DNA of 64,000 bases. Source: Bacteroidetes bacterium HLUCCA01. GTDB lineage: Bacteria > Bacteroidota > Rhodothermia > Balneolales > HLUCCA01. Below are positions 1-64,000 of this stretch, piece after piece. The notes under the pieces were generated by a model, which was given only the letters and a program-made list of their open reading frames with translations, had not been told where the DNA came from and searched no databases. The stretch lies in NCBI GenBank assembly GCA_001314545.1, contig LIHN01000001.1, positions 62,001 to 126,000 of the forward strand, read 5' to 3'. Each line of letters begins with the position of its first letter. Position 1 is the stretch's first letter. A program made the position numbers and the translations under genes.

Positions 1-1
1 C

Positions 2-1387
2 AAAGGATGTGCATTTATCAATCATGAACGCCTGGAAACCCTTGGCTTCACGCAAGATAAAATTGATGCCATTGAGGCGGGGCTACCATCGGCCTTCGAG
101 ATCAAATTTGCATTCAATCAGTGGACTCTGGGCGAAGATTTCTGCAAAGACGTACTGGGTATGACGGACGCGCAGCTGGCCGACTGGAATTTCGATTTCC
201 TCAGGCATCTGGGCTTTACCCGCGCCGAGATTGAAGCCACCAACGATTATGTGTGCGGGACGATGACCGTTGAGGGTGCTCCGCACCTTAAGCAGGAGCA
301 TCTGCCTGTCTTCGATTGTGCCAACAAGTGTGGAAAGAAAGGAACCCGCTATATTTCCGCAGCCGGACACATCCGAATGATGGCGGCGGCCCAGCCCTTT
401 ATTTCCGGGGCCATCTCCAAGACCATCAACCTTCCCAATGAAGCTACAGTTGAGGATTTCAAAGAGGCATATCAGCTGAGCTGGGAACTCATGACCAAGG
501 CTAACGCCCTGTACCGGGATGGATCCAAACTAAGTCAGCCCCTTAACAGTACCTCCAGTATCATGGAAGTTGTTGAGGAGGAAACCGAGCACGAGGCTGA
601 TCCTCAGATGGCCGCCGCACAGGATGCCGTTGTCAAAACAGCTGAGCGTATCATTCATAAATACGTTGCAGAACGACAAAAACTTCCGACGCGCAGAGGA
701 GGGTACACGCAGAAAGCCAAAATTGGCGGACAAAGCGTCTACCTGCGTACCGGCGAATACAACAACGGACAGCTGGGCGAGATTTTCATCGATATGCACC
801 GTGAGGGAGCTGCTTTCCGAAGTCTGATGAACTGCTTTGCCATATCTATTTCACTGGGTCTGCAGCACGGAGTGCCGCTGGATGAATTTGTGGATGCCTT
901 TGTCTTTACCAAATTCGAACCAAGCGGAATGGTCAGCGGTAACCCCCACATCAAAATGACGACCTCCGTGATTGATTACATCTTCCGGGAGCTCGCCGTT
1001 ACGTATATGGGCAGACACGACCTGGCGCATGTTGGTCCGGAAGAAATTCTGCAGCGTACTCTCAGGCCAACGGATAACACCGAGAAACGTACCGATACAG
1101 CGGAAAAAGTGGCAGACACGCCCATTGCCAGCTTTGCCGTGAGCACCCCGAAGTCAACTCACGTTGAATCTGCTCCGGCTGCAAATCCAATCGTGGCGAA
1201 AGCTGATACGGCTGCAACGGCCGATGCTAAAACAGCTGAAATAGGTTCTTTTGAGCAGAAGTATACCCAGGCCCGACAAATGGGCTATACCGGGGACATC
1301 TGCAGTGATTGTGGCAGCATGACGCTGGTTCGCAATGGTACCTGCCTGAAATGCAATACCTGCGGTGCAACGAGCGGTTGCTCCTGA
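2..1387 (+). CDS. nrdJ: Vitamin B12-dependent (class II) ribonucleotide reductase, C-terminal part
   Basis: The 5' end lies outside the window: the frame is open from base 2, before the first in-window ATG at 161, and the upstream residues continue the same protein. The visible 460 or so residues match the C-terminal third of adenosylcobalamin-dependent ribonucleotide reductases, which reduce ribonucleotides to deoxyribonucleotides in the cytoplasm. Seen here are the conserved stretch around [15 protein letters not shown] and a variable Ala/Thr-rich linker. The end is a Cys-rich ribbon with three CxxC-type pairs closing in TSGCS. In this family such tails carry the cysteines that re-reduce the active site (established for the family). 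The gene ends at a strong bidirectional terminator. Its presence implies reliance on cobalamin for dNTP synthesis unless another class is encoded elsewhere. Confidence 0.93.
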
Positions 1388-1400
1388 CAGGAATAAAATA

Positions 1401-1437
1401 AAAAAGCCTGTGATTTCAGAAGTCACAGGCTTTTTTT
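1401..1437. terminator. Bidirectional intrinsic terminator between nrdJ and the M23 peptidase gene
   Basis: AAAAAGCCTGTGA (1401-1413) is complementary to TCACAGGCTTTTT (1423-1435) with a nine-base loop. It is flanked by an A-run on the left and a T-run on the right, so it can end transcripts on both strands. It sits between convergent nrdJ and the M23 peptidase gene. Confidence 0.9.
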
Positions 1438-1466
1438 ATGCCCGGCAGTTGGCTTATAAATCGGAT

Positions 1467-2432
1467 TTAATCCATAGACCGTTCGTTGGTATCAGCTATA
1501 CGTCGGAAAGCGATATACTCATCCGGGCTCAGGTCGGCAAACATATAGTACAACGGATCAACCGCCCGGCCATCGCGAATTATTTCATAGTGAAGGTGCG
1601 GTCCCTCAACAACGCCGGTATCACCCGTAAATCCAATTAGATCCCCGCGTTTAACCCTACGCCCGGTCCGTATCCCCGTCTCAAGACCTGAAAGGTGGGC
1701 GTACAGCGATTCATAACCGAATCCGTGATCAATCTTGATGGTAATACCGTAGGTCCCGTTCGTGCCCGCCATCGATATTACGCCATCACCCGTTGCATAA
1801 ATTGGCGTACCAATTCGAGCACGGAAGTCAATACCCTCGTGGGGTCTGCGGAACCGGTAGACCGGATGCATGCGCGGCCCGAACCCCGATGTAATGATGC
1901 TGTTTATAGGTCGTATAGCTGGGATATGCTGTAATTTCTGCTGATTTTCGTTATAGTAAGCCTTGATTTCCTCAAAGCTCAACTGCTGAATATTCACCCT
2001 TCGTTCAATACTCTCAAGGTTTCCCAGCGTCCATCGCAGAAGCTCAGAGGTGTCTGACTGATAGATATTCAATCCAGCGATGCGATCACTTCCCCCGGTA
2101 CCTGCCATGCGTTCATCCATGGAAATGGGATCAAGCCCGAGAACGGTTCGGTACAGCTCATTATCATTCGCAACCAATTGGTCAAGCTGCTCATCCAGCT
2201 GCAGTATGGTAGCGCGTGTGTGTCGTAGCTGGGAGGTTAACTCTCTGTTTTCGGCACGTAGTGCAATCTCCGAAGGGGTGCCGGCGTAATTAACAATCAT
2301 GGAAATGACTACGCCACTGATCACGATACCATACAACAGTAATTGCGAAACCGTATGAATCAATCGGTCAACTGCATCATACTGTACAGGTACGAATTTA
2401 CATTCGTCTTTATCGTAATAGTAATAACTCAA
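1467..2432 (-). CDS. M23 family murein endopeptidase (LytM domain), membrane-anchored
   Basis: This 321-residue protein has a short cytoplasmic N-terminus, one membrane segment at about residues 29-49, a helical coiled-coil-like region at about 55-170, and a C-terminal LytM/M23 domain. The zinc ligands of the family are visible: H198 and D202 in HEGID, and H281 in HLH, with H246 in YAHL. M23 enzymes cut peptide cross-links of peptidoglycan, or act as adaptors if degenerate; here the motif is intact, so an active periplasmic endopeptidase is likely. The layout resembles the MepM/NlpD-type or 'M23 with coiled coil' proteins common in Bacteroidota. It faces nrdJ across a shared terminator. Confidence 0.9.
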   Translation of the reverse strand: MSYYYYDKDECKFVPVQYDAVDRLIHTVSQLLLYGIVISGVVISMIVNYAGTPSEIALRAENRELTSQLRHTRATILQLDEQLDQLVANDNELYRTVLGLDPISMDERMAGTGGSDRIAGLNIYQSDTSELLRWTLGNLESIERRVNIQQLSFEEIKAYYNENQQKLQHIPAIRPINSIITSGFGPRMHPVYRFRRPHEGIDFRARIGTPIYATGDGVISMAGTNGTYGITIKIDHGFGYESLYAHLSGLETGIRTGRRVKRGDLIGFTGDTGVVEGPHLHYEIIRDGRAVDPLYYMFADLSPDEYIAFRRIADTNERSMD

Positions 2433-2500
2433 ATTCTGGCCCGACTGATTAAAGAAAAGTACTGACTAAAAAATATAAGAAAGTCTTAAGAATTCACAAA

Positions 2501-3529
2501 CTACTCAAAGTCACCCTCGAAGTAGTCGACTGCGCGGGAAATTTTATCCCGGTCTATATTCTTCCGGGCAATTTTCTGATTGATTTTTTCCTGTAATGCC
2601 CTGGCAGCGTCATACCCATAATGCTGCAGGAGATGATTCATCGCAATGACCTCAGCTATGACGGTGATGTTTTTGCCCGGGCTGATTGGCAATCGAATCA
2701 GAGGAACCTTCACATCCATTACCGATACAAATTCTTTATCCAGTCCTGTTCGGTTTACTTTGATGGATTTATCCCATAAATACAGATCAACGACAACTTC
2801 CAGCCGTTTCTGATAACGGACCGAACGGATACCGAACATAGACATCACGTCTACAATACCAAGACCCCGTATCTCCATGAAATGCTTGTTCATGTCGGTG
2901 GATGCAGCCAGTAAGATGTTGTTTTTTTTGGTCAGCACGACCACATCGTCGGAAACCAGCCGATGTCCCCGTTCTATAAGATCAAGAGCTACCTCACTTT
3001 TCCCGATGCCCGACTTACCCGTGATGAGTATACCGATTCCGTATACATCTACCATGGATCCGTGTACAATTGTCTGGGATGCGAACTGATCTTCCAGAAA
3101 ATCACGGAGAATAAACATAAACTTGGTAGTCTCGACCGGCGTTCGGAATACAGGAATGCGTTTCTCCTGGGCCAGCAGCAGCAGGTTATCGGGAAGGTTA
3201 TTCCCGCTTGTAAGGAAAATAACAGGAATTGTATAGTCCAAAATGGCTGAAAAGCGTTCCTGACGTTCTGCAGCCGTCATATTAGACAGGTACTCACACT
3301 CTGTATTCCCAAGGATTTGAATACGCTGGTACGAAAATAGTTTCAGATATCCAGCCAGCGCCAGTCCGGGACGATGCAGCTCCCGGTCTTCAACGTAACG
3401 TTCGGCACATTGCTCCGGCGCGGCACAGGAATCCAATTCTATCAAAACCACTTTCCTGAGGCTTTCTATGAGAAAATCAACGGAAATTCGTTCTTTTCGG
3501 GGTACGGGAGTGTGAGGACCTATGGGCAT
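2501..3529 (-). CDS. hprK: HPr kinase/phosphorylase
   Basis: The 342 residues show an N-terminal HprK domain and a C-terminal kinase domain. The P-loop GKSGIGKS is at residues 171-178, a conserved His is at about 156 just upstream, and the HprK signature IRGLGIVDV follows at about 238-247. In Firmicutes this bifunctional enzyme phosphorylates Ser46 of HPr. In Gram-negative bacteria it usually acts on an incomplete, regulatory phosphotransferase system. No ptsH or ptsI is visible in this window. The gene lies 5 bases downstream of hpf and is probably co-transcribed with it and the Xer recombinase gene. Confidence 0.93.
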   Translation of the reverse strand: MPIGPHTPVPRKERISVDFLIESLRKVVLIELDSCAAPEQCAERYVEDRELHRPGLALAGYLKLFSYQRIQILGNTECEYLSNMTAAERQERFSAILDYTIPVIFLTSGNNLPDNLLLLAQEKRIPVFRTPVETTKFMFILRDFLEDQFASQTIVHGSMVDVYGIGILITGKSGIGKSEVALDLIERGHRLVSDDVVVLTKKNNILLAASTDMNKHFMEIRGLGIVDVMSMFGIRSVRYQKRLEVVVDLYLWDKSIKVNRTGLDKEFVSVMDVKVPLIRLPISPGKNITVIAEVIAMNHLLQHYGYDAARALQEKINQKIARKNIDRDKISRAVDYFEGDFE

Positions 3530-3534
3530 GGCGA

Positions 3535-3831
3535 TTATTTATCGAATCGTTTTTCTTTGTATTTGATAAGCTGCCGTTTCATGTTATCAACAGCTTTGAG
3601 CATAGCCTGCTCGTATGTGGCGGCATTTTCGGTTGCATTCAGGGTTGTTTTGGCAACTTTTACGGTGAGTTCTACCTGCTGGGGATCGTCATGGTCGGGA
3701 TGCGGACTCACAATAATATCACAGTCAATAATTCCATCGTAAAATTTCTCCAGTTTCGTGGCTGCATCCACGCAATAAGCCTGGAGGCGGTCACTGGCAT
3801 TGAAATGTCGGGCGGTGAAACTGGTGTTCAT
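3535..3831 (-). CDS. hpf: Ribosome hibernation promoting factor, short form
   Basis: A 98-residue protein of the HPF/RaiA (YfiA) family, with the beta-alpha-beta-beta-beta-alpha pattern and a basic C-terminus (KRQLIKYKEKRFDK). It corresponds to the short form, without the C-terminal dimerisation domain of long HPF. The family binds the 30S subunit near the decoding site and stabilises inactive 100S ribosomes in stationary phase or starvation. It lies between the Xer recombinase gene and hprK, with gaps of 24 and 5 bases, so a three-gene transcript is likely. Confidence 0.9.
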   Translation of the reverse strand: MNTSFTARHFNASDRLQAYCVDAATKLEKFYDGIIDCDIIVSPHPDHDDPQQVELTVKVAKTTLNATENAATYEQAMLKAVDNMKRQLIKYKEKRFDK

Positions 3832-3855
3832 ACTATACTCCTTTTTTGAGGGTTC

Positions 3856-4776
3856 TCATTTATCGGCTCTGGGATGAGCCTGCTTGTAAATTTCTTTGAG
3901 TCGGCTGGCACTGGCCGATGTGTAGATCTGTGTGGAATTCAGACTTCGGTGACCCAGTAATTCTTTAATTACCCGGATATCCGCACCGTTGTCTAGTAAA
4001 TGTGTGGCAAAACTGTGGCGAAGTGCATGGGGTGATGCCTGACGGGCTTCCGTATGCTCAACCAGTTTTTTTTCAACGATACGTTGTACAGCCCGTGGAT
4101 AAATTCGCCTGCCTTTTATGGTGAGAAACAGCGCCCCGGGGTCGGAACCGGGGTCTGTGAGCAGGTACTCCCGCAGATTCAGGTGGCTGCGGAGCGCTTC
4201 ATCGGCTGCACTACCGAAGGGAACTATCCGCTCTCGCGATCCTTTGCCGAGAACCTTAATCTGGTGTTTGTCAAGGTCCAGGTGGTCGGTGTTTAAGCCG
4301 GTTAGTTCTCTGAGCCGGATACCGGTTGCGTAAAACAACTCCATGATTGCTGAGGCCTGTACTTGCCATGCGTGGTCCCTGTCGCCGGCAGGTTCAGGCT
4401 GAGCCTGATTCAGCGCGGTTCCCAATTGTGTTGCATCCACCGTCTTTGGAAGCCGTCGTTCGGGTTTGGGACTAACCAGGTGGACAGCCGGGTTGGTAGT
4501 ATTCAGGCCTCGTTTGTGAAGAAAACGAAAAAATGAGCGTACGCAGGCAATCTTGCGTTGCAGCGTACTGCGTGACACTGCGCTGGCGCTCAGACCCGAA
4601 AGCCAGGCGCGCAGTTGCATTCGGGTGATATCCGTGATTTCAGTCTCAGAAGGGAAGGTTTCTGCCAGAAATTCACACAGTTGTTGCAGATCTGTATTGT
4701 AGGCCTTTATCGTGTGTACCGAGGCATTTTTTTCAATACTCAGGTAGCGCAGGTATGTCTGAATTGCTTCCTTCAT
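3856..4776 (-). CDS. Tyrosine recombinase of the XerC/XerD family
   Basis: 306 residues, with an N-terminal SAM-like core-binding domain (about 1-90) and a C-terminal catalytic domain. The catalytic set is complete: R154, K178, H250, R253, H276 and the nucleophile Y285. Length and motifs fit the chromosomal XerC/D resolvases that resolve chromosome dimers at dif; no phage or integron context is visible. Sequence alone does not say whether it is XerC or XerD. It heads the leftward set with hpf and hprK, an arrangement (Xer recombinase next to HPF) that I recall as frequent in Bacteroidota. Confidence 0.92.
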   Translation of the reverse strand: MKEAIQTYLRYLSIEKNASVHTIKAYNTDLQQLCEFLAETFPSETEITDITRMQLRAWLSGLSASAVSRSTLQRKIACVRSFFRFLHKRGLNTTNPAVHLVSPKPERRLPKTVDATQLGTALNQAQPEPAGDRDHAWQVQASAIMELFYATGIRLRELTGLNTDHLDLDKHQIKVLGKGSRERIVPFGSAADEALRSHLNLREYLLTDPGSDPGALFLTIKGRRIYPRAVQRIVEKKLVEHTEARQASPHALRHSFATHLLDNGADIRVIKELLGHRSLNSTQIYTSASASRLKEIYKQAHPRADK

Positions 4777-4825
4777 CTATTCAAATATGGCGGTTTGCCG
4801 GATAAAAGGAAACCATTAAATGGTA

Positions 4826-6016
4826 CTATTTTGGCTGAATGTTCCGACCTTTCCATGAAACGTTTCTGCGCATGATATAGTCTGATAGTACGGTGATGCC
4901 CAGTCGCTGAAACCACAGCACGCCGAGCATATGCAACAGTCCGTAAACCGGGTTCCATCCATTACTGAGGTCAACGGCAAGTCGCTGTAAATGAACCAGG
5001 ATGATTGCCGTGAAACTGACCAGAAGCAAGGCCTCATTTCCATGCATCAAAGCGATGATGAAGCCGGCGAAGGGGAGAATGAAAACCACAATATGAAGCA
5101 ATGCGGCAGCACAGAAAAGTCCCAGATTGTTGCCGAAACCGGCCAGGAAATTTTTCCGGAAACCCTGGCGGATTTCATGGTGGTTGGTGTACATACGGCA
5201 ATGTACCTGATGGTTGCCACGATACATTCCTATTGTAAAACCCTGTTTTTTTAAAGTTTTTGCCAGCTCAACATCTTCAACCACGCGGTCTTTCACAGCG
5301 CTGTGTCCTCCAATAGCTGTATATACATCCTTTCTGAAGGCAATGCATTGTCCGCAGGCTGCAGCAAACGCGGTTTTGAAGTAAGCCCGGAAAACAGGAG
5401 GTATCCATCGGGGATCGCGTCGGACATAGTCAGCCGGCAGCATGGTTGTAAGGGTGAAATAAACCAGCGGTACTACCACTTTTTCCCAAAAACCAACCAG
5501 CCGCTGCTGTGGCCATACAGTCAGTGCATCCAGGTTGTCACGGTACAGGTTATTCACGATGCGTGTTACGGCAGTGGTCTCCAGCCACACGTCCGCATCA
5601 ATGAAAATCAGCACTTCCCCATCGGCCGCCTCGCCCAGCTGCTGACAAGCCCTGGGTTTTCCAAGCCAGCCCTCAGCCGGACCCTTTCCTTGCAGTACAC
5701 GCAGCCGGGATTCATTTTCCGTCATCTGCCGCAGAATTGACGGTGTTTCATCCTCTGACTGATCGTCAAGAACCACGATTTCAACAGGATGGTAACTCTG
5801 TTTCAGGCATGATGAAATACAACGACCAATAACGCCGGCCTCGTTGCGGGCGGGAACCAAAATACTGACCTTCGGTCGCGCAGATCCGGCAGGAGATACT
5901 AACCCATCATGAATCCTGTTAAAAGTAAGCAGGTTGCGGAAAAGTATCACCGCTGTTGCCGACAGAAATACCACGGAAAACAGCAGTGTGTAGAACAAAA
6001 TAAGATGGATGGTCAC
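4826..6016 (-). CDS. Family 2 glycosyltransferase, CruC-like (probable carotenoid glycosyltransferase)
   Basis: This 396-residue protein has an N-terminal membrane helix (about 5-28), a GT-A domain and a hydrophobic C-terminal part. The GT-A domain opens with SILVPARNEA and contains the metal-binding FIDADVW and the VVEDVELAK acid region; the C-terminal part has two or three further helices. This architecture is that of membrane-bound GT2 enzymes such as the chlorobactene glucosyltransferase CruC and the staphylococcal CrtQ. It is divergent from crtC, with only 134 bases between them, and a PlsC-type acyltransferase lies just beyond. That makes glucosylation of a 1'-hydroxylated carotenoid the best guess. 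The family call is firm; the substrate is inferred from neighbours. Confidence 0.8.
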   Translation of the reverse strand: MTIHLILFYTLLFSVVFLSATAVILFRNLLTFNRIHDGLVSPAGSARPKVSILVPARNEAGVIGRCISSCLKQSYHPVEIVVLDDQSEDETPSILRQMTENESRLRVLQGKGPAEGWLGKPRACQQLGEAADGEVLIFIDADVWLETTAVTRIVNNLYRDNLDALTVWPQQRLVGFWEKVVVPLVYFTLTTMLPADYVRRDPRWIPPVFRAYFKTAFAAACGQCIAFRKDVYTAIGGHSAVKDRVVEDVELAKTLKKQGFTIGMYRGNHQVHCRMYTNHHEIRQGFRKNFLAGFGNNLGLFCAAALLHIVVFILPFAGFIIALMHGNEALLLVSFTAIILVHLQRLAVDLSNGWNPVYGLLHMLGVLWFQRLGITVLSDYIMRRNVSWKGRNIQPK

Positions 6017-6150
6017 CGGAAAGCAGGTTTGGAAGCGGTTGTTTGATCTGGAAACACCAACTTCACAGGAATCATTCTGGGGTATATGACAGCGAATATA
6101 CCGCTTAAAATGCTTACAACAGAAACGACTATCGTTGTATATTTACACCC

Positions 6151-7254
6151 ATGAATTTAACTGCTTCCATAGATGAGGATATCTCCACCTCCAAGCCCGA
6201 TACCGGCAGTTATGAGTGGTGGTATTTTGATGCAAGAGACCATAATGGGGAATACCAGATTGTCGTAATTTTTTACGAGGGATGCCCGTTTTCAAGCCGA
6301 TATATATCCCAGCAGGATTTCAATCCCGGCCATGTCAAATCCAAGGCCTCTCAGTATCCCGCCGTGAGTATTTCCCTGTACAAAAACGGTAAAACGATTT
6401 ACTATTCCATGTCTGAATACGCCCCTTCGGATGCGACCTTCAGCCGCAATGGAATTTCCCTTCGCATAGCAGAACACACGCTGGAGGGATTCATCGATGA
6501 GAACGATCGCCTGGTCTATGCCCTGCGTCTGAACGAAGAGCTGCCCGGCGGCGACAGAATATCCGGGATGTTACGTTTCAGCTCGCCCAAACCCAACAAG
6601 AACCTTTGGAAAAATCTTGACAGAAGTCAGGCCGGAGACGCTGCCCACCAATGGAATCTGGTACAACCCCTCGCACAGGTGAAAGGAGTCCTGTCTGTTT
6701 CCAAAAAAGATAGCTTTGAAAAACCGGTCATCTTTGAAGGAACCGGCTACCACGATCACAATATTGGTCGTGAACCCATGCGGAAATCCTTTGTCGACTG
6801 GTATTGGGGACGTATCCATTTCAATGAATTCACCATGGTTTATTACGTAATGAACCAGCACAAAGGAAAAGATTACGGCGCCTGGCTGATCTCCGTAGAC
6901 AACCAACAGATTCTTGATGTGAGCACATCAGTACGAATTGATGGTATGAATGTAAATGGATTCGGACTTTCATCGGCCAGAAGGCTGGAGTTTGCCTTTA
7001 AAGAGCGTGAAATCACGGTACTATGTAACCAAATTCTGGATAACGGTCCGTTTTATATGCGATTCCGGTCTGAGGCACGTATGCAGGGTGGCGACCATCT
7101 GGAAGAAAAAAGCTTCGGGATTTCCGAGTATATCCACCCCGATCGTATCCATTGGCGAATATTCTGGCCCATGGTTCACATGCGGTATCGTTTTGCCTAC
7201 GATAAACCCCACTGGGTGCAACGCTCGCCTATGATGTACCGCTGGACCTGGTAG
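6151..7254 (+). CDS. crtC: Carotenoid 1,2-hydratase
   Basis: The 367 residues match the CrtC (hydroxyneurosporene synthase) family along their length. Visible are the N-terminal YEWWYFDA, the central HQWNLVQP, and the conserved GTGYHDHNIG followed by WYWGRI. CrtC adds water across the terminal C1-C2 double bond of acyclic carotenoid ends, making a tertiary alcohol. In green sulfur bacteria this alcohol is then glucosylated by CruC and acylated by CruD. Both partner types are adjacent here. No signal peptide is evident. Start at 6151 fits the family N-terminus; the AT-rich leader has no strong Shine-Dalgarno site. Confidence 0.9.
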   Translation: MNLTASIDEDISTSKPDTGSYEWWYFDARDHNGEYQIVVIFYEGCPFSSRYISQQDFNPGHVKSKASQYPAVSISLYKNGKTIYYSMSEYAPSDATFSRNGISLRIAEHTLEGFIDENDRLVYALRLNEELPGGDRISGMLRFSSPKPNKNLWKNLDRSQAGDAAHQWNLVQPLAQVKGVLSVSKKDSFEKPVIFEGTGYHDHNIGREPMRKSFVDWYWGRIHFNEFTMVYYVMNQHKGKDYGAWLISVDNQQILDVSTSVRIDGMNVNGFGLSSARRLEFAFKEREITVLCNQILDNGPFYMRFRSEARMQGGDHLEEKSFGISEYIHPDRIHWRIFWPMVHMRYRFAYDKPHWVQRSPMMYRWTW

Positions 7255-7277
7255 TTCCCTGTTCACACTTTGTGATT

Positions 7278-7979
7278 CTACACAAGGCGTTTGTATCCAT
7301 GATGATCGCTTAAACTGTCATGGCGGACCTGATCCAGGAGTTTATTCATTTCGTAAGCAATCGATTCGGTCTTTTCTTTAGTAGTTATCCCCGTTGGCGA
7401 ACACGGTTTACCCGTGCGGATAAACAACGCAGGTTTACTACTTTTGCGATGGGAAATGAACAGAGCAACCGGAATAAGCAAGGAGCCGGGGGCCTGCTGC
7501 GATATTCGAAGAAATCCGCTTTCTATCTCAATGGGTAAGGCCGGATTGGTAATTTTTCCTTCCGGGTACAAATACAGGCTGGTTCCGGATTCTCGCAGCC
7601 ATTGTGAGGCCAACGTGAGTGTATACAACGCGGAACGGGGGTTCACCCGATTCACTGACATGGCACCAATCCTGGAGAAAAAGGGGAATTGACGCATTTG
7701 CTTGTCTTCCATGATGGCACGAGCCCGTTGTCTGAATACAAATTCATTGAGCAACAACGGAATCAGACCATCCCACCAGCTATGGTGATTCAGAACAAAA
7801 AGGACAGATTGATTGCGGTCAACGGCATGATCCTGCTGCAAAAAAACTCCCTCGAACCGACGTTTGCATAAAAACCAGGTATACCACTTGAAAAACCAGA
7901 TCACCACAGGACTTTCCCGTGCCGGGATAAAATCAGCAGGAGCGCCGGATGGTTTCTGTATATTCTGTTGTTTGTTCAC
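7278..7979 (-). CDS. PlsC-type (1-acyl-glycerol-3-phosphate) acyltransferase, CruD-like
   Basis: About 233 residues from the GTG at 7979. A longer frame opens at 8081, but that would run 77 bases into the divergent O-methyltransferase gene and adds poorly conserved residues. The start is therefore uncertain. The acyltransferase motifs are present: NHHSWWD (HX4D, catalytic), the middle motif around INRV-type residues, and YPEGK as the FPEGTR block. A hydrophobic segment lies near the N-terminus (VVIWFFKWYTWFL). The family transfers acyl chains from acyl-CoA or acyl-ACP to hydroxyl groups. Next to crtC and a CruC-like gene it is a candidate for the CruD role of acylating a carotenoid glucoside, but a phospholipid role cannot be excluded. 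Confidence 0.8.
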   Translation of the reverse strand: MNKQQNIQKPSGAPADFIPARESPVVIWFFKWYTWFLCKRRFEGVFLQQDHAVDRNQSVLFVLNHHSWWDGLIPLLLNEFVFRQRARAIMEDKQMRQFPFFSRIGAMSVNRVNPRSALYTLTLASQWLRESGTSLYLYPEGKITNPALPIEIESGFLRISQQAPGSLLIPVALFISHRKSSKPALFIRTGKPCSPTGITTKEKTESIAYEMNKLLDQVRHDSLSDHHGYKRLV

Positions 7980-8004
7980 CTGATGGATTTTATTACTTAT
8001 TGCG

Positions 8005-8655
8005 ATGCGGAAACTTACGCTGATTAATCCTGAAATAGAAAAATACGCTGAAGAACACTGTTCATGGTCTGAAGATTCCATAGCACAATCTGTACGCCGG
8101 GATACCGATGCATCTCTGAACTATGCTGATATGCTCAGTGGCGACCAGGTTACGGGCCTTCTACGCATGCTCATGCTAGCAAAATCGGCAAAACAGGTTG
8201 TTGAAGTCGGATTATTCACCGGGTATGCTACCAATGCGATGCTTTCGGCTCTTCCGCCCGACGGTCAGCTCACTGCACTGGAAATGAACCAGCGATACCT
8301 GGATCTGGCCGTCAAAAACCTGCAAACCCACCCCCGGTATAACTTGCTGCAGATTGTGCCCGGAAACGCAAGGGAAACCATCAAATCGCTGCCTGAAAAC
8401 CTGGATCTTGTTTTTCTGGATGCCGATAAAGAATATTATCCTCAGTATTATCAGGAAATTATTCCCAGGCTCACTACAGGAGGGTTTCTGGTAATCGATA
8501 ATGTTTTCTGGTACGGAGGCATACTTTCGGAAGATAAAGACCGGAAATCTCAGGCCATCCACACGCTGAATGAAACTATTCGTAACGATGAGCGTGTGGA
8601 ATCGGTGATGTTGACAATCCGCGATGGTCTTACTGTTGTGCGAAAGCTACGCTAG
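8005..8655 (+). CDS. SAM-dependent O-methyltransferase (CCoAOMT-like, class I fold)
   Basis: 216 residues with the class I methyltransferase core: motif I VVEVGLFTGYAT, an acidic residue after beta-2 (LTALEMN), and the metal/substrate motif DLVFLDADKEYYPQYY followed by GGFLVIDNVFWYGG. These are typical of the caffeoyl-CoA O-methyltransferase/COMT-like family (bacterial Methyltransf_24 relatives), which methylate catechol-type or other vicinal hydroxyls with a divalent metal. The real substrate is unknown. The gene starts 25 bases from the divergent acyltransferase start and ends 2 bases before the stop of the convergent YdjM-like gene. An unusual carotenoid or lipid modification role is possible but unsupported. 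Confidence 0.85.
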   Translation: MRKLTLINPEIEKYAEEHCSWSEDSIAQSVRRDTDASLNYADMLSGDQVTGLLRMLMLAKSAKQVVEVGLFTGYATNAMLSALPPDGQLTALEMNQRYLDLAVKNLQTHPRYNLLQIVPGNARETIKSLPENLDLVFLDADKEYYPQYYQEIIPRLTTGGFLVIDNVFWYGGILSEDKDRKSQAIHTLNETIRNDERVESVMLTIRDGLTVVRKLR

Positions 8656-8657
8656 GT

Positions 8658-9749
8658 CTATTGCCGGACAGCTTCCGCAGTGACCGATCCCTGTTGTACG
8701 GTCATTACAGCAGTTTCGGGCAGGTAAACTGTTGTGTTCCCCATTGTACGTCGTACCAGTTGACTAAAATCGCTCAGGCGGATTTCCACGGGCATCTGAA
8801 CCTGTTCAAAACCAACCGACCCGTCTTCCAGTTCGTCCAGACGGAAAGCAAAAATGAAACTGCTGTGCTCCCCGGTCCAGCTGTTGTAGGAACCGAACCG
8901 AAGGTCGTTAAAATACAGTTCCCCATCGATTTCATTAACGTGATAGAATCCTTTGGAGAACCACAAGAGTCGCTGAACGGCCTTACTTTGCGCTATGCCG
9001 GCAATTTTGTGTTCGTTGCGAGGGAGATAGTAGAACCGGATGGGTTGGTTGCCGTCATCAAGAAGGGAGTAGGTACCCTGATAGTACCCTTCTTCGGTTT
9101 CTACCAGTGCCCTCCAAAGCAGTGAGGAGAAGGGGCCGGGAACCGTCATCATGCGCTCGTACTCGATTCCCTGTCGGTCGAGTTCGGCTTTAAATACGGG
9201 CAGCGCCAGTGATTTAAGCAGTATGGTCAGGGCAAGGTAGACGCTGGTGACACCCAGACCAGACTTTATCCAAAACAACCTTCGTGGATGTTTTCGGGGG
9301 AGTCTGACAGCCAGAAAGATGGAGGTTAAGAGTGGTACCGTATAGAGCGGATCAATAATAAAAATACTGTTGACCTCGAAGGCGTAGTCGGTTATGGGAT
9401 TAAAAATCTGGGTACCGTAACCGGTGAGCAGATCAAGGAAGGGATGGGTGAACAGGGTCAGAAAGAATAGTTTCAGCCAGTCTTTGTAGGTCGTTTCCGG
9501 AGGATTGAAAAAACGGGTAACCAGCAATGCCAGTACAGGAGCGACCAAAAAAGCGAAAAATACGGAGTGTGAAAACCCGCGATGGATGTGCAGATAGTCT
9601 ACGGGATCCAGAAATAACCCAAAAAGCACATCCAGATCGGGAAGGGTGCCGGCCAGTCCGCCCCATAATGCTGCTTTATAACCGATTTTCCGACCGAGAG
9701 TTAATTCGCCGACGGCTGCACCCAGTGCAATTTGTGTGAGAGAATCCAT
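8658..9749 (-). CDS. Membrane-bound metal-dependent hydrolase family (YdjM/DUF457-like)
   Basis: 363 residues. The N-terminus (MDSLTQIALGAAVGE) and the motif HIHRGFSHS with TLPDLDVL are characteristic of the YdjM/YfhP family of inner-membrane proteins. At least five hydrophobic segments occupy the first half, including one after TRFF and a cluster at about residues 130-190. The second half is soluble and mostly beta, as in the longer YfhP-like members. The family is annotated as metal-dependent hydrolases because of conserved His/Asp residues in the membrane domain, but no reaction is established. It is convergent with the O-methyltransferase gene. Confidence 0.8.
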   Translation of the reverse strand: MDSLTQIALGAAVGELTLGRKIGYKAALWGGLAGTLPDLDVLFGLFLDPVDYLHIHRGFSHSVFFAFLVAPVLALLVTRFFNPPETTYKDWLKLFFLTLFTHPFLDLLTGYGTQIFNPITDYAFEVNSIFIIDPLYTVPLLTSIFLAVRLPRKHPRRLFWIKSGLGVTSVYLALTILLKSLALPVFKAELDRQGIEYERMMTVPGPFSSLLWRALVETEEGYYQGTYSLLDDGNQPIRFYYLPRNEHKIAGIAQSKAVQRLLWFSKGFYHVNEIDGELYFNDLRFGSYNSWTGEHSSFIFAFRLDELEDGSVGFEQVQMPVEIRLSDFSQLVRRTMGNTTVYLPETAVMTVQQGSVTAEAVRQ

Positions 9750-9959
9750 GAGTAGGGGTATTGAATCTTTCCGGCAAAAAACACGCGATGCAATGAATTA
9801 GTTCAACGAAGGAGTTCCTTTTTGCGCATGTAGCCCTCTATGTTTACATGTAATAATGCCTTGTGATTCATCCCGTCACTTTAAACCCACAAAAATGCGC
9901 ATGAGATAGGTAATCGTTGCCCACAATAGACACCTGCGTACAAATCTCTGGCGGCGCCC

Positions 9960-10676
9960 CTAACGTTTTGCGGCCGCAATAATTTTACTTTGGGGGATGT
10001 CCTGGAGTTTCCCGCTGTTGATACGGATGGTCCGGTAGGGGAACTGTCTGACCAGATCGTAGTTATGCGTAACCATCAGAACAGCCATACCCCGGTTGTT
10101 AATTTGTTGCAGGAGTTCCATGATACTGGCAGATGCATCGGGATCCAGGTTGCCGGTAGGTTCATCCGCAAGCATAATCCGCGGTTCGTTGGCCAGGGCA
10201 CGGGCAATAACCACACGCTGCTGCTCTCCACCGGAGAGTTCGGCGGGATATTGATTTCGCTTGTTGCTCAGCCCGACCATAGACAGTACTTCAACAACAC
10301 GTTGCTTAATGAATTTGCCACTGTTGCCGGTCACCTCCAGAGCGAAGGCTACATTTTCATAGACACTGCGGTCGGGCAGTAACTGAAAATCCTGAAATAC
10401 AATGCCCAGCTTACGGCGCAGGAAGGGTACCTGTCGGTTCGACATCTTTCCCAGGTCGTATTCATCTACGCGTACCCGGCCTTCAGCAGGGAGCACCTCG
10501 CGATAGATGAGTTTCAAAAAGGAACTTTTCCCGGCCCCGGTCTGGCCGATTAAATACACGAATTCACCATTGCGCAGGCGAAAATCTACCTGATTCAGTA
10601 CCAGTCTCGACTCATAGGTTACAGAAACACCGTCAAAGGAAATAACGGCGGTATCTTCGGCTTGTTCAGAGGTCAT
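9960..10676 (-). CDS. ftsE: ABC transporter ATP-binding protein, FtsE-like
   Basis: 238 residues with all nucleotide-binding motifs: Walker [10 protein letters not shown]-loop VFQDFQLLP, signature LSGGEQQR, Walker [13 protein letters not shown] and the switch His in VTHNYD. The phrase [22 protein letters not shown] is typical of FtsE, the cytoplasmic ATPase that with FtsX controls septal peptidoglycan hydrolysis. No ftsX is adjacent: downstream is a 210-base non-coding stretch, upstream a methyltransferase. The gene overlaps the methyltransferase by four bases (ATGA), so it is translationally coupled as the last gene of the pdxA run. The FtsE name is likely but a LolD-type paralogue is possible. 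Confidence 0.82.
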
Positions 10677-11446
10677 CGTACCACCATGGTTACACGGTCA
10701 CTGGCATCCGTTGCAGGAATGATATCGAGGTCATCATAGGCAGCAACCTCCGTCAAACCCGATTTCTGCACAGCCTGCCGGATTTGGGCAAGGGTATAGG
10801 TTTTTTGAACATGTACCTCGCGCTTGCGCTCCAATACCGATTGTTTGTCGTCACTGAGCTTTTCGATAACAAATTCATTGTAATGGTTGCCTTCGGCTTC
10901 CAGGTACCGTGATACCCTGACAAACCGGTAATTGTCAGGGGTTACTCCCGAGTCATTCATGAGCTCTGCATGCTTGCTTGAGTGCTGGGGCGTTGTAAAA
11001 TCAAATATACACAGGCCGCCCTCCCTGAGCACACGTTTAACCTGAGCCAGTACACTGGTGACACTGGAGAGGTCCCGCGCGTAGTTGATACTATCGAAGA
11101 GCATAAATACCACATCATAGCGTGTATCATCAGGTATATTGAAAAAATCTATACGTTTCCATTCGATGGTTGAATCACTCAGGGCGGTTTTGCTTCGGGC
11201 AATTTCAAGCATTTCCTCGCTGTAGTCTGAAGCGGTAATCTCATAGCAGTCAAGTTCATCCAGGGAAATAGCCAGTGAACCGGTACCACAGGCAAGTTCC
11301 AGAACGGAGACAGCCTCCGGATGATGTTTTTGAATGAGTGCGTCGATGTAATCGGCCCAGTCTTCGTAGTCAATTTCTCGCATTACCTCATCATATATGA
11401 CGGCTAAGTGGGTATAGATGTCCTGATTTCCTTTCGTCAGCGGCAT
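10673..11446 (-). CDS. Class I SAM-dependent methyltransferase
   Basis: 257 residues with a Rossmann-type methyltransferase domain: motif I VLELACGTGSLA (about 48-58), followed by ITASDYSEEML and VVFMLFDSINY. The C-terminal half is the beta-rich extension seen in small cytosolic methyltransferases of the Methyltransf_25 group. The substrate is unknown. It sits 30 bases downstream of pdxA and overlaps ftsE by four bases, so the three genes are probably one transcript. Nothing suggests a link to either neighbour's chemistry. Confidence 0.82.
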   Translation of the reverse strand: MPLTKGNQDIYTHLAVIYDEVMREIDYEDWADYIDALIQKHHPEAVSVLELACGTGSLAISLDELDCYEITASDYSEEMLEIARSKTALSDSTIEWKRIDFFNIPDDTRYDVVFMLFDSINYARDLSSVTSVLAQVKRVLREGGLCIFDFTTPQHSSKHAELMNDSGVTPDNYRFVRVSRYLEAEGNHYNEFVIEKLSDDKQSVLERKREVHVQKTYTLAQIRQAVQKSGLTEVAAYDDLDIIPATDASDRVTMVVR

Positions 11447-11476
11447 GTTCTCTGAAAGTAAGATATTAAAGTGGAT

Positions 11477-12442
11477 TTAGTGGTTGACAGCCAGTTCAAT
11501 GGCCATATTTACAGCTTCAAGCATAGATTGCTCATCGGCTTGTTTTCTGCCGGCTATGGCAAATGCGGTGCCATGATCCGGTGACGTACGGATAATAGGC
11601 AATCCTGCGGTAAAATTTACACCTCCTCCGAAGGAAAGTGCCTTGAACGGAGCCAGTCCCTGATCGTGGTACATGGCCAGGACGGCATCAAAAGATTTAT
11701 AGGTACCCGAACCGAAAAAGCCATCGGCGGGGAAGGGTCCTTCACAATGGATACCCATGGATCGGGCCCGGATAATAGCCGGGTGTATAATGTCGATTTC
11801 TTCGGTTCCCAGCACGCCGCCATCGCCGGCATGGGGATTCAACCCGAGTACCGCTATGCCGGGTGAGGCGATGTTAAACTGTCGCTGTAAAGCACGGTGC
11901 ATCGTGTTAAGATGCGATACGATGCTATCATGCGTGACGGCATCGGCCACGTTACGAACGGGAATATGCGTTGTTACCAGCCCGACGCGAAGGTTCTGCC
12001 GCACCAGCATCATGGTGTAGTGACGCGTACCGGTTCGCTCGGCCAGGAACTCCGTGTGACCGGGGACCGTATATCCGGCCAGCTGTATGGCTTCCTTTGA
12101 GATTGGTGCGGTTACCATAGCCTGTGCCTGCCCACTGAGACACTGGTTAATAGCAGTGTCAATACTTTCCATGGCAATGCGACCACAATCCGCATCCAGC
12201 TGGCCGGGAAGAACTCCAGGATAATCCCATCCTGATAAAGTATCCGGCCAGTATACTTCATGGGTATCCCTGAAGGATGTGAGTTCGGGTTCAAGGTCAC
12301 ATTGCCTTGCGTAGGATTCTAACCAGGCTAACGGTGCAATGAGTCGATAACGTGCATCTGGCAGCCGGAGTGCGGCTTTCAGAAGTACTTCCGGACCAAT
12401 GCCGTTGAAGTCTCCTGGTGTCAGTGCGATGATTGGTTTCAT
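11477..12442 (-). CDS. pdxA: 4-hydroxythreonine-4-phosphate dehydrogenase
   Basis: The 321 residues match PdxA from start (IALTPGDFNGIGPEVLLKA) to end. Other conserved blocks are TAPISKEAI, the PGHTEFLAERTG metal/substrate region, LGLNPHAGDGG, and AMYHDQGLAPFK with the metal-binding His. PdxA oxidises 4-phosphohydroxy-L-threonine with NAD in the deoxyxylulose-5-phosphate-dependent pyridoxal phosphate pathway; its product condenses with DXP on PdxJ. No pdxJ is in this window. The gene is 43 bases downstream of the GWxTD gene and leads into the methyltransferase and ftsE. Confidence 0.95.
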   Translation of the reverse strand: MKPIIALTPGDFNGIGPEVLLKAALRLPDARYRLIAPLAWLESYARQCDLEPELTSFRDTHEVYWPDTLSGWDYPGVLPGQLDADCGRIAMESIDTAINQCLSGQAQAMVTAPISKEAIQLAGYTVPGHTEFLAERTGTRHYTMMLVRQNLRVGLVTTHIPVRNVADAVTHDSIVSHLNTMHRALQRQFNIASPGIAVLGLNPHAGDGGVLGTEEIDIIHPAIIRARSMGIHCEGPFPADGFFGSGTYKSFDAVLAMYHDQGLAPFKALSFGGGVNFTAGLPIIRTSPDHGTAFAIAGRKQADEQSMLEAVNMAIELAVNH

Positions 12443-12485
12443 GGGTGGTTATGCCGAAGTTGAGCCCGGACTGCCTTTACGCATG

Positions 12486-13949
12486 TTACTGTGTGGGTTG
12501 AACCAGCTGAAAATCTCCGAAACCGCTGGTAGCGGTAAAGATAAACTGCTGCTCGGGATATGTCCACACTTCGGTTGTAGTTCCACCTGCGGGAAGCCGA
12601 CGGTCAACGTCCTCGGGCGGACCGTATACGATGTATACACGACCCTGATCGCTTTCAAAGCCTACGGTTGTGGGCGTTGAAAAATTCTCAAAAGCATAGT
12701 CTATACGACGGTAATACTCAGCCATCAGCTCATTGTACTCGGTTTCCGGAGTAGGATTGCGGGTCGACCAAAATTCACGGAACCATGTTTCTTTTTCCTC
12801 TAAATTGCTGCGACGAACCTGCCTGAGCTCGTCAGGATCAACAATAAAACGCATCATATCAATGGCAACATCCAGATTCAACAGACTTACGGGCATGTCG
12901 AACCAGCGGGACTGCCAGGAGCGTTCTCCTACTTTTTCAGCGGTACCGTCATGCCAGCTGTAAACCTCAGCGTGGTACCAGGCATTGGCAAAACGATGGT
13001 TCGGAACGGTAATGCGATGGTGTTTTAAACGGGTATCCTCAGCAAAATCTAGTTTTATGAGGGAACTGTCAGAAATAAACTGAGGGGATCCATGGTAGAG
13101 CTGATAGGAGGGGTCGATAAAGGCGCTGTAGATCTGGCTGGACTGTCCGGTTTCAGAGGAAGCACGGTTTCCGGTATTGAAAACCCTGAGCTCGAGGGAG
13201 TCGGCCTGCATGGCACTAGGGTAGGAGATGAGCAGGTCGAAATCCTCACCAAAATTTACATTTCTGCCGTGATTACGTACGGTCAGCGTGTCATTCGCAG
13301 CCCCGAGGAGTGTCATGCGGGCGAAAGCATCAGTTGATAGATCAGGGACTTCCATGATTCCCCGACGCTGTTCGGCTTCCCTGGCCTCACGTGCTGCCCG
13401 TCTTCCCCGGAGTGGTGCCATTTGCGTTGCGGCCCGGCCGCCACGAAGTGCCTCGGCCCGCGCTCCGGTTACTTCGCGGCCGTTAATCTGAATCACGGGA
13501 AGCAGCCTGTAGGTATCAGCCGGAATTTCCAGAACGGTTACACCCGCCAGGTATCGGTCTTCATCGGTTGTTTCAGAAAAATCAGTTACCGTTACCGATC
13601 CCGACCATGTTTCCCGGTATAAATACGGTTCACGGGGCACCGGATCACTGCTGCTGTTGTAGAAATCATAGGTGATGGAAACATCGGAGGTAAACCGGGT
13701 CTGGATGTTCTCCGGATTCTGAATAACCTGTCTGCGGAAAGTCAGGTAGGAATGGTTGAGCCTGTGAAGGATAATTACCCGGGTATTTCCGGGTTCTGAT
13801 CCCGGCATGTGTATAACATCCAGAAAAACACCGCCGTCACGTTGCTGACCCACAAGCATTTGGTAGGAGTAACGGTTTTGTGCCCCAAGGCTTGTAGTAA
13901 ATGCGAAAATGAGGATAAAAAAAGCAATGGTTTGGGTAAGTCGGCTCAT
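12486..13949 (-). CDS. GWxTD domain-containing secreted protein
   Basis: 487 residues beginning with a signal peptide (hydrophobic core FFILIFAFTTSLGA, probable cleavage after about residue 23). A long beta-rich middle follows, with an Ala/Arg-rich stretch at about 180-200. The C-terminal region contains EKETWFREFWSTRNPTPET and GRVYIVYGPPEDVD, hallmarks of the GWxTD domain found in Bacteroidota, Acidobacteriota and relatives. Function of the domain is not established. Because the protein is exported and heads a run with pdxA, a periplasmic or outer-membrane role is all that can be inferred. Confidence 0.82.
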   Translation of the reverse strand: MSRLTQTIAFFILIFAFTTSLGAQNRYSYQMLVGQQRDGGVFLDVIHMPGSEPGNTRVIILHRLNHSYLTFRRQVIQNPENIQTRFTSDVSITYDFYNSSSDPVPREPYLYRETWSGSVTVTDFSETTDEDRYLAGVTVLEIPADTYRLLPVIQINGREVTGARAEALRGGRAATQMAPLRGRRAAREAREAEQRRGIMEVPDLSTDAFARMTLLGAANDTLTVRNHGRNVNFGEDFDLLISYPSAMQADSLELRVFNTGNRASSETGQSSQIYSAFIDPSYQLYHGSPQFISDSSLIKLDFAEDTRLKHHRITVPNHRFANAWYHAEVYSWHDGTAEKVGERSWQSRWFDMPVSLLNLDVAIDMMRFIVDPDELRQVRRSNLEEKETWFREFWSTRNPTPETEYNELMAEYYRRIDYAFENFSTPTTVGFESDQGRVYIVYGPPEDVDRRLPAGGTTTEVWTYPEQQFIFTATSGFGDFQLVQPTQ

Positions 13950-14098
13950 CGTGAAATATAAGTTTGCGTGAATACCAGAATCGTATACCTAACGCTAAAG
14001 TAGCACATACTGTTGTTGAAATCACAATTCGGGTAAAAACATTCACCACGGGAAAAAATCTTGTGGAACTCACAAGGGGTTTGTCTATTTTCTCATCG

Positions 14099-14118
14099 CC
14101 GCTTGGAAGCGGTTTTTT
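14099..14118 (+). other. Small hairpin with T-run in the mccB leader
   Basis: CCGC-TTGGAA-GCGG (14099-14112) is followed by six T on the + strand, 38 bases before mccB. It looks like a short intrinsic terminator or attenuator, although no + strand gene ends upstream. The stem is only four to six pairs, so it may be chance. Confidence 0.35.
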
Positions 14119-14156
14119 GAATCATTAACACAGAATTTGTACTGAGAGAACGTACT

Positions 14157-15767
14157 ATGGGATCATCGGAAATGGAGCGTCGCTGGCAGGAACTTACGTT
14201 GATTGCAGATAGGATTCGCCAGGGCGGAGGCCCTGCACGCAGGGAAAAGGAACACAGCAAAGGTAAACTGACTGCCAGGGAGCGGATAGCATCCCTGATC
14301 GACCCGCACACCGATTTTGAAGAGTTTGGGTTATATGCTGCCTACGACATGTATCACGAGCAGGGCGGATGCCCGGCTGGCGGTGTGGTAACGGGACTTG
14401 GGTACGTGAATGCTCGTAAATGTGTTATCGTAGCCAATGACGCCACGGTTAAGGCCGGAGCCTGGTTTCCGATTACAGCCAAAAAGAATCTCCGGGCCCA
14501 GGAAATTGCCATGGAGAACCACCTTCCCGTAATTTATCTGGTCGATTCTGCCGGCGTTTTTTTACCCATGCAGGATGAGATTTTCCCCGATAAAGAACAT
14601 TTCGGGCGAATTTTCAGGAATAATGCCAAAATGAGTGCCATGGGTATTCCCCAGATAGCTGCAATTATGGGAAGTTGTGTGGCAGGAGGGGCTTACCTGC
14701 CGATTATGAGCGATGAGGCGCTGATTGTGGAGGGAACCGGCAGCGTGTTTCTGGCCGGAAGCTACCTGGTTAGAGCAGCCATCGGCGAACAGGTGGATAA
14801 TGAGACCCTGGGCGGAGCCACCACACATACCGAAATCAGCGGTGTAACCGATTATAAAATGCCAGACGACCAGACCTGTCTGCGTACCATACGTGACCTC
14901 ATCGGTAAGCTGGGGCCATACAAAACAGCCGGTTTCAACCGGACATCCTCCGTCTCACCATCTGCGGATGCGGTCTTGAAACTGGAAACATTCCCTTATG
15001 ATCGTAACAGACCCTACGACATTAATCACGTTATTCAGGCAATAGTGGATGAGGATACATTCACGCCCTACAAAGACGGGTACGGACAGACACTGGTGAC
15101 CGGCTACGCACGTATAGACGGCTGGAGTGTTGGTATTGTGGCCAATCAGCGACTCGTAGTGAAATCCAAACAGGGTGAAATGCAGATTGGCGGGGTGATA
15201 TATTCCGACAGTGCCGATAAGGCCGCGCGATTTATCATGAACTGCAATCAGAAAAAAATCCCCCTCGTTTTTCTGCAGGATGTATCCGGTTTTATGGTGG
15301 GTAAGCGCAGCGAACACGGCGGTATCATCAAAGACGGAGCCAAAATGGTCAATGCGGTGGCAAATTCAGTGGTGCCTAAAATCACCGTAATTATTGGAAA
15401 CAGTTACGGTGCCGGCAACTATGCCATGTGTGGAAAAGCTTACGATCCCCGCTTTATTTATGCCTGGCCGTCAGCGAGAATTGCGGTTATGGGAGGAGCC
15501 CAGGCGGCCAAAACCCTTCAGCAAATAGAATTGTCGAGCCTGGAGAAACAGGGGCAGTCGCTTTCTGAGGAGCAAAAGGAAGAGTTCTTAACAACCATAG
15601 CCGATCGCTACGACCGCCAGACCGATGTAACCTATGCGGCAGCGCGGTTGTGGGTAGACGAGATTATTCACCCCGCTGAAACGCGTTCCCGAATTGCCAG
15701 CGCTATAGCGACCGCCAATCACAATCCGGAAATTCCTGCGTTTTCCACCGGGGTACTGCAGGTCTGA
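14157..15767 (+). CDS. mccB: Acyl-CoA carboxylase carboxyltransferase (beta) subunit, methylcrotonyl-CoA carboxylase type
   Basis: 536 residues with both carboxyltransferase halves. The N-terminal half has KLTARERIASLIDP, HEQGGCPAGGVVTGLG, YLVDSAGVFLPMQDEIFPD and the oxyanion-type GSCVAGGAYLP. The C-terminal half has QDVSGFMVG, GNSYGAGNYAMCG and MGGAQAA. This pattern is that of the beta subunit of methylcrotonyl-CoA carboxylase (leucine degradation) and its close relative geranyl-CoA carboxylase. The partner biotin carboxylase/BCCP subunit is not in this window. Its stop codon abuts the stop of the convergent MerC gene (TGATCA). An AtuA-like gene lies about 1 kb downstream on the same strand, consistent with isovaleryl- or acyclic-terpenoyl-CoA catabolism. 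Confidence 0.88.
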   Translation: MGSSEMERRWQELTLIADRIRQGGGPARREKEHSKGKLTARERIASLIDPHTDFEEFGLYAAYDMYHEQGGCPAGGVVTGLGYVNARKCVIVANDATVKAGAWFPITAKKNLRAQEIAMENHLPVIYLVDSAGVFLPMQDEIFPDKEHFGRIFRNNAKMSAMGIPQIAAIMGSCVAGGAYLPIMSDEALIVEGTGSVFLAGSYLVRAAIGEQVDNETLGGATTHTEISGVTDYKMPDDQTCLRTIRDLIGKLGPYKTAGFNRTSSVSPSADAVLKLETFPYDRNRPYDINHVIQAIVDEDTFTPYKDGYGQTLVTGYARIDGWSVGIVANQRLVVKSKQGEMQIGGVIYSDSADKAARFIMNCNQKKIPLVFLQDVSGFMVGKRSEHGGIIKDGAKMVNAVANSVVPKITVIIGNSYGAGNYAMCGKAYDPRFIYAWPSARIAVMGGAQAAKTLQQIELSSLEKQGQSLSEEQKEEFLTTIADRYDRQTDVTYAAARLWVDEIIHPAETRSRIASAIATANHNPEIPAFSTGVLQV

Positions 15768-16220
15768 TCAGTGATGGTGATGCGGATTGGAACAGACATG
15801 CGTATGCCGGTTATTTTTATAGGTGGCGAAGGCAAGCATCGACACGCCGGCTATCATGCTGAGCGTTCTCACGATGAAATCCGTCATAGGTTCAGATTGC
15901 GAGACTATCTGCGCCACACTCAGATCATGATGGTGACCAACGGCAAACTGGCTTGCCATGATCAGGGTTAATCCTATCAGAAAGATGGCGCCGAGACGAA
16001 AATTACGATGCTTAAGCCACGTTGGGACAAACCCAAAAAGACTGACGGGTACAATACCCAGAATAAGCGCCGTTTCAAGGGTCTCGTTCATGAACGTTGA
16101 AATCGTTGGCAGTAAAACAATAACGAAGGGCATTGCCAGACAGTGCAGCAGACACAATGACGATAGCGTCAGGCTGATGCGCGTAAGCAAGGATGGTCGG
16201 GGAGTAGCGGAACTTTGCAA
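15768..16220 (-). CDS. MerC-domain membrane protein with His-rich C-terminus
   Basis: 150 residues with four predicted membrane segments (about 14-35, 45-63, 74-92 and 110-130). The MerC-type N-terminus has CLLHC in the first helix. The C-terminus ends in HTHVCSNPHHHH, and a further HHH lies in an internal loop. MerC was described as a mercury-uptake membrane protein, but chromosomal homologues beside Fur-family regulators are probably zinc- or other metal-related (inference). It is 15 bases downstream of the Fur-family gene and should share its promoter and operator. It is convergent with mccB, with no gap between the stop codons. Confidence 0.82.
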   Translation of the reverse strand: MQSSATPRPSLLTRISLTLSSLCLLHCLAMPFVIVLLPTISTFMNETLETALILGIVPVSLFGFVPTWLKHRNFRLGAIFLIGLTLIMASQFAVGHHHDLSVAQIVSQSEPMTDFIVRTLSMIAGVSMLAFATYKNNRHTHVCSNPHHHH

Positions 16221-16235
16221 GAGTATTCAGTGGAT

Positions 16236-16667
16236 TTATTGGCAAGAAGGACACAAACCATGAAGACGTATCTCCTGATTGGTGACCAAAAAACCTTGTT
16301 TAACGGTTTGAACGCTGCTACCGGCTTCCCTGGTAAGCGGAAAGCAGTAAATTCGCTCGCAGTCATCACATATGAAATGGGCATGGGCATGGTCCGGTTC
16401 CGGATGTGTTTCATCATCAATGTGAATTGCATACAACCAGTTTCGCTCTTCATTCGCTACTTTATGGATGATGTTCTTTTCACAAAAATGATTCAAGGTG
16501 CGGTACAACGTGACCTTGTCTACATGCTCCCCATCCAGTCGTTCAGTAATATCAGCATGAGAAAGAGCAACCCTGGAGTCGAGCAGTACATTGAGTACCT
16601 GTACCCGGATAGGAGTTACTTTCAGGCTGTGTTTTCTGAGTATGTTGCGGATGGTTTCAGTATTCAT
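16236..16667 (-). CDS. Fur-family transcriptional repressor (Zur-like)
   Basis: 143 residues with an N-terminal winged helix (KVTPIRVQVLNVLL and DKVTLYRTLNHF, the family's recognition helix) and a C-terminal dimerisation domain. The latter has a His-rich metal site (HPEPDHAHAHF) and two CxxC pairs (CDDC, CPSC) for structural zinc. Co-transcription with a MerC/His-tail membrane protein favours Zur over Fur or PerR, but the sequence does not settle the metal. A perfect inverted repeat lies 21 bases upstream of its start, which suggests autoregulation. A near-copy occurs before the His-rich ABC operon at 33.5 kb. Confidence 0.88.
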   Translation of the reverse strand: MNTETIRNILRKHSLKVTPIRVQVLNVLLDSRVALSHADITERLDGEHVDKVTLYRTLNHFCEKNIIHKVANEERNWLYAIHIDDETHPEPDHAHAHFICDDCERIYCFPLTREAGSSVQTVKQGFLVTNQEIRLHGLCPSCQ

Positions 16668-16687
16668 GCTTACAAAGATATGCTAAA

Positions 16688-16702
16688 TGCAACTAAGTTG
16701 CA
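16688..16702. promoter_or_regulatory. Candidate Fur/Zur-family operator
   Basis: TGCAAC-TAA-GTTGCA is a perfect 6-3-6 inverted repeat in an AT-rich setting, 21 bases upstream of the Fur-family start codon and between that gene and the divergent AtuA-like gene. Size and symmetry fit Fur-family boxes, although the sequence differs from the E. coli Fur and Zur consensus. Position suggests autoregulation of the regulator-MerC pair. Confidence 0.6.
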
Positions 16703-16848
16703 AATAATACAAAGACCTGTTTAAAGATAAAGAAATATGATGAATAATTCGTGCCCGTGCGCTGCAGCGGCATTCAGGTAAATGACGGTTCGCATCCCGT
16801 ATGTAAACTGCCGATATTTCCATATAAACAAGAAATACACAACACATT

Positions 16849-18219
16849 ATGAATAAAACCATACGAATCGGTTCCGGTCAGGGCTTCTGGGGTGATCTTC
16901 CGCTGGCGCCCATCAATCAGGTACGCGGCGGACACATCGATTACCTTATGATGGATTACCTGGCTGAGGTGACCATGTCTATCATGCAGAAGCAAAGAAT
17001 GCGTAATCCCGAACATGGCTATGCCAGAGATTTTGTGGATGTAGTCAGCGAGCTGCTTCCCGAGCTCAGCCAGGGCAAAGTCCGTATCGTAAGCAATGCA
17101 GGTGGTGTAAATCCACACGGTTGCGCCAAAGCCATTCTCAAGGCCGCTGAGCAGGCCGGAGTCAGGCTTGCTGTGGCTGTGGTAGACGGAGATGACATCC
17201 TGAATACTATCCCAAATTTGGTAGCTCAGGGTTATGCACTCGATAATATGGAAACCGCTGAACCAATCGGCGCAATTCAGGACAGACTTATGAGCGCCAA
17301 TGTGTATTTCGGGGCCCGGCCCATTGTTGAGGCTCTGCAGACCGGCGCGCAGGTCATTGTTACCGGACGTGTTACGGATACCGGACTATGCCTGGCCCCG
17401 ATGATTCATGAGTTCGGCTGGTCGTTTGAAGATGCAGATAAAATGGCATCCGGCACCATCGCCGGACATATACTGGAATGCGGCGCCCAGAGTTCAGGGG
17501 GTAATTTTACCGACTGGCATCTGGTAGACAATTTCCCGGCCATAGGGTTTCCTATTGTGGAGGCAAGTGCAGACGGTTCGTTTATTGTAACGAAACATGA
17601 ACACACCGGCGGACTGGTCCATAGCATGACCATCAAAGAGCAGTTGCTCTACGAAATCGGAGATCCCAAATCCTACATTACACCCGATTGTGTGGCTGAC
17701 TTTACCTCCGTCAAACTTGAAGATATTGCTCGAAATAAAGTTAAAGTACATGGTATAACCGGCAGTGCAGCAACACCTTATTATAAAGTATCGGCAAGTT
17801 ACCTGGATGGTTACAAACTCACCGGTTCGCTGACCTACTGCTGGCCGGATGCGTTAAAAAAAGCGGTAGCCGGTCGTGATATATTGGTGCAGCGGGCCAC
17901 GGACTTAGGTTTGTCGCTGGACCAGGTTCATGCAGATTTTATCGGATTTAACGGGTGCGATGAAAAGAATATCGTCGTAAATTCCAAGACTGCTGAGCTT
18001 GATGAGGTTCAGTTGCGATTTTCGGCTACATCCAAACAGAAAGAGGACTTGAATCGTCTTGGTATGGAAGTAGCCCCCTTAATACTTACTGGACCCAGCG
18101 GAGTAACTGGATTTGCAGGAGGCAGACCAAAAGCCAGCGAAATTGTTGCCTACTGGCCGGCTTTACTGAAAAAAGATGCCGTTTCTGCGAATGTCCACCT
18201 ATTTGAAACAACCCATTAA
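16849..18219 (+). CDS. AtuA-like acyclic terpene utilization family protein (DUF1446)
   Basis: 456 residues matching the DUF1446/AtuA family: IRIGSGQGFWGD at the start, IVSNAGGVNPHGCA, VTGRVTDTGLCLAP, then ASGTIAGHILECGAQSSGGN. AtuA is encoded with geranyl-CoA carboxylase in the acyclic terpene (citronellol/geraniol) pathway of Pseudomonas, but its own reaction is unsettled. Homologues in other bacteria often sit with methylcrotonyl-CoA carboxylase genes. Here it follows mccB with only the divergent regulator pair between them, so involvement in leucine or terpenoid-acid breakdown is a reasonable inference. It begins a rightward run with the FAD oxidoreductase 12 bases downstream. Confidence 0.8.
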   Translation: MNKTIRIGSGQGFWGDLPLAPINQVRGGHIDYLMMDYLAEVTMSIMQKQRMRNPEHGYARDFVDVVSELLPELSQGKVRIVSNAGGVNPHGCAKAILKAAEQAGVRLAVAVVDGDDILNTIPNLVAQGYALDNMETAEPIGAIQDRLMSANVYFGARPIVEALQTGAQVIVTGRVTDTGLCLAPMIHEFGWSFEDADKMASGTIAGHILECGAQSSGGNFTDWHLVDNFPAIGFPIVEASADGSFIVTKHEHTGGLVHSMTIKEQLLYEIGDPKSYITPDCVADFTSVKLEDIARNKVKVHGITGSAATPYYKVSASYLDGYKLTGSLTYCWPDALKKAVAGRDILVQRATDLGLSLDQVHADFIGFNGCDEKNIVVNSKTAELDEVQLRFSATSKQKEDLNRLGMEVAPLILTGPSGVTGFAGGRPKASEIVAYWPALLKKDAVSANVHLFETTH

Positions 18220-18231
18220 CAGCAAAACATT

Positions 18232-19269
18232 ATGAGAATCGGTATTGTTGGAGCCGGACTGGCAGGATTGACAGCAGGAAGACTTCTGGCACAGAACGGA
18301 CACGAAGTCATTGTGCTGGAAAAAAGCAGGGGCTACGGAGGGCGGTTGGCTACCCGTTATTTCGGCGATAACAAACAGATTAAACTCGATCATGGTTCTC
18401 CTTTGGTCGCACCGGATCAGGCTGATTTTGCAGCCTTCATTGACGAGCTAACCGCCAAAAACATTCTTAAGCCCTGGACCGATTCATTCAGTTTCTACAA
18501 CGAGGAGGGCATGTTTGATGAACACCCCTCCAGAGAGAAAAAAATGGTCTATATGGCACCCAACGGGATGAATAAGATCGGAGAATACATGAGCCGATGG
18601 GTGGATGTCCGCCTGAATACCAAAGTCAGCGGTATTACGATGGTCGCTCCCGGTGCCCGTAAAAAAAGACCGTGGATCCTGAATATGGCTAATATTTCTG
18701 TACTCGAAACCGATGCACTGATTATTGCTCTGCCAGCTGTGCAAGCTGCCGGCTTGCTGCAAACCGCACAGGATGAAACCCCGGTCAGGTCTCTTCATAT
18801 GAAGGTCTCAGCGGTACAGTACGATCCCGGCTTCACATTGATGGCGGGATTCGGAGCACACGAAACGCCCGACTGGAAGGGTATTGCTTGCCAGCATCCG
18901 GTATTGGGATTTATCAGCAATGAAAGCTCAAAAAGAGATAATAAAGAACTTACATTGGTCGTACATGCCAATAAATCATTCAGTACCGGGCACCGAAACA
19001 CCGACAAGGACCTTGTCCGCCGGGAGATGATTACCGCGCTCGGACAAGTTCTGGGCGACTGGGCAGCCATGCCGGAATGGTCTGATATCCATTTCTGGCG
19101 TTATGCATTCCCATCGCGGAACATTGATGCTCCTTTCCTGGAAAGTACCCAGCAACAAGCTCCTCTCGCAATCATCGGCGACTACTTCCAGGGGAATTCT
19201 ATGCAGGCTGCCTATGTTTCAGGTAAAAAGCTGGCTGAACACTGGCTCACTCAATTCGCTAACCGGTAG
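18232..19269 (+). CDS. NAD(P)/FAD-dependent oxidoreductase (renalase-like amine oxidase fold)
   Basis: 345 residues with an N-terminal dinucleotide-binding motif (GAGLAG, residues 7-12, then VIVLEKSRGYGGRLATR), typical of the renalase-like flavoprotein group. A C-terminal FAD-contacting stretch is visible (GDYFQGNSMQAAYVSGKKLAEH). The substrate of bacterial members varies and is unknown here. It lies 12 bases after the AtuA-like gene and 5 bases before the GTG start of the first ABC exporter gene, so it is in the middle of a long rightward operon. No signal peptide or membrane segment is seen. Confidence 0.83.
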   Translation: MRIGIVGAGLAGLTAGRLLAQNGHEVIVLEKSRGYGGRLATRYFGDNKQIKLDHGSPLVAPDQADFAAFIDELTAKNILKPWTDSFSFYNEEGMFDEHPSREKKMVYMAPNGMNKIGEYMSRWVDVRLNTKVSGITMVAPGARKKRPWILNMANISVLETDALIIALPAVQAAGLLQTAQDETPVRSLHMKVSAVQYDPGFTLMAGFGAHETPDWKGIACQHPVLGFISNESSKRDNKELTLVVHANKSFSTGHRNTDKDLVRREMITALGQVLGDWAAMPEWSDIHFWRYAFPSRNIDAPFLESTQQQAPLAIIGDYFQGNSMQAAYVSGKKLAEHWLTQFANR

Positions 19270-19274
19270 CCCGC

Positions 19275-21071
19275 GTGTGGGAACTGCGCAAACTTAATTT
19301 TTACTTCAGGAAATACTGGAAAATGATGGTCGGAGGAGTGCTCTTTCTCACGCTCTCCAACGCTTTTCTGGTTTGGATACCTGTTCTGGTACGGCAGACG
19401 ATGGACTCGGTTGAGTCCCTTGCCGATGAAACGGTCTTTGGTGACACCTCGGTTGTTGATATTCTCATCTCCGATCAGGCGGGCTGGGTCATTGCAAAGG
19501 GCGTGTTGCTGCTGTTGGCCGCCTCGTTTTTGTACGGATTCCTACTGTTTCTGACCCGTCAGACGCTCATTGTAGCTTCACGCTACATTGAACTTGATCT
19601 CCGTACACATATATATGATAAGCTCCAGCGTTTGCCGCAGGAATACTACGCCAAAAACCGCACCGGGGATATCTACATCCGTGCAACCGAAGACGTCTCG
19701 CGTGTACGTGAGTATTTCGGTCCGGGATTTATGTATGGTGTCAACACGATAACCCGCGCCGGAATTATTATCACCATCATGTTTCTGGTCAATGCCGAGC
19801 TGACCCTGTGGGCGCTCATGCCCCTTCCGTTACTGTCGGTCATTGCCTATTGGATGAGTAGTTTCATTCACAAGCGTTCCAATGAAATACAGGAGCAATA
19901 TGCCGTACTGGCCGGTAAGGCACAGGAAACATTCTCCTCCATACGACTGATCAAGTCCTTCGCAAGGGAGGCGTATGAGCAGGAACGCTTCGACCGGGAA
20001 TCGGAGATATACCGAAGGAAGAAACTTCGTCTGGATATTGTGGAAAGCTTGTTTCACCCAACCTTGAACCTGCTTGTGGGCGCATCAATCGTTCTGGTAA
20101 TCTGGAAAGGAGGATTGCTGGTTATGGAAGGCGTCGTTACGGTGGGTAACATCGCCGAATTCATCATTTATGTATTGTTTTTGACCTGGCCAATAGCCGC
20201 GCTTGGATACACCCTTAATCTGGTGCAACGCTCAGCAGCATCCAATATCCGTATCCAAAAGCTGCTGGATGAACCTGAAATGCGCGACGACATGAACGGC
20301 ACAACCATGGACTTGTCAAGGCTTAAAATTGAGTTCCGAAACGTGAGTTTTACCTATCCGGGTGCAACGGAAAAGGCCCTGAACAATATTAACCTGACGA
20401 TTGATGATGCCATGAGCGTTGCCATTGTTGGCAGAACCGGTGCCGGAAAATCTACGTTAGTACAGCTGTTGACCCGAATGTATGATGTAAATGAGGGACA
20501 AATCTGCATAAACGGAACAGATATCCGCGATATACCCATCGATAGATTGCGGTCGGTTATTGGTTATGTGCCGCAGGAAACTTTTTTGTTTTCCGAAACT
20601 ATTGCAAATAATATTGCATTTGGTAAAGAAAATGCTTCTTTTACCGAAGTAGAGAACGCAGCCCGAGCCGCTGCGGTTTACGACAATGTCATGTTGTTTG
20701 AAAATAAATTTGAAACTGTGTTGGGTGAGCGGGGGATAACCCTTTCAGGAGGGCAGAAGCAGCGAACATCAATTGCCCGGTCACTAATCCGAAGTCCTAA
20801 ACTACTCATACTTGACGATTCACTCAGTGCGGTTGATACCAACACGGAGTCGCAGATTGTCACGTACATACGTAAAGCGCTTGAAACTACCAACGTAATA
20901 CAAATAAGTCACCGAATTCAAAGTATACGTGATGCCGATATCATCTACCTGATTCACGAAGGGTCAGTTGCAGAACAAGGCACACACGATGAACTCATAG
21001 AACGTAACGGGCATTATGCCACCATGTACAGAAAACAGCAGCTTGAAAAAGAACTCGCTGAAATAAACTAA
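19275..21071 (+). CDS. ABC exporter half-transporter with degenerate catalytic carboxylate (subunit A of probable heterodimer)
   Basis: 598 residues: an ABC type-1 exporter membrane domain (six helices, about 1-310) fused to an ATPase domain. The start is a GTG at 19275, 5 bases after the previous gene. Walker A GRTGAGKS is at about 388-395 and the signature LSGGQ is canonical. Walker B reads LLILDDSLSAVD, with Asp where the catalytic Glu normally stands. This combination is typical of the degenerate-site subunit of heterodimeric exporters such as TM287/288 and BmrCD. The complementary half (LSMGQ, intact Glu) is the gene at 22634, beyond rnz. Substrate unknown: lipid or drug export are both possible. 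Confidence 0.9.
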   Translation: MWELRKLNFYFRKYWKMMVGGVLFLTLSNAFLVWIPVLVRQTMDSVESLADETVFGDTSVVDILISDQAGWVIAKGVLLLLAASFLYGFLLFLTRQTLIVASRYIELDLRTHIYDKLQRLPQEYYAKNRTGDIYIRATEDVSRVREYFGPGFMYGVNTITRAGIIITIMFLVNAELTLWALMPLPLLSVIAYWMSSFIHKRSNEIQEQYAVLAGKAQETFSSIRLIKSFAREAYEQERFDRESEIYRRKKLRLDIVESLFHPTLNLLVGASIVLVIWKGGLLVMEGVVTVGNIAEFIIYVLFLTWPIAALGYTLNLVQRSAASNIRIQKLLDEPEMRDDMNGTTMDLSRLKIEFRNVSFTYPGATEKALNNINLTIDDAMSVAIVGRTGAGKSTLVQLLTRMYDVNEGQICINGTDIRDIPIDRLRSVIGYVPQETFLFSETIANNIAFGKENASFTEVENAARAAAVYDNVMLFENKFETVLGERGITLSGGQKQRTSIARSLIRSPKLLILDDSLSAVDTNTESQIVTYIRKALETTNVIQISHRIQSIRDADIIYLIHEGSVAEQGTHDELIERNGHYATMYRKQQLEKELAEIN

Positions 21072-21126
21072 AACACTTCGTCCAAACCGCTGTATGATAG
21101 CAGCAGGGACAAAAAGTCAACTCAAT

Positions 21127-21132
21127 GAGGAG
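21127..21132 (+). promoter_or_regulatory. Strong Shine-Dalgarno site that sets the rnz start
   Basis: GAGGAG lies six bases before the ATG at 21139. The alternative in-frame ATG at 21094 has no such site and adds 15 residues absent from RNase Z N-termini, so 21139 is preferred. Strong sites like this are rare in the window. Confidence 0.7.
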
Positions 21133-21138
21133 AATACT

Positions 21139-22653
21139 ATGATAGTAATGCCATTAGGCGTGGGATCAGCAACACCGACTGCAGACAGGCACCTGGCCTC
21201 AGTCGCACTTTGGAGAGAAGGCCGGATATTTCTATTTGATTGCGGTGAAAACGCACAAATGCGGATGTTACAGGCCGGGATGAAACGATCTAAAATAGAC
21301 TACATCTTCATTACGCACCTGGACGGTGACCATTTCTTCGGGCTTCCGGGTCTGCTCACTACAATGCAGCTGCAGCGACGTGAAAAAGCCCTGACCATTG
21401 TCGGGCCGGAAGGCATCAAAGATTTTGTTGAAGGTGTGCTTAAAGCCGTGAACATCAGTCTTTGCTTTGAACTTATTTTCAAGGAAATCAAACACGGAAC
21501 CGATCACGAGGTGGTGGTTGAGGAAGATGATTTCTTCATAGAGGCCCGTGAGCTCAAACACAATACGTACTGCGTAGGCTACCGGCTGGAAGAACGGGAA
21601 AAACCGGGTAAAGTGAATGCCGCTTTAGCCTCAGAAATGGGTATCACTGAAGACGAGCAGTTTAAGGCCCTCAAAGCCGGTCAGGATGTGGAATTACCTG
21701 ACGGAACCCTGGTTAAAGCATCTGAAATAGTGGGCGAACCCGTCAGGGGTGGTGTATTTGCCTATGTTACGGACACCGAATTCTGTGAAAATTGCATCCG
21801 CCTGGCAGAGAACGCTACTATTCTCTACCATGAAGCGACGTTTGGTCAGGCACTCAAAGATAAAGCAACCGAAACCGGACACTGTACCGCTCAGGAGGCT
21901 GCTATTGTTGCCAAGACAGCCAACGTTGAACGACTGGTAATTGGTCACTTCTCAGCTCGTTATACCAATGCATTTGTACTTCTTAAAGAAGCTAAGCAGG
22001 TATTCGAAGAAACCTGGGTTGCTACGGAATTACGACCTGTAATGACCGATCCGGAGCAGGAAAAAGGAATATTCAAGCCTGTTGTACCTCCTCAGACACA
22101 CCAGAAACCCGACCGCGGCGGTCGGGGCGGATATCAAAGTGGCGGCCGCAGACCTTCCGGCGGAGGTCGCCAGGGTGGCGGAGGTTACCGTCCGCGCCAG
22201 GGTGGCAGCGGCGGATATCGTCCACGACAGGGTGGAGGTGGCAGCCGGTACAGCAATGACCGTCCCCCCCGCAGGTATGACGATCGCGGAGGCCGGCCCG
22301 ATTACCGTGATAACCGTCCCCCGTCACGCCGTTATGACGACCGCGGTGGCGACAGACCACAACGTGACTACAATTACGATAATCGCCGAGATTATAACAG
22401 AGGGGGTGACTACCGGTCAAATGACCGTCCGCCTCGACGTTATGATGACCGCGGTGGCAGACCCGATTACCGGGATAATCGTGATAACCGTGATTATCGG
22501 GGAGGCAGCGACCGACCGCCCAGAGACCGTGATTATAACAACCGCGGACGGGGACCAGACAATCGCGATAACCGTGACAACCGGTCAGGCCGCTCAGACA
22601 ATCCCATGCCCATAACACCCAGAACACCCTTTGATGAGTTCGACCGATTCTAA
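21139..22653 (+). CDS. rnz: Ribonuclease Z with a long Arg/Gly-rich disordered C-terminal tail
   Basis: 504 residues. Residues 1-320 are the metallo-beta-lactamase fold of RNase Z, which matures tRNA 3' ends: MPLGVGSATPTADRH at the start, FITHLDGDHFFGLPGLL at about 58-74, LYHEATF, TGHCTAQEAA, and GHFSARYTNAF. The usual HxHxDH metal motif reads H60-L-D62-G-D64-H65, so the second His is Asp. From about residue 324 to the end the protein is a low-complexity tail of Gly, Arg, Asp, Tyr and Asn, containing a duplicated DRPPRRYDDRGGRPDYRDN unit. The tail resembles RGG-type RNA-binding regions. The gene is embedded between the two halves of an ABC exporter and overlaps the second by 20 bases. Confidence 0.88.
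   Translation: MIVMPLGVGSATPTADRHLASVALWREGRIFLFDCGENAQMRMLQAGMKRSKIDYIFITHLDGDHFFGLPGLLTTMQLQRREKALTIVGPEGIKDFVEGVLKAVNISLCFELIFKEIKHGTDHEVVVEEDDFFIEARELKHNTYCVGYRLEEREKPGKVNAALASEMGITEDEQFKALKAGQDVELPDGTLVKASEIVGEPVRGGVFAYVTDTEFCENCIRLAENATILYHEATFGQALKDKATETGHCTAQEAAIVAKTANVERLVIGHFSARYTNAFVLLKEAKQVFEETWVATELRPVMTDPEQEKGIFKPVVPPQTHQKPDRGGRGGYQSGGRRPSGGGRQGGGGYRPRQGGSGGYRPRQGGGGSRYSNDRPPRRYDDRGGRPDYRDNRPPSRRYDDRGGDRPQRDYNYDNRRDYNRGGDYRSNDRPPRRYDDRGGRPDYRDNRDNRDYRGGSDRPPRDRDYNNRGRGPDNRDNRDNRSGRSDNPMPITPRTPFDEFDRF
22252..22479 (+). repeat. Duplicated coding repeat in the rnz tail
   Basis: A unit of about 63 bases at 22252-22314 recurs at 22417-22479 with silent and minor changes. Both encode a DRPPRRYDDRGGRPDYRDN-type segment preceded by SN. 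Further partial copies (RRYDDRGG, DNRDNR) occur around them. The divergence at third positions argues for selection on the protein sequence rather than a recent DNA duplication. Confidence 0.75.
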
Positions 22654-24439
22654 AAAGAAGGGTTCTGACAAGTCTAAAAGCACTAAAGCCGTTGATTCCA
22701 GATTGATTCAACGGCTTTATATGTTTCTTAAACCGTATAATAAGCTCCTGATTCTGGCTCTGGTTCTCACCCTGACCACAGCCTACCTGGGGCCGTTGCG
22801 TCCTTACCTCACCCAGATTGCAGTAGATGATCATATTGCAAAAGATGATATTCAGGGACTTTTTCGAATAATGCTTCTTTTCGGGGGGGTACTGCTGGGT
22901 GAATACATCCTCACCATATCATCAACATACCTTACCCGATGGATCGGGCAGGGAGCACTGTTCGAACTACGGCGAACAGTTTTCGGAAAAATTCAAAACC
23001 TGCATGTTCAATTTTTTGATCGGAACCCTATCGGCCGGTTGATTACCAGAACCACCAGCGATATTGAAGCACTCAGCGATCTGTTATCCAACGGAGTCGT
23101 TAATATTATCGGCGATGTTTTTCGGATTGTGTTTATCCTGTTTTTCATGTTCAGCCTGAGCTGGGAGTTATCCCTCATCTCACTGATAACCCTGCCGGTA
23201 CTGGTATATGCCACAATCCTGTTCAAAAGACTGGTTCGGGTTGCCTTTTTGAATGTCCGCGATCAGATTGCCCGACTTAATTCCTTCGTGCAGGAACACA
23301 TTAACGGGATGAGCGTGGTTCAGATTTTTGGACGGCAGAAACGGGAAATGGAACGGTTTAAATCCATCAATCAGGATCATACCGACGCCCATATCAAGAC
23401 CGTTTTTTATTTCTCCATTTTCTGGCCTGTGGTTGAAGTGCTCTCCAGTGTAGCCATGGCGTTGGTCATATGGTATGGGGGTGCGCGCGCGCTGAGTGGT
23501 GGAGTAACGTTTGGCGTGCTGCTGGCCTTCATCCAGTACGTTCGTTTATTTTTCATGCCGATTCGGGACCTTTCCGATAAATTCAATACGCTTCAGAGTG
23601 CGCTTGCTTCATCGGAGCGAATATTTGACGTCCTGGACACGGAAAATAAAATCAAAAGTCCTCCCAACCCGGCAGCATTTTCAAATCCACGCGGAAAAAT
23701 CGAGTTTAGAAATGTATGGTTCCGTTATGCAAGTCAGGAGGATTATGTGCTCCGGGATGTATCCTTCGTGCTTGAATCGGGGCAGTCCATGGCTGTTGTA
23801 GGAGCAACAGGCGCGGGTAAAACAACCTTGATTAATTTAATCACCCGATTTTACGACATCGAGCAGGGTGAGATTCTCATTGATGATATCAATATCAAAG
23901 ACCTCCATCTCAGCGATCTCAGAAAGAGTTTTGGGCTGGTCTTACAGGAAAATGCATTGTTTTCAGGAACTATCCTGGAGAATATCACCCTCGGCAACCC
24001 TGAAATTTCCCGCCAACAGGTTGAAAATGTAGTAGCAATGGTTGAAGCCGATCGTTTTATTGATAAACTTCCCGGTAAACTGGATTTTGTGCTGCATGAA
24101 AGAGGCAGTTCCCTTTCGATGGGGCAACGCCAGCTAATTTGCTTTATCAGAGCACTGGTCTATAATCCCGCCGTAATCATATTGGATGAAGCAACCTCCA
24201 GTGTGGACAGTGAAACCGAGCAACTTGTCACAAAGGCGCTGCATGTGCTGCTCAAAGACCGGACTTCCTTTGTAGTTGCTCATCGACTTTCAACCATTCA
24301 GCATGCCGATGTTATTCTGGTCATGCATAAGGGCGAAATACGCGAATCCGGCCGGCATCAGTCACTGCTTGAAATTGAAAACGGAATTTATCGCAAACTC
24401 TATGAATTACAGTACAAAGACCAGTTACTGGCCGGTTAA
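22634..24439 (+). CDS. ABC exporter half-transporter with intact Walker B (subunit B of probable heterodimer)
   Basis: 601 residues: a Lys/Ser-rich N-terminus, a six-helix ABC type-1 exporter domain, and an ATPase domain. Walker A is GATGAGKT at about 391-398, Walker B VIILDEATSSVD with the catalytic Glu, and the switch His is in VAHRLST. The signature is LSMGQ instead of LSGGQ, the deviation expected in the partner of a subunit with degenerate Walker B. Together with the gene at 19275 it should form a heterodimer with one active and one degenerate ATP site. The ATG at 22634 overlaps rnz by 20 bases in a different frame; a TTG three bases earlier is less likely. Confidence 0.9.
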   Translation: MSSTDSKKKGSDKSKSTKAVDSRLIQRLYMFLKPYNKLLILALVLTLTTAYLGPLRPYLTQIAVDDHIAKDDIQGLFRIMLLFGGVLLGEYILTISSTYLTRWIGQGALFELRRTVFGKIQNLHVQFFDRNPIGRLITRTTSDIEALSDLLSNGVVNIIGDVFRIVFILFFMFSLSWELSLISLITLPVLVYATILFKRLVRVAFLNVRDQIARLNSFVQEHINGMSVVQIFGRQKREMERFKSINQDHTDAHIKTVFYFSIFWPVVEVLSSVAMALVIWYGGARALSGGVTFGVLLAFIQYVRLFFMPIRDLSDKFNTLQSALASSERIFDVLDTENKIKSPPNPAAFSNPRGKIEFRNVWFRYASQEDYVLRDVSFVLESGQSMAVVGATGAGKTTLINLITRFYDIEQGEILIDDINIKDLHLSDLRKSFGLVLQENALFSGTILENITLGNPEISRQQVENVVAMVEADRFIDKLPGKLDFVLHERGSSLSMGQRQLICFIRALVYNPAVIILDEATSSVDSETEQLVTKALHVLLKDRTSFVVAHRLSTIQHADVILVMHKGEIRESGRHQSLLEIENGIYRKLYELQYKDQLLAG

Positions 24440-25409
24440 CCTGCTGGCTGCTCTTGTATTACTGACAATAGGTTGCGGCCAGTCCAGGGAACCGGAAGAC
24501 CTGGCTGACGAGCGCTACACCTCATCAGACCAGCAGATTGTCACCAACGAAGAAGAACCCATAGTTGAGGCTGTATCCCTTTTCGGGCACGGCCTCGTAC
24601 GACCTGACTTTGATACGCTATCGGCCGCAATAATGCAGCAGGAACTACGTGACGCAGTAGAAAAGTATGACGGCACCCCTGAGTCGATGATGTGGATTGC
24701 ACGAAAAACGGCCGCTTTATGGCGTTATCAGGACGCTGTGGTTGTACTCACGGACGCCATTGAAGAGTTCCCTGAGGAAGCAGTGCTATACCGATATCGC
24801 GGACAATATCTGTTTTTTCTCCGCGAATTTGATATAGCCGCCGATGATTTCAACAAGGCCGCCCGTTATGCCCAGAATAAGCCGGATTTTATTGAAACGG
24901 ATACCCCTGACGGCCAGGTTATTGAACCCTCCTCGTCCTTTCTGTTTAATTTGAACCTGTTCACCGGATTGAATGAGTACGCCCGCGGTCGATTCCGCCA
25001 GGCTCTTGAATTCTTTGAGAAAGCTTCTTCCCATGCAGCCAATAATGACACACGATTAACGGCACTTGACTGGCAAGTCATGGCGCTGGTGAAATTAGGA
25101 CACTATGATCTGGCCGACCATAAGGCTGCCCGCGCCCTGGAATTAGAGCCCGTCACCGATGCCACTGCGTACCGTGACCGACTCAAGCTCCTGGTACAAT
25201 CCGAAGATGCAATTACCTCTGATGATGGCAGCGATGTCTTCAGCCAGGTAACACTGGACTACGGTCGGGCTATGGCATACCGTCGAAAAGGAGACATCGC
25301 ACAGGCCGAACGTAAACTGCGCGAACTGCTTGATTCCAATATTTGGGCAGCAGTCAGTTACATTATGGCGGAAGCCGATCTGAAACGTACACAATCTGCC
25401 CGAAGCTGA
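24402..25409 (+). CDS. TPR-like lipoprotein
   Basis: About 335 residues from the ATG at 24402. A longer frame exists upstream but lies entirely inside the ABC gene. The N-terminus is a lipoprotein signal: hydrophobic LLAALVLLTIG followed by Cys25, then an acidic tether. The rest is helical, with TPR-like repeats visible where WRYQDAVVVLTDAIEEFPEEAVLYRYRGQ-type phrases recur (about residues 100-150, 200-260 and 290-325). The start overlaps the preceding ABC gene by 38 bases, so coupling is likely. TPR lipoproteins usually scaffold envelope complexes. A link to the exporter is suggested only by position. Confidence 0.75.
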   Translation: MNYSTKTSYWPVNLLAALVLLTIGCGQSREPEDLADERYTSSDQQIVTNEEEPIVEAVSLFGHGLVRPDFDTLSAAIMQQELRDAVEKYDGTPESMMWIARKTAALWRYQDAVVVLTDAIEEFPEEAVLYRYRGQYLFFLREFDIAADDFNKAARYAQNKPDFIETDTPDGQVIEPSSSFLFNLNLFTGLNEYARGRFRQALEFFEKASSHAANNDTRLTALDWQVMALVKLGHYDLADHKAARALELEPVTDATAYRDRLKLLVQSEDAITSDDGSDVFSQVTLDYGRAMAYRRKGDIAQAERKLRELLDSNIWAAVSYIMAEADLKRTQSARS

Positions 25410-25479
25410 TTCTTTCAGGTGCAGTCTCTCATCGTATAACCGTATATTTAGCGAAAATAAACCCAGACTAACGAAGAGT

Positions 25480-26593
25480 ATGCAGACCTACACAACCGAA
25501 CAGACGGATGAGCTCTTTCAGCGCGTTGATGCGCTGAGGAGGTATCTTTGACTACGACAGAAGAAAGCTGAAAATCGCTGAACTGGAGCATAAGTCGCAA
25601 GATCCCGACTTGTGGAACAACCCGGAAAACGCCCAGAAGGTCATGAAAGACCTCAATACGGAAAAAGATTGGGTTCGGCTTTGGGACGATCTGGATGAAC
25701 ATCGCCAAAATATCCTCCTGTTTCGCGAAATTATTGCCGAAGGGGATGATGTCACCCACGATCTGATGACGGAAATACATACACTGCATACTGCAGTTGA
25801 AGGGCTTGAGTTTAAAACCATGCTCAACGAAGCCGATGATCAGCGGGCCGCACTGCTTACCATCAATGCCGGAGCCGGAGGTACCGAAAGCCAGGACTGG
25901 GCCCAGATGCTTCACCGGATGTACACCCGGTACTGCGAACAGGCCGGTTTCAGTTATGATACGGTTGAACTGCAATACGGCGAGGTAGCCGGTATCAAAA
26001 GTGCAAGCATCGAAATATCCGGCGATTTTGCCTATGGTTACCTCAAAGCCGAAAACGGGGTACATCGCCTCGTGCGGATATCGCCATTTGACAGCAATGC
26101 CCGTCGGCACACCTCGTTCTGCTCCGTATTTGTGGTTCCCATTATTGATGATGAAATTGAAGTGGATCTGAATCCCGATGAGGTCGAAATGCAGCGGTTT
26201 CATGCCGGAGGCAAGGGTGGGCAGAATGTGAACAAAGTGGAAACGGGTGTGCGCCTGATCTGGACCGGCAAGTTATCCAACGGAGAACAGGCCAGGGTGG
26301 TAGCAGAATGCCAGCAGGAACGATCCCAGTTGCAGAACCGCGAAAAAGCGATGGTCCTGCTGAAATCCAGGGTATATAACCTGGAGAAGGAAATCCAGGA
26401 AGCTGCCAAAGCCCAGCTCGAAGGAACAAAAATGAAAAATGAATGGGGATCTCAGATACGTTCGTATGTGTTTCATCCGTATAAAATGATCAAAGATCAC
26501 CGGTCGGATTATGAAACATCGGATGTTGATGGTGTGATGGACGGTGAAATTGATGAATTTATCAAAGCATATCTAATGAGTCTCCGCGAATGA
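25480..26593 (+). CDS. prfB: Peptide chain release factor 2, with programmed +1 frameshift
   Basis: The gene is read as 25480-25548 joined to 25550-26593, giving 370 residues. The first 23 codons end at an in-frame TGA (25549-25551). Skipping the T at 25549 restores the frame into [15 protein letters not shown] and the rest of RF2. The protein shows the SPF stop-codon-recognition tripeptide (in [11 protein letters not shown]) and the GGQ peptidyl-hydrolysis motif at residues 246-248. RF2 releases peptides at UGA and UAA. The frameshift is the known autoregulatory device: low RF2 lets ribosomes slip past the UGA. It overlaps nadB by four bases. Confidence 0.95.
25537..25552 (+). promoter_or_regulatory. 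RF2 programmed +1 frameshift site
   Basis: AGGAGG-TAT-CTT-TGA-C is seen: an internal Shine-Dalgarno-like hexamer three bases before the slippery CTT codon, then TGA followed by C. This matches the conserved bacterial prfB frameshift element in order and spacing. The zero-frame reading stops after 23 codons and the +1 frame continues uninterrupted to 26593. Confidence 0.95.
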
Positions 26594-28179
26594 GTCTGAA
26601 ATTCGATTTTCTTGTTGTTGGCAGCGGGAGTGCCGGACTTACCTACGCACTGGAGGTTGCAAAGTATGGTACCGTGGGTATCATTACCAAGAAGGACCGC
26701 GCAGAATCCAACACCAATTATGCCCAGGGTGGCATAGCTTCGGTGCTTGATCAAAACGACAGTTTTGACAGTCATATTGAAGATACCCTGACTGCAGGAG
26801 CGGGACTTTGCAGGCGTGAAGCCGTTGAAATCATAGTCAGGGAAGGTCCTGACGTGGTGCAGGATCTGATCAATAAGGGCGCGGAATTCACCCGAAGTCA
26901 GCAGGGGCTTGACCTTGGCAGAGAGGGGGGGCACTCGGCAAACCGCATCGTGCATGCAGCCGATATGACCGGTAAAGAAATAGAACGGGTACTGCTCACG
27001 CAGATAGCGGACAATCAGGCCATCACCATTCTGGAGCATTATTTTGCCATTGAACTGCTCACCGAACATCATCTCGGCAAGACCGTAACCCGCTATGATA
27101 ACGACACCCATTGTTATGGTGTGTATGCCCTTAATGTCCTTGACGACCGGGTGGAGCGTATCTACGCCAAAACTACGATGCTGGCTACCGGTGGTGCGGG
27201 CAGGGTTTATTCACATACCACCAATCCCGACATCGCCACCGGCGACGGTATCGCCATGGCCTACAGAGCCAAAGCACGGGTTGCCAACATGGAATTTATT
27301 CAGTTTCATCCCACATCCCTGGCTGTACCGGGTGCTGATTCCTTTCTGATATCAGAAGCTGTTCGAGGCCACGGAGCCTATCTTCGTAACCTCGCCGGGG
27401 AACGGTTCATGCATTTGTACGATGAACGCAAAGAGCTGGCCCCTCGTGATATTGTTGCCAGAGCCATCGATGATCAGATGAAAAAGCGTGGTGACAACCA
27501 TGTCTACCTGGACATATCACACATCGGCAAGGAAGACATCCGTCGTCAGTTCCCAAATATCTACAACGAATGCCTCAGGTTTGGCATCGATCTTTCCACA
27601 GATTGGGCACCGGTTGTTCCCGCAGCGCACTACATCTGTGGTGGAGTAATAACCGATTTGTTCGGCAGAACCAGCATTAACGGGCTCTTTGCCGCAGGTG
27701 AAACCGCCTGTACCGGTGTACACGGTGCTAACCGGCTTGCCTCCAACAGTTTACTGGAAGCATTGGTTTTTGCCCGGCGTGCCGCCCTGAAATCGCGCGA
27801 GTATCAGCAGCAGGTACCCATGGATTTTCCCGAATTTCCGGAGTGGGACGATTCCGGCACCATCAATACCGAAGAACTCGTATTGGTCTCACACAATCTG
27901 CGGGAGCTGCAGCAACTCATGTCTGATTACGTGGGTATAGTGCGAAGTAACCTTCGTCTGGAGCGGGCTTTCCGCAGAACGCGGTTGCTTTATGAAGAAG
28001 TAGAAAGCTTCTATGGCAGAAACAAGGTCAGTGTTCCTTTGTGTCAGCTGCGCAATATGATTGGAATAGCCTACCTGGTTATTCGCTGTGCCATGAAACG
28101 TAAAGAAAGCAGAGGACTTCATTATACAACCGATTATCCGCAAACAGACGCGAGCCAGGCTCGCGATACCGTGGTTTAA
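26590..28179 (+). CDS. nadB: L-aspartate oxidase
   Basis: 529 residues with the FAD motif GSGSAG (about 11-16) and [12 protein letters not shown]. Other blocks are [28 protein letters not shown], the HPT block (FIQFHPTSL), [11 protein letters not shown], the AAHYICGG block and [15 protein letters not shown]. This set distinguishes NadB from the flavoprotein subunits of succinate dehydrogenase and fumarate reductase. NadB oxidises aspartate to iminoaspartate, the first step of de novo NAD synthesis; nadA and nadC are not in the window. The start codon overlaps the prfB stop (ATGA), and coaE follows after 2 bases, linking NAD and CoA synthesis genes in one transcript. Confidence 0.95.
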
Positions 28180-28181
28180 CT

Positions 28182-28772
28182 ATGAAAATACTCGGCGTAA
28201 CCGGTAACATCGGCAGCGGTAAGTCCCTGTTCTGTTCCTACCTTCAAGCATATGGAGCCAAACTCTTTAATGCCGATCAGGTTGCAAAAAATCTTATGAG
28301 CCAAGACCCTCGGCTCATAGCACAGATCCGGTTAGTTTTCGGTGAAGAAGCGTACCACCACGATGGGTCTCTGAATCGCAGCTGGCTGGCAGAGCAGGCA
28401 TTTAATCGCGGTAGGGTAGATGAACTTAATGCAATCGTGCATCCGGCAGTCGATCGGGAAACGCAGCATCAGGTTCAGCAAGCAAGGGAAACAGGTTGCC
28501 CGCTTTTTGTAAAGGAAGCAGCGTTGCTTCTAAATGAAGGCAGGCCCGCTGAGCTTGATTACGTGGTCTGGATTCAATCAGCACTGCAGGACCGTATACT
28601 ACGCGTTGTTAAACGTGATCAATCCAACCCGAATTCGGTTCTGGAACGCGATGAAAAGCAAAAAAAGCTGGCCGAGCTGGCACCGCTGATTGATGAAATC
28701 GTTATCAATGACGGTACACCGACTGAACTCCGTGCAAAGGCTGAAAAACTGTATGCAAAATTGGTTGGATAG
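28182..28772 (+). CDS. coaE: Dephospho-CoA kinase
   Basis: 196 residues with P-loop GNIGSGKS (8-15), the ADQVAKNL motif after it, HPAV (the substrate His in the LNAIVHPAV block), and a C-terminal helical lid. CoaE phosphorylates the 3'-hydroxyl of dephospho-CoA, the last step in CoA synthesis. It starts 2 bases after nadB. Length and motifs are ordinary for the family. Confidence 0.93.
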   Translation: MKILGVTGNIGSGKSLFCSYLQAYGAKLFNADQVAKNLMSQDPRLIAQIRLVFGEEAYHHDGSLNRSWLAEQAFNRGRVDELNAIVHPAVDRETQHQVQQARETGCPLFVKEAALLLNEGRPAELDYVVWIQSALQDRILRVVKRDQSNPNSVLERDEKQKKLAELAPLIDEIVINDGTPTELRAKAEKLYAKLVG

Positions 28773-28851
28773 GCGAAAATAAGTACTTTGAAAGGGTAAG
28801 AATACAACGGTCATCCCGGACAATTACGAAAATTAAAGTAGTGAGATTGCT

Positions 28852-29856
28852 ATGGTTTCAGCGTCGTACGCGCGATTAATAACCCTTGAAGAATTCATCA
28901 TTCAGGGACAGAATAATTTCAAGGGGGCCACCGGGGAACTCTCGCAGTTACTCAGGGATATAGCCCTGGCCGCAAAAATTATCTCTAACGAGGTCAATAA
29001 AGCAGGCATAACCAATATTCTTGGCCTGGACGGAAGCACGAACGTTCAGGGCGAGATGGTAAAACGCCTGGATATATTTTCCAATGACCAGATGAGACAC
29101 GCACTGTCACGTTCGGGTAACGTGTGCATGATTATTTCAGAGGAAAATGATGAACCTGTACGAACCCGATCTTCACAGGGAAAATATGTAGTAGCGATGG
29201 ATCCGCTTGACGGGTCGTCCAATATTGATGTTAATGTTTCGATTGGGACTATTTTCTCGGTGTTTTCCAGAAAAACAGATCGTACCCAGGCTCCGGATAT
29301 AACGGACGCGTTGCAGGCAGGTACCGATCAGATTGCCGCCGGGTTTGTCTTGTATGGGTCATCTACGACGCTGGTATACACCACCGGCATGGGGGTCAGT
29401 GTGTTCACGCTGGATCCCGGACTAGGAGAGTTTTTCCTATCTGAGCGATCGGTGCGTATTCCTGCCTTCGGACCAGCCTACAGCCTTAACGAGGGTCATA
29501 TCAACCAATGCAGTAGGGCCGTACAGCAGTATGTAAAACAGTGCAGGCAACCTGACAAAATTTCTGGTCGACCTCAACAATGCCGCTATATTGGGTCCAT
29601 GGTCTCGGATGTGTACAGAACCTTGCTCAATGGCGGGATATTCATGTATCCGGAAACAACAGCCTTACCCAAAGGAAAGCTTCGTTTACTGTATGAATGC
29701 TATCCAATGGCTTTCATCGTTGAACAGGCGGGAGGCAAAGCCGTTGACTGTCGGAATACCCGTATTCTGGATGTTCCACTCACGCAGATACACCAGCGTT
29801 CATCCATCTACCTGGGTTCACCAACCAACATGGATACACTGACGGCACTGTTCTGA
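28852..29856 (+). CDS. fbp: Class I fructose-1,6-bisphosphatase
   Basis: 334 residues with the FBPase class I metal and substrate motifs: ISEENDE, VVAMDPLDGSSNIDVNVSIGTIFSVF, the ALYGSST-type loop (LYGSSTTLVYT), YIGSMVSDVYRTLLNGGIFMYP and the C-terminal LLYECYPMAFIVEQAGGKA. It hydrolyses fructose-1,6-bisphosphate to fructose-6-phosphate in gluconeogenesis. It has its own 79-base upstream gap and is probably separately transcribed: a TTGG...TACTTTG pair at about 28765-28790 weakly resembles a Bacteroidota promoter. It converges on the metal-handling operon. Confidence 0.95.
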   Translation: MVSASYARLITLEEFIIQGQNNFKGATGELSQLLRDIALAAKIISNEVNKAGITNILGLDGSTNVQGEMVKRLDIFSNDQMRHALSRSGNVCMIISEENDEPVRTRSSQGKYVVAMDPLDGSSNIDVNVSIGTIFSVFSRKTDRTQAPDITDALQAGTDQIAAGFVLYGSSTTLVYTTGMGVSVFTLDPGLGEFFLSERSVRIPAFGPAYSLNEGHINQCSRAVQQYVKQCRQPDKISGRPQQCRYIGSMVSDVYRTLLNGGIFMYPETTALPKGKLRLLYECYPMAFIVEQAGGKAVDCRNTRILDVPLTQIHQRSSIYLGSPTNMDTLTALF

Positions 29857-29916
29857 CAAGCGAATCTGGTCTATTTCCGGGGTCAGTATTCAAAAAACAG
29901 AGTTCGCAGTTTTATA

Positions 29917-30462
29917 CTAGAACTCACTGTACATGTGGAAGTTGGCCGGAAGGTCTTCCAGTTCAGCTTCGTCCATCTGAACCGCTTCGATACGTACTGC
30001 ATCGATAGTATACTTACTGACCAGGAACCGGTCTACGTAGGTTTCTTCGATAGTGAGCTTACCCACAATCCGTATAGGCTCGTAGATATAGTCGGGCATA
30101 ACCTGATCACTGTTAATCATCAGGGTTTCATTGGGCTGTGGCGGGGGGACATGAAAACAACCCATAAAAGGTGCCTGCAGCAGTATGAAGCGGTCGATGC
30201 GCTCAATACTGTCAAACGGAATCATGTAACCCACAATCTCAACAGTTTCACCGTTGTATTGCATGAGCTCCGAAGGTGCCTGATCTGCTCCCATCCGCCA
30301 GGTTCTCAGGTCCTTGAAATAAATACGATGAGCAGATGATTCTTCCATAACCGAGCTCAAACTTGTTTCAGTGCCCGGATTGTCAGCCAGTGCATAGGCA
30401 CTTCCTGAGCCAATTAAACTGGTTGTAAACAGAATGAGGATAAATTGGAGCGTTTTTTTCAT
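29917..30462 (-). CDS. DUF3299 exported protein
   Basis: 181 residues with a signal peptide (hydrophobic FILILFTTSLIGSGSAYA, cleavage near 26). The body is DUF3299-like, recognisable by YNGETVEIVGYMIPFD, FILLQAPFMGCFHVPPPQPNE and the C-terminal VRIVGKL-like segment. The GCFHVPPP stretch carries Cys and His that could bind a metal (inference). The family has no proven reaction, but homologues are encoded with MacB-like ABC transporters in proteobacterial zinc-regulated operons; I recall the Vibrio ZrgABCDE system as an example, from memory. It is the last gene of the leftward operon, 8 bases after the His-rich permease. Confidence 0.78.
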   Translation of the reverse strand: MKKTLQFILILFTTSLIGSGSAYALADNPGTETSLSSVMEESSAHRIYFKDLRTWRMGADQAPSELMQYNGETVEIVGYMIPFDSIERIDRFILLQAPFMGCFHVPPPQPNETLMINSDQVMPDYIYEPIRIVGKLTIEETYVDRFLVSKYTIDAVRIEAVQMDEAELEDLPANFHMYSEF

Positions 30463-30470
30463 AGTGAAGT

Positions 30471-31976
30471 TTATTTTCCGGATCCCAGATTTTGTACAGC
30501 ATCAGTGCGGTACGCTTTTAAAGCGGGTATAATACCCACCAGTATACCCGCCGTCAGGGTAATAAGCAAAAGAAATGCCTGATTGGTGTCAATTACAAAA
30601 GCTGTTATAACGATGCCCGCAACATCCAGTAGGTAGGGGGCGGCGACACCAACGATGAGGTGCCCGCCGAGCAGACCGATAACCGCACCCAGGGTGCAAA
30701 TAACAGCTGATTCCATGACAATAATGGCGAACACGATTGATCGTCGGGCTCCAAGCGCCCGCATTACTGCCAGATCCCTTTTGCGTTCCTCCATCGTGTT
30801 ATATATAGCTATCAGAACACCAAAAAGAGCAACGATAACCACAAACCAGGCAACGATCTGTAATATTTGTTCGGCATTACCCACGATATTCATGAGGTTG
30901 CGAATCTGCATGGCCGGGACTACAGCCATGATATCTTCCTTGAACACGAAAAAGGGATCACGCATCATGTTACGGGCCAGCAGTGGGTTTTCAGGGGTAG
31001 GGAAGTTTATCATTCCAGCCAACTGAATGGCAGCAGGGGGATTAGCCATTTTTACGAGAACGGCATCCAGTTCGCTCAAGGTTATATTTTCCTGAACGGT
31101 CCGTGCAGGAGCGGCGTGAGCTTCAGCTGTATGCTCGTGGCTGTGGAGATCATCGCCATGGTCATGTCCTTGATGGTCGTGCTCATGATCGTGACTTTCA
31201 TGGCCGTCAGCATCATTGTGATTATGATCGTGGCCGTCATGGTCGTGTTGATCTTCACTGGAGTTATAACCTTGTGAATTGTCATGCTCGTGATCATGAT
31301 CATGAGCATCATCATGAAGGTGAAGATGGGGATCGTGAAGTGCGTGGGTGGTGTATAAATCGGTAAATATGGCGCGGTCGTTGGCGGTTCCGGACGGATT
31401 CAGGATACCCACTATCACAACGGGTATATCATCATGGACATGCGCTTCAGCTCCGGGAGCTGGTTCAGATAAACCGTGTGTAATGAAAATTTCATCGCCT
31501 ACCCGGTGGCCTAAACGTCGGGCGACCTCCGAGCCGAAAACCGCTTCAAGTGGTTTATCGAAGTTCCGGCCTTCCGCCAAGGTGAATGGTTGCCCCCTGC
31601 GGGGTTCAGCATGGGCAATAAAATCCGACGATGTGCCAACTACCCGGTAGCCCGAGTAACTGTCGCCAACATAAAAAGGGAAAGCTCGCTCCACTCTGGG
31701 ATCACGCAGTGCTGCTTCATAAACGCCGTATGGAATAATTCCAACCGAGGTTTCAAGATGATACAGTGTATTCAGTGTTGCCTGTAACTGACTTCCTTTC
31801 GCCGAAAATAACAAGTCATAGCCGACACTGGTCTGGCTGTAACTTTCATCGGTCTGTTGCTGAACCACCAGCACGGCTACGACCATAGCCAGGCCCAACG
31901 CGATCGAGGATACGGTAAGTACGGTACTTAGCGTTCGTTTTCGCAGATTTTTGCCAACTACGTTGAGCAGGTTCAT
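30471..31976 (-). CDS. MacB/FtsX-type ABC permease with a histidine-rich periplasmic insert
   Basis: 501 residues: first membrane helix at about 16-38, a large extracytoplasmic domain (about 40-350), and three membrane helices in the C-terminal FtsX domain (about 365-395, 410-445 and 460-490, with EERKRDLAVMRALGARR between). The MacB-like permease family works by mechanotransmission with a LolD-type ATPase, not classical transport. Unusual here is the stretch 211-287, with 25 His in 77 residues mixed with Asp and Glu, inserted in the periplasmic domain. Additional His occur at 177-181. That region should bind several divalent metal ions. The start overlaps the ATPase gene by four bases. Confidence 0.85.
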   Translation of the reverse strand: MNLLNVVGKNLRKRTLSTVLTVSSIALGLAMVVAVLVVQQQTDESYSQTSVGYDLLFSAKGSQLQATLNTLYHLETSVGIIPYGVYEAALRDPRVERAFPFYVGDSYSGYRVVGTSSDFIAHAEPRRGQPFTLAEGRNFDKPLEAVFGSEVARRLGHRVGDEIFITHGLSEPAPGAEAHVHDDIPVVIVGILNPSGTANDRAIFTDLYTTHALHDPHLHLHDDAHDHDHEHDNSQGYNSSEDQHDHDGHDHNHNDADGHESHDHEHDHQGHDHGDDLHSHEHTAEAHAAPARTVQENITLSELDAVLVKMANPPAAIQLAGMINFPTPENPLLARNMMRDPFFVFKEDIMAVVPAMQIRNLMNIVGNAEQILQIVAWFVVIVALFGVLIAIYNTMEERKRDLAVMRALGARRSIVFAIIVMESAVICTLGAVIGLLGGHLIVGVAAPYLLDVAGIVITAFVIDTNQAFLLLITLTAGILVGIIPALKAYRTDAVQNLGSGK

Positions 31977-32647
31977 ACAGCCTCCTGCGTTGAGGGTTGT
32001 GTAAATCGTTCAATATTCAGCTGATGATCAAATTGATTGATTACATCCTGCTCATGTGTAACGGTAATTAATATTTTTCCGGCTGCGGTTTCCTTGAGCA
32101 ACTGCAAGACTTCAGCTGATGTTGCCGGATCCAGGTTGCCGGTTGGTTCATCAGCCAGAAGTATATCGGGATTGTTGACCAGTGCTCTGGCAATACAGAC
32201 CCGCTGTTGCTGACCCACCGATAACTGAGAGGGTTTGTAATGCATGCGGTCTGCCAGACCGACGCGATCCAGCATGTGCTCAGCCTGATGTTTTTTTGCA
32301 CCTTTACCAGAAAACATAAGCCCTACTTTGACATTCTCCAGTGCTGTGAAACCATCCAGAAGATTAAATGACTGAAAGACATAACCGATGTTATCAGCAC
32401 GGAAACGATCCCTTTCGGATTCAGAAAGTCCTGAAATGACTACATTATTGATGGTTATTTGGCCCTGCTCTGGTTTTAGCAGACCGGAAATAAGATGAAG
32501 TAAGGTCGTCTTTCCCGTACCGGAAGGTCCGGAAACGGCCAGGTGCCGGCCGTTCGGAACGGAATAGTCGTCTATCCTCAGAACTGATTGAAATCGGTTT
32601 GTTTCGGGGTTTATATACCCTTTTTCCACATTTTCGAATACTATCAT
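31973..32647 (-). CDS. LolD/MacB-type ABC ATP-binding protein
   Basis: 224 residues with Walker A GPSGTGKTT (40-48), Q-loop VFQSFNLLDGFTALENV, signature LSVGQQQR, Walker [13 protein letters not shown] and the switch His in VTHEQD. These are the features of the LolD/MacB/FtsE ATPase family. It overlaps the permease gene (31976) and the HMA lipoprotein gene (32644) by four bases each, so it is the dedicated ATPase of this operon. The signature LSVGQ departs from LSGGQ but is common in this family. Confidence 0.88.
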   Translation of the reverse strand: MIVFENVEKGYINPETNRFQSVLRIDDYSVPNGRHLAVSGPSGTGKTTLLHLISGLLKPEQGQITINNVVISGLSESERDRFRADNIGYVFQSFNLLDGFTALENVKVGLMFSGKGAKKHQAEHMLDRVGLADRMHYKPSQLSVGQQQRVCIARALVNNPDILLADEPTGNLDPATSAEVLQLLKETAAGKILITVTHEQDVINQFDHQLNIERFTQPSTQEAV

Positions 32648-32937
32648 GGGCTGTTCAGGTCAAAGTGAACTTTATACCCAAGGTCTTCTATAGCTTTTCG
32701 GATTTGATCCTGCGAGGGTTCCTGGTCTTCCCGAACCTGAAATACAACCGTACTGTCTGCCAGGGTAACTTGCACGCCCTGAACGCCATCCATACGGTTC
32801 ATTTCGTTGGTTACAGCGCCAACACAGCTCTCGCAATACATGCCTTCAACGTGAAAGACAACCTCGCGCACACTTTGCTCGTTATCCGAAGCGCATGCAC
32901 CAATCATCAGAGTTGCCAGTAGTACTAATTTTTTCAT
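32644..32937 (-). CDS. Heavy-metal-associated (HMA) domain lipoprotein
   Basis: 97 residues: a lipoprotein signal (LVLLATLMIGA, Cys15) followed by one ferredoxin-like HMA domain with the metal site GMYCESC (Cys35, Cys38). HMA domains in CopZ/MerP-type proteins carry Cu(I), Zn(II) or Hg(II). A lipid-anchored, extracytoplasmic HMA protein would hand metal to, or take it from, a membrane partner. The His-rich permease and ATPase are encoded directly downstream with a four-base overlap, making a functional unit likely. The metal cannot be told from the motif. Confidence 0.85.
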   Translation of the reverse strand: MKKLVLLATLMIGACASDNEQSVREVVFHVEGMYCESCVGAVTNEMNRMDGVQGVQVTLADSTVVFQVREDQEPSQDQIRKAIEDLGYKVHFDLNSP

Positions 32938-32945
32938 GGGGTTCT

Positions 32946-33464
32946 TCAGTTGGTGATAGTATAGGAAATGGTATGTCCGACCTGCAAATCTCTTGCCATT
33001 GCATAACCGGCGTTTACTTCTACTACATATTTTGCCGGATAGAGCGATGGGATCTGACTGCGTGAGTAGGGTCGGGCGTTAGTATGAATATGAACAATGG
33101 TTCGGTTTTCGTCGGCAAATAGCAGGTCAAGAGGCAGCGGCGTGTTGGCCATCCAGAAACTTTGCACCTCCTGCCGGTCGAATATAAACAGCATACCCTG
33201 GCTGGTTTCCAGGTTGCGTACATCCATCAGACCCAGACTGCGAGTTGAATCGTTGGCGGCGACAGCAATCTCAATCACGGATACGGTGTCACGGACTTCA
33301 TCCAGGAAGGCAAGCTCCCCGGTAAAGGAGAGTGCCCGACCGTTGGGATCTGATGACTTTTGTCCGGATTCCCGGTTGCCGGAACAGGCGTTGGTTGCCC
33401 AGGCAAACACTATGAGAGAAAGAAAGACGCCGACGGCGCGGTATGGTATGGCTGATTGACTCAT
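32946..33464 (-). CDS. DUF192 lipoprotein
   Basis: About 172 residues from the ATG at 33464, chosen because it gives a lipoprotein signal (VGVFLSLIVFAWATNA, Cys27). The longer frame to 33626 lacks such a start and reads through the promoter region. The C-terminal half is DUF192: IAVAANDSTRSLGLMDV, GMLFIFDRQEVQSFWMANTPLPLDLLFAD, then the AKYVVEVNAG block. DUF192 proteins are small beta-fold proteins of unknown function, often exported. As first gene of the metal-type operon, its promoter region carries the candidate operator. Whether it takes part in metal handling is unknown. Confidence 0.8.
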   Translation of the reverse strand: MSQSAIPYRAVGVFLSLIVFAWATNACSGNRESGQKSSDPNGRALSFTGELAFLDEVRDTVSVIEIAVAANDSTRSLGLMDVRNLETSQGMLFIFDRQEVQSFWMANTPLPLDLLFADENRTIVHIHTNARPYSRSQIPSLYPAKYVVEVNAGYAMARDLQVGHTISYTITN

Positions 33465-33467
33465 AAA

Positions 33468-33482
33468 TGCAACTATGTTACA
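33468..33482. promoter_or_regulatory. Second candidate Fur/Zur-family operator
   Basis: TGCAAC-TAT-GTTACA begins four bases upstream of the DUF192 start. It differs from the repeat upstream of the Fur-family gene at two of fifteen positions, and the three flanking A residues on the left are also shared. It precedes the five-gene leftward operon. A chance match of this length with gene-start placement is unlikely but not excluded. Confidence 0.55.
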
Positions 33483-33569
33483 CCAAAATAAAAGAATAAG
33501 TATACAATATAAATGGGCAAAGACGGTGTTCTTTACAATATTTGATAAGGTAGATAAGCAAGTCAAACA

Positions 33570-33601
33570 TTTGTAACTCAACATTAATAAAGCTATCTTT
33601 A
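33570..33601 (+). promoter_or_regulatory. Candidate Bacteroidota-type promoter for the rimP-nusA operon
   Basis: TTTG (33570-33573), 20 bases, then TATCTTTA (33594-33601) fits the Bacteroidota -33/-7 pattern TTTG...TAnnTTTG with one mismatch. It lies 64 bases before rimP and upstream of a hairpin with a T-run. Confidence 0.45.
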
Positions 33602-33613
33602 GTGGCTGAAAGG

Positions 33614-33644
33614 AAGTGAGCGCCATAAGCCCTCACTTTTTTTT
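33614..33644 (+). terminator. Intrinsic terminator/attenuator in the rimP-nusA leader
   Basis: AAGTGAG (33614-33620) pairs with CTCACTT (33632-33638) over an 11-base loop, followed by a run of eight T ending at 33644. No + strand gene ends here (the nearest upstream one is fbp, 3.7 kb away), and rimP starts 20 bases later. It therefore looks like a leader attenuator rather than the end of an upstream unit. NusA itself acts on such structures, so autogenous control is possible. Confidence 0.6.
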
Positions 33645-33664
33645 GTACCTGTAATTTTGAAACG

Positions 33665-34129
33665 ATGACGAAAACTCCACTACTAGAAACACTTACTGAC
33701 CTGGCTTCACAAGCTTTGACCGGTACGGATCTGTTTCTGGTTGACATTGAGATTAAAGGCAGTGATCAGAATCCTCAGGTAGGCATATTTGTGGATACTG
33801 AACAGGGCGGCGTGAATATTGACCAATGCGCAGAAATTAACCGGAAACTGGGTTTTCTTACTGAGTCGCACGAGTTGTTCACGGGTAAATTCACGCTCAA
33901 CGTATCCTCACCGGGTTTGGATCGTCCGCTGAAAGACCGCAGACAGTTTCCCAAAAACGTAGGTCGGAAAGCAGCCGTAAAAGTACGCCAACCCGAGGGT
34001 TTGAAAAAAATTAAAGGCGTTTTTAGTTCATTGAATGACAATGGTATAACGATTGATACCGATAAAAAATCTCAATTAGAAATTTCATGGGAAGATCTCG
34101 ACGAGATCAAAATACTTCCCGCATTTTAA
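33665..34129 (+). CDS. rimP: Ribosome maturation factor RimP
   Basis: 154 residues of the RimP family: N-terminal alpha/beta domain (GTDLFLVDIEIKGSDQNPQVGIFVD, INRKLGF, FTLNVSSPGLDRPLKDRRQF) and C-terminal SH3-like domain. RimP binds the 30S subunit and helps its maturation. It precedes nusA by 31 bases in the classic rimP-nusA-infB order. The leader carries the attenuator-like hairpin described separately. Confidence 0.92.
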   Translation: MTKTPLLETLTDLASQALTGTDLFLVDIEIKGSDQNPQVGIFVDTEQGGVNIDQCAEINRKLGFLTESHELFTGKFTLNVSSPGLDRPLKDRRQFPKNVGRKAAVKVRQPEGLKKIKGVFSSLNDNGITIDTDKKSQLEISWEDLDEIKILPAF

Positions 34130-34160
34130 TCATTAGTAATCGCTGATTCCGGAGATCTTC

Positions 34161-35426
34161 ATGCAAAGTGACATTTCAAAACAAATCATTCATTCGTTTT
34201 CGGAAATTGCCAAGGAAAAGGGCATAGACCGTGACATGCTCCTGTCTATACTGGAGGATGTATTCCGTTCTATGATCAGAAAAAAATACGACAGCGATGA
34301 AGCTTTTGAGGTGATTCTGAATGCTGATCGCGGTGAAATCCAGATGCTGCATGTACGGGAAGTAGTACCTGACAATGAAATTACCAATCCGGTAACGGAA
34401 ATTGGTATATCTGAAGCCCAGAAACTGGATCCGGATCTGGAGCTCTATGATGAGTTTGCTCAGGAGGTACACATCGAAGATTTCGGTCGACGTTCGGTCA
34501 TGATGGCCAGACAGACACTGGCTCAGCGAATCCGGGAGATAGAAAAAGACAATGTTTTCGAGGATTACTCCGATCGTGTTGGGGAAATCATCCTGGGTGA
34601 CGTGTATCAGGTTCGCACCAAGGATATGCTCGTCAACCATAACGGTATTGAGCTTATCCTGCCAAAATCCCAACAAATTTACAAAGACCGCTACCGAAAA
34701 GGTGATACCATTCGCGCGGTCGTAATTGAAGTCAAACGGGAAAACGGCAACCCCGCTGTTATCATATCCAGGACTTCACCACTGTTCCTGGAACGACTTT
34801 TCGAAAATGAAATACCCGAAGTATTCGACGGGATCATTGAACTCATTAAGGTAGTTCGCGAACCGGGTGACCGCAGTAAAGTAGCCGTAGTTTCCCACGA
34901 TGAACGTGTAGATGCCGTCGGAGCATGCGTGGGCATGAAAGGTATTCGTATACATTCCATCGTGCGTGAACTTTGCAATGAGAATATCGATGTCATCAAT
35001 TACACCAAAGACAAAAAAGAATTTATACGCAGAGCCCTTCAGCCAGCCAATGTACTCTCCGTTGACCTGAGTAACGATGAGAAATTTGCCAAGGTTGTTG
35101 TACCGGCCGACCAGGTCTCCAAGGCTATCGGTCGGGGCGGTGTGAACATTCGGCTGGCATCCATGCTCACCGAGTGCGAAATTGATGTCTATCGTGAAAT
35201 AGACGAAGAAGACGATATCGATATCAATGAATTCACCGAAGATTTTGGTGAGGACGTTGTCCGAATTCTGTATGATATCGGATGTGACACGGCCCGCGAT
35301 GTACTTCGCATGGGCAAAGAGGAGGTTATCCGCCGCTCCGAAAATAAAATTGACGGCGATCTCGCAGACCGCATCATCAAAACAATCGAAGTCGAATTCG
35401 AAGACGATGATGATGTGAACGCATAA
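34161..35426 (+). CDS. nusA: Transcription termination/antitermination protein NusA
   Basis: 421 residues: N-terminal RNA polymerase-binding domain (SFSEIAKEKGIDRDMLLSILED), S1 domain (about 135-205, GEIILGDVYQVRTKDMLVNHNGIELILPKSQQ), then two KH domains (ACVGMKGIRIHSIVRELCNENIDVI and AIGRGGVNIRLASMLT). The short C-terminus has an HhH-like stretch and an acidic end (EFEDDDDVNA). It lacks the duplicated acidic repeats of E. coli NusA, as is usual outside gamma-proteobacteria. NusA modulates pausing, termination and antitermination. It is followed by infB after 32 bases. Confidence 0.94.
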   Translation: MQSDISKQIIHSFSEIAKEKGIDRDMLLSILEDVFRSMIRKKYDSDEAFEVILNADRGEIQMLHVREVVPDNEITNPVTEIGISEAQKLDPDLELYDEFAQEVHIEDFGRRSVMMARQTLAQRIREIEKDNVFEDYSDRVGEIILGDVYQVRTKDMLVNHNGIELILPKSQQIYKDRYRKGDTIRAVVIEVKRENGNPAVIISRTSPLFLERLFENEIPEVFDGIIELIKVVREPGDRSKVAVVSHDERVDAVGACVGMKGIRIHSIVRELCNENIDVINYTKDKKEFIRRALQPANVLSVDLSNDEKFAKVVVPADQVSKAIGRGGVNIRLASMLTECEIDVYREIDEEDDIDINEFTEDFGEDVVRILYDIGCDTARDVLRMGKEEVIRRSENKIDGDLADRIIKTIEVEFEDDDDVNA

Positions 35427-35458
35427 ATTACGAAGTAACGGAAGGTTAGACTCACAGA

Positions 35459-38230
35459 ATGGCGCTAGACGCAAAACCCAAACGATTATTTAAAGTAGCC
35501 TCGGAATTCAATGTATCAACACAATCTATTGTGGATGCGCTGGATTCTAACGGTTTTAAAATCGATAATAGGCCGAATACCAAGATTACCCAGGAAATGT
35601 ATGAAGTCCTGGAGCGTAACTATGGTGAAGATAAGGCCCGAAGCAAAGAGCACGAACGCACACGTGAAGAGTATGAGTCACGTCGTTCAGCTATTCTGTC
35701 GTCCCGAAATGAGAAAGTGACCGTAAATTCACTCGACTCGCTTGACGCGCTGGATCCGATTGATTCCCTGGCTCCCATCGATTCTCTGGAACCTGTAGAA
35801 GCGTCACCCGTTCCGGAAGCACCTGCAGAACCCGAAGTGGAACCGGCGGATACCCCTGTGGCAGAGGAAGTAATTGACGCCGAGCCGGCCAGGGATGCGT
35901 CCGTGGAAACCGACACCAGCGATGAGTCTTCCGGGCAAACCGAAGAGAAAACAGAAAAAGTGCCCGACAAGTCGGAACCCGGGAAAACTGAAACGGCTCC
36001 ACCCTCCAAGGAGCCTGCATCACCTGCCCCTGAAGCAGAAGAAGTAGCAGCCGATGCGGCAACGGATGATGAACCCGAAGAGGATATCATCCGGGGCAGA
36101 GCCCATCGACTGAAAGGTACCCGGGTCATTGGGAAAATTGATGTTGCTCCCGTTCCCGTTGAAGAAGAGACCGATCCGGCCAAAAAACGTAAGAAGAAGA
36201 AAAAGAAAGTTGTATCAACCAAAACGGATGATACCCCCAAAGTAGCTGAAAAAGCCGATGATGAAACCGGTAAGGCTCGCAAGAAGAAAAAAAGAATCGG
36301 TGCCAAACCAGACAAGAAGGTTTCTTCTGCAGATGTAGATACCAAAATGCGCGAAACCATGGCCCTGCTTCAGGGAGGGGCCGGTAAAAAGCGCCAGAAA
36401 CGACGTAAAGCAAAACGTGAGGAAGCCGCTGCAGAGCGCGAACTCATGGATGAAATCAGTAAGGAGCAGGGGACTCTGTTAGAGCTGAGTGAATTCATTA
36501 CTGTCAGTGACCTGGCAGATTTGCTGAACGTACCGGTGAATCAGGTGATTACAGCCTGTATGAATAACGGTATGTTTGTGTCTATCAACCAGCGACTTGA
36601 TGCCGCCAGTATTGAGCTCATAGCAGTTGAGTTCGACCGTGAAGTCCGTTTCATTGACGCTGAGCAAATGTCCGCTGAACTTGTTGAAGAAGAAGATAAC
36701 GAGGAAGACCTCATCTCCAGAGCTCCCGTCGTTACAGTTATGGGTCACGTTGACCACGGAAAAACATCCTTGCTTGATTACATCCGGAAAACCAAAGTGA
36801 CAGCAGGTGAAGCAGGCGGTATCACCCAGCACATAGGTGCCTACGCCGTTAATCTGCCCGATGGCCGTAAAATCACATTCCTTGATACACCTGGTCACGA
36901 AGCCTTTACCGCTATGCGTGCCCGTGGTGCCCAGGCAACAGATATTGTGATCCTTGTGGTTGCCGCAGACGACCGGGTGATGCCTCAGACTATCGAGGCG
37001 ATCAACCACGCACAGGCCGGTGGAGTACCCATCGTGGTTGCCATTAACAAAATGGATAAACCCGAGGCAAATCCAGACAAAATTCGTCAGCAGTTATCCG
37101 ATCAAAACGTAATCGTTGAGGATTGGGGTGGTAAAACACAGGCGGCTGAGGTTTCAGCGCACTCCGGCGCAGGAATCGACTCCCTGCTGGAAAAAGTTCT
37201 CATCGAGGCCGAGCTTATGGAGCTCAGGGCCAATCCTGACAGACGCGCATCCGGTATTATACTTGAAACAAAGGTTGATAAAGGCAAAGGCGTCGTAGCC
37301 AATGTACTGGTGCAGAAAGGTACCCTTAAAGTAGGAGACCCGTTCGTAGCCGGACCTTATTATGGCAGAGTTCGCCTGATGGAAAACGAACACTCAGAGA
37401 AAATCGATGCTGCCGGTCCTTCCACACCTATTCAGCTCACCGGATTTGACGGTCTTCCTCAGGCAGGTGATCGTATTGTTGTAACAGCCGACGAGAAAAC
37501 AGCTAAGGAAGTGGCCAGCGAACGACAACAGATCAAGCGTGAGCAAGATCTCCGGAAAGTCAAACATCTTACCCTGGATGACATCGCCCGAAGACTCGCC
37601 CTGGGTGATATCGCCGAATTGAATCTCATTATCAAAGGCGATGTTGACGGTTCGATTGAAGCCTTGTCAGGTTCGCTTCAGAAAATCAGTAATGACGAAG
37701 TACAGGTGCATGTAATTCACACGGGTGTTGGTGCCATCTCCGAGTCCGATGTATTGCTGGCTTCAGCCTCTGATGCCATTATTATCGGCTTCCAGGTAAG
37801 ACCTACCAACAACGCCAGAAAACTTGCCGAAAAAGAGCAGATTGATATTCGTTTATTCTCTGTCATTTATGACGCCGTTGACGCGGTCAAAGATGCCCTT
37901 GAGGGTATGCTGAGTCCTGAAATCGGCGAAAAAATTACGGCTACAGTTGATGTGCGGGAAACCTTTAAGGTGCCTGGTGTGGGTACGGTTGCCGGTTGTT
38001 ATGTTACCGACGGTAAGATTACCAGAAACAGTAAAATCAGGCTTATTCGCGATGGTATCGTGATTTTCGATGGAACACTTTCCTCGCTCAAGCGCTTTAA
38101 AGATGATGTGCGGGAGGTGAGCAGCGGTTACGAGTGCGGAATGGGTATCAACAACTACAATGATATCAAAGTCGGCGATGTAATCGAGGGATACGAAATA
38201 ACCGAAACCAAGCGTAAACTCTCACAATGA
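35459..38230 (+). CDS. infB: Translation initiation factor IF-2
   Basis: 923 residues. An N-terminal IF2_N-like helix (LFKVASEFNVSTQSIVDAL) is followed by a long disordered region (about 80-330) of acidic repeats (LDSLDALDPIDSLAPIDSLEP) and Lys-rich blocks (KKRKKKKKK). A second IF2_N motif follows (ITVSDLADLLNVPVNQVI). The GTPase domain has GHVDHGKT at 429-436, DTPGH at about 476 and NKMD at about 531, and the C-terminal domains II-IV carry the initiator-tRNA-binding part. IF-2 delivers fMet-tRNA to the ribosome. The stop overlaps rbfA by four bases. Confidence 0.95.
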   Translation: MALDAKPKRLFKVASEFNVSTQSIVDALDSNGFKIDNRPNTKITQEMYEVLERNYGEDKARSKEHERTREEYESRRSAILSSRNEKVTVNSLDSLDALDPIDSLAPIDSLEPVEASPVPEAPAEPEVEPADTPVAEEVIDAEPARDASVETDTSDESSGQTEEKTEKVPDKSEPGKTETAPPSKEPASPAPEAEEVAADAATDDEPEEDIIRGRAHRLKGTRVIGKIDVAPVPVEEETDPAKKRKKKKKKVVSTKTDDTPKVAEKADDETGKARKKKKRIGAKPDKKVSSADVDTKMRETMALLQGGAGKKRQKRRKAKREEAAAERELMDEISKEQGTLLELSEFITVSDLADLLNVPVNQVITACMNNGMFVSINQRLDAASIELIAVEFDREVRFIDAEQMSAELVEEEDNEEDLISRAPVVTVMGHVDHGKTSLLDYIRKTKVTAGEAGGITQHIGAYAVNLPDGRKITFLDTPGHEAFTAMRARGAQATDIVILVVAADDRVMPQTIEAINHAQAGGVPIVVAINKMDKPEANPDKIRQQLSDQNVIVEDWGGKTQAAEVSAHSGAGIDSLLEKVLIEAELMELRANPDRRASGIILETKVDKGKGVVANVLVQKGTLKVGDPFVAGPYYGRVRLMENEHSEKIDAAGPSTPIQLTGFDGLPQAGDRIVVTADEKTAKEVASERQQIKREQDLRKVKHLTLDDIARRLALGDIAELNLIIKGDVDGSIEALSGSLQKISNDEVQVHVIHTGVGAISESDVLLASASDAIIIGFQVRPTNNARKLAEKEQIDIRLFSVIYDAVDAVKDALEGMLSPEIGEKITATVDVRETFKVPGVGTVAGCYVTDGKITRNSKIRLIRDGIVIFDGTLSSLKRFKDDVREVSSGYECGMGINNYNDIKVGDVIEGYEITETKRKLSQ

Positions 38231-38571
38231 GTATACGAACCGAGCGAATAGCAGCACAGCTGAAGCGTGACCTGGGACCGTTGCTGCAAAAGTATCAGCG
38301 TGGCTCTATGATCACGGTTACCACCGTGCGGGTCAGTGATGACCTCATGGTTGCCAAGATTTACCTGAGTATCTACAGTCCTTCAGGCGACAGTGAAGCT
38401 GCATTCAGCTACATTTTGGATAATGCTGTTGAAATTCGCACCGAACTGGCTGCACTCATACGTCATCAGGTACGACGCATTCCTGAACTGCATTTCTACC
38501 TGGATGATACTGCCGAATATGTGAACCGAATAGAACATCTCTTCAAAAAAATACAGAACGACCGTCAATAG
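38227..38571 (+). CDS. rbfA: Ribosome-binding factor A
   Basis: 114 residues with the KH-like RbfA fold: IAAQLKRDLGPLLQK, ITVTTVRVSDDLMVAKIYLS and RIPELHFYLDDTAEYVNRIEHLFKKI. RbfA assists late 30S assembly and 16S rRNA 5' end processing. It overlaps infB by four bases (ATGA) and lies 24 bases upstream of truB, the conserved order. Confidence 0.93.
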   Translation: MSIRTERIAAQLKRDLGPLLQKYQRGSMITVTTVRVSDDLMVAKIYLSIYSPSGDSEAAFSYILDNAVEIRTELAALIRHQVRRIPELHFYLDDTAEYVNRIEHLFKKIQNDRQ

Positions 38572-38595
38572 TATTGTGCCCGTTCTGCAACTCCC

Positions 38596-39360
38596 ATGAG
38601 CCAGCCCGATAATTCGTACCCGGATTTGATGATGGTCGATAGCCAGTCAATAACCGGCCTTCAGGTATCGCACTTCGAAACGGGCTGTGCAATGCTGATT
38701 GACAAACCATACGGCTGGAGCAGTTTCCGTGTGGTAGGGCTGCTTCGTAAGCTATTGGGTATAAAAAAAATCGGACATGCCGGAACCCTGGATCCTATGG
38801 CTACCGGACTGCTTATTGTATGCATTGGAAAAACGGCAACCCGGCAGATTCACCATTATCAGGGCGCAGTTAAGCAATACCGGGCTGAAATCACCTTTGG
38901 TGCCTCAACACCAAGCTACGATAAAGAAACGCTGCCAGACCACTGGTGCGATAAAGATCATATCGATATTGATACGATCAGAAATACACTGGAGTCGCAA
39001 TTTTTGGGTGTTATACAGCAGGTACCACCGATGTACTCAGCCATCAAAAAAGGCGGTGTTGCCCTGTATAAACTGGCACGAAAGGGACGACAGGTTGAAC
39101 GGGATCCACGCAGTGTTGAAATCTTTCAGACGCAGGTGCATAGCTATAACCCGCCGGAACTTGATCTCAGCATTACCTGCAGTAAAGGTACCTACATCCG
39201 TTCATTGGCAAATGACCTCGGTTTGGCACTGAATTCCTGCGCTCATTTAAGTGCATTACGACGAACGGCTATCGGACCGTTTCATGTTGACGATTCCGTT
39301 ACCGTTCAAAATCTGATATCTCATCTCGATCCTGATGGAAAACTTGGTATATCTCTCTGA
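38596..39360 (+). CDS. truB: tRNA pseudouridine(55) synthase
   Basis: 254 residues of TruB: CAMLIDKPYGWSSF, GHAGTLDPMATGLLIVCIG with the catalytic Asp66, QVPPMYSAIKKGGVALYKLARKG and TCSKGTYIRSLANDLG. It makes pseudouridine 55 in the T-loop of tRNAs. The N-terminal 25 residues before CAML are slightly longer than usual; no better internal start is apparent. It overlaps ribF by 26 bases. Confidence 0.94.
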   Translation: MSQPDNSYPDLMMVDSQSITGLQVSHFETGCAMLIDKPYGWSSFRVVGLLRKLLGIKKIGHAGTLDPMATGLLIVCIGKTATRQIHHYQGAVKQYRAEITFGASTPSYDKETLPDHWCDKDHIDIDTIRNTLESQFLGVIQQVPPMYSAIKKGGVALYKLARKGRQVERDPRSVEIFQTQVHSYNPPELDLSITCSKGTYIRSLANDLGLALNSCAHLSALRRTAIGPFHVDDSVTVQNLISHLDPDGKLGISL

Positions 39361-40270
39361 GGTAGAAAAAAATCCCAATACTGTATTGACTGTGGGCTCA
39401 TTTGACGGCGTGCATGCTGGTCATCGGAGCATTATTCAAACTGTTGTAAAAAAGGCTGCCAACCACGGCGCGCGCAGCATACTGGTTACCTTCGACCCAC
39501 ATCCGCGTGATATTATCAATCCCGGAAAGGACGGAATCCAGTTGCTTACTACCCTCGAGGAACGTGCGGGCATCTTAAACGAACTTGGCATTGACCAGAT
39601 GGTGGTCATCCCGTTTACCCGCGATTTTTCCCTGCTTACCTCAGAGCAATTCATCCGTGACATTATCTGGCAAAAAATTGGCGTACGTGAATTTGTAATC
39701 GGGTACGACCATCAGTTTGGTCGCAACCGGGAGGGAACCATCTACAGCCTTCGCCAAATGAGTGCGCAGCTAGGCTTTGATGTGCATGTTGTTGAAGCTC
39801 ATGAAGTTCAGCATGTAACCGTCAGCAGCACAATTGTACGCCGGAAGCTCCAGGATGAGGGTGATATTATTTTGGCAAGAGAGTTTTTGGGTCGACCATA
39901 CCAGCTGCGAGGTACCGTAATACACGGGGATAAACGCGGCAGAACGATTGGGTATCCCACAGCGAACATCAAACCTGCTGAAAAGCGAAAGATCATTCCT
40001 AAAAATGGAGTCTATGCCGTGAATGTTCGCATCGAGGGTTCTGCCAATGAATATCGGGGTATGATGAATATCGGTTTCAGACCTACCTTCAAAGAGGAAG
40101 ATCTGCGCACACTTGAAGTGCATATCATGGGTTTCAACGAAGAAATCTACGGTAAAACACTGACGCTGAGTTTTCTGCGCAGAATACGCGATGAGCAACC
40201 TTTTAATGGTATTGATGCACTCAGGGAGCAGTTGCACATAGACAGACAAGCTTGTTTAGAGATCGATTAA
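39335..40270 (+). CDS. ribF: Bifunctional riboflavin kinase / FAD synthetase
   Basis: 311 residues: N-terminal FMN adenylyltransferase domain (TVGSFDGVHAGHRSII, TFDPHPRDII) and C-terminal riboflavin kinase domain (RPYQLRGTVIHGDKRGRTIGYPTANI, GMMNIGFRPTF, LEVHIMGFNEEIYGK). The enzyme makes FMN and then FAD. The ATG at 39335 lies inside the end of truB (26-base overlap in another frame), indicating coupling. A truB-ribF-rpsO order is common in bacteria. Confidence 0.94.
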   Translation: MENLVYLSEVEKNPNTVLTVGSFDGVHAGHRSIIQTVVKKAANHGARSILVTFDPHPRDIINPGKDGIQLLTTLEERAGILNELGIDQMVVIPFTRDFSLLTSEQFIRDIIWQKIGVREFVIGYDHQFGRNREGTIYSLRQMSAQLGFDVHVVEAHEVQHVTVSSTIVRRKLQDEGDIILAREFLGRPYQLRGTVIHGDKRGRTIGYPTANIKPAEKRKIIPKNGVYAVNVRIEGSANEYRGMMNIGFRPTFKEEDLRTLEVHIMGFNEEIYGKTLTLSFLRRIRDEQPFNGIDALREQLHIDRQACLEID

Positions 40271-40357
40271 TGCTTATTTTGTAAAGCTAGGCGGAAACAC
40301 TGCCTGACACACTAAATCTACTTTAGTATAGTAACATCTAAAGCGGAGTATTTCGAA

Positions 40358-40627
40358 ATGAATATTACCACCGAAGAAAAAAAAGAAATTTTTGCCAAGT
40401 ATGGCAAAAGCGAAGGTGACACGGGTTCACCAGAGGCTCAGGTTGCCCTTTTCACTGAGCGAATCAACCGACTGACATCGCACCTCAAAGAGCACAAGAA
40501 GGACCATTCTACGCGTCTGGGTCTTCTCAAACTTGTAGGTAAGCGTCGGCGTTTGCTCAACTATATCATGAAAAGAGATATAGAGGGTTACCGTGCGTTA
40601 ATTGCTGACCTCGGTATCCGGAAGTAA
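40358..40627 (+). CDS. rpsO: Small ribosomal subunit protein S15
   Basis: 89 residues, exact family length, with [34 protein letters not shown] and [16 protein letters not shown]15 binds the central domain of 16S rRNA. The 87-base leader after ribF includes a short inverted repeat (CTAAA-5-TTTAG at 40312-40326), so a local promoter or autoregulatory site is possible. A strong terminator follows, separating it from pnp. Confidence 0.96.
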
Positions 40628-40639
40628 TTTCTTCACGAA

Positions 40640-40668
40640 GGCACGGGAAAACCCCGTGCCTTTTTTTT
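40640..40668 (+). terminator. Intrinsic terminator after rpsO
   Basis: GGCACGGG (40640-40647) pairs with CCCGTGCC (40653-40660) over a five-base loop, followed by eight T. It lies 13 bases after the rpsO stop and upstream of the pnp leader hairpin. Confidence 0.92.
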
Positions 40669-40685
40669 AATGTGCCTTCCGCCTT

Positions 40686-40731
40686 AGAGTTGATTGAAAT
40701 GTCCGGCCTGCCGGCTGTCTCAATCAACTCT
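40686..40731 (+). promoter_or_regulatory. Long leader hairpin upstream of pnp (candidate RNase III/PNPase autoregulation element)
   Basis: AGAGTTGATTGA (40686-40697) is perfectly complementary to TCAATCAACTCT (40720-40731). A second nested stem, CCGGC-CT-GCCGG (40703-40714), lies inside, with a symmetric five-base internal loop on each side. There is no T-run after it, so it is not a terminator. It ends 44 bases before pnp, where E. coli has an RNase III-processed hairpin that PNPase uses to control its own mRNA. Confidence 0.65.
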
Positions 40732-40775
40732 CTACTGCGGGGCACAGCTGATAACAACGATAGAACGAAAGAATA

Positions 40776-42878
40776 ATGAAAGCTGATTTCAGATCCGTAG
40801 AATTTGCACCAGGAAAGGTGCTGAGTATTGAAACAGGCCGTCTGGCCAAACAGGCACATGGTTCGGTGGTTGCACGCATGGGTGATACCATGGTTTTAGC
40901 AACCGCTGTAGGTGCCTCTGAACCGAAACCCGGTCAGGGTTTCTTCCCGCTCTCTGTTGATTTCAGAGAAAACTATGCCGCTGCCGGTAAATTCCCCGGA
41001 GGATTCATAAAAAGAGAGGGTCGTCCCAGCGAGAAGGAAATCTTATCGGCACGATTGATAGACCGAACCATCCGCCCAATGTTCCCTGAAGGTTATCTGA
41101 ACGAAGTTCAGGTAATGGTACAGGTAATCTCTTCCGATGGTCAAAACGATGGTGACGTTATTGGAGGCACAGCATCCTCGCTGGCCCTGCTCGTATCCGA
41201 TATCCCATTCAATGAGCCGATAGCTGAAGTCCGGGTTGCCCGCGTAGACGGCGCGTTTGTAGTAAATCCGACCGTAGATCAGATGAAAAAAGCTGATATG
41301 GATATGGTTATCGGTGGCACTGCTGAGAGCGTTGCAATGGTGGAAGGTGAAATGGATGAAGTCTCTGAAGCAGAAATGATTCAGGCTATTCGCGTTGGCC
41401 ACGAAGCAATTGTCAAGCTCTGTGCATTCCAGACCGAAATCCAGAAGGAATTTGGTAAGGAAAAACGTGAAGTGGAAATCGTTGCGCCGGACGCAACTCT
41501 GGTTGCCAAAATCAAAGAAATAGTGGGCGACCGTTTCCTGACTACCTCCAAGGCCGGTCTGGGCAAGAAAGAGTACTCCAATGCAATCAAAGAGATCGTT
41601 AACGAAGTTCAGGAAAAACTGGAGGAAGCCTATCCGGAACAAGGCGGAGATATTTCAGAAATCTGTCACGACTTGCAAAAAGATGCACTTCGTACGCTGA
41701 TTCTTCGAGATAAGTACCGCATTGACGGTCGTGCCCCCGGCGATATCCGCGCTATATGGACTGAAGTAGGGTATCTTCCCAGAACCCATGGTTCTGCCAT
41801 TTTTACGCGTGGTGAAACCCAGGCTTTGGTTACGGTAACGCTGGGAACCAAACGTGATGAGCAGTCGGTAGATACACTTTTCGATACCGAATCCAAGCGA
41901 TTCATGCTCAACTACAACTTCCCGCCATACTGTACCGGTGAAGTTAAAATGAAGTTTTCCGTAAGCCGTCGTGAAATTGGTCACGGAAATCTGGCTGAAA
42001 GAGCACTGAAACGCATGGTTCCGGGTGCAGAAGAATTTGCATACACCATTCGTATCGTTTCCGACATCCTGGAGTCAAACGGTTCATCGTCAATGGCTTC
42101 GGTCTGCGGTGGGTCCATGGCAATGATGGATGCAGGTGTACCTGTTAAAAAACCGGTAGCCGGTATCGCCATGGGAATGGTCGTGGGCGAAGACGGAAGT
42201 ACCGTTGTACTCAGCGATATTCAGGGTGAGGAAGATCACTTTGGCGACATGGACTTTAAGGTAACGGGTACCGTAGATGGTATTACAGCCTGCCAGATGG
42301 ATATCAAAGTTCGTGGAGTAAGTTTTGAAGTTATGGAAGAGGCTATGCTGGACGCCCGTAAAGGTCGACTGCATATCCTTGAGAAAATGGCTGAATCTAT
42401 CTCAATGCCACGCGCCGAGCTGTCCCGTTTCGCACCTTCATTCCGACGTATTGAAATCGGTAGTGACCAGATCGGCGCTGTTATCGGACCGGGTGGTAAG
42501 GTGATTCAGGGTATCCAGAAGGAGACCGGCACTGAAATCAACATCGAAGAACAAGGCAATAAAGGTATTGTAATTGTTTCTGCAGTTGATGCCGATGCAG
42601 CTGAAGCAGCCATTGCACGAATCAAGGCCATTACCGGTTCGCTGGAAGAGGGTGAAATCTACGAAGGAACCGTCCGCTCCATTAAGGAGTACGGCGCTTT
42701 TGTTGAGCTTGTTCCCGGTAAAGAGGGACTGCTTCACATCTCTGAAATTGATCATCGCCGTATTGCCCGTGTAGAAGACGTTCTGCAGGAAGGCGATAAG
42801 GTCAGCGTAAAACTGCTGAAAATTGAGAACGGCGGCAAGCTTCGCCTGTCTCGAAAAGCGTTGATTCCGAACGAATAA
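40776..42878 (+). CDS. pnp: Polyribonucleotide nucleotidyltransferase (PNPase)
   Basis: 700 residues: two RNase PH domains (GDTMVLATAVG and FFPLSVDFRENYAAAGKFPGGFIKREGRPSEKEIL; then GSAIFTRGETQALVTVTLG), the helical linker between them, and C-terminal KH (IGAVIGPGGKVIQGIQKETGTEINIEE) and S1 (GEIYEGTVRSIKEYGAFVELVPGKEGLLHISEI) domains. PNPase degrades RNA from the 3' end with phosphate and can add tails. Domain order and length are ordinary. A strong terminator follows 24 bases after the stop. Confidence 0.96.
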   Translation: MKADFRSVEFAPGKVLSIETGRLAKQAHGSVVARMGDTMVLATAVGASEPKPGQGFFPLSVDFRENYAAAGKFPGGFIKREGRPSEKEILSARLIDRTIRPMFPEGYLNEVQVMVQVISSDGQNDGDVIGGTASSLALLVSDIPFNEPIAEVRVARVDGAFVVNPTVDQMKKADMDMVIGGTAESVAMVEGEMDEVSEAEMIQAIRVGHEAIVKLCAFQTEIQKEFGKEKREVEIVAPDATLVAKIKEIVGDRFLTTSKAGLGKKEYSNAIKEIVNEVQEKLEEAYPEQGGDISEICHDLQKDALRTLILRDKYRIDGRAPGDIRAIWTEVGYLPRTHGSAIFTRGETQALVTVTLGTKRDEQSVDTLFDTESKRFMLNYNFPPYCTGEVKMKFSVSRREIGHGNLAERALKRMVPGAEEFAYTIRIVSDILESNGSSSMASVCGGSMAMMDAGVPVKKPVAGIAMGMVVGEDGSTVVLSDIQGEEDHFGDMDFKVTGTVDGITACQMDIKVRGVSFEVMEEAMLDARKGRLHILEKMAESISMPRAELSRFAPSFRRIEIGSDQIGAVIGPGGKVIQGIQKETGTEINIEEQGNKGIVIVSAVDADAAEAAIARIKAITGSLEEGEIYEGTVRSIKEYGAFVELVPGKEGLLHISEIDHRRIARVEDVLQEGDKVSVKLLKIENGGKLRLSRKALIPNE

Positions 42879-42902
42879 ATCGTCGGGAATTCGTACCTTT
42901 TC

Positions 42903-42940
42903 AAGCGCCACCGGAATCAGTTCGGTGGCGCTTTTTTTTT
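42903..42940 (+). terminator. Intrinsic terminator after pnp
   Basis: AAGCGCCACCG (42903-42913) pairs with CGGTGGCGCTT (42923-42933) over a nine-base loop, followed by a T-run to 42940. Confidence 0.93.
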
Positions 42941-42955
42941 GAAAAATACAACTCT

Positions 42956-44206
42956 ATGTCATCAGAATTAGCCCATATCCATAAAACCACCCATCCATCC
43001 GGAATACGCATCGTCACCGAGCATAACGACACGGTACGCAGCGTGTCTGTCGGAATCTGGGTGAAGACCGGAAGCCGTAATGAACGCAGTCAACTGGCTG
43101 GAATAACCCATTTTCTCGAGCATATGCTCTTCAAAGGGACCGACCATCGCACAGCCTTTGATATTGTGCAGAATGTTGAATCCGTTGGTGGTTACCTGAA
43201 CGCCTTTACCTCCTCAGAATTTACCTGTTACTATGTGCGCTGCCTGGATAGTGAATTCCCAACAGCCCTGGATGTACTCTCAGATATGATACAACACCCG
43301 CTTTTCCCCGCTGAGGAAATTGAAAAAGAGAAGAAGGTGGTCATTGAAGAAATGAAAATGTATCGTGACAACCCCGACGACTACGTTTTTGAACACTTTA
43401 CCGGGCAGATGTTTACAGGACATCCCTTGGGCAGACCTATCATTGGATTTGAGGAGACAGTATCAGCCTTTACCCGGGAAGACCTGCTGGGCTATGTCCG
43501 TGAACGCTATACACCTTCAAATATCATCGTGGCGGTAGCTGGTAACGTTCGGCATGAGGAAGTAGTCAGCCTTACCGGAAAATACTTTGATACGTTCATG
43601 GATGGTAACGGTGTTGTAACTGACAAACAAATTCTGACTCCCTATGAACGATCGGAAAAAACCCTGTACCGTCCCATTGAGCAGACTCACTTCGTAACCG
43701 GTCGAAGATCACTGGCTAACGATGATCCTGACCGCTACAAACTACTGCTTCTCAATACAGTACTCGGAGGTGGAATGAGCTCCCGGCTACACCAGAACAT
43801 TCGTGAAAAATACGGCTACTGCTACACCATCAGCAGTTTTAATCAGGCATACGCAGACTCGGGAATTTTTGGAATTTATGTGGGAACCGATAAAGAATAT
43901 GTCACGCATGTGAAAGAACTCATTCGTAAGGAACTGGATGACTTGCAGAATGATATGGTCAGTGATAAAGAACTCTCCGAAGCTAAGGCCCAGCTGAAAG
44001 GAAAGCTTCTGTTGGCACAGGAGAGTATGAGCAACCGCATGACCCGTCTGGCAAAAAGTGAGATTTATTACGATCGCTACATTCCGCTCGACGAACTGGT
44101 AAACGAGATTGACCAGGTTGATGCCAGTGCCATGCGTGAATTTGCCAGAGACTTTTTTGTCGAATCTATGTTTTCCGAAACGCTTTTATTACCAGAAGAA
44201 AAGTAA
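42956..44206 (+). CDS. M16 family zinc metallopeptidase (processing peptidase-like)
   Basis: 416 residues of the short, single-unit M16B type. The inverted zinc motif HFLEH is at 52-56, a downstream metal-ligand Glu lies in the EEMKMYRDNP region, and RSSRLHQNIREKYGYCY-like text forms the C-terminal inactive domain's R/Y pair (SSRLHQNIREKYGYCY). Close bacterial relatives are cytoplasmic; no signal peptide is present. The substrate is unknown. It follows the pnp terminator by 15 bases and is 2 bases ahead of asnS, so the two are co-transcribed. Confidence 0.9.
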   Translation: MSSELAHIHKTTHPSGIRIVTEHNDTVRSVSVGIWVKTGSRNERSQLAGITHFLEHMLFKGTDHRTAFDIVQNVESVGGYLNAFTSSEFTCYYVRCLDSEFPTALDVLSDMIQHPLFPAEEIEKEKKVVIEEMKMYRDNPDDYVFEHFTGQMFTGHPLGRPIIGFEETVSAFTREDLLGYVRERYTPSNIIVAVAGNVRHEEVVSLTGKYFDTFMDGNGVVTDKQILTPYERSEKTLYRPIEQTHFVTGRRSLANDDPDRYKLLLLNTVLGGGMSSRLHQNIREKYGYCYTISSFNQAYADSGIFGIYVGTDKEYVTHVKELIRKELDDLQNDMVSDKELSEAKAQLKGKLLLAQESMSNRMTRLAKSEIYYDRYIPLDELVNEIDQVDASAMREFARDFFVESMFSETLLLPEEK

Positions 44207-44208
44207 TC

Positions 44209-45714
44209 ATGAAGAAAAATACCTATATCAACGAACTGGAAAAGTTCGCAGGACAGTCGGCTACACTGCGCGGCTGGGTTTACAACAAGCGCGAGGGGAA
44301 ATCACTCATATTTCTGATCCTCAGAGATGGTACCGGAACATGCCAGTGTATCATTAACCAGCAGGATGTCAGTGATGCCGTATGGCAGAACGCCTCGGAA
44401 CTCACGCAGGAAAGCTCTGTAGCCGTCACAGGCAAGGTAATTGAAGACGAACGCAGCAGCAGCGGTTATGAAATCCATGTAACAGACGTTAATGTAGTTC
44501 AGATAGCGCGCGACTACCCCATCACTCCCAAAGAGCACGGGGTGGAGTTTCTGATGGAAAACCGGCACTTGTGGCTTCGCTCCCAACGCCAGTGGGCCAT
44601 AATGAGAATCCGAAACGAAATTATTTTTGCTATACATACCTTTTTCCAGGAACGCGGATTTATACAGATGGATGCCCCGATTTTCACAGGTAATGCTGTG
44701 GAGGGTACGTCCACCTTATTCGAAACCAATTACTTTGACCAGAAGGCTTATCTGACGCAATCGGGCCAGTTATATGGTGAAGCCATGGCAATGGCACATG
44801 GGAAAATTTATACATTCGGTCCTACCTTCAGGGCTGAGAAGTCCAAAACACGACGGCATTTAACCGAGTTCTGGATGATTGAACCCGAAATGGCCTACTA
44901 TGATCTGGAAATGAATATGGATCTGGCCGAAGAGATGATGGCCTTCATAGTAGACCGTGTGTTATCGCGCCGTGAAACCGAATTGGCATCGCTAAACCGG
45001 GATACGACCGCTCTGGAAAAAGCACGTAAATCCGGCTACCCGCGAATTACCTACACACAGGCTATTGAGAGGCTGAAAAGCGATGAAATGCGGATAATGC
45101 TCGATGAAATGGAAGACTCGCGCAAGCAGGAAGATCCACAACTGCGACAGGAAATGGCGGAGCTTGAAAAAGAGTTCGGACAGGCAAAAAAAGGCCGCAA
45201 GCTTCAAATTGAAAAACGACTGCGCGATATCCGCGTGCGACTGGAAGAAATCGAGGAAGACCTGCGTAATATTCCGGTCTGGAGGAAATCAGCACTCGAA
45301 AAGCAATGGGGCGATGACCTGGGCGGATCTGATGAAACCCTGCTGACCATGCAGTTTGACACGCCGATTATGGTGTATGGTTATCCCGCTGAAATCAAAG
45401 CCTTCTATATGAAACGGGATCCTGATAATGACAAAGTGGCTCTTGGTGTGGATATGCTGGCACCGGAAGGCTATGGGGAGATTATCGGCGGCGGACAGCG
45501 CGAGGAGAGCCTGGATGTCCTGTTGGACCGTATCGAAGAACATGAACTGCCAATTGAGGCATTCTCCTGGTATCTTGATCTCCGGAAATTCGGTACCGTA
45601 CCCCATAGTGGCTTCGGGCTGGGACTTGAACGAACCGTTTCCTGGATCTGCGGACTCAAACATGTGCGCGAAACCATCCCATTCCCCCGGATGCTTGGAC
45701 GATTGTATCCCTGA
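44209..45714 (+). CDS. asnS: Asparaginyl-tRNA synthetase with a coiled-coil insertion
   Basis: 501 residues, longer than the 466 of E. coli AsnS. The N-terminal OB-fold anticodon domain (ATLRGWVYNKREGKSLIFLILRDGTG) precedes the class II catalytic core: TSTLFETNYF and FGPTFRAEKSKTRRHLTEFWMIEPE (motif 2), then HSGFGLGLERTVSWICGL (motif 3). Between about residues 290 and 366, where the E. coli enzyme has roughly a dozen residues, there is a charged helical stretch (EMAELEKEFGQAKKGRKLQIEKRL) likely to form a coiled-coil hairpin. The specificity call, Asn not Asp, rests on overall family resemblance. Confidence 0.92.
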   Translation: MKKNTYINELEKFAGQSATLRGWVYNKREGKSLIFLILRDGTGTCQCIINQQDVSDAVWQNASELTQESSVAVTGKVIEDERSSSGYEIHVTDVNVVQIARDYPITPKEHGVEFLMENRHLWLRSQRQWAIMRIRNEIIFAIHTFFQERGFIQMDAPIFTGNAVEGTSTLFETNYFDQKAYLTQSGQLYGEAMAMAHGKIYTFGPTFRAEKSKTRRHLTEFWMIEPEMAYYDLEMNMDLAEEMMAFIVDRVLSRRETELASLNRDTTALEKARKSGYPRITYTQAIERLKSDEMRIMLDEMEDSRKQEDPQLRQEMAELEKEFGQAKKGRKLQIEKRLRDIRVRLEEIEEDLRNIPVWRKSALEKQWGDDLGGSDETLLTMQFDTPIMVYGYPAEIKAFYMKRDPDNDKVALGVDMLAPEGYGEIIGGGQREESLDVLLDRIEEHELPIEAFSWYLDLRKFGTVPHSGFGLGLERTVSWICGLKHVRETIPFPRMLGRLYP

Positions 45715-45758
45715 CAGGACTTGAATTCTGACAACACCCTTCAAAACCTGGAAAGACT

Positions 45759-46856
45759 GTGGCAAAAAAAAGTCAGGACAGTATCTCACTGTACCAAAAT
45801 CTGGTAAATGAAATCGGTGCCGGTAAGCCCGCACCGGTTTACTTCTTGTGCGGAGAAGAATCCTTCTTTACCGATGCTCTTCAGGATCAGATACAGTCGC
45901 TGCTACCTGCAGATCTCAAAGATTTCAATATGGACATTCTCTACGGCACCGAACAGTCCATAGACAAACTCATATCGGTTGCCCGGAGTTATCCCATGAT
46001 GTCGGAGAAACGAATCGTTATTCTTCGTGAATTTTCCGGGTTATTTCAGGCGAAAAGAAATAGTGAGCCGGGTGAAGACGAGGATCAGGAATCGACTCCA
46101 GCAGCGACCGAACTGCTTATCGGGTACCTGAATAACCCGAATCCTACCACCGTAATAGCCTTTTTCGATCAAAAACCACCCAACGCGGGAACAAAACTCG
46201 GCAAGTCGATTATAAATAACGATAACGTTCGTTACGCACGCTTCGACCCCATACCCGAGGAGCGACTACCCGAATGGATTATTGAATGGACCCGCTCCCA
46301 ACATCAACGGAACATCGAACCTGCCGCTGCTCAGGTCATGGCCCGTATGATTGGCAGTGACCTTACGATGGTGTCCAAGGAACTGGACAAACTGTGCACT
46401 TTTAAGGACACTTCGCAGGTAATCAATCCGGATGACGTGCGTAAACTGGTAACCGTTTCGCGTGAATATTCAGTGTTTGAGCTCAAAGAAGCCCTGTTTT
46501 CGCGAAATATCACAAAGACACTGTGGGTTGCGGAACAGATATTGCACACTTCTAAAACAACTGACGCCGGTGAAGTAATCCGGATCGTCGCGTTCTTTTA
46601 CAGTGTGTTCACCAATATCTGGCAAATTCAACGCCTTACCCAAAAAGGGCTGCCTTCCTCACAGATTAAAGAGACCGTCGGTGTGAAAAACGACTGGTAC
46701 TTTAAAAATCTGCTCAAAGACAGCAGGGTTTTCCCATACGAAAGTATGCCTTTAATTTTTGAAGCCTTGCTGGATGCTGACCGCGCTGCCAAAGGCATGA
46801 GCAGGATGGAAGGCAGAGACATTCTCTTTCTACTGTTGCGACGTATACTGACCTGA
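45759..46856 (+). CDS. holA: DNA polymerase III delta subunit
   Basis: 365 residues of the HolA family: YFLCGEESFFTDALQDQI near the N-terminus, VILREFSG, FFDQKPPNAGTKLGKSI, and the C-terminal helical collar domain (EVIRIVAFFYSVFTNIWQIQRLTQKG). HolA is the clamp-loader subunit that opens the beta ring. The start is a GTG at 45759, which gives the normal N-terminus; the Lys-rich first residues (VAKKSQDS) are variable in the family. The gene is 44 bases after asnS. Confidence 0.88.
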   Translation: MAKKSQDSISLYQNLVNEIGAGKPAPVYFLCGEESFFTDALQDQIQSLLPADLKDFNMDILYGTEQSIDKLISVARSYPMMSEKRIVILREFSGLFQAKRNSEPGEDEDQESTPAATELLIGYLNNPNPTTVIAFFDQKPPNAGTKLGKSIINNDNVRYARFDPIPEERLPEWIIEWTRSQHQRNIEPAAAQVMARMIGSDLTMVSKELDKLCTFKDTSQVINPDDVRKLVTVSREYSVFELKEALFSRNITKTLWVAEQILHTSKTTDAGEVIRIVAFFYSVFTNIWQIQRLTQKGLPSSQIKETVGVKNDWYFKNLLKDSRVFPYESMPLIFEALLDADRAAKGMSRMEGRDILFLLLRRILT

Positions 46857-46901
46857 TCTTCACGGCGTCGGAAAATCTGAACTCAAACTCGATTATCCGA
46901 C

Positions 46902-47495
46902 ATGAACACAATCCAGCTGGCCCACCTGCGTACGTATTCCGATGAAGATGTAATGGAGCTGTTCCAGGGAGGTTACGATGAAGCTTTCAATGAAATCGTA
47001 AGCCGTTACCGCGATCGAATTGAGCATTTTATTTACAGGTACACCCGCAATCATCTTGACAGTGAAGACCTGGCTCAGGAGACTTTCTTCCGTGTCTACC
47101 GCAGTAAGCATAGTTATGAACGCATAGCACGTTTTTCAACCTGGTTGTATACCATAGCCAACAATCTGATTCGCTCTCACTATCGGAAGTCGTCCAGATT
47201 TCAACTGACGTCCATCAATGAGGAGGATGTTTTGGATGCAGCCTATATGCCGGAACTGGCAGATACCTGTGCGGCACCAGACCAGCAGGTACATGAACGG
47301 CAGATGATCAGCAGGGTTGAGCTGGCACTGAAACGCATACCATCGGAGTTTAGTGAAATACTGATTATGCGGGAGGTTCAGAATCTGACGTACGAGGAGA
47401 TTATGGAAATAACCGGTCTCCCCATGGGTACGGTTAAATCGCGAATCAATCGCGGAAGGGTGCGTATTCAGGAATTGGTAGAAAATGAACTGTAG
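46902..47495 (+). CDS. ECF-type RNA polymerase sigma factor
   Basis: 197 residues with sigma region 2 (FNEIVSRYRDRIEHFIYRYTRNHLDSEDLAQETFFRVY, then FSTWLYTIANNLIRSHYR) and region 4 (LKRIPSEFSEILIMREVQNLTYEEIMEITGLPMGTVKSRINRGRVRIQEL). It lacks regions 1.1 and 3, as in the ECF (sigma-24) group. The group usually answers envelope stress through a membrane anti-sigma factor encoded next door. A 97-residue membrane protein follows after 69 bases and fits that place. Confidence 0.9.
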   Translation: MNTIQLAHLRTYSDEDVMELFQGGYDEAFNEIVSRYRDRIEHFIYRYTRNHLDSEDLAQETFFRVYRSKHSYERIARFSTWLYTIANNLIRSHYRKSSRFQLTSINEEDVLDAAYMPELADTCAAPDQQVHERQMISRVELALKRIPSEFSEILIMREVQNLTYEEIMEITGLPMGTVKSRINRGRVRIQELVENEL

Positions 47496-47564
47496 GTGGA
47501 AACATTAGTGAATCAGGTGAGTTAACGGTTTTGTACCAATCACTTAAATGAAGGAAACCACAGG

Positions 47565-47858
47565 TTGTACTCAGCTAAAATTCACGATTACATTTGTGAT
47601 TACATCGAAGACACGATGGACCCTGAAACCCGCCACTCTTTCGAGAGCATGATGAAAGGCAACGAACTGCTTCAGGCATTTGTTCAAAAAGCTTTATCGG
47701 GTCACCATGCCGTCCGGAAATATGCCGGGTATCAACGTTTAAAACCGGATAAAACCACCGGGACACCGCGTAAAAACAACAGCAAACGCGAAAAAACGAT
47801 CATGTTTATCATGTCGATTTTCCTGATAGGTGCTTTTTATGGGTACCTTGCAGCTTAG
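47565..47858 (+). CDS. Small single-pass membrane protein, possible anti-sigma partner
   Basis: 97 residues from a TTG start at 47565, preceded by AAGGA at good distance; the nearby ATG at 47548 is in another frame. The N-terminal 50 residues are acidic-helical (CDYIEDTMDPETRHSFESMMKGNELLQAFVQKAL), like the sigma-binding helices of short anti-sigma factors but without the HxxxCxxC zinc motif. A basic linker (KRE, RKNNSKREK) leads to one C-terminal membrane helix (TIMFIMSIFLIGAFYGYLAA). Size, order and topology fit a tail-anchored anti-sigma factor, but this is inference. The stop overlaps that of the convergent dehydrogenase gene by four bases. Confidence 0.6.
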   Translation: MYSAKIHDYICDYIEDTMDPETRHSFESMMKGNELLQAFVQKALSGHHAVRKYAGYQRLKPDKTTGTPRKNNSKREKTIMFIMSIFLIGAFYGYLAA

Positions 47859-49861
47859 TACTGCATAAGCTGATTGAAGGTGTATGCCAGCCGGTGACTT
47901 GCCAGGTAGCCCTGCTCGAGCTGGGTATTGGTAGGAACGGGGGTATCCAGTGATGAGCACCGCATTACCGGCGCATCCAAAGCACTGAAACAGTGTTCTG
48001 AAATAACTGCTGCAATTTCACTCATAGGACCCATAATTCCGGATGGTTCCTGAAGCAGCAGTACACGACCTGTTTTGGTTACGGTCTGCACAATGGCCTC
48101 AGTATCAATGGGTGCCAATGAACGCAGATCCAATATTTCAACAGAATATCCGTGGCTCATCTTAACTTCTTCGGCAAGTTGCTCAGCCCAGTGCACGCCC
48201 ATTCCATACGTAATGATGCTGGCATCTGTTCCCGGCCGATGAACACGTGCTTTTCCAATCTCCTGGTAGGGTATATTATATAACTTCTTACCCTTAAGGC
48301 TCCGATACAGCTTTTTATGCTCAAAAATTATCGTTGGATTAGGATCATGCAGCGCACTCCAGGTCATAATTTGGGCATCTTCAACGGTAGCAGGAACGGC
48401 AATTTTGATGCCAGCGTGTTGCATAAACCAACCCTCCGGGCATTGGGAATGAAACGGGCCTGCTCCAACGCCGCCGCCGTATGGTGCACGTATGGTTACA
48501 TTCACAGGTGGCGACCAACGGTAATGTGATTTGCAAACATTGTTAATTATCTGATTGAATCCACACGAGATAAAATCAGCGAACTGCATTTCGACGATGG
48601 GTTTGAATCCGTCAAGAGCCAGTCCGTATGCTGCACCAATTGCACCAGACTCTATTATAGGTGTGTTTCGGACTCTCTCTTTGCCAAACATATCAACAAA
48701 TTGCTCTGTGATCTTAAATACACCACCATATTCGGCAATATCCTGACCCATTATGATGGTTCGTTCGTCAGTTTCCATGGCAACCTGAAGCACGTGCCGT
48801 ATACCATCCACGTATCTAAAACCCTTCGTCATTTGGTCGCCCGGTGTGTTTCCTTTGGCCGGAGGAGAGGTGGGTCCCTCGGAAGCCTTGACAAATACCG
48901 CCTCCGTTTCTCTTTTTTCATCAAAGTCGGGAAGGGGACAATCCAGGGCTTTTTGTACATCAGCTTTGATAGCCTCCTTGAAGTCCTCTTTTACCTGCTT
49001 GAAATAGTCTTCATGTTGGCCGTGATGCTCTTTCAGATAATTCTCGAAGCGCAGGATAGGATCTTTTGCAGCCCACTCCTCAAACATTTGGTCGGGTATG
49101 TAGGCGGTACCCGATGCCTCTTCGTGACCACGCATGCGAAATGTCATTGCTTCAATCAACACGGGTTTGCCTTGCAACGCCAGCGTACGTGCTTCGGTTA
49201 CAGCCTGTATAACCGCTGCAATGTCATTCCCGTCAATGACCATCGATTCCATACCGTAGCCAGATGCACGATCGGCCAGTGACTTGCAGGCATACTGTTC
49301 AGAAACAGGTGTTGACAAACCGTACCCATTGTTTTCAACGATGCAGATCATGGGCAATTTCCAGACGGCGGCCAGGTTAAGCGCTTCATGAAAATCGCCT
49401 TCCGATGTGGCACCATCGCCGGTAAACGCTACAGCGACCCGCTGCTCGTTTTTCAATTTGGCACCCAAAGCGAAACCATCTGCAACGGGTAGCATGGCTG
49501 CAAGATGTGAAATCATCCCCACAATACGATGTTCCATGATGCCAAAATGAAACGACCGCTCACGACCTCTGCTGTATCCGTCTTTACGACCAAAAAGCTG
49601 ACAGAAAAGATGATATAATGGTACTTCCCGTGTAGTAAACACCCCCAGGTTCCGGTGCATGGTCATGATGTGATCATCTTTTTCACAGGCAAGCGCGGTT
49701 CCAACCGCAATGGCTTCCTGCCCCATACCTGAAAACCATTTCGCAATTTTATTCTGCCGCAGCAAAATCAGCATTCGCTCCTCGATTACACGGGGAAGGA
49801 CTAATTTTTTGTAGATTGAAAGCGCTTCCTCGGTGGAAAATTTCATTTTGGGGTCTTTCAT
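47855..49861 (-). CDS. Fused branched-chain 2-oxoacid dehydrogenase E1 (alpha-beta)
   Basis: 668 residues in which an E1 alpha unit (1 to about 325) and an E1 beta unit (about 345 to 668) are one chain. The alpha part carries the thiamine diphosphate motif GDG (148-150) ... NN (177-178) and the RFRMRGHEEASG-type loop. The beta part carries IMGQDIAEYGGVFKITE, NTPIIESGAIGAAYGLAL and the CPEGWFMQHAGIKIAVPAT block. Such fusions are typical of Bacteroidota branched-chain complexes (2-oxoisovalerate dehydrogenase), but pyruvate or acetoin specificity cannot be excluded. E2 and E3 are not in the window. It fits functionally with mccB (leucine breakdown) though the genes are 32 kb apart. Confidence 0.92.
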   Translation of the reverse strand: MKDPKMKFSTEEALSIYKKLVLPRVIEERMLILLRQNKIAKWFSGMGQEAIAVGTALACEKDDHIMTMHRNLGVFTTREVPLYHLFCQLFGRKDGYSRGRERSFHFGIMEHRIVGMISHLAAMLPVADGFALGAKLKNEQRVAVAFTGDGATSEGDFHEALNLAAVWKLPMICIVENNGYGLSTPVSEQYACKSLADRASGYGMESMVIDGNDIAAVIQAVTEARTLALQGKPVLIEAMTFRMRGHEEASGTAYIPDQMFEEWAAKDPILRFENYLKEHHGQHEDYFKQVKEDFKEAIKADVQKALDCPLPDFDEKRETEAVFVKASEGPTSPPAKGNTPGDQMTKGFRYVDGIRHVLQVAMETDERTIIMGQDIAEYGGVFKITEQFVDMFGKERVRNTPIIESGAIGAAYGLALDGFKPIVEMQFADFISCGFNQIINNVCKSHYRWSPPVNVTIRAPYGGGVGAGPFHSQCPEGWFMQHAGIKIAVPATVEDAQIMTWSALHDPNPTIIFEHKKLYRSLKGKKLYNIPYQEIGKARVHRPGTDASIITYGMGVHWAEQLAEEVKMSHGYSVEILDLRSLAPIDTEAIVQTVTKTGRVLLLQEPSGIMGPMSEIAAVISEHCFSALDAPVMRCSSLDTPVPTNTQLEQGYLASHRLAYTFNQLMQY

Positions 49862-49887
49862 TATGGAATTAAATATTCTTATCTTTG
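49856..49887 (+). promoter_or_regulatory. Possible promoter of the speD leader
   Basis: TATCTTTG at 49880-49887 is an exact match to the Bacteroidota -7 pattern TAnnTTTG, with TTTC 20 bases upstream as an imperfect -33 element. It would start a transcript with a leader of about 400 bases before speD. It overlaps the start of the divergent dehydrogenase gene by a few bases. Confidence 0.35.
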
Positions 49888-50300
49888 ATGTTCTGTAGAA
49901 TTATTGGCATCTAAGCATTCCAATCCTACTTCAGATGCAGTGTTCGATGTTAAGAAGATTTCCACAAAGACACACCAAAATTTGTGCACTATGGAACTTG
50001 TAATATGTTGGCACTGTTTGATTAACAAACATCCGGTTACACATAGGCGATACTAAAGAATTGAACATTTATGTTTTACGTCTACTGACGATTTTGGAAG
50101 TCAACGCCCGGAACGGAAAGCCCGCAGGGTTACCTGCACTCAATGGCGGCTTCGTGTCTGGTGTGCTTATCAAGCCTCGCTTCGGCCGGGTTGTGGGCAT
50201 GCTGCTGACATGGGTTGCCTTTTTTCATTTTATGACCAACCCTCAGCTGCGTTAAGCCGTTGAGCCAACACTTCACACATTAGTTTACAGGTAGGGGTAA
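49862..50300. other. Non-coding stretch between the dehydrogenase gene and speD
   Basis: About 440 bases without a convincing gene. A 64-codon TTG frame (50061-50255) has no family resemblance and is rejected. The stretch holds a possible promoter at its left end, a small hairpin (GTTTG-ATTAA-CAAAC near 50018-50032) and, at 50102-50225, a GC-rich segment with nested helices listed separately. Confidence 0.6.
50102..50225 (+). ncRNA. Candidate structured RNA / leader element upstream of speD
   Basis: Mutually compatible helices can be drawn. A closing stem CAAcgCCCGG (50102-50111) pairs with CCGGGTTG (50186-50193). Inside it, AAGCC (50118-50122) pairs with GGCTT (50148-50152), enclosing GCAGG-GTTAC-style hairpin 50124-50137 (GCAGG/CCTGC), and GCTT-ATC-AAGC lies at 50165-50175. 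A weaker GGCA/TGCC hairpin at 50196-50219 is followed by six T (50220-50225), which could be a terminator. The segment is more GC-rich than its flanks. I recognise no known class; it does not match SAM riboswitch, RNase P, tmRNA or SRP signatures I know. Confidence 0.4.
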
Positions 50301-50714
50301 ATGAAAGCATTAGGTAGACAAATTCTGGTTGAATACTACGATTGTGATGCTGACGTCATTAACGATGTTGCTCAGATTGAAAATATTCTGCTATCCGCAA
50401 CGCGGGCTGCCAAGGCAAGTATCATATCTCATAATTTTCATAAGTTTTCTCCACATGGCGTGAGCGGTACAATTGTTATTGCTGAATCGCATGTTGCCAT
50501 CCATACTTGGCCGGAGTATAACTATGCCGCTGTTGATATTTTCACCTGCGGAGAAACCATCGACCCATGGGTTATTCAGGAATACATCAAGGATGCTTTC
50601 TTGTCCAAAAATATATCCAGCATCGAGATGAAACGCGGATTGTTTAAAGTCGCGCCGGGTGAAGAACTACTCTTCAAGCCAAAAGACGCCGGCAAAGTGA
50701 ACATCCTGAATTAA
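50301..50714 (+). CDS. speD: S-adenosylmethionine decarboxylase proenzyme (prokaryotic class 1B)
   Basis: 137 residues. The self-cleavage site is E62-S63 in IAESHVAIHTWPE, which generates the pyruvoyl group at Ser63; the catalytic His68 and Cys83 (IFTCG) stand at the same positions as in the Thermotoga maritima enzyme (from memory). It decarboxylates SAM to give the aminopropyl donor for spermidine synthase. It heads an operon with pyruvoyl arginine decarboxylase and spermidine synthase. A purine-rich AGGTAGGGG stands before the ATG. The 440-base upstream gap is discussed as a possible regulatory leader. Confidence 0.95.
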   Translation: MKALGRQILVEYYDCDADVINDVAQIENILLSATRAAKASIISHNFHKFSPHGVSGTIVIAESHVAIHTWPEYNYAAVDIFTCGETIDPWVIQEYIKDAFLSKNISSIEMKRGLFKVAPGEELLFKPKDAGKVNILN

Positions 50715-50744
50715 CCGTCAACAACTTATCTTCGAATACATTTC

Positions 50745-51242
50745 ATGTCAAATTCTTTTGGACCTATGGTCAAAACCCCAACCGTGTATAAACTGGTTAA
50801 GGGTTTTGGTGAAGGAAATATGCCTTTAAACGCCTTTGACAAGGCATTACTGCATGCAGGTGTCGGTGATACCAATCTGGTTCGTATGAGCTCCATCGTG
50901 CCACCTTCCTGCAAGGAGGTTTCTGAGATCGTCCTGCCGAAAGGGGGCCTAATACCCATCGCCTATGCCAACATTACCTCTGATAAGCCCGGAGATATAA
51001 TTTCTGCATGTATAGCAGTCGGAATACCTGAAGACCCCACACAGCCCGGGGTAATTATGGAGCATGAAGACCATCTTCCCCTGGCTCAGGTAGAGGCAAC
51101 GGTACGGCAGATGTGCGTAGACGCTTTTGAATATCGCGGCAGAGCACTCAGGGAAGTAAAATCGTTGGGTGTTGAACATGTAGTAGAGAAGTGTGGTTCA
51201 GTTTTTGCCGCCGCAGTACTCTGGTACGATGAGGAGAACTGA
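50745..51242 (+). CDS. pdaD: Pyruvoyl-dependent arginine decarboxylase
   Basis: 165 residues, matching the PvlArgDC family first known from Methanocaldococcus and Chlamydia. The self-processing Ser-Ser is at 49-50 in LVRMSSIVPP, the MPLNAFDKALLHAGVGDTNL block precedes it, and the conserved acidic block VIMEHEDH follows. The enzyme makes agmatine from arginine. This replaces the PLP-dependent SpeA type. It lies between speD and speE (gaps of 30 and 3 bases), so agmatine is presumably used for polyamine synthesis. Confidence 0.93.
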   Translation: MSNSFGPMVKTPTVYKLVKGFGEGNMPLNAFDKALLHAGVGDTNLVRMSSIVPPSCKEVSEIVLPKGGLIPIAYANITSDKPGDIISACIAVGIPEDPTQPGVIMEHEDHLPLAQVEATVRQMCVDAFEYRGRALREVKSLGVEHVVEKCGSVFAAAVLWYDEEN

Positions 51243-51245
51243 GCT

Positions 51246-52097
51246 ATGCCGTTTCAGTATCTGGAGCACTACAACGGAACTACGGGGCTCACTGTCGGCG
51301 TAAACAAGGTTCTTTTCTCCGAGCAGACCCCTTACCAGAAGGTTGAGGTTTTTGAAACGGATACCTGGGGAAATCTCATGACCATTGACGGCATGGTTAT
51401 GCTCTCGGAAAAGGACGAATTCGTTTATCACGAAATGATTGCGCATGTAGCGTGTTTTTCCCATCCCAATCCGAAAAGGGTTCTCATAATCGGAGGTGGT
51501 GATGGTGGAACTGCTCGTGAAGTTCTAAAGCACCCATCCGTTGAACACGTGGATATGGTTGAAATTGATGAGGCCGTTGTAAGAGCTTCAAAGCTCCACA
51601 TGCCCGGTGTCGGCGATTTTGACAATCCAAAATTGCACGTGCTATATGAAAATGGTCTGACCTTTGTAGATCATGTTGACCAAAAGTACGATGTAATCAT
51701 CATTGACGGTAGTGATCCCGTCGGACCGGCAGTAGACCTGTTTAAGCAGGAATTCTACGATAAATGCCGTGATGCCTTGACTGAAGATGGCGTGCTTACC
51801 GGTCAGACCGAGAGTCCATGGGTACATGGTTACCATGAAAGTATTCAATCTGTATTCCGTTCAGTTGACAATGCATTCTCACATTCCAGAATGTATCTGG
51901 CATTTATCCCGCTTTATCCTACTGGAATGTGGTCTATGGTGTACGCAAGCAAGGGAATTGATCCGCTGAGTCAGGAAGTGAAAGACCGGGTAGCGAAAGG
52001 AATGCAGACGTTTGGCCAGCACCTTCGCTACTATAATGTGGAGATTCATACCGCAGCATTTGCTTTGCCCGGATTTGTGAAGGATATTATTTCCTGA
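51246..52097 (+). CDS. speE: Spermidine synthase (aminopropyltransferase)
   Basis: 283 residues of the SpeE family: N-terminal beta-strand domain (TGLTVGVNKVLFSEQTPYQKVEVFET), the decarboxy-SAM-binding IIGGGDGGTAREVLKH, VDMVEIDEAV, and the catalytic IIIDGSDPVGPA loop. It transfers aminopropyl from decarboxylated SAM to a diamine. Since the operon makes agmatine and no agmatinase (speB) is adjacent, the acceptor could be putrescine or agmatine; sequence inspection does not decide. It starts 3 bases after pdaD. Confidence 0.94.
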   Translation: MPFQYLEHYNGTTGLTVGVNKVLFSEQTPYQKVEVFETDTWGNLMTIDGMVMLSEKDEFVYHEMIAHVACFSHPNPKRVLIIGGGDGGTAREVLKHPSVEHVDMVEIDEAVVRASKLHMPGVGDFDNPKLHVLYENGLTFVDHVDQKYDVIIIDGSDPVGPAVDLFKQEFYDKCRDALTEDGVLTGQTESPWVHGYHESIQSVFRSVDNAFSHSRMYLAFIPLYPTGMWSMVYASKGIDPLSQEVKDRVAKGMQTFGQHLRYYNVEIHTAAFALPGFVKDIIS

Positions 52098-52122
52098 TCA
52101 ATTTCCACTGCATGTAAGCAAA

Positions 52123-53799
52123 ATGTTATTTGTATCGCCTTTACCTTTTACGGTATTGCTACTAATTAAGCTGATGTTACTGAGCACACAAGCCAGTAGT
52201 CATCAGCTTTTTTTTTCGGATTCTACCCGGGTCTGGGTTAATGAACAATTGCACCACATGCATTCAGGGGAGGTTTCTGCAGATACACTTATTCGTCTGG
52301 AGCTGGAACGCTTAACCCGAAAGGGGTATCTGAATGCAGAGGTTGATTCAGTCAGGGCACGCGATATCTATCTGAGCAGCGGTAGTCCATTTTTTTTGAA
52401 AACCATTGTAATCAGAGAACCTGGAAAACCTGATTCAGTGCTAGCCATCGATCGGATATTTGATATGGATTGGCTGGATTTATTTTTCGAAGACTACACT
52501 GCTGCGCTTGCCCGCGACGGCTTTGCCAGGGCTTCGTTGACTATCGATGAAATAGCCAGGGATACGAAGTATTTTCGAGTTGATTTGCAGGTTGTGCTGG
52601 ACAGGGGAGATCCCGTTATACTCAACAAAATCATCTTCGAAGGAACACGATATCTGACAACCTCGTATTTACAGCGAGCCGTTGGTGTCAGTCTGCCACA
52701 ACCGTATAGTCAGGAGACAATAACGGAAATCAATCAGGCTTTACTTCAATCTCCCTTTTTGCTGTCAAGCAATTATAGGGGTGTTGTTGAGTATGAAGAT
52801 GGATGGGCCGTGATGTATCAGGTTGAAGAAAACCGGGCCAGAAAAATCGATATCATCGCAGGATATAATCCCACAGCGGGTTCATCAGCATCTTCATTCG
52901 TTGGGAAAGGCGATTTGCAACTGGATAATCTGCTGAGTGTCGGCAGCAGTGCACGGCTGCAATTTACACGGTTGCCTGACGATCAGTCACGACTTGCGTT
53001 AAACTTTCATCAATACCTGATTGGAAATACGTCTTTTTCAGCAGGATTTTCGGCCGGGTTCTATCAACAGGACACCACGTACAATACAAGAAATTTGAAT
53101 ATCCAGGGTGGTTATCGGGTTTCAACCCAGTTGCAGCTGAGTTTGCATGCAGGTTTCGAGGTGGTACAAACCGATCCGGATCCGATGTTTTCACAAACCC
53201 GCAGCGGTCGAAGGATTACTGCTGGTTTCGGATTGGATTATCATAACACGGATCGGAGAATCAGTCCAACAACCGGTTGGATAGTACAGTTTACCAGCGC
53301 ATCACATGCGCGATCAGTGGATGGTTTCGGTCCTGATATGCCGTCTTCTTTGCTGCGCTATGTTTCGCTAAACGCTGAACTTCAGATTTTTGCACCCCTT
53401 AAAAATCGAATCGTAATTGTGCCCAGATTTCGGATTTCCGGACTGAATCAAAATGTAGACCTTGATGAGATATTACTGCCTGTAGGTGGTGCATTCTCTT
53501 TTCGTGGGTACAGAGAAGAACAGTTTCGGGTAAACCGCGCACTATGGCAAGATACTGAAATCAGGTTTTTGCTGGATAACTTTTCCTATGTACACTTTTT
53601 TGGCTCATCCGGGTTAATCAATTTACCTGACCAACTATCGCAAGACCGTTTATCTGCTGAAAACAAATGGCTTCTAGCGGGTGGATTCGGAATCTCATAC
53701 CTTACGCCCCTGGGATTTCTCCAGTTTACCTATGCCGTTTCTTCCGACTCAATCATTAGTGACGGAATGATTCATTTTGGCATCGTTAATTCATTTTGA
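52123..53799 (+). CDS. BamA/TamA-like outer membrane protein (Omp85 family)
   Basis: 558 residues: a signal peptide-like N-terminus (PLPFTVLLLIKLMLLSTQA), a soluble region (about 25-240) with one or two POTRA-like units (NKIIFEGTRYLTTSYLQRAVGVSL), and a C-terminal 16-strand-like barrel. The Omp85 signature SFRGYREEQF stands at about 459, and the last residue is Phe (HFGIVNSF), the usual beta-signal. The protein is shorter than BamA and has too few POTRAs for it, so a TamA-like or surface-antigen D15 paralogue is more likely. Role: insertion or export of proteins or lipids at the outer membrane. It follows speE by 25 bases but is functionally unrelated. Confidence 0.82.
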   Translation: MLFVSPLPFTVLLLIKLMLLSTQASSHQLFFSDSTRVWVNEQLHHMHSGEVSADTLIRLELERLTRKGYLNAEVDSVRARDIYLSSGSPFFLKTIVIREPGKPDSVLAIDRIFDMDWLDLFFEDYTAALARDGFARASLTIDEIARDTKYFRVDLQVVLDRGDPVILNKIIFEGTRYLTTSYLQRAVGVSLPQPYSQETITEINQALLQSPFLLSSNYRGVVEYEDGWAVMYQVEENRARKIDIIAGYNPTAGSSASSFVGKGDLQLDNLLSVGSSARLQFTRLPDDQSRLALNFHQYLIGNTSFSAGFSAGFYQQDTTYNTRNLNIQGGYRVSTQLQLSLHAGFEVVQTDPDPMFSQTRSGRRITAGFGLDYHNTDRRISPTTGWIVQFTSASHARSVDGFGPDMPSSLLRYVSLNAELQIFAPLKNRIVIVPRFRISGLNQNVDLDEILLPVGGAFSFRGYREEQFRVNRALWQDTEIRFLLDNFSYVHFFGSSGLINLPDQLSQDRLSAENKWLLAGGFGISYLTPLGFLQFTYAVSSDSIISDGMIHFGIVNSF

Positions 53800-54786
53800 T
53801 TGAGCCAATATGTGGTCAAAGAGCAGTAGTACCGCAGCTAAAGAACCAATTATTGCTGTAGCAACCAATGGATTCCAGATAAATAATCCGCCCAATACCC
53901 CCAGAATAGCACCAAGGTATTTTATGTAGTTAAGTTGATCCATTGTGGAAGACTTAATCAGATATTCGAGCCGGTTTTCATCGTAGCTGTTGAGATTTTT
54001 TACGATAATAGATTTTACATCAATGCCTGAAATAAAACTATTCAGTGCTTCACCCAGATGATGTTTAAGGATATCCCTGTTTTGTGCGATGAGCGAGGGA
54101 AAATTTTCCAGCAAATTATCGAATTGATTCCGCTGGCCGTATAGTGTGTCAGGCAGCTGAGCGATTGTTCTGTTAAGAATTGACCTTGCTTCATCTCTGC
54201 GAAATCTAAGGTAGGTAGTGAAGGCGACCCGTTCGACGGAGGGGAGGGGCATGGATTCAGCCATTTCTGTCAGAATACGTTCGGCAAACTCATCTCGCAG
54301 CCTGGTGTCTGACAGATAACTTTTCAACCCATGGGTGATGTGGGTGTAGACGGCTTCCTTGAAATCCGGGTCATTGGTCAGGTGGTCAAGTTGTTCTTCT
54401 ATCTTGCTGACAACATGATCCAAAGAAGCTGAACTAAGTACATATTCCTGGATTAACTGCGCATTAATCAGATTATTCTGGATGGCTGAGGCCAGTTTTT
54501 CAGAGATTATAGTTTTCTGTGCCGGAATTAATCCTTGCCCAAGTAAGGGTCTTTTTTCCGAGGGTTTGAACAGCATCGTTATGGCTATCCAGTTGGTTAG
54601 AAAGCCGATAAGACCGCTGGCTGTAATGATTCTTATAAATGAAGATGTTTCGGAACTGACCAGTTGAACATCCAGCCAGATATGCATAAGGTCATGCAAT
54701 ATCAGAACCAAAAGTGTGAGAAAAAGTGCCCACGGCAGCAAAACCAGTAATTTATATCGTAACCGGACGTGAGGCAAATTTGGCAT
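53791..54786 (-). CDS. DUF445 family membrane protein
   Basis: 331 residues with two N-terminal membrane segments (about 12-34 and 46-70, ending GFLTNWIAITMLFKP, the DUF445 hallmark). A long helical middle follows (SEKLASAIQNNLINAQLIQEYVL onward), and a C-terminal hydrophobic region contains two short helices (YLGAILGVLGGLFIW, VATAIIGSLAAVLLLF). DUF445 (YheB/YjiN) is widespread, with no agreed function. Its end overlaps the convergent Omp85 gene by nine bases. Confidence 0.8.
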   Translation of the reverse strand: MPNLPHVRLRYKLLVLLPWALFLTLLVLILHDLMHIWLDVQLVSSETSSFIRIITASGLIGFLTNWIAITMLFKPSEKRPLLGQGLIPAQKTIISEKLASAIQNNLINAQLIQEYVLSSASLDHVVSKIEEQLDHLTNDPDFKEAVYTHITHGLKSYLSDTRLRDEFAERILTEMAESMPLPSVERVAFTTYLRFRRDEARSILNRTIAQLPDTLYGQRNQFDNLLENFPSLIAQNRDILKHHLGEALNSFISGIDVKSIIVKNLNSYDENRLEYLIKSSTMDQLNYIKYLGAILGVLGGLFIWNPLVATAIIGSLAAVLLLFDHILAQSK

Positions 54787-54870
54787 GTTCGTGGCAGGAA
54801 ATGATTTCGGTTGGTCAAGGGCGGAGAGTCATATCTCTGTTCTTCCGTGCCACTACGTACCGAGCGCTGG

Positions 54871-55317
54871 TTAGTTCACCGTTTCATTACCCCGGAGCAG
54901 ACTGGTGTGGTTTTTGAACATTGTGTCGTGGTCAAAGACATAGTTTTCAACCAGTTTTTTGACTTTCTCAAGATCGATGGGTTCTGAGCTCTGAAACATC
55001 ACTCTCTCAATAATATGCTCCATCGCTTTGTTGTCGATCAGACCAATGCTCACCATTTCAAGCAAATATCCGTAGGCTTCCGGTGAAATAAGCATTCTCT
55101 CTGCAAAATGAAGGATTCTGTGCGAGGACTCACCAATAATGGGTTGCTTTTTATCAGATACCTTAGGATGGCGCTGCAAAATCCATGAATAAGCCGCGCT
55201 GATTTGTGCAGAGTTGTACTCCGACAACGCATCTTGCTTGATTTCATTCAGGGTTTCTCCCAAACGAATGCGTTTGGCAAGATAAATTATAAGATCGAGT
55301 ATGCTGTTTTTATGCAT
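54871..55317 (-). CDS. Smg/DUF494 family protein
   Basis: 148 residues, all helical, with the pattern of Smg (DUF494): SILDLIIYLAKRI at the N-terminus, ISAAYSWILQR, SHRILHFAERMLISPEAYGYLLEMVSIGLIDNKAMEHIIERVMF, then DLEKVKKLVENYVF. The function of Smg is not established; in gamma-proteobacteria it sits near dprA/def. It is 13 bases downstream of ybeY. Confidence 0.72.
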   Translation of the reverse strand: MHKNSILDLIIYLAKRIRLGETLNEIKQDALSEYNSAQISAAYSWILQRHPKVSDKKQPIIGESSHRILHFAERMLISPEAYGYLLEMVSIGLIDNKAMEHIIERVMFQSSEPIDLEKVKKLVENYVFDHDTMFKNHTSLLRGNETVN

Positions 55318-55330
55318 GAACCGGGATAGG

Positions 55331-55789
55331 TTAAGCCAAATAGATGTTTTCTTTCTTTGTCATTTCTGCTTTTTGATCTGCTGTAGCGTCATCATATCCG
55401 CAAAGATGCAGTAATCCATGTACAAAAACACGTTTAAACTCAGTAGCTGCATCCGTATTGAACTCCACAGACTGTTCCAGTATTCGTTGAGCGCACATGA
55501 AAATGGTTCCGTCTGTCTCTATAGTATCGGCATTATCTGAAAAATCTCCAGCCTCGTTGCCGTATGAAAATGTTATAACATCGGTAATATATTCACGATC
55601 AAGGTGTTCTTTGTTAATGCGCACTATTTCGGCTTCATCAACATAAACAGCTTCTAAAAGACCGAAACGAACGTTTTCACCGTAAGCAACATTTTCGAGA
55701 AGAATCCGGAGATCCTGCTCCGACACAGAAGTGTCTATCCCGGATTCATTGTCAAGGGTTAGTGTTCCAGGAAATTCAGTCTTCGTCAA
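55331..55789 (-). CDS. ybeY: rRNA maturation endonuclease YbeY
   Basis: 152 residues of YbeY: VNKEHL-type IVRINKEHLDREYITDVITFSYG, GTIFMCAQRILEQ, and the zinc motif HGLLHLCGYDD followed by KAEMTKKENIYL. The first two His of the HxxxHxxxxxH motif are present while the third position is Asp, a substitution I recall as usual in Bacteroidota YbeY. The enzyme takes part in 16S rRNA 3' end processing and ribosome quality control. Its start overlaps the upstream hypothetical gene by 14 bases, suggesting coupling. Confidence 0.9.
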   Translation of the reverse strand: MTKTEFPGTLTLDNESGIDTSVSEQDLRILLENVAYGENVRFGLLEAVYVDEAEIVRINKEHLDREYITDVITFSYGNEAGDFSDNADTIETDGTIFMCAQRILEQSVEFNTDAATEFKRVFVHGLLHLCGYDDATADQKAEMTKKENIYLA

Positions 55790-56231
55790 ATGAAAACCCT
55801 TCTAGGTCAATGTTTTCTGTGAGGCTGAGAGCGACACTGCTGGTCATCAATTCGGGCGGTAGCTGGGTGAAGTCGCCTTTGAGTATCGCATCATCAACGT
55901 TACCATAAAAGCTGCATCCGCCTTCCCGCTCCACAATCAGTCCGGAGGTTGTCCCGTCAGTTTTGCCGAAAAATGTCACCTGATGCAGCATTTCACTGGC
56001 GGCGAATCCAACACAGTTATGCAGTTGAAGAAAAGTGTTTTGAGTATACACTGATATCAGACTGTTTACCACCCCGTTTAAACGTATTCCCGGGTGTATT
56101 TCCAGTGATAGTTTACGGTTGTCTTCACTGTTATGAATCAAAAAACGATAAACCTGTCCGTTTTTTTTGGGTTCAGTGCCGAGCACCTCAGCAATAAGGG
56201 ACAGGTTATCTTCACTAAATTCATGTACCAT
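55776..56231 (-). CDS. Conserved-looking hypothetical protein of unknown function
   Basis: 151 residues with no signal peptide or membrane segment. The composition is mixed alpha/beta: a short N-terminal helix (EDNLSLIAEVLG), then beta-like segments (YRFLIHN, LSLEIHPGIRLNGVVNSLISVYT, LQLHNCVGF, QVTFFG). The C-terminal region is acidic, ending DLEGFSFDED. I recognise no family. It overlaps ybeY by 14 bases and precedes it on the same strand, which argues that it is real and translated. A role linked to ribosome maturation is only a positional guess. Confidence 0.65.
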   Translation of the reverse strand: MVHEFSEDNLSLIAEVLGTEPKKNGQVYRFLIHNSEDNRKLSLEIHPGIRLNGVVNSLISVYTQNTFLQLHNCVGFAASEMLHQVTFFGKTDGTTSGLIVEREGGCSFYGNVDDAILKGDFTQLPPELMTSSVALSLTENIDLEGFSFDED

Positions 56232-56323
56232 CGTGTTCGGTATCTGCGTTAAATATCTTGGTGTAAATATAAGCAGGCTTACAATCCCAAAAAATTACCT
56301 CTTTGTGTAATCCTTTGCCAATT

Positions 56324-59323
56324 TTAGTCGCCAAAGATACGTTCCACCTGCTGTCGGTTTTCTTCCCGGGTAGCAGGGAAGGGCACGCGGCTGCCAGTCA
56401 GGTTATTTACAAGACCGGTCAATGACAATGCCTCTTCGTCTAAATCAGCCATAAACAATACGCGCTGAAGAATCATGAAACGACTGGAATCAAAAGAGAT
56501 TTCACGAACCAGATTTTCCCGGGTATTATTAGCCGACTGCAACTGAGCTTCAATACGTTGGCGTCGGGAGATGTTAGTGCGATTGTTGCGTAAATCTTCA
56601 TTGAGTTGATCAATTCGGCTGTCTACCTCATCGATACGTTGAACATTATGGCGCATACTTTGCTCAAGGCGTTCCAGACCTACTCGTGCCAGGCCGACAC
56701 CCTGTAGGGCATCGTTGTATTGGGCATAACGATAGGCGTAACTAACCAAGGTTGTTATATCCCCTTCAATTGTGGTGAACGGAATATGTTCTTCACCCCA
56801 TTGCAACCAGACTCTGGCGCTGTCGGGCTGGCCGGCCTGAGCCCATGCACTTGCCTGGCGGGATATCAGGGTGCGGTAGTTGTCAACCATTCTGCGAATA
56901 TTTTCATCGAAGTAGGCATTTTCATTGTTTATTTCCCTGAGCCTGAAGTTCCGGAGACGGTCACCATGTATCACCGGATCAACCCAGCCAAAGCTGTCAT
57001 CCTGACGCAATGGGACTACCCGAAATGCTTTGCCTTCCAGCCTGAAATAATTTTGCAGGTTCAGCTGCCCATCCTGAGAAACGGTTACAGCAAAATAAAC
57101 CGGGCGTTCCCAGTTATTGGTTCTGAGTATATCCAGTACAATATCGTCCTGAACCCGGGTGTAGTAAAGTTCCTGACCTGACCGGTCTGTGCCCAGAAAG
57201 GTACCCTCAAGAAACCATCGTACTGAATTGTCCAGAGAATCGACAGGAATCCCGAAATTCATTTCGGGAGCCCGAACAACGCTTCCATCCTCGTTGAATA
57301 CTCCCGGCGATGTTACCGAAGAAGGGGTATAGGTCTCCCGGTCGAAAACCTCTGAAAGTCGTTGTTTATCGACGGGGATGGAGATTTCTCCCGGTCTGTG
57401 AAAATCGCTGGCGCGTTCGAAGCGGAATTTGTCTTCAATTCGCTCAATTTGTTCATCGCTTAATGAAATGGGCACAGGCGGAGAGTCCCAGTTCCATTTA
57501 TTTTTCATTTGTTTGATGTACCAGGGCGTGTTGAGCAGACTCAAATTCACAACTCTGACATCTCTTCTCACACCTTCAATATCCTGAAGGTACCAGAGCG
57601 GGAAGGTATCGTTGTCGCCATTGGTGAATACGATGGCGTAAGGCGCGAGGGAGTTGAGGAGATTATAGGCATAGTCTGGTGCTACGTACTGCAGGCTGCG
57701 GTCGTTATTCCCGTAGTTTTGCAGACCCATCCAAAAGGGTACAGCAATAAACAGGGCTACCGCTAAACCGGAGGCCGCAATCATATTGTTTTTGAGCAGG
57801 TCTTTTGCCATATAAATTAATCCTGCTGCACCGAGACCGACCCATATGGAGAAGGCGAAAAATGATCCTGTGTACGAGTAGTCACGTTCTCTGGGCTGAA
57901 ACGGGAACTGATTCAGATATACGACAATGGCAGCCCCGGTAGCCAGGAAAAGTGCCAGAACACCCAATGCACGTTTCCAGTCGCGCTGAAAGTGAAAGAG
58001 CATTCCGATCAGGCCAAGGATGAACGGAAGCATGAAGTAGCGGTTGTGTGCGGGATTGTCACGGTTGATGCTGCTGCTTCCAAAACCTGAGATCCATCCC
58101 GCATCTTGTGTATCCGCATCACGACCGATAAAATTCCATGCAAAGTATCGGAAATACATATGGCCTAGCTGGTAATTCCAGAAGAAATCCAGGTCGGAGC
58201 TGTATTGAGCATACTTACGCAGGTGAGGTACTTCACCTGAGTATCTTCGCGGGAAAAGCTTTTCGCTACTTTGATCAATGTTGCCGGTCTCGTTATTGAA
58301 ACTGTTTCCCCGGATTAAGGGCGTTGACCCGTATTGTTCTCTTTTCAGATAAGAAATAAATCGCTCAACCGTATCCGGTGAATTTTGGTCGATGGACGGG
58401 TTCGTCATCGAACGGACATATATCATGGTGTAGCTGGAATAACCGATGAGGATGGCCGCATATGCCAGAAAAGCGACATTAGCCAGACGTAGTCCTTTTT
58501 TATGGGTGTAAAAAATGCCAGCACCGATAAAAGCAACGAGCAGCACGAAAAAGGATGCCGCTCCCAAAAGACCACCTGTGAAATCTGAAAATGCCTCGGC
58601 AATTTTGGGCAAGGTTATAATAGTAAACGGGAAAATAAGGAAGAAAACCCCTACGGCGGATACGCAGGTCAACAGAAAGCTGCCGATGGAAAACTCAAAT
58701 TTCCTGAAATAAATAATCAGGGCAACGGTAAAAATGGACAGGAGACTCAGCAGGTGAACCCCGAATGCCAGTCCGAAGACATAGGCTATAAGAATAAGCC
58801 AACGCTCCGCACCCGGATTGTCCGCATTGGCACTCCATTTCAGGGCCAACCAAACCGAAAGCGAGGTAAACATCAGCGACATAGCATAGGTCTCGGCCTC
58901 AGTTGCCGTGAACCAGAAGCTGTCAGTGACCGCAAAAGCCAGAGCTCCTGTCATAGCCCCGGCGTACATCGCAAAACGGTCAAAGGTATCGTAGGAGTCC
59001 GGATCGCCTTTAAACATGATAATAAACCGGACCGTAATCAGATATAACAACGTTATAACCAACGATCCCGCAACAACACTCATTACATTAATACTGGCTG
59101 CTACGTATTCAACCGGCATGAACATGGAGAATACCCTGCCAAGCAACAGATAAAGCGGGGTACCCGGCGGATGGGGAATTTGTAGTAAATTTGAACAGGC
59201 TATACGTTCAGCACAGTCCCAAAAACTGGTTGTTGGTGGCATCGTGGACAGATACAGAACGAATGAGGCTGTGAAGGCGAATAGCGCCGCAAATTTGTTG
59301 ACGGTTTTATGATCTTTCTGCAT
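56324..59323 (-). CDS. DUF2723 (GT117) multi-pass membrane protein
   Basis: 999 residues. The N-terminal half holds about a dozen membrane helices and the DUF2723 hallmarks near the start: MPPTTSFWDCAERIACSNLLQIPHPPGTPLYLLLGRVFSMF, and DSFWFTATEAETYAMSL. A soluble region follows (about 560-830) with FTNGDNDTFPLWYLQDIEGVRRDVRVVNLSLLNT. The end is a helical, coiled-coil-like region (RIDQLNEDLRNNRTNISRRQRIEAQLQ). The family is classed as GT117 and resembles O-mannosyltransferases; in Bacteroidota it is suspected of protein O-glycosylation. It is separately transcribed, with about 110 bases to the divergent M1 peptidase gene. Confidence 0.85.
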   Translation of the reverse strand: MQKDHKTVNKFAALFAFTASFVLYLSTMPPTTSFWDCAERIACSNLLQIPHPPGTPLYLLLGRVFSMFMPVEYVAASINVMSVVAGSLVITLLYLITVRFIIMFKGDPDSYDTFDRFAMYAGAMTGALAFAVTDSFWFTATEAETYAMSLMFTSLSVWLALKWSANADNPGAERWLILIAYVFGLAFGVHLLSLLSIFTVALIIYFRKFEFSIGSFLLTCVSAVGVFFLIFPFTIITLPKIAEAFSDFTGGLLGAASFFVLLVAFIGAGIFYTHKKGLRLANVAFLAYAAILIGYSSYTMIYVRSMTNPSIDQNSPDTVERFISYLKREQYGSTPLIRGNSFNNETGNIDQSSEKLFPRRYSGEVPHLRKYAQYSSDLDFFWNYQLGHMYFRYFAWNFIGRDADTQDAGWISGFGSSSINRDNPAHNRYFMLPFILGLIGMLFHFQRDWKRALGVLALFLATGAAIVVYLNQFPFQPRERDYSYTGSFFAFSIWVGLGAAGLIYMAKDLLKNNMIAASGLAVALFIAVPFWMGLQNYGNNDRSLQYVAPDYAYNLLNSLAPYAIVFTNGDNDTFPLWYLQDIEGVRRDVRVVNLSLLNTPWYIKQMKNKWNWDSPPVPISLSDEQIERIEDKFRFERASDFHRPGEISIPVDKQRLSEVFDRETYTPSSVTSPGVFNEDGSVVRAPEMNFGIPVDSLDNSVRWFLEGTFLGTDRSGQELYYTRVQDDIVLDILRTNNWERPVYFAVTVSQDGQLNLQNYFRLEGKAFRVVPLRQDDSFGWVDPVIHGDRLRNFRLREINNENAYFDENIRRMVDNYRTLISRQASAWAQAGQPDSARVWLQWGEEHIPFTTIEGDITTLVSYAYRYAQYNDALQGVGLARVGLERLEQSMRHNVQRIDEVDSRIDQLNEDLRNNRTNISRRQRIEAQLQSANNTRENLVREISFDSSRFMILQRVLFMADLDEEALSLTGLVNNLTGSRVPFPATREENRQQVERIFGD

Positions 59324-59433
59324 AAACGTTTTAATGGTCTGGGAAGGCCGTTGTATATTGTCAGGACTGACTCAAGCAAGGAATAATAGGAATAGCCTGA
59401 GCAACTATCAAAATTAATGCCCTCTTTTTACCA

Positions 59434-61590
59434 ATGCATCCACTTTTTAAAACATCGGCAGCCTACACCATTATACCGGTTCTTTTTATTGCTACACTGA
59501 TTAGTTCCTGTGCAACTTCATCATTGCCGGTTTCACAGACCATTCATGCTGCTGCCGATACGGTACAGGCCGCTGTGCGTGCTGAAACGGATGACACGAC
59601 CTATGCCGACTGGGTAATCCCGGAGCGCCCTGAACAATTCCTCAGACCCAGAAGCTGGGACCTCCAGCATCAAAAAATTTGGGTGCGCTTTGATTTTCCA
59701 GATGAACGCGTTCTGGGATATACGGAACTTCTTTTGACCAGTATCAGCTCGTCTAACAATGCGCTGATATTAGACGCCAAAACAATGCAGATTGAATCCA
59801 TCAGAGATATAGAAACCTCTCAAATGCTTTCATTCACACAGGATTCTGCGACCGTTCATATCGAACTTCCAGTAACCTACTCGCACTCCGATACGCTGAT
59901 TATCGGGGTTGACTACCTGGCAACACCACCATCCAGAGGGCTATATTTTGTCAACCCGAGCGGTTTGCAGGAGGATGTGCCTACGCAGGTCTGGACGCTC
60001 GGCCAGCCTGAAGACAACAGCTTTTGGTTGCCTACCGTGGATCATCCTGCCGAACGTGCCACGCAGGAAACCTGGATATCAGTTCCTGATCATTTCACAA
60101 CTATTTCCAACGGTGCATTGATCGACAGTCGTGTAGAACCAGGCGACTCGCTTCGAACCGACTACTGGAGAATGGACTTGCCTCATGCACCGTATCTGTT
60201 TGCATTGGCTGTCGGCGAGTATGAGGTGCTTGAGAAATATTCATCAGGTGTAACGTATTCCTATTTCGTTGAGCCTGAGTTTTTACCATATGCAGAGATT
60301 ATTTACCGGGATACAGAAGATATGATGACGTTTTTCAGTGATTATCTTGGTATAGAATATCCCTGGAGTACGTACGCACAGGTCCCTGTGCGGAATTTCA
60401 TCGCCAGCGGAATGGAAAATACCACCGCTTCATTTTACTTCGATGCCATTCAAATTACCCGCCAGCAGGCATTGGACATCGAATTTCAGGATCTGATAGC
60501 ACATGAACTCATACATCAGTGGATTGGCAATCTGGTGACTTGTAAAGACTGGGCTAACTTACCTGTGAACGAAGGATTTGCAACATATTTTGAGACTTTA
60601 TACAGGAATCACCGAAACGGTTTTGATGAGGCGCAATGGAAATCTATGCAAGATCGTGAAGCATATTTCACGGAAGCCATGCAGTTTCGTCGACCTATAA
60701 TTACGAATCGTTATCATGTACCGGAGGATATGTATGACCGGCACACGTACGAGAAAAAAGGGCTGGTTCTTCGGATGCTTCATCACCAGGTTGGTGACGT
60801 ACACTGGCGCGGGGCTGTCCGGCAGTTTATTAATGCAAACCTGTACGAAGCAGTAGATTGGCGCGATGTAAAATCAGCATTTGAACAGGAGACCGGTCGT
60901 AATTTAGATACGTTTTTTGAGCAATGGCTGCTATCACCCGGTCACCCGGAAATTGAAGTTGCAACCTGGTATGAAAACAACGAAGGCTATGTGCGAGTTG
61001 AACAGATTCAGGATTTGCAAAGACAGCCAGTCTTCGATTTGGAGCTGGATATTCATTACTTTGATGAAAACGGAGCAAACCATATTCGCACCGTAAAGCT
61101 CACAACTGCCGACTCTACCTACGTTTTTGATGACGCAAGCGGTAAACTGGGAGAATTGGTGGTAGATCCTGACCGGTTTGTGCTTGCAAGTTACACCGAA
61201 AATCTATCCATAGCTGATTTAATCAGCCGGCTTGCACATCCTTCCATCACCTTACGCCACGAAGCAATCGCGGCACTATCTGATCGCACTCTTGATATGG
61301 AACATACAGTGCCGCAATTAGTTGAGGCTTTTCAGTTCGAAATCTCTCCACACATCAGGCTCGCACTATTCTCTTTACTGGAACCCTATCTGGGTGAACA
61401 ACACCGATCTTTTATTCATGGGTTGACACATGAAAATGAGTCGAATTTCAGCGTAAGGATTCGCGCTGCCCAGAAAAGTGCAGCCCTCTTTGGTGTTCGG
61501 GACAATGATTATTTACAACGACTGGCGGATGATGATCCTAGTTATTATGTTGCCGGGTACCTCGAAAGTCTATTTCAAAAAGCTGAATAA
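59434..61590 (+). CDS. M1 family aminopeptidase-like lipoprotein
   Basis: 718 residues: a lipoprotein signal (VLFIATLISS, Cys26), then an M1 metallopeptidase fold. GMENTTASF is the substrate-binding GAMEN-type motif. The zinc motif HELIH has H357, E358 and H361, with the third ligand E380 in NEGFATYF. The C-terminal 100 residues look like HEAT repeats (LAHPSITLRHEAIAALSDRTL). M1 enzymes remove N-terminal residues from peptides; a lipid-anchored form would act outside the cytoplasm. The GAMEN variant GMEN is common. It is divergent from the GT117 gene. Confidence 0.88.
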   Translation: MHPLFKTSAAYTIIPVLFIATLISSCATSSLPVSQTIHAAADTVQAAVRAETDDTTYADWVIPERPEQFLRPRSWDLQHQKIWVRFDFPDERVLGYTELLLTSISSSNNALILDAKTMQIESIRDIETSQMLSFTQDSATVHIELPVTYSHSDTLIIGVDYLATPPSRGLYFVNPSGLQEDVPTQVWTLGQPEDNSFWLPTVDHPAERATQETWISVPDHFTTISNGALIDSRVEPGDSLRTDYWRMDLPHAPYLFALAVGEYEVLEKYSSGVTYSYFVEPEFLPYAEIIYRDTEDMMTFFSDYLGIEYPWSTYAQVPVRNFIASGMENTTASFYFDAIQITRQQALDIEFQDLIAHELIHQWIGNLVTCKDWANLPVNEGFATYFETLYRNHRNGFDEAQWKSMQDREAYFTEAMQFRRPIITNRYHVPEDMYDRHTYEKKGLVLRMLHHQVGDVHWRGAVRQFINANLYEAVDWRDVKSAFEQETGRNLDTFFEQWLLSPGHPEIEVATWYENNEGYVRVEQIQDLQRQPVFDLELDIHYFDENGANHIRTVKLTTADSTYVFDDASGKLGELVVDPDRFVLASYTENLSIADLISRLAHPSITLRHEAIAALSDRTLDMEHTVPQLVEAFQFEISPHIRLALFSLLEPYLGEQHRSFIHGLTHENESNFSVRIRAAQKSAALFGVRDNDYLQRLADDDPSYYVAGYLESLFQKAE

Positions 61591-61618
61591 AGCTCTGAAA
61601 ACAAAAAAAGCGGTGCCT

Positions 61619-63106
61619 ATGTCTGTCATAAAAACGGATAGTTTTACCAGTCGATGGGGTCTTTTGTTAAGTGTTCTGGGTATTGCAATTGGCACGGGGA
61701 ATATCTGGCGTTTCCCTCGCATTGTTGCCAACAACGGGGGAGATGAAGGAGCGGGTGCCTTTTTAATTGCATGGCTGACGTTTCTGCTTTTATGGTCCAT
61801 TCCGTTAATAATTGCCGAATATGCCATAGGCAGAAATGGTCGCAAGGGCATTATTGGGTCATTTATAAAAACAGCAGGAGAGAAGTTTGCCTGGATGGGT
61901 GGTTTTGTTGGATTTGTGGCAACGGCGATTATGTTTTACTACAGTGTAGTAACCGGATGGTGCCTGTATTATTTTGGTGTCTCTGTTTTTTACGGGCTTC
62001 CGGCCGACAATACCGAGGCATTTGCTGTCTGGGATACGTTTCAATCGGGTGGATTGCCGGTGATTTTTCATGCTTTGGCCATAGGTTTGGCTGCATTTGT
62101 GGTACTGAATGGTATTCGAACTATAGAACGAGTAAATAAAATACTTATACCATTACTTCTGGTAATTTTGCTGATTTCATTTTTCAGGGCAATTACGTTA
62201 CCGGGCAGTGCAGATGGGGTTCGTTATTTATTTACTCCAGACTGGAGTACCCTGGGTAATCCAGCACTTTGGCTAGAAGCGCTAACGCAAAATGCATGGG
62301 ATACCGGAGCAGGATGGGGCTTGATACTGACCTATGCTGCCTATATGAAATCCAGAGATAATGTTACCATATCGGCCATTCAGACCGGCATTGGCAATAA
62401 CACCATAAGTCTGCTGGCTGCTGTAATTATCTTTGCTACTGTTTTTGGCACGTTAGGTTCGTCCATGTCAGACACCGAAGTACTTGACATAATGAAAACA
62501 TCAGGACCTGCCAGCACCGGGCTGACATTCATTTGGCTGCCTCAGCTATTCAACGAAATTCCGGGAGGCAGAATTTATGCAGTGCTGTTTTTTATGGGAC
62601 TCTCATTTGCTGCATTCAGTTCACTGATATCCATGGTAGAGCTGTCTTCGAAAGTATTCGTTGACATGGGAGTGACGCGCAGGAAGGCAGCGATGAGCAT
62701 TTGTGCAGCAGGTTTTGTGCTGGGTTTACCCTCAGCGATGAATTTGAACTTTTTTGCCAATCAGGATTTTGTGTGGGGGCTTGGACTTATGCTCTCCGGG
62801 GCAATTATAGCGTTTGTTGTGATTCGTTATAATGCGGGTACATTTGTACGTAATCTGGTTTACAGCGAAAGGCAACCCTCTGATACCGGAATCGCCGCTA
62901 TAGTTGTAGCGCTAAAATATCTGATCCCGATTCAGGTTGTTGTATTACTGTCGTGGTGGATCTTCAGATCGGTCACCGAGTTTGCACCGGATACCTGGTA
63001 CAATCCCTTTGACAGCTACTCAATTGCAACGGTTGTCTCGCAATGGATTGTTGCAGCCCTGATTTTGTTTGTCCTGAATACATGGTTGGTAAAAAGGCAT
63101 GAGTAA
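61619..63106 (+). CDS. Sodium-dependent transporter of the NSS (SNF) family
   Basis: 495 residues from the ATG at 61619, chosen because MSVIKTDSFTSRWGLLLSVLGIAIGTGNIWRFP is the family N-terminus; a longer frame starting inside the peptidase gene is unlikely. Around twelve membrane helices are visible, with the NSS signatures GNIWRFPRIVANNGGDEGAGAF and GAGWGLILTYAAYM. NSS proteins couple sodium to uptake of amino acids or related solutes, and the substrate is not predictable from this reading. It follows the M1 peptidase by 28 bases, so peptide breakdown and amino-acid uptake may be co-transcribed. Confidence 0.9.
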   Translation: MSVIKTDSFTSRWGLLLSVLGIAIGTGNIWRFPRIVANNGGDEGAGAFLIAWLTFLLLWSIPLIIAEYAIGRNGRKGIIGSFIKTAGEKFAWMGGFVGFVATAIMFYYSVVTGWCLYYFGVSVFYGLPADNTEAFAVWDTFQSGGLPVIFHALAIGLAAFVVLNGIRTIERVNKILIPLLLVILLISFFRAITLPGSADGVRYLFTPDWSTLGNPALWLEALTQNAWDTGAGWGLILTYAAYMKSRDNVTISAIQTGIGNNTISLLAAVIIFATVFGTLGSSMSDTEVLDIMKTSGPASTGLTFIWLPQLFNEIPGGRIYAVLFFMGLSFAAFSSLISMVELSSKVFVDMGVTRRKAAMSICAAGFVLGLPSAMNLNFFANQDFVWGLGLMLSGAIIAFVVIRYNAGTFVRNLVYSERQPSDTGIAAIVVALKYLIPIQVVVLLSWWIFRSVTEFAPDTWYNPFDSYSIATVVSQWIVAALILFVLNTWLVKRHE

Positions 63107-63145
63107 CATGGCATGCTCATTCACATCCCCGCATCACCTATTGTC

Positions 63146-63163
63146 ACATAATATATATTATGT
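63146..63163. repeat. Perfect 18-base AT-rich palindrome
   Basis: ACATAATATATATTATGT is a perfect palindrome in the convergent gap between the NSS and peroxiredoxin genes. It contains only A/T apart from the terminal pair, so it could form a cruciform or weak hairpin. No start lies next to it, so an operator role is unlikely. Confidence 0.5.
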
Positions 63164-63182
63164 AAAGTAATTTAATTAAATA

Positions 63183-63208
63183 GAGAGGCCGAAAACATCC
63201 GGCCTCTC
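63183..63208 (-). terminator. Hairpin terminator of the peroxiredoxin transcript
   Basis: GAGAGGCCG (63183-63191) pairs with CGGCCTCTC (63200-63208) over an eight-base loop. Read on the minus strand it is followed by an A/T-rich run (TATTTAATTAAATT). It lies 20 bases beyond the peroxiredoxin stop, and may also serve the NSS gene in the other direction. Confidence 0.7.
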
Positions 63209-63228
63209 ATGGATATTCCCTTCCGGTG

Positions 63229-63696
63229 TCAGCTCAAGTCTTTTAAAACACTCTTAATTGCATCGAAGTCAGGCAAGTCACTTGCTTTTTCCAGTACTTC
63301 GGTGTACGCAATTTTACCCTGTGAATCGACGATAAACGCAGAGCGCTTGGCAACACCTTTCATGCCGAAAAATTCATCGTATATCGCACCATACGCTTGT
63401 GCAGTCTCTTTGTTGAAATCACTGAGCAAAGGAAAATTATAATTTTCTGATTCCTTGAATTTTTTCAGGGTGAAAAAACTGTCAACGCTAATTGCCAGCA
63501 CAGCAGCATCCAGGTTTTCGTATTCTTTCATGGTGTCTCTGACAGAACACAATTCAGTGGTACACACGCCCGTGAAAGCGAGTGGAAAAAAAAGAATTAC
63601 AACCGGCTTGCCACTAAAGTTCGATAAGGAAACATCGTTACCATCGGAGTCTTTGAGTGTAAAGTTGGGAGCGCTATCCCCTGTTTTGAGTATCAT
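63229..63696 (-). CDS. Peroxiredoxin (AhpC/TSA family)
   Basis: 155 residues with GDSAPNFTLKDSDGNDVSLSNFSGKPVVILFFPLAFTGVCTTELC. The peroxidatic Cys is C45 in the FTGVC context, and a second Cys stands at C50 (CxxxxC), as in PrxQ/BCP-type enzymes, although the FPLAFTGVC context also resembles AhpE. Peroxiredoxins reduce hydrogen peroxide and organic peroxides with thiols. The subgroup is uncertain. The start is 22 bases inside the end of the upstream membrane protein gene, so the two are coupled. Confidence 0.92.
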   Translation of the reverse strand: MILKTGDSAPNFTLKDSDGNDVSLSNFSGKPVVILFFPLAFTGVCTTELCSVRDTMKEYENLDAAVLAISVDSFFTLKKFKESENYNFPLLSDFNKETAQAYGAIYDEFFGMKGVAKRSAFIVDSQGKIAYTEVLEKASDLPDFDAIKSVLKDLS

Positions 63697-64000
63697 AGTG
63701 TTCCTTTTGAGATTTAAGTAACTGATTATTATAATGCTTTGATTGTATCAATATACCGGATATTACTATCAATTGACCGATTTCATGGTGTAAAATGGGG
63801 ATAATCTCGTATCGCCGGATTATAAAACCTGCAAAGAGTACAAGCACACCAGATAGCAGCACTCCATAAGTATTTCTGCGAAAATACTCCAGCGACAATA
63901 GTCCAAATGCGATTAAAAAAGCTGCGATCGTATATAGATCAAGCAGTAGTTCACGAATTACCAGCGTATCCTGAACCAATGGATGAACCACAAGCAATAA
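63674..64000 (-). CDS. Small membrane protein, 5' end beyond the window
   Basis: The frame is open to the right edge of the window, so at least 109 residues are present and the start may lie outside; a TTG at 63997 is the only in-window candidate near the edge. Three hydrophobic segments are visible (LLLDLYTIAAFLIAFGLLSL, YGVLLSGVLVLFAGFII, QLIVISGILI), with a short basic/polar C-terminal tail. I recognise no family. It overlaps the peroxiredoxin gene by 23 bases. Confidence 0.5.
   Translation of the reverse strand, partial: LLLVVHPLVQDTLVIRELLLDLYTIAAFLIAFGLLSLEYFRRNTYGVLLSGVLVLFAGFIIRRYEIIPILHHEIGQLIVISGILIQSKHYNNQLLKSQKEHYDTQNRG

Follow-up and report, generated by a model that had tools for sequence, protein, structure and literature searches.

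A five-gene operon of Bacteroidetes bacterium HLUCCA01 is a Balneolota variant of the Zrg system under predicted zinc-starvation control

The operon described in this study lies in a 64,000-nucleotide stretch of DNA from Bacteroidetes bacterium HLUCCA01 (the window) and is a Balneolota relative and variant of the Zrg system known from Vibrio and Pseudomonas. We give about even chances to the reading that it is a form of this zinc-starvation system without ZrgA, in which a Type VII machine works on periplasmic zinc carriers. Zrg is Zur-regulated and zinc-repressed in Vibrio (PMC9817125) and in Pseudomonas (PMC11481552), and ZrgA/PA4063 binds zinc and combines a ferredoxin-like fold with loops rich in His (PMC8561739, PMC9820375). 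The mechanism of Zrg is disputed, with the Vibrio genetics read as zinc import (PMC9820375) and the Pseudomonas data read as export of pyochelin-cobalt (PMC11481552). The data presented here extend Zrg to the Balneolota together with a predicted regulon, and they identify a lineage that has neither ZnuA nor ZrgA and retains the core of the system under predicted zinc-type control.

Results

Five tightly spaced leftward genes had been described by a sequence-only reading of the window, and all five were confirmed on the minus strand at 29917-33464 of the window (Table 1), with intergenic spacings of 8, -4, -4 and 8 bases from the first gene to the last. The domain calls made in that reading were borne out as well, with Pfam matches over cut-off for all five proteins. 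The ATPase carries the Walker A motif GPSGTGKTT and the signature LSVGQQQR, and its best NCBIfam model is LolD (3e-56), a score under that model's cut-off. The DUF3299 protein has its nearest named relatives in Balneolaceae/Balneolia genomes and matches the structure of PA4066 (PDB 4hsp, E 3e-6). Two of the products had been called lipoproteins, and this stands for both of them: the lipobox of the HMA protein is canonical (MIGAC), and although that of the DUF192 protein is atypical in the window (TNAC), its Cys27 is kept without exception by 10 orthologues, the majority of which have canonical lipoboxes. The DUF192 protein has solved relatives (3pjy, 3m7a), and the titles returned by a literature search for DUF192 gave no functional study.

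Table 1. Operon genes, Zur-box-like palindromes and zur-like locus in the window
Feature	Position	Strand	Evidence or context
DUF192 lipoprotein (first operon gene)	32946-33464	-	PF02643, E 1e-28, over cut-off
HMA (ferredoxin-like) lipoprotein, metal motif GMYCESC	32644-32937	-	PF00403, E 4e-13, over cut-off
LolD/MacB-type ATPase	31973-32647	-	Pfam ABC_tran, E 2e-35, over cut-off
MacB/FtsX-type (Type VII) permease	30471-31976	-	Pfam MacB_PCD, E 2e-15, and FtsX, E 2e-14, over cut-off
Exported DUF3299 protein (ZrgE/PA4066 family), motif GCFHVPPP	29917-30462	-	Pfam, E 7e-14, over cut-off
Zur-box-like palindrome TGCAACTATGTTACA	33468-33482	.	3 bp ahead of the DUF192 start codon
Same palindrome TGCAACTAAGTTGCA	16688-16702	.	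Precedes the zur-like gene; also kept in G001 and G002
FUR-family regulator, Zur-like, probable repressor	16236-16667	-	The genome has only two genes of the FUR family, this one included
Membrane protein of the MerC family, tail rich in His; encoded downstream of zur-like	15768-16220	-	PF03203, E 4e-16

The permease contains the expected His-rich insert, with 25 His in about 105 residues. An AlphaFold2 model of the protein (pLDDT 84, pTM 0.77) left residues 225-287, the His loop, unstructured. Its best fold match was LolE, and the listed PDB entries, with E values down to 0.001, were all of Type VII (LolC/E, MacB, a Streptococcus pneumoniae relative (5xu1), HrtB, YtrF, YbbP, BceB, FtsX and MacAB-TolC complexes); TM-scores were moderate (0.2-0.55 by query length). 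As modeled, the permease has a Type VII (MacB/LolC/FtsX) transmembrane fold with a large periplasmic domain. Three of its histidines, H167, H181 and H214, were invariant in every full-length homologue examined (two alignments and a survey); they are present in the ZrgB proteins of Vibrio and Pseudomonas and occur with or without ZrgA.

The resemblance to LolE and LolD, together with the two encoded lipoproteins, could point to a specialized Lol-like machine that releases these lipoproteins, or others under zinc regulation, or sorts them to the outer membrane. We consider this very improbable, as the operon has one permease gene instead of a LolC/LolE pair and no LolA, and core operons without these lipoprotein genes still keep the invariant periplasmic His. 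The MacB-type architecture and the presence of the haem exporter HrtB among the fold matches would also fit a pump that exports a metallophore, alone or in complex with a metal; such a role has been proposed from P. aeruginosa genetic data for PA4063-4066 and pyochelin-cobalt (PMC11481552). However, no MacA-type adaptor, TolC-type or metallophore biosynthesis gene is found among the five operon genes, and a His-rich loop and HMA and DUF192 lipoproteins would be unexpected in a small-molecule pump, which makes such an exporter improbable.

A 15-bp palindrome (motif TGYAACNNNGTTRCA) lies directly upstream of the operon and has seven exact matches in the genome, which comprises 3.37 Mb in 22 contigs, versus none for a reversed control. 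Other exact copies precede the Zur-like gene, a TonB receptor gene and an amino-acid permease gene, and two copies lie at a divergent gene pair encoding a ZigA-type GTPase and an FAD protein. The copy at C9:56667 falls within a coding region and is probably due to chance. In G001 and G002 the sites at zur, zigA, the TonB receptor and the amino-acid permease have been conserved. When up to one mismatch was allowed, the palindrome was found upstream of 8 of 13 Balneolota operons (G000, G002, G004, G026, G116, G448, G446 and G451; each shuffle p <=0.01), and at this threshold it was not found upstream of the operon in the sister species G001 or in G003, G127, G108 or G445. Zur is the best NCBIfam model for the Zur-like protein, although the score of 50.5 is far below the cut-off of 167, and the ZigA-type GTPase match (539.5 bits) is below the NCBI cut-off of 600. 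The second FUR-family protein of the genome, encoded elsewhere, is a strong match and is presumably Fur. ZnuA (PF01297) was absent from all five genomes of the window's family versus present in 11 of 14 controls. Together, the distribution of the palindrome and a family without ZnuA make the predicted zinc-starvation control of the operon, of the Zur type, well supported. A metal-handling role had been proposed for the operon, and that proposal is supported and narrowed to predicted control by zinc starvation. A literature search found nothing relevant on Zur with MacB in Bacteroidetes or on Zur in Balneolota.

One explanation for these data is that the operon encodes a zinc importer, in which zinc captured by the HMA lipoprotein and the His loop is carried to the cytoplasm by the ABC pair, in place of the absent ZnuABC. 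This would be consistent with the missing ZnuA, with the predicted Zur-type control and with the poor growth of Vibrio zrg mutants without zinc (PMC9817125, PMC9820375). However, the permease is predicted to be of the Type VII fold, in whose studied members there is neither a pore nor alternating access (PMC12646458), four of the five family genomes contain ZIP-family transporters that could import zinc instead, and the zinc content of a P. aeruginosa permease mutant was unchanged (PMC11481552). Import is thus unlikely in our view.

The HMA domain raises a different question. Its closest solved relatives are copper domains (those of a copper ATPase and CopZ), and its GMxCxxC motif has no preceding Asp, a residue typical of ZntA-type zinc HMA domains. 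By sequence the motif is of the copper type, which is a real caution for the zinc reading. It would suit a device for copper or mixed-metal homeostasis in which the HMA lipoprotein serves as a copper chaperone of the periplasm, with copper transfer driven by the ABC pair. The regulatory context is nevertheless of the zinc type and the core occurs in relatives without HMA, and so a copper device has, we believe, a low probability.

DUF3299 was found in 5 of 5 genomes of the family, 22 of 129 of the order and 37 of 395 of the phylum. In a survey of gene neighborhoods, a check that the sequence-only reading had suggested, the core common to relatives was ATPase-permease-DUF3299, and the order and linkage of these genes were kept, which indicates that the operon is not due to chance. 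DUF192 precedes this core in the sister family (L077, L079, L081-L084 and L086), and the DUF192-HMA-ATPase arrangement occurs in G000, G001, G002 and G004; G451 has it too, with an HMA gene that diverges more. Judged from these sequences, DUF192 is an order-level addition and the HMA lipoprotein belongs mainly to the window's family. The idea that both lipoproteins set the operon apart therefore stands for HMA, which is nearly restricted to the family, but not for DUF192, which is common to the order. The operon of G003 consists of ATPase, permease and DUF3299 genes only, with three His in the permease loop, and its genome gave no HMA match, from which it follows that the accessory metal parts are dispensable. 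Orthologous operons without any metal-binding part had been named as evidence against metal handling; one relative, G003, has an operon of this kind, and it retains the three invariant His.

Among more distant clusters, MerC genes sit next to the core in L092 and L099, DUF3299 and MerC occur together at a contig end in L094, and in L095 the core adjoins a relative of the FAD protein found behind Zur-type boxes in the window's genome. In Spongiibacteraceae, one cluster (L159) brings the core together with ZrgA, a Zur-like gene, MerC and a COG0523 GTPase. Clusters of the ATPase, permease and DUF3299 genes with a His-rich ZrgA gene were found at named loci of Vibrio, Aliivibrio, Nitrincola, Hyphomicrobium and Phaeobacter, and the core with ZrgA was found in Vibrio, Pseudomonas and Alphaproteobacteria; ZrgA was confirmed as PF10986 for Vibrio and Spongiibacteraceae. 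The likeness to Vibrio Zrg, which the sequence-only reading had pointed out, is thus supported by the same core with ZrgA in Vibrio and Pseudomonas and by the match of DUF3299 to PA4066.

ZrgA (PF10986) was over cut-off in none of the 395 genomes of the phylum. The window's own genome has no such gene, and the possibility that one is concealed elsewhere in it was rejected by a negative genome search. An apparent ZrgA hit in L086 was excluded, being the His-rich permease itself, and in three genomes without an adjacent ZrgA the gene is present elsewhere in the genome. In the 31 loci where ZrgA is adjacent, the permease loop contains 1-4 His, and loops with at least 10 His occur in loci without ZrgA. 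The raw Fisher p for this complementarity is 6e-8, but it was rejected as strong statistics because it follows a deep split in the tree and an independent-pair test was not significant. In the permease tree, which was built with the loop left out and without three loci that duplicate others, two deep groups are seen, one of ZrgA systems and one of Bacteroidota systems, and hence the complementarity rests on one independent swap. The contrast between loop and ZrgA is largely one ancient difference. The permease of one Pseudoalteromonas falls inside the ZrgA group and has an HDHDHD loop, and there is no ZrgA in that genome; this organism has made the same ZrgA-to-loop swap independently. The insert had been considered a distinguishing feature, and it does separate the window permease from Zrg systems with ZrgA. 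However, it is not peculiar to this permease, since a His-rich loop is found at the same position in most permease homologues of the Bacteroidota clade and is a general feature of that type.

Discussion

Type VII transporters have no pore in the members studied; ATP-driven movement does work in the periplasm, and function is usually set by a partner protein (PMC12646458). The most economical reading of the operon is loading or unloading of zinc on periplasmic carriers and not import through a pore. When zinc is short, the Zur-type repressor would leave the palindrome at 33468-33482 and the operon would be expressed. The ATPase and permease would form a machine of the MacB/LolC-like kind, in which the periplasmic domain is set in motion by the binding and hydrolysis of ATP. 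Through this movement the three-His site, supplied by the flexible loop rich in His, may accept zinc from carriers or deliver zinc to them, the candidate carriers being the HMA lipoprotein, the DUF192 lipoprotein and the DUF3299 protein. Zinc entering through the co-regulated TonB receptor would be collected in this way and then passed on. In Proteobacteria the carrying job would belong to ZrgA, a separate ferredoxin-fold protein with His loops; here it would belong to the permease loop, perhaps helped by the ferredoxin-fold HMA lipoprotein in the window's family. The HMA superfamily has been named as a fold neighbor of ZrgA/PA4063 in the Pseudomonas structure paper. We infer the identity of the metal, the direction of transfer and the partners and assembly of the parts.

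A wider proposal, put forward tentatively and somewhat doubtful as it stands, is that Zrg-type systems in general could be mechanotransmission machines of Type VII, in which the three-His site of the permease serves to pass zinc from one periplasmic carrier to another, and not ABC importers. His-rich capture would then be modular, provided by ZrgA in Proteobacteria and by the permease loop in Bacteroidota and in at least one Pseudoalteromonas. The three invariant His found in all versions are concrete residues with which the mechanism of Zrg could be settled, and a natural experiment on that mechanism is provided by the relocation of the His-rich part, which is a separate protein in some versions and lies in the permease in others.

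Several known systems share parts with the operon. MacAB-TolC has the same MacB-type periplasmic core and FtsX domain, but in the window the ATPase and permease are separate genes and the operon has no MacA or TolC. LolCDE shares the Type VII permease fold and the LolD-like ATPase; it differs in that the window operon has a single permease gene, no LolA, a His-rich periplasmic domain and a zinc-type regulatory context, and the LolCDE family scores were not reached (LolCE model, 25 bits versus a cut-off of 362; LolD, 190 versus 308). Metallochaperones of the CopZ/MerP type have the same HMA fold and GMxCxxC motif, whereas the window HMA protein is a lipoprotein whose gene belongs to an ABC operon with a predicted Zur-type box in front. 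ZnuABC, the cluster A-I zinc importer, differs in its ZnuA substrate-binding protein, which the five family genomes lack. The closest system is Zrg (Vibrio zrgABCDE; Pseudomonas aeruginosa PA4063-PA4066), with which the window operon shares a LolD-type ATPase (ZrgC), a MacB-type permease (ZrgB) and DUF3299 (ZrgE) in one operon, the three invariant permease His and Zur control, predicted from sequence in the window operon. It differs from Zrg in that the genome has no ZrgA (PF10986) and the operon no DUF2607 gene, in the His-rich loop within the permease, in the added DUF192 and HMA lipoproteins, and in a permease that is only about 25-32% identical and falls in a separate deep clade. The operon would work in the manner of Zrg, but since ZrgA, one of the defining features, is missing, it is filed as a variant of Zrg and is not counted as a member.

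Genes behind or near the Zur-box-like palindrome

The Zur-like gene of the window is followed by a MerC-family gene whose product has a His-rich tail, an arrangement also kept in the relative G001, and this zur-merC unit is likely controlled by its own regulator. Among the genes of locus L013, the TonB receptor set is a candidate outer-membrane zinc uptake unit. The APC-family permease is kept in both relatives, G001 and G002; an amino-acid permease is unexpected in a zinc regulon. A relative of the L013 FAD/NAD(P)-binding protein (E 8e-69) adjoins the DUF3299/ABC cluster of L095. The orthologous lipoprotein genes of two sister species each have a palindrome with one mismatch nearby.

Coordinates and composition of the loci compared
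Feature	Location	Remark
Zur-like gene, then MerC-family gene	window 15768-16702	perfect palindrome copy in front
ZigA-type GTPase and FAD/NAD(P)-binding protein, divergent	L013:5745-8371 (G000:C7 about 1051745-1054371)	two palindromes between
TonB receptor, then DUF4876 and DUF6850 genes downstream	L013:8318-13917	palindrome in front
Amino-acid permease, APC family	L013:14810-16161	palindrome immediately in front
Orthologous lipoproteins, two sister species	L216:6396-6925; L218:5419-5940	His-rich N-termini
ATPase-containing clusters, same order, different family	L099:3153-6023; L098:120-2891; L100:138-2582	
Spongiibacteraceae cluster	L159:3672-9295	ZrgA, Zur-like regulator, MerC, COG0523 GTPase, Zrg core
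Pseudoalteromonas ATPase-permease-DUF3299	L164:3827-6333	HDHDHD loop within permease

Related clusters in other lineages

DUF192 is absent from the three clusters of the other family. In L098 and L099 a small ribbon-helix-helix regulator-like protein is encoded ahead of the ATPase, as is MerC in L099. Among the Zrg-type clusters of Proteobacteria, the Pseudoalteromonas (L164), with no ZrgA in its genome, has had its His-rich part swapped independently.
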